Positions 1 through 22,821 of a stretch of 22,821 nucleotides of DNA are shown here, one piece after another. The translations under genes and the position numbers were made by a program. The notes under the pieces were generated by a model. It had not been told where the DNA came from, searched no databases, and was given only the letters and a program-made list of their open reading frames with translations. The stretch spans positions 1 to 22,821 of the IMG/VR virus record IMGVR_UViG_3300023172_000205; one strand, written 5' to 3'. Origin of the DNA: a virus. Every line of letters begins with the position of its first letter. Position 1 is the stretch's first letter.

Positions 1-415
1 CTAACAGTATAAGCTCTTTGCTGTCTTTGTCAACCGTGTAGGTAATACCATCTCCCTGCCACGAACTCAGTTCTATGTGATTGATCACGATCTTGCTGTT
101 CAGTATGCTGTTGGCCTTGCAGAAGCAAACGGCCGCCATGATCTGGTCATAGGGTGGTTTTGGCAATTCAATGAATCTGTTTGTTGTACTTTTTTTCAAA
201 GTGTGGTAAAGTGGCTCGTCCCTCCACGTGGTTATCGTGTTGGCGAACACCTGTTCGAAGAGATTCTTCAGTCTCTCGAAATAATCTGTCTGCTCCTTGA
301 GACTTGCCGTGTGTGGTGTGAGAGATATGTTCAGTTTGTATTCATTAGCGAACAGTTCTCCGTCAACAATGATGATACTTTTAAATTTTGTCTTCCAGGT
401 GAATGTGTTTGACAT
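1..415 (-). CDS. hypothetical protein, C-terminus cut by window edge
   Basis: Reading frame open from the ATG at 413-415 to the left edge, giving at least 138 residues without a stop. It starts MSNTFTWKTKFK and contains a central ELPKPPYDQ segment followed by a probable amphipathic helix. I do not recognise a family or any catalytic motif. It is soluble by inspection, with no membrane segment or signal peptide. It follows the 428-679 gene on the same strand after a 12-base gap, so it is probably in the same transcript. A sequence GTAAATAG lies about 5 bases upstream of the start and vaguely resembles the late promoter box, but lacks its final C. The missing 3' end prevents a length comparison. 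Confidence 0.6.
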   Translation of the reverse strand, partial: MSNTFTWKTKFKSIIIVDGELFANEYKLNISLTPHTASLKEQTDYFERLKNLFEQVFANTITTWRDEPLYHTLKKSTTNRFIELPKPPYDQIMAAVCFCKANSILNSKIVINHIELSSWQGDGITYTVDKDSKELILL

Positions 416-427
416 CAAAACTATTTA

Positions 428-679
428 CTAGTCTATGTTGACCAGGTCGCCTAGGTCTGGTTCGTTCCTCAATTTCTTATTGTTCTTGTGCCATTCCTCG
501 ATACGTCTCTGTCTGATGGCATCTTGATATGTCCTTAATGCTTGTTGGAGATTGAACAATAATTCCGGATTCCTGCCACGTCTCGCGATTGCCACCTTCC
601 TGTTCAATTCTTTGATACGTTTGGAAATGTCCTCTTCTGACATGTTGCCTATCTCTTCTTGTAATGGATGGAAGTACAT
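428..679 (-). CDS. small charged helical protein, unknown function
   Basis: 83 residues, highly charged (Lys/Arg/Glu rich), probably two alpha helices. The segment MSEEDISKRIKELNRKVAIA and the QQALRTYQDAIRQRR segment look like coiled-coil or helical-hairpin material. A good Shine-Dalgarno (AAGGAG) sits 5 bases before the ATG and supports this start over the internal Met13. Small proteins of this kind occur near structural genes in marine T4-like phages (from memory), but I cannot assign a role. It lies 15 bases downstream of the small fibre-tip gene and is probably co-transcribed with it from the late promoter at 1287-1296. Confidence 0.7.
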   Translation of the reverse strand: MYFHPLQEEIGNMSEEDISKRIKELNRKVAIARRGRNPELLFNLQQALRTYQDAIRQRRIEEWHKNNKKLRNEPDLGDLVNID

Positions 680-694
680 CGGACTCCTTGATTA

Positions 695-1258
695 TTATGC
701 GTACTGTTTGCCCAGTTGGTGCATCAATACTGTTGTGCCACCGTCTGGTGACATGAATTCGAATAGTGCCCGGCCCAACCCTATCGTTACTTGGTCCGAG
801 GTTCCGTCACTGCCTGTGACATTGTCGGCCTTGATCACAGCACTGGGGAAAGTCAAAATACCTGTTGATGTCGGTGCCACGGTTATGTCTAAAATTATCC
901 TGCCCAACGCTCCTGTTGGGAAGTTTGAAAATGCGAAAGTGGTATCCGCCGTGATGGTCAATGTTTGGTAATGACCATTATCATGGTTCAACGTCACTGC
1001 ACCACTAGACACTGATCCGTGTGTGTAAACAGTTTCCGATGTGTTTTTTAATTTCGCTTTTATAACCTCGTTGTCATTGAAGTCATTGGATGAATTCAAA
1101 CTGGCCTTGTTGTTTTGTAGGTCAGTTATCTCTGTGGCGGCCGTGGTAAAATTGTTTTTAATTTCGGAAAAATTGTCCCTAAAGCCCTGTGAACTGTTGT
1201 CTTGCCCTGCTTTTGGATATGTTCCGTCTATGTTTCCTGGTATTATGTTACTCGCCAT
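695..1258 (-). CDS. small tail-fibre/structural protein
   Basis: 187 residues. The N-terminus (IIPGNIDGTYPKAGQDNSSQ followed by GFRDNFSEIKNNF) is the short module that marine T4-like phage fibre proteins carry in the form 'GTGDxxRxAxxKxNxNFxELY'. The rest (about 70-187) is a beta-rich domain related by eye to the C-terminus of the 742-residue protein at 9109-11337 (a T-x-T-x-x-x-F-x-x-x-x-x-P-T-G pattern). No enzyme motif. The start overlaps the stop of the upstream Ig-like gene in TAATG, which indicates translational coupling. A late box (GATAAATACC) lies inside the 3' end of that gene and AAAGGA lies about 8 bases before the ATG. It is probably a virion tip or short-fibre protein; the exact position in the particle is unknown. 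Confidence 0.8.
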   Translation of the reverse strand: MASNIIPGNIDGTYPKAGQDNSSQGFRDNFSEIKNNFTTAATEITDLQNNKASLNSSNDFNDNEVIKAKLKNTSETVYTHGSVSSGAVTLNHDNGHYQTLTITADTTFAFSNFPTGALGRIILDITVAPTSTGILTFPSAVIKADNVTGSDGTSDQVTIGLGRALFEFMSPDGGTTVLMHQLGKQYA

Positions 1259-3771
1259 TACTGTATTCCTTTGTCTCTAAATTTTAGGTATTTATCGTTA
1301 CTTCTCTCCACTTTAATAATTGTGCCAGCCTGTGGTGTCTCTTTGGTAAAAGTTATTGTTGTTTTCTTTGTGGCGGTGTTGTGTGACAACGTGATCCCTA
1401 GTTCGTGATCAGCAGAACGCAGTGTTCCGTCCGCTGTCAGATAGGTAGGTTTGATATTGTTGTCTGCTGTCACTCCTTGCCCCACAAACACTGTGTTTGT
1501 TCCTTCCTTGATCAACACGTCCTCTTCGTGTAGCAGTTCATCAACAACGAAACTGTCCGTTGTTCCGTCCGCTGTGAATGTATCTGTTGCGACCTTGCTT
1601 TTGCTCACCACATATCTATCTATAGTGAATGCTATGTTTTTGAAATTCAATGCCTTGTCTTCTATCCTCTTTTTGACCAATGCTGATGTTCCAGGTTTGC
1701 AGTAACAGATGGGCACCGCGGTCACATATCCCAGTGGCGCCAGGTCGCCTGCCTGTGTGGTCTTCATCCATAGGGGTAGGTAGTCCCATTCTTTGTGTCC
1801 CAGGCTCTTCATCCTTGACCTCATGTTGGCAACCGCGTTGGGATATACCGTTTCCATGAATCCCAGATCCGCACTCAATTGGTTGGCGTATCTCACCTTT
1901 GAACCTGATGTGCTGAACGACAGCCCTCCGTCAGTGGTAACTTCATAATCTATGTAATCTGCTGTTGCATTCATGGTTGACGCCCTTGGTCCTAGTAAAG
2001 GTTTCGAAACAACATCACGTAAATTAATGGAACTGGAAACAGATTGTCCATCCTTGTTGACCATGTTGTCCTTGATCTCTACATAGACCACTTCGTATTT
2101 TGTGGCGGTTCCTTCTTTGGCCACTGCTGTCTTTATGTCTCCAAAGTACAGGGTCTTGGGAGCATGGTTCTGTTCCATCTGCTGTTGGAAAGCAGTCAAC
2201 GTCTGTGCTTCAAGTCCCGACATCATCAGCATGTCAGGCTTTAATTTCATACCAAAATTACTATCCTCGGGTCTGAATATGTTGTCTACAGAATTGATGT
2301 TTGGATCCTGTGCTATGTTGTAGAATATGTTCTGATCTATAAAGGATGTTGCGTGACCAGACATGTTGCCATACTCGATCTGTGTGTACGGTATGTCAAG
2401 ATTGATTGTGAACTCTTTTGAAGTTGCCGCTGATTGGTATTGATCACTCACCGTAACCGTGAACGTGTAGGTTCTCGTGGAATCTGTGAAATCACTAGGA
2501 TCTATCGTGCCTATCAGGTTTCCCTGTTCCGACAAAGTGATACCAGTTGGCAAAGATCCCGCTGTGACTGAATAACTGAGCACACGATTGGTGTCCTCTG
2601 CTACTGCTTCTATTGACAACAGGCTTGGCACGTCGGCTTTCAATGTGCCCACTAAGGTTGGCGTAGTGAATGCTATTCCTATGTCGATCTCTCCAATCAC
2701 TTTCATGGTGAATTCTTGGTCTGTGAACACGTTGATTCCCGTTGCCACTACCCTGTTTGCTCTGACAGTGAATGTGTAAGTTGTCTCCACCGCTGACTGT
2801 CTGGCCAACTGTCCGTAGAGTTCTCCGGAGTCAACATCTATGGAAACACCCGCGGGCAGTGAACCTGCCTGTATAGAATATTCTAGATCTCCCTGTAGTG
2901 GATCGAAGTCTTCAACATCGATTTTCACCACAAATGCGTTGTCGTGCCTGAACGTGCCGAGGTCTGATCCTGTCCTGAAAACAGGTCTCCTGTTGGCACT
3001 GAGGTCCATGGTCAGCGGTGAGTTTTGTATTTCTGTTGCGTCGATTGTGATCGCTGTGTTGGAGACTCTCCAGAAGTCTGCGGAATAAACAAATATGTTG
3101 TTGTTCTGTTCTACGAAACTGGTACCGTCTGAAACTCGCACTATGAAATCAAAATTCTTGCTGATACTTTTTGATGTTATTGTTCTGTCAAATGTACCAT
3201 CCCATTGATCCTCTGGAGCACCATCATCGTATCCACCACGTTCTCCATATCTTTGATCGTCCGTTAGTTGGACTATGCCTGATATCAGGCCTGACTTGCT
3301 CATGGTCACTCCTGGTGGTAGCGATCCCTGAACAATCTCATACACAAGTGTTTGTCCCGCCCTGGTGTCTGAATCAGTTGCCTGCATCTGCAGTGACACA
3401 CTGGAACCATCGATTACCCAATATAATCCAACGCTGGTACTGTCATCAAGTTGTAGTTGTCCAGAAGCAGTCGTGAAAGTTGGAGTGTCCGCACCTTGTA
3501 CGTCTAGTGAAAAAGTCCTGTCTGTGATAGCGGTACCGGCCGTGGCTCGCACGACGAAGGTGTAAAGAGTTCTTTTGGCAACCTCAGCCGGAGTACCTGT
3601 CAAGAGCCCGTCCGTTGTTACCTGCATTCCTGCGGGTAGGCTCCCTGCTATCACGGAGTAAGTGATGGCCGTTGAATCGCTGGTGTTGGCCTCCAATTGG
3701 AGACTGTACGCGACTTGCTCGTCTATGGTTGCAATTTTACCTGCAGTGGTAGACCACACTGGTGTTGCCAT
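1258..3771 (-). CDS. large structural protein with four Ig-like (He_PIG-type) repeats
   Basis: 837 residues. Residues about 5-465 contain four Ig/cadherin-like repeats, each marked by a G-S-L-P-x-G motif (near residues 43, 149, 303 and 405) followed about 10 residues later by a G-x-L-x-G turn. This is the signature of the putative Ig (He_PIG) family of surface adhesins. Residues about 470-837 form a separate non-repetitive domain (motifs WDYLPLWMKT, PICYCKPGT) that I recognise only as resembling large structural proteins of marine T4-like phages. No signal peptide or transmembrane helix. A strong Shine-Dalgarno (AAGGAG) and the late box at 3791-3800 precede the start. The likely role is tail or surface fibre binding of host or carbohydrate (inference). 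Confidence 0.82.
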   Translation of the reverse strand: MATPVWSTTAGKIATIDEQVAYSLQLEANTSDSTAITYSVIAGSLPAGMQVTTDGLLTGTPAEVAKRTLYTFVVRATAGTAITDRTFSLDVQGADTPTFTTASGQLQLDDSTSVGLYWVIDGSSVSLQMQATDSDTRAGQTLVYEIVQGSLPPGVTMSKSGLISGIVQLTDDQRYGERGGYDDGAPEDQWDGTFDRTITSKSISKNFDFIVRVSDGTSFVEQNNNIFVYSADFWRVSNTAITIDATEIQNSPLTMDLSANRRPVFRTGSDLGTFRHDNAFVVKIDVEDFDPLQGDLEYSIQAGSLPAGVSIDVDSGELYGQLARQSAVETTYTFTVRANRVVATGINVFTDQEFTMKVIGEIDIGIAFTTPTLVGTLKADVPSLLSIEAVAEDTNRVLSYSVTAGSLPTGITLSEQGNLIGTIDPSDFTDSTRTYTFTVTVSDQYQSAATSKEFTINLDIPYTQIEYGNMSGHATSFIDQNIFYNIAQDPNINSVDNIFRPEDSNFGMKLKPDMLMMSGLEAQTLTAFQQQMEQNHAPKTLYFGDIKTAVAKEGTATKYEVVYVEIKDNMVNKDGQSVSSSINLRDVVSKPLLGPRASTMNATADYIDYEVTTDGGLSFSTSGSKVRYANQLSADLGFMETVYPNAVANMRSRMKSLGHKEWDYLPLWMKTTQAGDLAPLGYVTAVPICYCKPGTSALVKKRIEDKALNFKNIAFTIDRYVVSKSKVATDTFTADGTTDSFVVDELLHEEDVLIKEGTNTVFVGQGVTADNNIKPTYLTADGTLRSADHELGITLSHNTATKKTTITFTKETPQAGTIIKVERSNDKYLKFRDKGIQ
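1287..1296 (-). promoter_or_regulatory. late promoter box (TAAATAC)
   Basis: GATAAATACC on the minus strand inside the 3' end of the Ig-like gene, about 30 bases before the 187-residue structural gene. It matches the T4 late promoter type (TATAAATA) and the other boxes in this window. Confidence 0.65.
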
Positions 3772-3790
3772 TAATCTTACTCCTTACACG

Positions 3791-3800
3791 GGTATTTATT
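3791..3800 (-). promoter_or_regulatory. late promoter box (TAAATAC)
   Basis: AATAAATACC on the minus strand, 19 bases before the ATG of the Ig-like gene (1258-3771), followed by AAGGAG. Same core as the other late boxes. Confidence 0.65.
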
Positions 3801-3805
3801 GGCGA

Positions 3806-3964
3806 TTACCGGCTATTATTCTGTGTACGAATCCAGTGTTCCAGGTGCTGTTGCAGTCCCTCACGTGTGATCTTGTCCTGCTCACGTCGTATGGCCTCCT
3901 CCAAGCGTTTGATCTCAGAATGTGCTGACTTGCGCCTGTTATGGTCGTTCCTGTGTTTCCTCAT
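3806..3964 (-). CDS. 52-residue basic helical protein (small gene)
   Basis: A 52-codon frame from ATG (3962-3964) to TAA (3806-3808). The protein begins MRKHRNDHNRRKSAHSEIKR and continues with a heptad-like LEEAIRREQDKI segment, so it is strongly basic and predicted all-helical. A plausible ribosome site (AAGAAGGGA) ends a few bases before the ATG. The frame fills most of an otherwise empty 223-base gap between two structural genes, in the same orientation and after the fibre gene at 3995-5422. The opposite-strand frames here show no such features. Function is unknown; nucleic acid or virion-scaffold binding would be only a guess. Confidence 0.6.
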   Translation of the reverse strand: MRKHRNDHNRRKSAHSEIKRLEEAIRREQDKITREGLQQHLEHWIRTQNNSR

Positions 3965-3994
3965 TGTCCCTTCTTAAGGATGTGTTATTGGCTA

Positions 3995-5422
3995 TTAAGA
4001 TTCGTCGTAGAAGGGAATCACCCTCATTGTGCCGGCGATCTTGATCTTGATGTAGCCAGTCGGTGTGCCCGGCAGTGCCGATGCACCTCCCGCCGATCCC
4101 ACAGTTGATTGTGTGGCCGTGTTAAGATCCACAACTCCAGTACCCTGTGTGCTGATAGAGATGTCACCATCTGACGTATCATTCTGTAAGGCGTCTGCCC
4201 TTACTGTAGTGGCCTCCATCAACGTGAAGTTGGCTTCTGTGGCGGTTAATTTCACGTTCGTTCCGCCAACCGCAACGTTCTGTCCTGCGGCAGGTGATAG
4301 TGTGATACCGCCTGATGTCGATGACAGTGTGTTGCCGTCCAATCTCAAGTTGTCAACATTAAGTTGTCCTGTTGTGGTCTGTGTTCCTGCGTGAGTGATT
4401 GGTCCTGTTAGCACAATGGCTCCTGTTCCAGCCGGATCGATCGTTATGTCTCCGTTTGTGTCAGAAGTGATAGTACCGTCTGCGATAATATTCAAGTCAC
4501 CAACTGCAAAAGTTCCTGTGGTCAATGATCCCGACACAGTTGTGTTACCTGTTGTGGCAACGTCCGCCGTGTTCAATGTTCCTACCACCGTTGTGTTTGG
4601 TATGATTCTGACCTGTCCTGTTCCCGATGCGTCCAGTTCTAGGTTCGCATTCGAGGCGTTGGTAGTGATTGTGTTGTCGGCCATTGAAATACTATCAACG
4701 GTCACAGTTCCTGTCATCGTGGCCGCGTTGATTGTAGGTGCTGTTAGAACTTTATTTGTTAAAGTTTGAGATCCTGTGAGTGTGGCAACCGTTCCGTCAA
4801 TCGCCGTTGTGACTGTGTTTCCCGTCGCACTTGTGGTTATACCAGTGCCTCCAGAGAACTGCATCACCTCTGAATCGAGATCAATCGAATTGGTAGTCGA
4901 ATCGTCTGCTGTGAAATCTAGATCTGCGGCTGTTACCTGTGCATCAACATATGCTTTGATAGATTGTTGCGTCGCCAAAGCAGTTGCCGAATCTGATCCC
5001 ATGGCATCTTCGTCTAGTATACCTGTTACAGTTGCACCCGACGCCAGTGCCAATGAGGTGCTCAAAGTTGTGGCACCTGTGATCGTTGCCGCACCCGCCA
5101 CATTCAACGTGCCTGTTGTCTGTATGTTCTCTGCTATTGTGATCTGTGTCGAATCGTCAGAACTCATTGTTGTGCCAACAAATTTCATCGCACCCAGTTT
5201 GATGCTACCTGTGCCATTTGGAGTGACAGTGATGTCACCGTTGGTCACACCTGTTGTTATTGCAAAGTTGTTTACGTCTAGGTTCGCGTCCAGTGTGTTG
5301 ATGTCGTTGTCTGTACCGTAAAGTTCCACGAAGTTGTCGTTGATCTTGTCAAATGCTGTTCTTAGTGGATCACCCGTGCCGTCGTTAGCACTTGATCCTA
5401 TGTTGATGTTTTGTCTAGCCAT
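3995..5422 (-). CDS. tail-fibre-like beta-repeat protein, 475 aa
   Basis: Residues 1-35 carry the shared fibre N-terminal module (INIG, ANDGTGDPLRTAFDKINDNF, ELY). Five copies of a beta-solenoid-type unit (N-x-D/A-I/L-x-x-x-x-x-G-T-G-x-V/I) lie near residues 60, 258, 322, 369 and 418, separated by Thr/Ala-rich beta segments. A module with DEDxM and ATQQSIKAYVD lies at about 136-160 and recurs in the 742-residue protein. The C-terminus (GYIKIKIAGTMRVIPFYD) is a compact end domain of a type common in phage fibres. No enzyme or chaperone domain. The late box at 5449-5458 and AAGGA before the ATG support late expression and this start. Confidence 0.82.
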   Translation of the reverse strand: MARQNINIGSSANDGTGDPLRTAFDKINDNFVELYGTDNDINTLDANLDVNNFAITTGVTNGDITVTPNGTGSIKLGAMKFVGTTMSSDDSTQITIAENIQTTGTLNVAGAATITGATTLSTSLALASGATVTGILDEDAMGSDSATALATQQSIKAYVDAQVTAADLDFTADDSTTNSIDLDSEVMQFSGGTGITTSATGNTVTTAIDGTVATLTGSQTLTNKVLTAPTINAATMTGTVTVDSISMADNTITTNASNANLELDASGTGQVRIIPNTTVVGTLNTADVATTGNTTVSGSLTTGTFAVGDLNIIADGTITSDTNGDITIDPAGTGAIVLTGPITHAGTQTTTGQLNVDNLRLDGNTLSSTSGGITLSPAAGQNVAVGGTNVKLTATEANFTLMEATTVRADALQNDTSDGDISISTQGTGVVDLNTATQSTVGSAGGASALPGTPTGYIKIKIAGTMRVIPFYDES

Positions 5423-5448
5423 ACTTTATGTTAATCCTTTTTGTTATG

Positions 5449-5458
5449 GGTATTTATT
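5449..5458 (-). promoter_or_regulatory. late promoter box (TAAATAC)
   Basis: AATAAATACC on the minus strand, 26 bases before the 475-residue fibre gene, with AAGGA in the leader. It sits in the intergenic gap 5423-5485. Confidence 0.65.
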
Positions 5459-5485
5459 TGAAATTCTATAAACCTAATGTAATTA

Positions 5486-6868
5486 TTATAGGTCTATTAT
5501 GACTCTCTGGAATTTGAACACTGTGCTGTCGTTGGTGATGTTGGTGGCCAGCAATCTCACATTACCGTCGTCTATGTCTGCTGTGAACGTGCATAATGGA
5601 TCCGTGTAAGAACCGGTGTTTCCAAACACGGTAACGTAGGCCTCCGTGGTGCTGTCAGCACTTGGGCCGTGTACCAGCGTGGCTTCCACCATCTCGAACC
5701 TGCTGTTGGTGGCGTCTGATATGGAGATGTAGTACTTGGCACTCCTGTACGAAGCACTAGACCAACTGTCTATGACGGTAGTGGCAGATGTTGCCACAGT
5801 TGCGGTGTTGTCACCGATCTCCGAGTGGTTCAATGTGGATGCACTTGAGATGGTCACAAATCCTATGTTGCCTGCACCGTCCGTCTTCAGCACTTGGTCC
5901 GCTGAACCGTCTGACGTTGGGAAACTGAGACCGCTGATGGACACCGTTCCCGTGCCATTGCCTGAAAGTTCCAGGTCAGCGTTGGAGGCATTTGACGAGA
6001 TCGTGTTGTCTGTGATGGTCACACCGTCGATGGTCATACCGCTAGTGGTTGTCAATGTGGTGAATGTTGCCGCCACCGGCGTGGTCGCACCTATCACGGT
6101 GTTGTCGATGGCACCGCTGTTGATGTCCACCTTGGCCATCACCACGGATCCTGATCCGCTCGCTGATAGCACCAGGTCTGAGTTGGATTGCGTGGTCGTT
6201 ATATTGTTGTCCGTGATATTGACATTAGAATCTATGGTCAGGTTGCTGACGTTCACTGTGCCGGTACCTCCCGGTGTGAGGTTCAGGTCAGCGTTTGAAC
6301 TGGTTGCTATTGTGTTGTCGTTGAATGTGATGTTGTCTATTGTGGTTGTCCCGACCAAACTCGTTGCTCCTGTCACGTTCAACGTAGATAGTGTTGTCAA
6401 TGCTGAAGGAACTGCCAGAGTTGAACTTAGGTTTGTTGCACCTGAAAGTGTTGCCGCACCAGAAACATTTATTGTGCCATCTACGATCAATCCATCGTTG
6501 ATGTTGATGGCAGTAGAGTCATCGGAACTCAATGTCGTGCCTCTGAATTTCACTGCACCAAACACCACAGAACCGGTGCCGCTTGGTAGTAAATTTATGT
6601 TTTCATTTGATCTTGTGCCTTCGATAGTGTTATCGTTGATCCTGATTGCTGGGAAGGACACGGCACCTGTGCCTGAAGGCTTGAATACCAGGTCCTCGTT
6701 TGATCTAGTGGCGGATATCTCATTGCCACTGAAACTTAGATCACCGCCTGTGAGTGGAGATAGGTACAGTTCCGTGAACATGTCGTTCACTTTCTGCATG
6801 GCGGATCTCAGAGTATCACCTGTGCCGTCGTTTGCGTTTTCACCTACATTTAAAGTCTGTTGTGCCAT
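5486..6868 (-). CDS. tail-fibre-like beta-repeat protein, 460 aa (paralogue A)
   Basis: 460 residues. The N-terminal fibre module (LNVGENANDGTGDTLRSAMQ) is followed by five beta repeat units of the S-N-x-D-L...G-T-G-x-V type near residues 56, 87, 191, 228 and 296, with a VIGATTPVAATFTT linker at about 258-271. A C-terminal domain (about 365-460) ends in a GNVRLLAT...FKFQR pattern. The next gene upstream (6870-8246) encodes a clear full-length paralogue with the same domain order, so the pair arose by tandem duplication. Only one base separates the upstream stop and this ATG (TAACATG), and I see no late box here. It is therefore probably translated from the transcript that starts at 8255-8264. 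Confidence 0.82.
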   Translation of the reverse strand: MAQQTLNVGENANDGTGDTLRSAMQKVNDMFTELYLSPLTGGDLSFSGNEISATRSNEDLVFKPSGTGAVSFPAIRINDNTIEGTRSNENINLLPSGTGSVVFGAVKFRGTTLSSDDSTAININDGLIVDGTINVSGAATLSGATNLSSTLAVPSALTTLSTLNVTGATSLVGTTTIDNITFNDNTIATSSNADLNLTPGGTGTVNVSNLTIDSNVNITDNNITTTQSNSDLVLSASGSGSVVMAKVDINSGAIDNTVIGATTPVAATFTTLTTTSGMTIDGVTITDNTISSNASNADLELSGNGTGTVSISGLSFPTSDGSADQVLKTDGAGNIGFVTISSASTLNHSEIGDNTATVATSATTVIDSWSSASYRSAKYYISISDATNSRFEMVEATLVHGPSADSTTEAYVTVFGNTGSYTDPLCTFTADIDDGNVRLLATNITNDSTVFKFQRVIIDL

Positions 6869-6869
6869 G

Positions 6870-8246
6870 TTATACTTTTATCACCCTTTTCACGAATTTT
6901 ATTACTTGGTTGTTAGTGTTATTTACTGTTCCTAGCAACCTAACGTTGCCGCCCGATATGTCCGCACTCAAAACTATTGACTGATACGCAGTTGATCCAT
7001 CTCCCTGACCGTTGCCTACACGTGCAAAAGAACTGACATAGGCGTTGGTTCCGTCGTGTGTGACGTTGGCCTCCACCAATGCGTACCTGTCCGCCGTGCT
7101 GTCTGACATCTGTATCAGGTATTTCACACTCCTGTGTGTTGACGCACTGAATGAATCTATGGTCTGTGTCGAGGAGTCACCTGTTATGGTGACCGTGCCG
7201 TCCGCTATGTCTGATTCCACATACAGAATTGGGAAGGTGACCAAGGAGAGGTTCTTGGATGCATCCGTCTTTATGAATTGTCCCGCCGCATATGAGTTTG
7301 GCCAACTGAAACCGTTTATCAGGACGTTGCCTGATCCACTGGCACTGATCTCGAGATCAGCGTTCAGGGTGTTGACCGTGATCTGGTTGTCCTTGATGTT
7401 GAGCTGGCCAGCGTTGATCTCCGTATTTGTTAAGGACACCGTGGTGAAGGTTCCAGCGGCCGGTGTGGCGGCGCCTATCACCGTGTCGTCGATGGTGCCT
7501 GAATCTAGATCGATGTTTGAAATCTGTGTGGAGCCCGTGCCATTGCCTGACAGAGTCAGATCGTCATTGGATCTGGTGACCTTGATCACGTTGTCCGTGA
7601 GGTTGATGCTGGAGTCTATGGTGAGATTACTGACGTTGACCACTCCCGTGCCACCAGGTGTTAGGTTAAGGTCAGCATTGGAACTGGTGCCTATGATGTT
7701 GTCGTTGAACGTGAGGTTGTCCACCGTGGTTGTTCCCACGAATGAAGAAGCACCCGAAACTGTCATGGTAGACAGTGTGGTCAGACCAACCACATCTAAT
7801 GTGGATCCGATTTGAACCGCTCCACTTAATGTTGTCGCTCCTGCAGTCAAGGTGCCATCAACGTTTAGGTTCTCGTTGATGTTCACTATGGATGAGTCAA
7901 TTGCAGTGATCGTAGTTCCTGATATTCCGATCCCGTCAACAACCAAAGATCCCGATCCGTTTGCCCTCAATATTAGATCCTCGTTGGATCTGGTGCCCTC
8001 GATGTTGTTGTCGTTGATACGTATCGCTGGAAACAGTACGCTACCTGTCCCTGAGGGTTTCAACACTATGTCTGCGTTGGATGCCGTACTGCTGATCTCG
8101 TTCTGTAGGAAACCCAGTGTGGTGGTCGCCAACGGATCAGCGTACAACTCCGTGAAGTTGTTGTTGATCTTGATGCCCGCACCTCGTATGGTATCGCCCG
8201 TGCCGTCGTCCGCGATCGTTCCTATGTTTATTACCTCTTGTGCCAT
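6870..8246 (-). CDS. tail-fibre-like beta-repeat protein, 458 aa (paralogue B)
   Basis: 458 residues with the same architecture as the neighbour at 5486-6868: INIGTIADDGTGDTIRGAG module, five S-N-A-D...G-T-G repeat units, an AATPAAGTFTT linker and a C-terminal domain with GGNVRLLGT. Long stretches are identical to the paralogue, for example SSNADLNLTPGGTG and VNVSNLTIDS. Other stretches have diverged, notably the end domain, which would be the receptor-facing part if this is a fibre. The late box at 8255-8264 lies only 8 bases before the ATG, so the leader is very short. Its role in the virion is inferred from composition and neighbours. Confidence 0.82.
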   Translation of the reverse strand: MAQEVINIGTIADDGTGDTIRGAGIKINNNFTELYADPLATTTLGFLQNEISSTASNADIVLKPSGTGSVLFPAIRINDNNIEGTRSNEDLILRANGSGSLVVDGIGISGTTITAIDSSIVNINENLNVDGTLTAGATTLSGAVQIGSTLDVVGLTTLSTMTVSGASSFVGTTTVDNLTFNDNIIGTSSNADLNLTPGGTGVVNVSNLTIDSSINLTDNVIKVTRSNDDLTLSGNGTGSTQISNIDLDSGTIDDTVIGAATPAAGTFTTVSLTNTEINAGQLNIKDNQITVNTLNADLEISASGSGNVLINGFSWPNSYAAGQFIKTDASKNLSLVTFPILYVESDIADGTVTITGDSSTQTIDSFSASTHRSVKYLIQMSDSTADRYALVEANVTHDGTNAYVSSFARVGNGQGDGSTAYQSIVLSADISGGNVRLLGTVNNTNNQVIKFVKRVIKV

Positions 8247-8254
8247 AATTTACT

Positions 8255-8264
8255 GGTATTTATG
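8255..8264 (-). promoter_or_regulatory. late promoter box (TAAATAC)
   Basis: CATAAATACC on the minus strand, 8 bases before the 458-residue fibre gene; no room for a full Shine-Dalgarno. It probably drives the paralogous pair 5486-8246. Confidence 0.65.
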
Positions 8265-8265
8265 G

Positions 8266-9099
8266 TTAAGGAGAGACGTTCTTGAATGGATGATCACTGG
8301 GCAGATTACCGGTCAAACCCCACTTGTGCGCCAGGTATCCTTCTGCCTTCTGGAAGTCGGTTATGTCCGTACCGCCCGTGCCCGGCAGTGCGCCCACCAC
8401 GAAGAACTCCGCCAACTGGCCATCCAGCCTCTCGTTGGCCCTGTTCCTCATTACCCTTATGTCCTGGTTGGTGTTGATGGCATTGTCGTAGTCGTTGACC
8501 GGGGTGAATGCGTTTGAACCGTCCACCCTGACGGATATCTGGTTGCCGGTCTTGTTGAATATGGTGCCCACTATGTGGAATGCGTCAAGGCTCACTGCCG
8601 AGTCAAACGCCTCTAGGTTACCTATGGTTGATGATATCCTGTTGGAACTCAAAGCGTCCAGGTCCAACTCACCGTTGAACGCACTGGCGTTACCGGCGCT
8701 GACGGCGTATCCCCTCTTGCTGGTGCCCGCCACGGTGTTGTTCGTGAAACTGTAGAAACTGTCCTGGGTGTCACTAATTGTATCCGCCAGGAACACGCCT
8801 ATGGCCCAGTGGTTGCCGGATCCGTCCGTGACGGCCCCCTCACCTGTGGTGGTGAGATCATAGTTTCCATTGAAGTCCCACACATTGAGACCATTTAGAG
8901 CGGCAGTGAGCCTTTGGGGGTTACCGCCGATCGTGATTGAGAAGTTGCCTGATTTGTCAGTCACAGACGATAGGACGTTAGCACTCAACGTGTAAGTGCT
9001 GGTGTCTGAGGCGTCGATGTGATAACGTGTGGTGATGCTCGCCGTAGGATCCCAGTTGCCGCCCACTGTGATGATGTGTCTGTGTATACCCAGAGGCAT
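8266..9099 (-). CDS. LamG/concanavalin-A-like lectin-domain protein
   Basis: 277 residues. The sequence has the pattern of LamG/concanavalin-A-like jelly-roll proteins: an early Y-H-I-D-A-S-D-x-S-T-Y segment, central D-x-S-G-N blocks, an AEFFVVG strand, and the C-terminal signature EGYLAHKWGLTGNLPSDHPF. That signature is typical of the C-terminal end of LamG-type domains in marine bacterial and phage proteins. It probably binds glycans on the host surface or decorates the tail. The ATG at 9099 has an excellent Shine-Dalgarno (AGGGGG) and follows the 742-residue fibre gene by 9 bases, so the two are in one operon from the late promoter at 11349-11365. No signal peptide, consistent with a virion rather than an exported protein. 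Confidence 0.78.
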   Translation of the reverse strand: MPLGIHRHIITVGGNWDPTASITTRYHIDASDTSTYTLSANVLSSVTDKSGNFSITIGGNPQRLTAALNGLNVWDFNGNYDLTTTGEGAVTDGSGNHWAIGVFLADTISDTQDSFYSFTNNTVAGTSKRGYAVSAGNASAFNGELDLDALSSNRISSTIGNLEAFDSAVSLDAFHIVGTIFNKTGNQISVRVDGSNAFTPVNDYDNAINTNQDIRVMRNRANERLDGQLAEFFVVGALPGTGGTDITDFQKAEGYLAHKWGLTGNLPSDHPFKNVSP

Positions 9100-9108
9100 C
9101 CAGTCCCC

Positions 9109-11337
9109 CTATGATGACCTGTAGTCCTTGGCAATGTTGCCCAGGAAGTTGGTTCCGTCGTTGATGATCGTCACGACATCGATGTCTCCACCGCCTGTGG
9201 ATAGTGTGCTACTGTTGGATGGGAACTTCACAGCACTTGAACCGTCTGTGCCGAATGTGGCCGTCCTTGTTCCTGTGCCATCCTGTGTGATGATCAAGGT
9301 CACGGAACCACCTGTTGGTAGGTTGGTGATGTTGAATTCTGTTGACGTTCCTAGTGTTACGGTGTGTATGCTGGCCAATGCACAGTTGACAGTTATGGTC
9401 GAGCTCGAAGTTAATGAATTGATCTTCTCAATGTATCCGGCGTTGAATGTCACTGGACCTTGTGCGACAACTCCTCCTGTGCCTGATGGGTCAAGTGTGA
9501 TGTCCGCGTTTGAAGGTGATTGTATCGTGCTACCCGTGAACGTGATGTCTCCGGTTGACCCTCCACTGACTCCACTTATCTCTGAGTCAACGTAGGCCTT
9601 GATCGATTGTTGCGTGGCCAGTGCTGTGTCGCTGTTTGAAGACATGTTGTCTTCGTCGAGTATAGTCGTCACAGTTGAACCACTTGTGCCTATTTTCAAA
9701 TTCTCTAGTACGATCGTTCCTGTACCTGATGCGTTTATCTGTAGGTCAGCGTTTGATGTGGCTGATGAAATTGTGTTGTCTGTGATCTGAACACCGTCAA
9801 ATGTGCTTGAACCTGTTGCTGTGAAACCCACCGCGTCTATCTGTCCTGAACTTGATATGTCCGCTGTTTCTGTGTCACCACCTGTGACCACAAGTCCACC
9901 GACCGCGGTGACTTTTCCTGTTCCGCTTGGATCCAATGTTAATGGAGCATTTGAAGGTGAACTAATAGTGCTTCCTGATATTGTCAAGTCACCAGTTGAA
10001 CCACCGCCAACTGAATCTGCGTATGCTTTCACAGCCGCTGATGTTGGAATGGTCGTGTCGTTGTTGTTTGATCCTATGCCCTCGCCTGCTGTCACTATGC
10101 TGGCCGCGGCAAAGTCCGCAACTTCTAGATTGCTTATACTATTTCCAGTGCCATTGGCATCTATTGTCTTGTTGGTCAGTGTGTCTGATGAACTGGCTGT
10201 GATGTAACTTGATAAATCTGGTCCTGTGACGGTTAAGGTGTCGCCTGACACTGCTGTTGTCACTCCCGTGGCACCTGCCACTTTGAACGTCTCTCCCAGT
10301 GTGACCGCTGTACCCGATGAGTCATCACCCACCACTGTCAATGCTGTCGCTGTTGCACTCGCGGCATCCGTTATGCCGTAGCCTGCAAGTGTTGTCGGCG
10401 TTGATGTCACGTTAGAGAAAGCAACTGAACCTGTAAATGTTCCTGTGATGTTTCCTGTGACGTGTAGATTCTCTTTGATCGTTACCTGTGTTGAATCCGT
10501 TGAACTCAATTCCGTTCCTTTGATCTGTATTCCGTCCACACTCACACTGCCCGTGCCTGATGTTGTCAAAGTAAGATCCGCGTTCGACGGTGCTGATATT
10601 GTTGATCCTACAACGGATAGGTCACCTATGTCCCTGGCGTCCACGTATGCCTGTGTGGCGTAGTTGGAGTCATTGGTCCATTGAGATATGTTTCCTGCCT
10701 TGTTGGTGAATGTCATTGAGTCTGATGCTATGTTGGCATCCTCGGCATCCACGTATGCCTTGATCGACTGTTGTGAGGCAATCGCAGTGGCACTGTTTGA
10801 TGCCATGTTGTCCTCGTCAAGGAACACCCCTGATGTGAAGTCAGCGATGTCAACATTTGATAATGAGTTACCTGTGCCGTTGGCGTCGAATGTCTTGTTG
10901 GTGAATGTTGTCGTGGAACTCGCTGTGACATCTCCTGCGGCCGAGGCTTCCAATCCTATAGTACCTGTGCTGTGATCATATACAAATACGTAATTGTCTT
11001 CGCTGGCTCCCACAGTTTGATCTGCGTTGAAAGTAAAGTTACCTAACACAACATTACCTGTTCCGTTAGGAGTGATCGTGATGTCCGAATTTGTAGTGAT
11101 GCTTGAGATTGTGCTGTTTTGTATTGATAAAGTGTCAATCTCTATAGAACCTGTTCCGTTGGCCTGTAGTTTTAGGTCACCGTTCGTTACATCAGTGGCT
11201 ATTAGACCAGATGATCCATCCCTCACCAAAGAGTATACTTCCGTGAAATTCGTGTTGATTTTCTGCATAGCGGTACGTAGAGTATCGCCTGTGGCTGGGT
11301 TTCCTAGTACACCTATGTCTATATTAATTCTCGCCAT
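9109..11337 (-). CDS. long tail-fibre-like beta-repeat protein, 742 aa
   Basis: I place the start at the ATG 11335-11337 (MARINIDIG) because the shared fibre N-terminal module begins there and the late box sits 11 bases upstream. A start at 11436 would put the promoter inside the gene. The protein has 742 residues with six S-N-A-x-L...G-T-G beta units, two copies of a TNKT-x-DANGTGNS block, and several DEDNM...QQSIKAYVD modules. The C-terminal domain (about 640-742) resembles the small protein at 695-1258. Internal duplication plus sharing of modules with the 475-residue protein point to fibre growth by recombination. It is probably a long side-fibre or tail-tip protein. Confidence 0.82.
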   Translation of the reverse strand: MARINIDIGVLGNPATGDTLRTAMQKINTNFTEVYSLVRDGSSGLIATDVTNGDLKLQANGTGSIEIDTLSIQNSTISSITTNSDITITPNGTGNVVLGNFTFNADQTVGASEDNYVFVYDHSTGTIGLEASAAGDVTASSTTTFTNKTFDANGTGNSLSNVDIADFTSGVFLDEDNMASNSATAIASQQSIKAYVDAEDANIASDSMTFTNKAGNISQWTNDSNYATQAYVDARDIGDLSVVGSTISAPSNADLTLTTSGTGSVSVDGIQIKGTELSSTDSTQVTIKENLHVTGNITGTFTGSVAFSNVTSTPTTLAGYGITDAASATATALTVVGDDSSGTAVTLGETFKVAGATGVTTAVSGDTLTVTGPDLSSYITASSSDTLTNKTIDANGTGNSISNLEVADFAAASIVTAGEGIGSNNNDTTIPTSAAVKAYADSVGGGSTGDLTISGSTISSPSNAPLTLDPSGTGKVTAVGGLVVTGGDTETADISSSGQIDAVGFTATGSSTFDGVQITDNTISSATSNADLQINASGTGTIVLENLKIGTSGSTVTTILDEDNMSSNSDTALATQQSIKAYVDSEISGVSGGSTGDITFTGSTIQSPSNADITLDPSGTGGVVAQGPVTFNAGYIEKINSLTSSSTITVNCALASIHTVTLGTSTEFNITNLPTGGSVTLIITQDGTGTRTATFGTDGSSAVKFPSNSSTLSTGGGDIDVVTIINDGTNFLGNIAKDYRSS

Positions 11338-11348
11338 AATCTGATACT

Positions 11349-11365
11349 CGTATTTATTAAATACG
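11349..11365. promoter_or_regulatory. bidirectional late promoter, perfect 17-base palindrome
   Basis: CGTATTTATTAAATACG is a perfect inverted repeat around a central T. On the minus strand it gives ATAAATACG before the 742-residue fibre gene; on the plus strand TTAAATACG before the zinc-ribbon gene. Both strands carry the late core TAAATAC, so one site can fire two divergent transcripts. Confidence 0.7.
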
Positions 11366-11368
11366 AAT

Positions 11369-11647
11369 ATGTTCGTAGAAACCCTTAAAACCATCAAGTT
11401 GTACAAGAGGGAGAGCAAGTACGGGGTCATGCACAACTATCGAAGGCGGAACATGATCTACGTGTTCAGGTGTGACGCCTGTTCCGAGACATTCCAGAGG
11501 CCCAAATCCAAGGTGGATCCCGCTCGTGCCTCAAACGACTACAAGCACGTGTGCAGTAATTGTGATTCCAAGAAGTTTGCCCAAAGCGTGGGCGTCAAAA
11601 TGCGTCGGGTGTATCAACTGGACGCCAGCAGTACCAAGACCCTATAA
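11369..11647 (+). CDS. zinc-ribbon protein, plus strand
   Basis: 92 residues from ATG 11369. Two CxxC pairs (CDAC and CSNC, residues about 35-38 and 62-65) are 23 residues apart and flanked by basic residues (ETFQRPKSK, DSKKFAQ), which makes a typical zinc-ribbon finger. Small proteins like this in T4-like phages may bind DNA or RNA, and related fingers occur next to homing nucleases, but no nuclease motif is present. It diverges from the fibre operon across a palindromic late box (TTAAATAC four bases before the ATG), so the message would be leaderless. An alternative start at Met29 (11453), preceded by AAGGCGGA, would give a 64-residue finger. Its last codons overlap the tail of the 11642-12385 gene by 6 bases. 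Confidence 0.7.
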   Translation: MFVETLKTIKLYKRESKYGVMHNYRRRNMIYVFRCDACSETFQRPKSKVDPARASNDYKHVCSNCDSKKFAQSVGVKMRRVYQLDASSTKTL

Positions 11648-12385
11648 CTGTCTCCACCGGATGTCGTTCCTGTGGCCGTCTATCCATCTCTGTAGGTCAG
11701 CGTAGATGCCACATTTTATATTGGACTGATCGAAGTACCAACGCAGGAAAGGATTACCTTCCAAATATTCCTTGCGATTGATGAAATAGAAGTTTGTTCC
11801 AGGAAACTTCCTGAACGTCTGTCTAAGTTGATACATCCATTCATATTTTAGATATGCCTTCATGCTGGCCCTGTCTGGATAGTTGGTACTGTTCTTGTAG
11901 ATGTTGTTCTGTATCCTGCTGGGTGTGTCCATCTCCCACTGTTGGGCACCCATGATGTCGAATGCCATTATCACTATGTTCTTGATGCCTGACTCCGCGG
12001 CCATCAACACAGCACTGCAACCGGAACCTCGTGACTTGGAGAAGTCGTTGGTCTTGATCTTGCCACCCTTCTTGACGTCACCACCACGCCATACCCTGTA
12101 AATTTTCAGTCCCTCGGGTATGTGGTGTTCATGATCGCCCTCGCAGATGTAGTTCCACGTGCTGATGTCATCCGGACCGTGAATGCTTGGTGACTCCTTG
12201 CCGTCATTGTGCCACTGGGCCAGTTCCTCGTACATTAGCGGATTGACTGCGACAATGTGATTACACAGCATGGGATGATCTCGGTATATGGCGTTACATC
12301 CATATATCACACCATGTCCTTTTAGGTTATCTATTGGGAAGATGTTTCTTGATTCACCGTTGCCTATTATGAAAGCGGTATCCAT
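11642..12385 (-). CDS. GNGESR-type putative glycosyltransferase (GT42/DUF115-like), copy 1
   Basis: 247 residues. It begins with a Rossmann-type strand-loop AFIIGNGESR, followed by GCNAIYRD (residues about 29-36) and a mid-protein GSGCSAVLMAAESG...IVIMAFDI segment. This order (G-N-G-x-S near the N-terminus, a C/N-N-x-x-Y-x-D turn, then S-G-x-x-x-x-x-A-x-x-x-G-x-x-x-I-x-x-x-x-x-D) matches what I remember of GT42 sialyltransferases such as Campylobacter Cst-II and the related DUF115/MAF proteins. It may transfer a sugar from a nucleotide donor, but the substrate is unknown. The start overlaps the hesB-like stop as TAATG, so I reject the longer frame starting at 12415. A paralogue lies at 16402-17040. 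Confidence 0.7.
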   Translation of the reverse strand: MDTAFIIGNGESRNIFPIDNLKGHGVIYGCNAIYRDHPMLCNHIVAVNPLMYEELAQWHNDGKESPSIHGPDDISTWNYICEGDHEHHIPEGLKIYRVWRGGDVKKGGKIKTNDFSKSRGSGCSAVLMAAESGIKNIVIMAFDIMGAQQWEMDTPSRIQNNIYKNSTNYPDRASMKAYLKYEWMYQLRQTFRKFPGTNFYFINRKEYLEGNPFLRWYFDQSNIKCGIYADLQRWIDGHRNDIRWRQL

Positions 12386-12720
12386 TAGATGCCAAATGAT
12401 TCTCCGCAACCACAAGAGCTTGAACTGTTGGGATTGGATATCTCGAACTGCGATCCAAAGGTCTCCTCCACCCAGTCGATCTTGGTGCCCATGACATACA
12501 ACAATGAGGTTTCATCCACAACGAACCTGCCCGTGCCCCAGTCTTCCATGTGATCGCCTTCGGCGACATTTTCTTTGGTGTCAGCGAATCCCCACTCGTA
12601 CTTGAATCCTGCACATCCACCGCCCAGCACCGCCAGGCTCACGGCGTACTTGCCTGTGTTCTTCTCGAGTAATCTTTCTATCTGTGATTTTGCACTGTCT
12701 GTTATTTCAAATGGTTTCAT
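12385..12720 (-). CDS. HesB/IscA A-type iron-sulfur carrier
   Basis: 111 residues, the normal length of A-type carriers. All three conserved cysteines are present: Cys36 in the GGGCAGF loop and Cys103/Cys105 in the C-terminal SSCGCGESF motif. The intervening FEISNPN segment is also family-typical. Such proteins accept [2Fe-2S]/[4Fe-4S] clusters or iron and pass them to apo-enzymes. I chose MKPFEITDSA at 12720 because it matches the family N-terminus; the frame upstream to 12882 lies in the neighbouring gene. Related carriers are known in marine T4-like phages as host-derived metabolic genes. The radical SAM protein at 18667-19806 is an obvious Fe-S client within the same window, but a direct link is inference. 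Confidence 0.93.
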   Translation of the reverse strand: MKPFEITDSAKSQIERLLEKNTGKYAVSLAVLGGGCAGFKYEWGFADTKENVAEGDHMEDWGTGRFVVDETSLLYVMGTKIDWVEETFGSQFEISNPNSSSSCGCGESFGI

Positions 12721-12734
12721 ACTAGTAATTATCC

Positions 12735-13046
12735 CTATCTCTTCCCACTGTTCTGTATTCCCACGCTCATCCAGAACCTGGTAGCGTCCAGTTTCTTCTC
12801 GAAACTCATATATGCGTTTTGGTGTTCCCAATGGTTGGCAGGATTCTCTATCTCTCCCGCTGGTTCGAACCACCAACCCCATTTACCTTCACAGTTCTCC
12901 TGGCACCAGTCTATGCACTCGCCCATGATGCCGTTGCTGTTCATGTCTACGTTGTACTCGAACTGTTGCATGTATCCGCAATCTTCTGGCACTTCGTCCA
13001 GCCTGGGATTGCTTCTTTTCACTTTTACTTTGCCGTAACTGGTCAT
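12735..13046 (-). CDS. Trp/Cys-rich small protein, unknown function
   Basis: 103 residues. The start is set by a TGATG overlap with the stop of the glycosyltransferase gene, which rules out the longer frame beginning at 13082. The centre carries CIDWCQENCEGKWGWWFEP, with three cysteines and four tryptophans within about 15 residues. The C-terminal part reads MSFEKKLDATRFWMS. The pattern of an aromatic beta-sheet face followed by an 'MSFE..x.D' helix recurs in small phage proteins in my memory, but no function is known to me. The three closely spaced Cys could bind a metal. No signal peptide, so it acts in the cytoplasm if at all. Confidence 0.72.
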   Translation of the reverse strand: MTSYGKVKVKRSNPRLDEVPEDCGYMQQFEYNVDMNSNGIMGECIDWCQENCEGKWGWWFEPAGEIENPANHWEHQNAYMSFEKKLDATRFWMSVGIQNSGKR

Positions 13047-13747
13047 CACTTCCAATTGTCTATCACCCATTGATCCGCACACTCCATGGGATTCGGTGAT
13101 CCATGGAACACTGCCACTTTGTTTCCTGGATTTATATCAACGGGTTTCCTAAAAAACTTTTTGCCATCCTTGGTCAATAATTTTGTATCTTTCAACCCTA
13201 TCATCTCCCATTTGTAACTACGGATCCATTCGTCTGGGAACCAATTGATGTCGTCTTTTGCTCTTTTGGTTATCCAATCCTGGTCACCGTGGTTGTTTTG
13301 CATTATCTGTGCTGACCTGTCTTTGAATTCGTTCCATAGGTAGTGCATTGTGCCAGATTGCCATCGCATACAACTGGAGTTTGACAGTTTCCAGTCTTTT
13401 ATTCTACACCTGTTGAAGTCCCTTATGATATTGAACTTTCCTGTATGGGTGAACAAGGGATCGATGTTGTCGAATATCACAACATCCAGATCAAAGAAAA
13501 GTATGTTACCCTTCAACGGCATCTCGGGTGCGAACATCCACAACTTGCTCCACCATGATTTGATCCATGGATCATTTGGCAGTTTGATCACGTTTATATC
13601 TGGATCCAATCCTGTGGGATCATCTGTGAGACAGTGAAATTGGTACGGTAAAGTCGTGTGTCTTTTTACCATGCTGTTCAGCACGTTGGCGTATTGTGAG
13701 ACATATTTGTTACCCCACTTGACGCACACCAAGTGATTGTTATCCAT
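13046..13747 (-). CDS. DxD glycosyltransferase (GT8-like fold)
   Basis: 233 residues. The N-terminal strand CVKWGNKYVSQYANVLNSM and HCLTDD are typical of GT-A type enzymes. FFDLDVVIFDNIDPL (residues about 84-98) contains the metal- and nucleotide-sugar-binding D-x-D (DLD 86-88). A late His-Gly (VAVFHGSPNP, near the C-terminus) matches the H-x-x-G-x-x-K-P element of GT8 glycogenin-like enzymes. It probably transfers a hexose from a UDP- or ADP-sugar to a surface glycan, virion protein or modified base; the acceptor cannot be read from the sequence. The ATG lies inside the preceding gene's stop context (8-base overlap), with GAGGA upstream. The enzyme appears complete and active by motif. Confidence 0.82.
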   Translation of the reverse strand: MDNNHLVCVKWGNKYVSQYANVLNSMVKRHTTLPYQFHCLTDDPTGLDPDINVIKLPNDPWIKSWWSKLWMFAPEMPLKGNILFFDLDVVIFDNIDPLFTHTGKFNIIRDFNRCRIKDWKLSNSSCMRWQSGTMHYLWNEFKDRSAQIMQNNHGDQDWITKRAKDDINWFPDEWIRSYKWEMIGLKDTKLLTKDGKKFFRKPVDINPGNKVAVFHGSPNPMECADQWVIDNWK

Positions 13748-14876
13748 TCCTCAGTGCCTCCATTTGTATCTGTTTCCAATCGTCACTTTCTAATGTGTAC
13801 GGGTAGTCACACTCCACAGAGGGACCTGTGATTGTCCTTATGCTGGTGATGTCTAAATTACTGTTCATGGTTTTGTGTATGTCTTGAATTGTGGCATTTG
13901 TTCCAAATGTCCTCTGTAGGTCTATCTGACCTATCTTTATGTAACCCAATGATAATCTTGGATGTTCCCAGTCATAATTGTTTTCAGTAAGCCATTTCCT
14001 GTAATTGTTGATTTCATCTTTATGCCAATCACATGTGTCTTCCTTAATTGTTTGTCCCCATTCAACATCAAATTCTCCACTGTAATATTTTTGGTGATTG
14101 ATCTCACTACACAAGGTCTCTGTCATGACAGGTCCGTGTTCGTCCCTGAACACCTCGTACAGAGTCTTGCCCACTTGTGACCAGTGCAGGTACACACCAC
14201 CAAGCTCTCGGTCATACCTGTTCTGTTTGAAAAGTTCAAAGTCCTGCTCGTGCAGATCATATCTTGGTGCGTTTAGGAAAGTTGTTATTTGTGATGCTCT
14301 CATCCATTCTGGTTCGAACGCCTTCTTACGATCGGCACTGACCCATCCTTCTATTTCATGGCACAGGTTATTCAATTGTCTTATAGCATATTTTGTCTCG
14401 TAATCGGCCTGTTTATAAAAGTTTGAAAGTTGCCATGCAGTGCCTTGGAGTTCTTCAAAATGTCTATGCAGTAAGTTACAAGACTCATGTTTGAGTCTCT
14501 TGCCCAGTGTTACTGATTCATCACCGTTGACTGCTTTTCCTATAGGTAAATCACTGCTGTACTGAAAGTCATCCACAGTGAATGGTTTTATCTTTTCATA
14601 AAGGGGTTCAAATGTGAAAGAGTTTATCTGTGCTACACTATTGTTCAACTCACCTACCAGGTAGTTAAGATCTCTCTTTGAATCTGCAAATCCCAGGAAA
14701 CAGAAGTTCTTCTCCAGTATCCTCTTTTGTTTGAGATTATCTTTGAGTGCCGCTAACCACCTGTGTCCTAAAGGAGTGTCATAGATCTGGAAGTAGTAGG
14801 CTATGTCAGTCAGGCCCACTCTCACCAAGTCATGTATAAACTTATTCTTTTCTGTAGATGGCACTGTTGGCTCCAT
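13740..14876 (-). CDS. hypothetical protein, about 378 aa
   Basis: A long single frame ending at TAA 13740-13742. I place the start at Met MEPTVPSTEK (14876), which overlaps the queD-like gene by 35 bases; the alternative ATG at 14903 would extend the overlap to 62. It is soluble, mixed alpha/beta and rich in Trp and aromatic residues. The C-terminal region NYDWEHPRLSLGYIKIGQID resembles phage proteins I have seen but cannot name. Several His residues and acidic pairs are present (for example HKDEINNYRKW), but no clear catalytic signature. It sits between queD and a glycosyltransferase in a tightly coupled array, so a role in modification is possible but unproven. Confidence 0.72.
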   Translation of the reverse strand: MEPTVPSTEKNKFIHDLVRVGLTDIAYYFQIYDTPLGHRWLAALKDNLKQKRILEKNFCFLGFADSKRDLNYLVGELNNSVAQINSFTFEPLYEKIKPFTVDDFQYSSDLPIGKAVNGDESVTLGKRLKHESCNLLHRHFEELQGTAWQLSNFYKQADYETKYAIRQLNNLCHEIEGWVSADRKKAFEPEWMRASQITTFLNAPRYDLHEQDFELFKQNRYDRELGGVYLHWSQVGKTLYEVFRDEHGPVMTETLCSEINHQKYYSGEFDVEWGQTIKEDTCDWHKDEINNYRKWLTENNYDWEHPRLSLGYIKIGQIDLQRTFGTNATIQDIHKTMNSNLDITSIRTITGPSVECDYPYTLESDDWKQIQMEALRNG

Positions 14877-15291
14877 GTTCCATGCATTCAACTTCCACAA
14901 CATAACATCTGTTATCAGTTTTTTCTCTGATCAGTTTATCTGCGAAATCAAATGCGTGTTTGGCAAACATCTCAGCACCAACACCATCGAACTCCACGAT
15001 CTCAGCAAGGTCATGTTTCTCAAGTGCCTTCAGTTTGTCCAAGTGTGGATCATTGATGTCCACTGCGGTCTTGTGATCGAAATGATCCTCCAACCATTTC
15101 TTCAGTGGCTTCAATGATCCGAAGTCCACCGCCCAGTTCTTGTTGTCCAGTCGATCGCAACCGAACGTGAATCTGAATGCCAGGCTGTATCCGTGCAGTA
15201 AGTGACAGTGTGAGTGGTCTGCGTTGGGCTGTCTGAACACGCAGGCCAATCCTATGTTGTGTCCGTATGTTTTAGTCGAGTAGTAAGTCAT
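14842..15291 (-). CDS. queD-like: variant 6-carboxytetrahydropterin synthase (QueD/PTPS-like)
   Basis: 149 residues. Family landmarks are CHLLHGY (Cys29, His33, Tyr35) in place of C-x3-H-G-H, WAVDFG (53-58), FDHKT (Asp72/His73, catalytic pair position) and a late CMEHG. Canonical QueD makes 6-carboxytetrahydropterin from dihydroneopterin triphosphate on the way to preQ0/queuosine, using zinc held by three His. Here the third His is replaced by Tyr and the N-terminal region (YGHNIGLACVF) is unlike E. coli QueD. I recall a similar variant in marine alphaproteobacteria and cyanophages. The strong Shine-Dalgarno AAGGAG 5 bases before the ATG fixes the start. It may serve pterin/7-deazaguanine chemistry or another reaction. 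Confidence 0.85.
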   Translation of the reverse strand: MTYYSTKTYGHNIGLACVFRQPNADHSHCHLLHGYSLAFRFTFGCDRLDNKNWAVDFGSLKPLKKWLEDHFDHKTAVDINDPHLDKLKALEKHDLAEIVEFDGVGAEMFAKHAFDFADKLIREKTDNRCYVVEVECMEHGANSAIYRKE

Positions 15292-15296
15292 CGTTT

Positions 15297-15329
15297 CTCC
15301 TTGCGTTGATGACTTGCAGAGTGTTTATA
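15297..15329 (-). promoter_or_regulatory. queD ribosome site and possible promoter
   Basis: AAGGAG (15297-15302) sits 5 bases before the queD-like ATG. TATAAA (15324-15329) upstream could be a -10 or a degenerate late box, without a convincing -35. In contrast to the leaderless genes nearby, this one has a classical leader. Confidence 0.45.
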
Positions 15330-15360
15330 GAGGGGTGAAAGTCTTGAGTCCTCTCGATCA

Positions 15361-15615
15361 TCAGTTCAACTTCTTGTCCAACTTCTGATCCATGTCCATC
15401 TGGAACGCTGTGTCTCTGATGCGATCCGTCAGTTCGTTTGGTATATTTAATTCTCCATCGATGATGCTCTTCAAGAAATGTATCATCACAGTGAACTCGT
15501 TCCTGTTTGCAACAGTCTCAGGATCTATGCCGTGTTTCTCCATTGCGTTCAGCATGGCCTCTGAAACGTCTACCAGTGCCTTGATGCTCGTCGAGTGTTT
15601 GTCGAAGTGTGCCAT
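15361..15615 (-). CDS. small helical protein, unknown function
   Basis: 84 residues, all-helical by composition (ALVDVSEAMLNAMEKHG, FLKSIIDGELNIPNELTDRI), with an acidic and basic C-terminal tail ending KLDKKLN. No recognisable motif, signal peptide or membrane segment. The start overlaps the stop of the gene upstream in TAATG (15615), so the two are translationally coupled and transcribed together from the early promoter at 15930-15957. Its small size and position fit an early phage host-takeover or regulatory protein, but that is a guess. It is separated from queD by 69 bases that hold a promoter-like site. Confidence 0.68.
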   Translation of the reverse strand: MAHFDKHSTSIKALVDVSEAMLNAMEKHGIDPETVANRNEFTVMIHFLKSIIDGELNIPNELTDRIRDTAFQMDMDQKLDKKLN

Positions 15616-15923
15616 TAGGTTATGATACTGGGTTTCTTGGGAACCTCGATCTTGCTGAATACTCTATTATATTCCTCAGCAATCTTGTCATTGATGTGTG
15701 CTATAGAAATCAGTTTGTCGATTGCGATGTTGAATGGTTCGTCCTGTTTAGCAGTGGAGAAAAATGTACCAAATGCCAATCCCTGCGGACCATTCATCAG
15801 CACAAGTGCCTTCTCGATACTGATGTATCTCGTGTCGGTCCTGCTAAGATATTTTGCGATGACTTCTTCTCCTGAAGCCAATTTAAGAGTAACTAGATCT
15901 CCATCTTTTATTTTATCAAACAT
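15615..15923 (-). CDS. Sm/SH3-like small beta-barrel protein (tentative)
   Basis: 102 residues. The N-terminal half (DGDLVTLKLASGEEVIAKYL) has the alternating pattern of an Sm/LSm or SH3-like barrel: G-D-x-V-x-L-x-L-x-S-G-E-x-V-x-A-K. LSm proteins bind RNA, but I see no conserved RNA-binding residue set, so this is fold-level only. The C-terminal half is helical (DKIAEEYNRVFSKIEVPKK). An early sigma70-type promoter, TTGACA / 16 bases / TATAAT, ends 6 bases before the ATG (15930-15957), so the message should be leaderless or have almost no leader. This start is the only one compatible with that promoter. It is the first gene of a two-gene unit with 15361-15615. Confidence 0.72.
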   Translation of the reverse strand: MFDKIKDGDLVTLKLASGEEVIAKYLSRTDTRYISIEKALVLMNGPQGLAFGTFFSTAKQDEPFNIAIDKLISIAHINDKIAEEYNRVFSKIEVPKKPSIIT

Positions 15924-15929
15924 AACCTT

Positions 15930-15957
15930 ATTATAAACTATACTAGGCGTTTGTCAA
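15930..15957 (-). promoter_or_regulatory. sigma70-type early promoter, leaderless
   Basis: TTGACA (15952-15957), 16-base spacer, TATAAT (15930-15935), then 6 bases to the ATG at 15923. Perfect consensus hexamers. The expected transcription start coincides with the start codon of the Sm-like gene. Confidence 0.8.
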
Positions 15958-16385
15958 TCATCAAATTTGAAAATATTATCGTATTTGTCATTTAGATATT
16001 TCCTGAGCTCCTTGTCCTTGACATCGAATGGTATTGTGCCCATGAAGAAGATGTCATAACTGTCTGATCCATACTTTCCGATGCCGTGTAAATCTTTGAC
16101 GTCCCACCCATCCCAGTTGAGATATTCTTCAGTCATCCGTCTGATCCTTTTTGGCCTCACATTCCACATGCCCAAAGGTTTCAGCATATTCTGTTGTGTC
16201 TTCAAACTTCCTCGTAGGTACGCTTCGGGATCAGGATACCTCGCGAAAAGTTTTGGTAAGATTATTTTGACGTGTTTCCTATAGGTTTGGTTGAGACAAA
16301 TTACAGCAACCATGTGCTTCCATTCCTTGTTAGGTTCCCGCAACTGTTCCTGGACCATGAGGTGATCCACCATTGGTTTGATCAT
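15954..16385 (-). CDS. MBD4-like HhH-GPD DNA glycosylase
   Basis: 143 residues. It matches the glycosylase domain of vertebrate MBD4 along most of its length, including ICLNQT, LFARYP, LKPLG, RPKRI, EEYL and the helix-hairpin-helix LHGIGKYGSDSYDIF (residues 99-113). Asp108 in the DSY element occupies the catalytic aspartate position. MBD4 removes T (or U) opposite G in deaminated CpG contexts. No four-cysteine Fe-S loop follows, as in MBD4 and unlike EndoIII/MutY. The promoter's -10 ends 6 bases before the ATG at 16385, so translation would be leaderless; Met5 (16373) is an alternative. Its role could be repair of deaminated host or phage DNA, or removal of a modified base (inference). Confidence 0.85.
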   Translation of the reverse strand: MIKPMVDHLMVQEQLREPNKEWKHMVAVICLNQTYRKHVKIILPKLFARYPDPEAYLRGSLKTQQNMLKPLGMWNVRPKRIRRMTEEYLNWDGWDVKDLHGIGKYGSDSYDIFFMGTIPFDVKDKELRKYLNDKYDNIFKFDD

Positions 16386-16391
16386 GTTACA

Positions 16392-16419
16392 ATTTTATAT
16401 GCTATTTGTTTTTTGTCAA
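16392..16419 (-). promoter_or_regulatory. sigma70-type early promoter, leaderless
   Basis: TTGACA (16414-16419, inside the 3' end of the upstream gene), 16-base spacer, TAAAAT (16392-16397), then 6 bases to the ATG of the MBD4-like gene at 16385. Confidence 0.72.
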
Positions 16420-17040
16420 CTGCTTGTTGATGAACCGGGCCATGCCGTCGTAGGTCTCCTGGAACACGTTCGAGTGCTGGCTCCATTCCTTGGGCATCTC
16501 CCAACGGTCATGGTTCACCACGATCCATCTTGTGTCTGGATCTGAGTATCCCATCAACTTGTGGAACTGGTATATCCAGTATGATGGATCAACAGGTCTC
16601 TTGATGTAGGTGTATCCCTCGGAACCCGTATACATGTTGTTGATCTTGCCCTTCTCCAACGGGTGTAGATCGAATCCCAACATGAATATGGCCTTGGGTC
16701 GGAACGTCAGTCCCAACACACCTGCGTATGGTCCTGTGCCCCAGTGGAAAGGTTCGTCCTGTCTCTTCTCTCCCTTATAAGGTAGGTCGGGAAATTTCTT
16801 AACGTTGGGCCAGTGTGCGAACTGGTCCGCCCAATCGTTTCTGGTGTAGATTGTTGTGCCTTTACCAACCGCGTTCGCGGCCTGTTGGCACATATGCCTG
16901 TCAGCACAACAAAGATATTCTGTCACATAGTCTCGGTAGATTGCGTTGCAACCAATTACCGTACTGAACATTTTCAATGGTGAGATATCAAATCCCCTAC
17001 GGCTCTCACCGTTGCCGATTATGGAAACATACTTGGTCAT
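16402..17040 (-). CDS. GNGESR-type putative glycosyltransferase (GT42/DUF115-like), copy 2
   Basis: 212 residues. YVSIIGNGESRRGFDI at the N-terminus, VIGCNAIYRD at about 28-37, and a later GTGPYAGVLGL...IFMLGFDLHP element repeat the motif order of the 11642-12385 protein. The two are therefore paralogues (GT42/DUF115-type Rossmann fold by motif recall). This copy is shorter and its C-terminus is divergent (NHDRWEMPKEWSQHS), so donor or acceptor may differ. It is flanked by the glycosylase and a small unknown. The -35 box of the early glycosylase promoter (16414-16419) lies inside its 3' end. Upstream, 81 bases hold a weak hairpin-like ACAG/CTGT repeat (17071-17082) and a TTAAAT six bases before the ATG without a good -35. 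Confidence 0.68.
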   Translation of the reverse strand: MTKYVSIIGNGESRRGFDISPLKMFSTVIGCNAIYRDYVTEYLCCADRHMCQQAANAVGKGTTIYTRNDWADQFAHWPNVKKFPDLPYKGEKRQDEPFHWGTGPYAGVLGLTFRPKAIFMLGFDLHPLEKGKINNMYTGSEGYTYIKRPVDPSYWIYQFHKLMGYSDPDTRWIVVNHDRWEMPKEWSQHSNVFQETYDGMARFINKQLTKNK

Positions 17041-17121
17041 AATGCTATTTAATCACCCCTTTAAACGCACACAGGCGTCTGTATACTGCTGGTAAAATTG
17101 AAATAGGAATAGTTGTACATA

Positions 17122-17376
17122 TCACTCATTTCCGTTGATTAAATGCCATACGGTGAGATATTTGTCCCAGGCCTTTTGCAGTGTTGGATACTTCCTCCTC
17201 AGTGCTATGGCCTCTACTCCCACCATTTCCGCCTCCTCGTATGCCCGTTCCTCATCCTTGGCCTTCTGCGATTGTTCTACCAAGATCCTGTCACCATTTG
17301 GTAATTGTTCATACACTGTTTCTCCTTCATCTGGCGAAACGTAAATGGGATTGATCCTTCTTGCTTTTCTTGGCAT
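17122..17376 (-). CDS. hypothetical small protein
   Basis: 84 residues beginning MPRKARRINPIYVSPDEGE. A short basic and polar N-terminal part is followed by a charged helix (QSQKAKDEERAYEEAEMVGV) and a C-terminal helix ending KYLTVWHLINGNE. No membrane segment or catalytic motif is visible. The ATG overlaps the stop of the HIT-like gene in TGATG (17374-17378), so the two are translationally coupled. It may be a small adaptor or a regulatory protein, with no family evidence. Confidence 0.65.
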   Translation of the reverse strand: MPRKARRINPIYVSPDEGETVYEQLPNGDRILVEQSQKAKDEERAYEEAEMVGVEAIALRRKYPTLQKAWDKYLTVWHLINGNE

Positions 17377-17777
17377 CAGTAATATTTCTTGTGATCGGCA
17401 CCCGGGTGTGCATGTCTCATTCCACCAATCTTAGGAGAATCACCCTTGTGTCTTGGTATGAAGTGTATGTGTGGCCACATGATGGTCTGCCCTGCTGGTA
17501 TTCCTATGTTCATGCCAATGTTGAATCCTGCTATCTTGCCCGCCTTGATCTGCTCATTTCCGTAGTCGTACGCCATGCCGTAGGACCTGCCCACGAAATG
17601 TGCATTGTTCTCCTTGGGTATGAATAGTTTGTGTCCTGGCACGCACGGATAACGATCATTGAAAACGAAAGTGAAATCTGATTCCATGATGGGCGTGTCA
17701 TTGCCCATCCACACGCTCTCGTCTACACTGTTGACTGGTTCATATTCTTTCTTGTAGATAGGTTTTTTCGATGGCAT
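17376..17777 (-). CDS. HIT-family protein with altered histidine triad
   Basis: 133 residues. It has the HIT layout: an early FVFNDRYPCVPGHKLFIPK strand-turn, a central FNIGMNIGIPAGQT, and the active-site loop MWPHIHFIPRHKGD (residues 100-113). In typical HIT hydrolases (Ap4A/Fhit/HINT) this loop reads H-x-H-x-H with the middle His catalytic. Here the first His is Trp101, with His103 and His105 retained. A nucleotidyl hydrolase/transferase role on a dinucleoside or nucleoside-phosphate is likely, but activity could be altered. The gene begins inside the 17740-18099 frame (38-base overlap). It sits upstream of a small unknown in the same operon and is probably transcribed from the promoter at 18631-18659. 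Confidence 0.82.
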   Translation of the reverse strand: MPSKKPIYKKEYEPVNSVDESVWMGNDTPIMESDFTFVFNDRYPCVPGHKLFIPKENNAHFVGRSYGMAYDYGNEQIKAGKIAGFNIGMNIGIPAGQTIMWPHIHFIPRHKGDSPKIGGMRHAHPGADHKKYY

Positions 17778-18099
17778 TGGTTTCTATGATTCCTATCCTT
17801 ATATTACTAGAATTTGGCCTGTGTTGCAACCTGATTTGATCCCATGTCTTGGTTTTTGGCACTGCTGGATTGTACTCCCATACGCCCAGTAGATTTACCA
17901 GGGCCTTCCTGACCTTCTCCGCACCGCCGTGTTTCTTACAGGTGTCGGACCTGCCCACGTGTACCACTTTGTTTCCGATCTTAATTTTGTAGACACATTT
18001 CAGTCTGATCCATTTGGTCTTGTGGTTCTTGCTGTGCCGGATCTTGAAACCTTCTATGTGGTATAGGTCTTCTATCGTGTACCACTTAATATCTGACAT
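17740..18099 (-). CDS. hypothetical protein, 119 aa, weak GIY-YIG-like resemblance
   Basis: 119 residues, basic and beta/alpha mixed. The N-terminal half (LKCVYKIKIGNKVVHVGRSDT) has a distant look of a GIY-YIG fold (VYK ... VHVGRS), and a Lys/Arg-rich helix (KKHGGAEKVRKALVNLL) follows. The catalytic Arg/Glu spacing cannot be confirmed, so I do not call it a nuclease. It overlaps the exonuclease gene by 14 bases upstream and the HIT gene by 38 bases downstream, which means tight transcriptional and translational coupling. TTAAATATT lies 5 bases before the ATG but within the preceding coding end, so it is weak as a promoter. Confidence 0.65.
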   Translation of the reverse strand: MSDIKWYTIEDLYHIEGFKIRHSKNHKTKWIRLKCVYKIKIGNKVVHVGRSDTCKKHGGAEKVRKALVNLLGVWEYNPAVPKTKTWDQIRLQHRPNSSNIRIGIIETNAIEKTYLQERI

Positions 18100-18625
18100 T
18101 TTTAATATTTAATTGTGCGTAGACCTTCTGTACTTTTTTGGCCTGGAAGTAACAGTCTTCCAGAGCGTTGTGAAGTCCTGTTCTTTTCTCATTTGGATCT
18201 CTAGGAACCAATGAAAACAAAGTCCTGGAATCTCTGATCTGCCAGTACTGCCATGGTTGTGGATGTCCCAGTTGTGTGTATAAATTCTGTAGTATTGCGT
18301 AGTCGAACAATGGTCCTTGGCACCAGAAAACGTCCACTCCGACTGACCACTTATTGATGGTCTTGATCATGGCATCCAGACTTATCCTGTCCCGGTCGCC
18401 CAATGCCTCTTCCATGATCTCAGGATCTTGTCGGCCCCACCAGTCAAGTGTGTCCTGCATCACGTCTCTGCCCATTTCCGTCTGTGAGTCAACGTCCACA
18501 CGGAAGTACATGCCCTGTGAGGGTTCCGCCGTTGTGTATGGATCGAACTTGACACCACCAACGGTCAGTACGGTGGCGTTGGGATTAGTGCTTAAGGTCT
18601 CTAGATCTATCATTGCGTGGATCAT
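18086..18625 (-). CDS. dexA-like: DexA-like 3'-5' exonuclease (DnaQ fold)
   Basis: 179 residues with DEDDh-type exonuclease motifs in order: ExoI MIDLETL near the N-terminus (Asp/Glu metal ligands), ExoII in the CQGPLFDYAIL segment, and ExoIII HNALEDCYFQ (His, then Asp four residues later). Length and motif spacing resemble T4 DexA (exonuclease A) and cyanophage relatives. The expected role is 3'-to-5' degradation of single-stranded DNA. I chose the ATG at 18625 because the sigma70 -10 (18631-18636) ends only 5 bases upstream, making the message practically leaderless; the next ATG, at 18613, is an alternative. A TTG at 18631 lies inside the -10 and is rejected. The downstream operon includes the HIT protein. 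Confidence 0.85.
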   Translation of the reverse strand: MIHAMIDLETLSTNPNATVLTVGGVKFDPYTTAEPSQGMYFRVDVDSQTEMGRDVMQDTLDWWGRQDPEIMEEALGDRDRISLDAMIKTINKWSVGVDVFWCQGPLFDYAILQNLYTQLGHPQPWQYWQIRDSRTLFSLVPRDPNEKRTGLHNALEDCYFQAKKVQKVYAQLNIKNVRY

Positions 18626-18630
18626 ACACA

Positions 18631-18659
18631 ATTATACTGTGGAAAAGTGGTAATGTCAA
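18631..18659 (-). promoter_or_regulatory. sigma70-type early promoter, leaderless
   Basis: TTGACA (18654-18659), 17-base spacer, TATAAT (18631-18636), then 5 bases to the ATG at 18625 of the DexA-like gene. Perfect consensus; it lies in the 41-base gap after the radical SAM gene. Confidence 0.82.
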
Positions 18660-18666
18660 TCAGGGA

Positions 18667-19806
18667 CTATAGTCCACACCAGTTTCTAAATGATTCCGGA
18701 AGGAAGTTTAAATCTATTGATCTTCTTTTGGAGAAATCTTTTAGATAAGTGCTTATATCTGCTCTCTCTGTTGCTGTTGGGGTGGTTTCGATAGATTTAA
18801 TAAATTTATTTACTTGGAGGTCATTACTGTATTTGTTCATCTTTTCTAACACCTGCTTTTTACTATTGTCGTCAAGCACATGTGGCATCATGTGCGGCCG
18901 TTCGGTCAACGGGTTTGTCCTGATAGGATATCTCTTAAAAACTTCATAAAAATTAGCGAAGTCTAAATAAGATATATTAGATATTACAGAGGTGAACTCT
19001 ATTTCATTGCCATACTCCTCCAGCATTTTCACCCTTTGTTGGAAATCACTCCATGTGTGGCCGTATCTCAAAAGTTCAAAATAACTGCCTGTGGCCTCTG
19101 CTGACAGTATGAACTTTATTTTACGATGCTTAAACTTTTCAAGAAAATTTGCCAGCCTGTTGGCACTGATTCCTAGTCCCGAGGTGATGCTTATTTTTTT
19201 GTCCTCTGCACTTTCTATTATTTTTGAAATTGCATTGTTTAATAATGGTTCTCCTCCCAATAAAGATAACTCAGTGATATCAGACATAGAGATCTCTTTT
19301 AATAATAGCCTCAGGAATTTTGTTTCGGTGCTACGTGACTTCTGTTTCATCTTTGACCATAATTTTGCCCAGGCGTCATTTTGTATTGTTAAGCCGCTCA
19401 TCTGGTAATCTCCATTTTTTTCTATATCTTTCTGCCAGGATGAACTAAATTCGGGTCCACAGTACATACAGGTAAGGTTACAGTCTGTTGAAAGAGATAT
19501 ACTGAGATTCCTTAGCGGAGCCATGGGATCATTTATGTACGTCGGTTGCTGTATTTCTAACCTTTTGCTGGATAAACCTTTTTCTTCGTATTTGTAACAA
19601 CCAAAATGGCATGATTTGCAGGATTTATCTTCGAGCATGGTTTTACGATCATCAAGCATGGTATCGGTGTAAAATAGTTTTCCTGGGTTGGCTTCTAGCC
19701 AATCAAGATTGATTCTTTCTGGCAAGGCGTTACAGCAGTTGTACAGCAATCTGCTTTGAACGTGTACCTGTAGGTCAGTAAATTTAGCAGAACAGTAGTA
19801 ATCCAT
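18667..19806 (-). CDS. radical SAM enzyme with extra Cys clusters
   Basis: 379 residues from ATG 19806 (MDYYCSAKFTDLQ). It contains the radical SAM CxxxCxxC motif CNLTCMYC (residues about 109-116), which binds [4Fe-4S] and S-adenosylmethionine. N-terminal YNCCNALPE and the Cys-rich SCKSCHFGC (C-x2-C-x3-C) could ligate an auxiliary cluster, as in twitch/SPASM-type enzymes. A GGEPLL loop is the usual SAM-binding GGE. The likely chemistry is radical modification of a peptide or small molecule, with no target identified. The promoter (TTTACA / 17 / TTAAAT) ends 6 bases before the ATG, suggesting leaderless early expression. The HesB-like carrier at 12385-12720 may supply Fe-S clusters. The longer frame to 19908 is rejected for lack of a start context. 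Confidence 0.88.
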   Translation of the reverse strand: MDYYCSAKFTDLQVHVQSRLLYNCCNALPERINLDWLEANPGKLFYTDTMLDDRKTMLEDKSCKSCHFGCYKYEEKGLSSKRLEIQQPTYINDPMAPLRNLSISLSTDCNLTCMYCGPEFSSSWQKDIEKNGDYQMSGLTIQNDAWAKLWSKMKQKSRSTETKFLRLLLKEISMSDITELSLLGGEPLLNNAISKIIESAEDKKISITSGLGISANRLANFLEKFKHRKIKFILSAEATGSYFELLRYGHTWSDFQQRVKMLEEYGNEIEFTSVISNISYLDFANFYEVFKRYPIRTNPLTERPHMMPHVLDDNSKKQVLEKMNKYSNDLQVNKFIKSIETTPTATERADISTYLKDFSKRRSIDLNFLPESFRNWCGL

Positions 19807-19812
19807 GCTTAT

Positions 19813-19841
19813 ATTTAAATTAAGTTGCGATGGTGTGTAAA
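19813..19841 (-). promoter_or_regulatory. candidate early promoter, leaderless
   Basis: TTTACA (19836-19841), 17-base spacer, TTAAAT (19813-19818), 6 bases to ATG 19806 of the radical SAM gene. Weaker hexamers, but the same geometry as the three clearer examples. Confidence 0.5.
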
Positions 19842-20063
19842 TTAAGCGTCGTCGCCGATCTTGTAGTGGTCCTGGTATTCCTTGAACTGTGCTTCTGTGA
19901 GGCACCATATCTCACCTGAGCTCTGTGGGAAATTGATCATTGCGTATTCCTTCACTTCCGCACCCGAGGCCTCGCACAATGCTTTGGTGTCATAGAGTTT
20001 CTGTTCGTACACGCTCTCACAGGCTCCCGCCATGCACATGTAGACCACTAAAATAAATTTCAT
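19842..20063 (-). CDS. small secreted Cys-containing protein
   Basis: 73 residues. The N-terminus MKFILVVYMCMAGACES looks like a short signal sequence, and Cys at 10, 15 and later positions (about 30 and 54) are available for disulfides. A near-lipobox (A-G-A-C) is weak evidence for lipidation. The remainder is hydrophilic and ends YKIGDDA. A late box TTAAATAC starts 12 bases before the ATG (gap of 4), identical in spacing to that of the zinc-ribbon gene, so expression should be late. Related small periplasmic proteins occur in marine T4-like phages (recollection, no name). Possible roles are envelope modification or lysis/superinfection control. Confidence in the reading frame is good, in function low. 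Confidence 0.7.
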   Translation of the reverse strand: MKFILVVYMCMAGACESVYEQKLYDTKALCEASGAEVKEYAMINFPQSSGEIWCLTEAQFKEYQDHYKIGDDA

Positions 20064-20067
20064 AAAA

Positions 20068-20075
20068 GTATTTAA
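20068..20075 (-). promoter_or_regulatory. late promoter box (TAAATAC)
   Basis: TTAAATAC on the minus strand, 4 bases before the ATG of the small secreted protein (19842-20063), the same gap as for the plus-strand zinc-ribbon gene. Confidence 0.6.
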
Positions 20076-20115
20076 GATAGGCTAAAATTGATAAAACTAG
20101 CACATCTGTATGTTG

Positions 20116-20123
20116 GTAAATAC
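20116..20123 (+). promoter_or_regulatory. late promoter box (TAAATAC)
   Basis: GTAAATAC on the plus strand, 9 bases before ATG 20133, which fixes the start of the first membrane protein. It diverges from the minus-strand box at 20068-20075. Confidence 0.6.
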
Positions 20124-20132
20124 ACGCACATT

Positions 20133-20411
20133 ATGGATTTCGTGACATTCATCGCAGAAGTGGGTTTCCCAATAGCAGGTGCCATAGCGGCAGGTGCCTT
20201 CGTGTTCATCACGCTGAAATTCATTTTAGCAAGTGTGACGGGATCTGTGAACAGTCTGAAGGCCATAATTGGTGCACTGGACAACAGGGTGCAGACCATG
20301 AACAATGACCTGGTCAAGATAGATGCACTGTTGAGTTACGTATTAAAGATCAGACCCAACGCGGACAGGTTGGCCGCAAACGAGGGCAAGAACGATGCTA
20401 GACGCGACTAA
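20133..20411 (+). CDS. small membrane coiled-coil protein (holin-like), copy 1
   Basis: 92 residues starting MDFVTFIAEVGFPIAGAI. I chose ATG 20133 because the late box GTAAATAC (20116-20123) lies just 9 bases upstream and the upstream Met at 20088 precedes the promoter. One strongly hydrophobic segment (about 10-35) is followed by a charged helix (DNRVQTMNNDLVKIDALL). The next gene encodes a paralogue with the same 'FGFPI + TM + coiled-coil' layout. Size, single membrane segment, charged cytoplasmic tail and late promoter fit a holin-like or membrane-organising role, without direct proof. The stop overlaps the next gene by 17 bases. Confidence 0.75.
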   Translation: MDFVTFIAEVGFPIAGAIAAGAFVFITLKFILASVTGSVNSLKAIIGALDNRVQTMNNDLVKIDALLSYVLKIRPNADRLAANEGKNDARRD

Positions 20412-20736
20412 CGATATAGTGACAATGATCAAGGATTTTGGTTTTCCTATCGTGGCCGCGATGGGATTGGGTTACTTCGTGTACTACATATGGAAATGGG
20501 TGACTGAAGAGATCAAACCGGTGTTGGGTGATGCATCATCAACACTGATAAAACTCGTGGACAGAATAAGAATGTTAGACAATGATATGATAAGATTGAA
20601 CACAAAACTTTCAATGGTGCTAGAGTATAAGGAAGAAATCATAAAGTCTGGACGTTCAGACGAGTTAGACGAGATACTTGCCAAATACAAAACAAAATCT
20701 GAGAGCTTCGACTCCACAGGCGATACAAAAAAATAA
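20395..20736 (+). CDS. small membrane coiled-coil protein (holin-like), copy 2
   Basis: 113 residues. KDFGFPIVAAMGLGYFVYYI gives one transmembrane segment near residues 14-33, followed by WKWVTEEIKPV and a long charged helix (DNDMIRLNTKLSMVLEYKEE) like copy 1, plus a polar tail KTKSESFDSTGDTKK. The pair likely forms homo- or hetero-oligomers through the helix. Translation starts within the previous gene (17-base overlap), with GGGCAAGAA upstream. Its stop directly abuts that of the convergent CHASE2-cyclase gene (TAA at 20734-20736; minus-strand stop at 20737-20739), leaving no intergenic space. Function is inferred only from topology. Confidence 0.75.
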   Translation: MLDATNDIVTMIKDFGFPIVAAMGLGYFVYYIWKWVTEEIKPVLGDASSTLIKLVDRIRMLDNDMIRLNTKLSMVLEYKEEIIKSGRSDELDEILAKYKTKSESFDSTGDTKK

Positions 20737-22746
20737 TTACTTCGTTGTTGCTCGGAACGTTCCGTCCCAATCCTTGGGTTTGCCTGATTCGATACGAGCC
20801 TTCATGTTGGCGTAATATTCGGCCATGTTCTCATGGAACTCCTTGGCTATATCTAATCTCTTGAGTGCTTCCGTCCAATCTCCTGCGTAATATGATTCCA
20901 GGAACTGCCTGTGGTGTTCGGACTCCTTGGCCACGGTGTATATCTTGACACCTATTGTCTTGCCTTTGACTGCTATGCAATCAAGTTCGAACACGTTTAT
21001 CTTGTCTTTGACTCGCCTTGCTGTCTCAGGTCCAAGCACTATCCGGACACCGTACGTCTTTGACTGTCCCTCCAGCCTCGCGGCCAGGTTCACTCCATCT
21101 CCAAGGCAGGTGTAGTCGAAGCGTTGGTCGGATCCCATGTTGCCCACCACGACCTCCGCAGTGTTTATACCCAATCCCATTCCAAAGGCCGGTATGCCCT
21201 CCTGCTGTACTTCCTCGTTGAACTTGTCAAGGCTGTCCAACATCTTGATACCCGTCCACACGGCGTTCTCCGCGTGATCCCAATCATCCAGTGGTGCGTT
21301 CCAGAAAGCCATCTGTGCGTCACCTATGTACTTGTCTATGGTGCCCTTGTTGTTCAGTATCTCTCGGGTCATTGCCGTCATGTATCTGTTCATTATTCTC
21401 GTAAGTCCTTGCACGTCCTCACCATAGTGTTCTGAAATGGAAGTGAATCCCCTGACGTCAGTGAACATTATTGATAGGTTCCTTGATTCGCCACCCAACT
21501 TCAATAGGTCGGGATTCTTCTGTAGTTGTGCCACCATGTCTGGTGATAGGTATGTGCCGAACTGTTTCTTGATCTGTTGTTTGAGGCTGAACTCTTTGAC
21601 GAAACGATTGAACACTGCGTGGAATCCTGTGATAGTGGTCACGAGTATGATCCAACTGGCGTCCCAGAGTTGTAGGTGTTTCACGAAATAGAAATATGCT
21701 CCATAGGCCGTGCCTGACCACACAGTCAGTAGTACAGCACCCACCAACCAGTAGGGAGCGAATCCCGCCAACAATATTATTATGATTGCTAACACACCGG
21801 CCGCAACATATTCAAGGAACGTGGCAGTGTCCAGCCTAACGATGTTCTCACCATTCAACACGGTCTGTAAACTGACCGCCATCGCTGTGTGACTGTACTG
21901 CTCTCCATTTGGAGTTGCTATAATCGTGCTGATACCTTGGGCGGTGTTGCCTATTATCACAGTCTTGCCCGCCACTGACGTGAAGTCATCCGTGATGCTG
22001 ATCGTTTCAAACTGCTTGTTCCATCTCAGCCATATCCTTGCGTACTGGTCTGTTTTAATTGTTTTGAATTTTGGTACCCTTAGTGCTATCACTCCACCTT
22101 CGCTGGCTTTGACTTGATAACTGGGATCACCAACTGCGACCCTGATAACCTCCAATGCCACACTTGGATAGACTTCTTCACCCACCCTCATCAGCAATGG
22201 GAGTCTCCTCACCACACCATCTATCTCGGGCGTAGTGTTGACCACACCAACACCGTCAACGTTGTCTCCTAACAAAGGTATCGGTCCCAGCATTCCTGGC
22301 CATTCGAACAACCAAGGCATGGGATCTCCTATCTTGGCCACACCTCGTGGCACTGCGTTCTTGTTCGTCTGTGTTGTGCCCGCCTGTGCTATCACGATCC
22401 CGTTCTGCACCAATGCCTGTGCCAGGTCCATGTCTCCTCCCAACCTGTCCTCCTCTGAGAACAATATTGGCAGTACGATTATGCCCGCACCCGCTTCTCT
22501 CAATCTCCAGATCACATCTGCGAGTACCGTCCTCTTCCAAGGCCACTGTCCGTTCTGTTCTATGCTCTTCTCGTCTATCTCTACAATCACCACATCCTCA
22601 CTCATAGTGGGAGCGTCGTATTTCTGTATTAGGTCAAAACTTTTTAATCTTGCTGTCTCTTTCACGAATGGATCCTTGAGACCCCACGTCATTAACACCG
22701 CCAGTGTTATGAACGCCAGTGTCCAGTGTGTAAGTATCCGTTTCAT
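20737..22746 (-). CDS. CHASE2-adenylate/guanylate cyclase (class III), full length
   Basis: 669 residues. A first membrane helix (about 8-24), a CHASE2 sensor domain (about 28-305; VEIDEKSIEQNGQWPWKR, GPIPLLGD), three more membrane helices (about 312-329, 332-352, 362-379), a short linker, and a class III cyclase catalytic domain (about 420-605). Catalytic residues are intact: metal-binding Asp430 (MFTDVRGFT) and Asp476 (KYIGDAQMAF), purine-selecting Lys472 and Asp544 (FDYT), transition-state Asn553/Arg557 (GVNLAARLE). Lys/Asp at the selecting positions predicts ATP rather than GTP. A C-terminal TPR-like helical tail follows. CHASE2 senses an extracytoplasmic signal, so this would make cAMP in the host membrane. 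The ATG overlaps the upstream stop (ATGA). Confidence 0.95.
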   Translation of the reverse strand: MKRILTHWTLAFITLAVLMTWGLKDPFVKETARLKSFDLIQKYDAPTMSEDVVIVEIDEKSIEQNGQWPWKRTVLADVIWRLREAGAGIIVLPILFSEEDRLGGDMDLAQALVQNGIVIAQAGTTQTNKNAVPRGVAKIGDPMPWLFEWPGMLGPIPLLGDNVDGVGVVNTTPEIDGVVRRLPLLMRVGEEVYPSVALEVIRVAVGDPSYQVKASEGGVIALRVPKFKTIKTDQYARIWLRWNKQFETISITDDFTSVAGKTVIIGNTAQGISTIIATPNGEQYSHTAMAVSLQTVLNGENIVRLDTATFLEYVAAGVLAIIIILLAGFAPYWLVGAVLLTVWSGTAYGAYFYFVKHLQLWDASWIILVTTITGFHAVFNRFVKEFSLKQQIKKQFGTYLSPDMVAQLQKNPDLLKLGGESRNLSIMFTDVRGFTSISEHYGEDVQGLTRIMNRYMTAMTREILNNKGTIDKYIGDAQMAFWNAPLDDWDHAENAVWTGIKMLDSLDKFNEEVQQEGIPAFGMGLGINTAEVVVGNMGSDQRFDYTCLGDGVNLAARLEGQSKTYGVRIVLGPETARRVKDKINVFELDCIAVKGKTIGVKIYTVAKESEHHRQFLESYYAGDWTEALKRLDIAKEFHENMAEYYANMKARIESGKPKDWDGTFRATTK

Positions 22747-22821
22747 CCCCTGATGCCCTCTGTTGCTTTCCTCATGAACTTATAATTGACCCATTCCTCG
22801 AATCTATCTTTTTTATTTTTG
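22743..22821 (-). CDS. C-terminal fragment of a gene cut by the right edge
   Basis: The frame reads in from the right edge and stops at TGA 22743-22745, overlapping the ATG of the cyclase gene by 4 bases. At least 25 residues are seen, ending FMRKATEGIRG, preceded by a basic KNKKDRFEEW. No family can be named from this fragment. The 4-base overlap means the cyclase is translationally coupled to this gene, whose identity outside the window would tell what controls the cyclase. Confidence 0.6.
   Translation of the reverse strand, partial: KNKKDRFEEWVNYKFMRKATEGIRG

Follow-up and report, generated by a model that had tools for sequence, protein, structure and literature searches.

A CHASE2 adenylate cyclase of phage curli cassettes exchanges its catalytic domain at a conserved linker

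The cyclase gene and the phage contig that carries it

The stretch of DNA analysed here, referred to as the window, spans the 22,821 bases of a virus record and represents a contig of a marine T4-like tailed phage. Its left half encodes tail-fibre and baseplate-connector proteins according to PHROG matches. Close to its right end lies an uninterrupted open reading frame of 669 codons with an ATG start and no internal stop (20737-22746, minus strand). The product of 669 aa is a CHASE2-TM3-class III adenylate cyclase, as identified by Pfam, catalytic residues, a structural model, Foldseek and phrog_35576. Pfam CHASE2 (PF05226) matched residues 17-327 with 146.7 bits against a cut-off of 26.3, covering the sensor together with flanking membrane helices (21766-22698, minus strand), for which the likely topology predicts a periplasmic location. 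Guanylate_cyc (PF00211) matched residues 422-603 with 67.7 bits against a cut-off of 21.9 and delimits the catalytic domain (20938-21483, minus strand), which was also recovered by PDB and fold matches and belongs to the type that we call A below. The full-length match to phrog_35576 (E 1.1e-254) means that the cyclase family was already present in the phage database, albeit without a function.

The AlphaFold2 model of the protein (mean pLDDT 86.5) consists of an N-terminal helix, CHASE2, three helices, a cyclase fold and a helical tail. One helix precedes CHASE2 (residues 7-23) and three follow it (308-329, 332-357 and 364-396), so that the sensor is placed between the N-terminal helix and three membrane helices, the arrangement expected of a CHASE2 sensor. 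Foldseek found similarity to CyaB of P. aeruginosa (TMt 0.84) and to CyaC of S. platensis, and phmmer and Foldseek together place the catalytic half among CyaB, CyaC and related class III cyclases. In addition to the PF00211 fold, the protein has the metal-binding Asp pair (D430 and D476), the substrate-selecting Lys/Asp pair (K472 and D550) and the transition-state residues Asn and Arg (N553 and R557) that define a class III nucleotide cyclase. The initial annotation had described a complete enzyme with the metal, substrate and transition-state residues intact, and the reading frame, Pfam matches, residues and model all bear this description out. The dN/dS values between the gene and its near relatives range from 0.02 to 0.12 in both halves, which indicates a gene under purifying selection rather than a chance reading frame.

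As its residues predict, the window cyclase would produce cAMP from ATP. The Lys/Asp pair on which the initial annotation had based its prediction of ATP use is indeed present, and D430, K472, D476, D550 and R557 are invariant across the 83 phage rows of our alignment; all six catalytic residues are invariant across 80 bacterial relatives. A few residue changes can switch the substrate of class III cyclases, which would leave room for another nucleotide such as cGMP as the product, or for a role of the protein as bait or in counter-defence. We consider this highly improbable because the Lys/Asp pair does not vary among the phage proteins, and no defence gene linked to the cassette described below was noticed in an unsystematic look.

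The start codon of the cyclase lies only 75 bp from the right end of the contig. The remaining bases hold the last 25 codons of the preceding gene (22747-22821, minus strand), the stop of which overlaps the cyclase start. These 25 residues align with the product of the gene that separates curlin-2 from the cyclase in a related locus with a complete cassette (L009), and we predict that csgF, csgG, curlin and FecR of the window lie just past the contig end, within about 6 kb. A cyclase at the end of a contig could be suspected to stem from an assembly chimera or from a host fragment joined to phage DNA. However, the cyclase and the gene order downstream of it recur in many independently assembled contigs of different metagenomes, and the two cultured phages HTVC008M and Melnitz carry the cyclase as well. 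We therefore rule out a chimera or host junction, the probability of which is practically nil. The placement of the cyclase among phage genes was confirmed by the baseplate and tail-fibre PHROGs and the shared downstream order, and we saw no sign of the contig break or host junction about which the initial annotation had cautioned. No DNA-level match was found between the window and cultured phages, and the window contains no RNA families or tRNAs.

Several other genes of the window deserve mention. A radical-SAM-like gene (18667-19908) is absent from the nearest relatives L002, L003 and L005, the alignments of which skip about 18664-19836 and stay collinear on both sides; it resembles an insertion or a piece of exchangeable cargo within the lineage of the window. 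Several successive proteins encoded at 3995-11436 share an N-terminal match to a baseplate/tail-fibre connector (phrog_677 / phrog_958) and have diverged repeats, apparently a tail-fibre array that arose by duplication. We also observed a reading frame with an A-type iron-sulphur assembly domain (PF01521; 12385-12882), a QueD-like 6-pyruvoyl-tetrahydropterin synthase (phrog_2389; 14842-15291) and two phrog_30607 paralogues in the one phage (11642-12415 and 16402-17040), one of which has a weak sialyltransferase match.

The curli cassette and a pair of small membrane proteins

Relatives of the cyclase are encoded in at least 592 IMG/VR stretches. Among 50,697 cultured-phage records, six contain a close relative over most of the cyclase length, and the cultured carriers are HTVC008M (infecting SAR11) and Melnitz (infecting OM43), both Kyanoviridae. 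The rarity that the initial annotation had supposed for characterised phages thus holds for cultured phages, whereas the gene is common in marine viral contigs. Its central claim of a rare phage cyclase is correct in this sense but not new. Curli genes in pelagimyophages were reported in 2020 (PMC7029224) and 2022 (PMC9004378), and PMC9599517, also from 2022, describes a cassette of csgF, csgG, curlin, FecR and adenylate cyclase in marine pelagiphages.

We surveyed HTVC008M, Melnitz and 80 viral loci that had been retrieved by their cyclase. CsgF, CsgG and FecR were all present in each of the 39 phage loci having more than 6.5 kb of upstream sequence, and every Csg or FecR match in the surveyed loci lies upstream of the cyclase on the same strand. 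The upstream order is csgF-csgG-curlin-FecR, which is also the order in HTVC008M and Melnitz. Exactly one class III cyclase was found per record in 18 of 18 phage records searched. The window cyclase is a member of this already described phage curli (T8SS) cassette, the complete form of which is seen in the 39 relatives, the corresponding region of the window itself being off the contig. In the record MW574966, taken from PMC9599517, no curli genes are annotated within the first 45 kb.

Next to the cyclase, the window encodes two small membrane/coiled-coil proteins on the plus strand (20133-20411 and 20395-20736). The first matches phrog_18771 and the second is its paralogue; each has a hydrophobic N-terminal stretch and a charged tail that is probably a coiled coil. 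Of 83 phage loci, 68 contain these genes, which invariably come as a pair and are mostly placed before csgF or right after the cyclase. In the reverse direction, we retrieved 80 loci with the pair family alone; csg, FecR or cyclase genes were present in 69, and the other 11 are contigs that break off shortly after the pair. A search of the 50,697 phage records with the second pair protein returned only the HTVC008M and Melnitz records, which carry the close cyclase. The pair is a fixed two-gene partner of the curli cassette that was previously unrecognised.

According to PMC9599517, one or two histidine kinases precede csgF. In HTVC008M, Melnitz and several contigs this slot is filled by the small membrane-protein pair, and a HATPase_c domain was absent from the 19 records searched. 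For these 19 records, we rule out a histidine kinase as a partner or as the identity of the small genes. Judging from HTVC008M, Melnitz and these contigs, the reported histidine kinases may be misannotated pair proteins, which is a matter of annotation and leaves membership in the cassette untouched.

No Pfam family scored above its cut-off for the pair proteins. The holin family phrog_4898 matched 9 of 14 pair members in a weak and short match (best E 1.6e-5) and none of seven unrelated small membrane proteins used as controls, which is a lead to holin-like membrane proteins rather than proof. One could imagine on this basis that the pair, the CsgG pore and the cyclase act as a release module, which senses the envelope and helps to time lysis or non-lytic export. 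The occurrence of the pair only together with the cassette and the holin match are in line with such a module, and a lysis role for CsgG has been proposed by the Melnitz authors. Yet the holin match is weak and short, no endolysin was seen in the cassette, and the curlin-repeat proteins would be left unexplained. We hence consider a release module unlikely.

Catalytic domains swapped beneath a conserved sensor

Comparison of the window cyclase with its relatives disclosed opposite identity profiles for the two halves. Between the window and L009, identity is 96% for the sensor and 50% for the catalytic domain, whereas L006 shares 60% with the window in the sensor and 90% in the catalytic domain. 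The identity shifts at the motif KQQIKKQF (residues 389-396; 21559-21582, minus strand) between the window and L009, L012 or L006 as well as between L006 and L026 and between L013 and L014. In the swapped pairs, the DNA becomes alignable again in the downstream flank, indicating that only part of the gene was exchanged.

We sorted the catalytic domains into four types (A-D) by residues near the active site, an assignment based on the catalytic domain that preceded the construction of the sensor tree. The window cyclase is of type A, that of HTVC008M of type B and that of Melnitz of type C. Types B, C and D each form a single clade in the catalytic tree. On the sensor tree of 66 rows, the same types require at least eight changes against a minimum of three, and AU tests with a careful tree of 31 rows rejected single clades of A, B or C (p < 1e-30). 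An artefactual domain swap was ruled out, as each type is borne by several independent contigs, the flanks of which become alignable again past the exchanged part. Phages thus combine different catalytic domains with a near-identical sensor, and the conserved IKKQF junction serves as the point of exchange between them. The signal leaves the membrane helices at this linker, and we infer that exchange at this position would keep sensor and enzyme in register. Such exchange under a conserved sensor is natural evidence for KQQIKKQF as a plug-in point of class III cyclases, knowledge of which would benefit signalling research.

The types also differ in their active sites. Ser replaces the transition-state Asn in types C and D, including the cultured phage Melnitz, and this change may lower their activity; types C and D are possibly weakened enzymes that are kept under selection. 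Separately, Ile was observed in place of the Asp preceding the substrate Lys in types C and D (e.g., L083:14992-17043 and Melnitz).

Origin, proposed role and comparison with known systems

The best bacterial relatives, which are mostly alphaproteobacterial, share about 37-39% identity with the cyclase along most of the protein. In trees with 80 bacterial relatives, which were quick and have long branches, the phage sequences form one separate group with a support of 100 for the sensor and 94 for the catalytic domain. A gene nested within a host genome segment, which the initial annotation had considered, was not what we found, as the phage group stands apart. A recent acquisition from a sampled bacterial lineage is unsupported for the same reason; the sequences would fit one old acquisition followed by exchange among phages.

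Phage FecR proteins have a signal-peptide-like start, PF04773 at about residues 53-151 and no other family. No anti-sigma region was detected in them, and they lack the cytoplasmic region before a membrane helix by which an E. coli-type anti-sigma FecR is recognized. With a signal-like start and no anti-sigma region, the cassette FecR should be a secreted, periplasmic protein and not a regulator of an ECF sigma factor. We fetched flanks of up to 10 kb for the 80 bacterial relatives of the cyclase. A FecR-domain reading frame occurred in the flanks of 33 of them, a positional association in under half. If small overlaps and short upstream stretches are allowed, about 18 of these frames are the immediate upstream neighbour on the cyclase strand; a stricter rule gave 15 of 69 relatives. 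No Csg genes were detected in the same flanks. FecR but not curli therefore looks like the older partner of the cyclase, which suggests that FecR and the CHASE2 cyclase are an ancestral sensing pair of bacteria, to which curli genes were added in phages. In Burkholderia, a secreted LysM-FecR protein adjoins a CHASE2 kinase (PMC5192318), and the CHASE2 cyclases of S. meliloti respond via an outer-membrane beta-barrel protein (PMC13001267).

Where the putative cAMP would be received is less evident from the phage genomes. The 18 phage records searched, many of which are fragmentary, yielded no cNMP-binding domain, and we reject a phage-encoded receptor on these grounds; a host or other receptor would be required. 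The initial annotation had proposed that cAMP could reprogram host catabolism or motility, for which it would have to act on a CRP-type regulator of the host. In agreement with this idea, cNMP-binding proteins are present in all nine bacterial genomes with related cyclases that we tested. However, a class-level sample of 191 genomes around a marine alphaproteobacterium includes 51 without the domain, of which nearly all that were listed measure 1.8 Mb or less, and the exceptionless linkage to curli genes would be left unexplained. The proposal found no support in our data, and we regard it as quite unlikely, more so than a release module. Two single-cell genomes of SAR86 (L111 and L124) encode a CHASE2 cyclase that clusters near the phage catalytic domains in the tree, and have one cNMP-binding match each; they could possibly represent a minimal host pathway for comparison.

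We favour the reading that the cyclase is the signalling member of the phage curli (T8SS) cassette and senses the state of the cassette, with FecR as its likely input, to which we give a probability of roughly 0.6. The CHASE2 domain would face the periplasm and read the state of the cassette itself, most likely via the secreted FecR-domain protein encoded upstream. FecR may report the traffic of curli subunits or the envelope status near the CsgG/CsgF pore. From there, the signal would cross the three membrane helices and run along the KQQIKKQF linker to reach a cyclase dimer, which would produce cAMP in the infected cell, and the two holin-like inner-membrane proteins would complete the unit. 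A more elaborate version, in which the holin-like pair, a periplasmic FecR reporter, the curli pore and the CHASE2 cyclase, with a catalytic module swapped by recombination at a fixed linker, form a self-contained trans-envelope device for sensing and release, is tentative and on balance doubtful, though slightly less so than the release module alone. Curli cassettes of phages occur widely in the ocean, and a fixed sensor-cyclase, a fixed holin-like pair and a secreted FecR turn a loosely annotated gene list into a testable unit.

The cluster of PMC9599517 shares the order of csgF, csgG, curlin repeats, FecR and adenylate cyclase with the loci described here. That paper does not name CHASE2 and reports histidine kinases that were not found in our 19 records; neither the domain exchange nor the membrane-protein pair is described in the sections considered. 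Relative to the literature cited here, the domain exchange, the fixed membrane-protein pair and FecR as a partner are new. The cyclases of Melnitz (QZI94833) and HTVC008M (AGE60353) have the same architecture and cassette position and are 57% and 51% identical, respectively, to the window protein. They differ in that the type C enzyme of Melnitz has Ser at the position of the transition-state Asn retained in type A, and in that the type B enzyme of HTVC008M is devoid of the C-terminal tail. The rhizobial CyaD1, CyaD2 and CyaK also combine CHASE2 with a cyclase and signal via an outer-membrane beta-barrel protein. They are bacterial and act with the CRP-like regulator Clr, and curli genes are not mentioned for them in the sections of PMC13001267 considered. 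The LysM-FecR/CHASE2 operon of Burkholderia (PMC5192318) likewise joins a secreted FecR-domain protein to a CHASE2 sensor, but its output is a histidine kinase, whereas the output in the phages is a cyclase.
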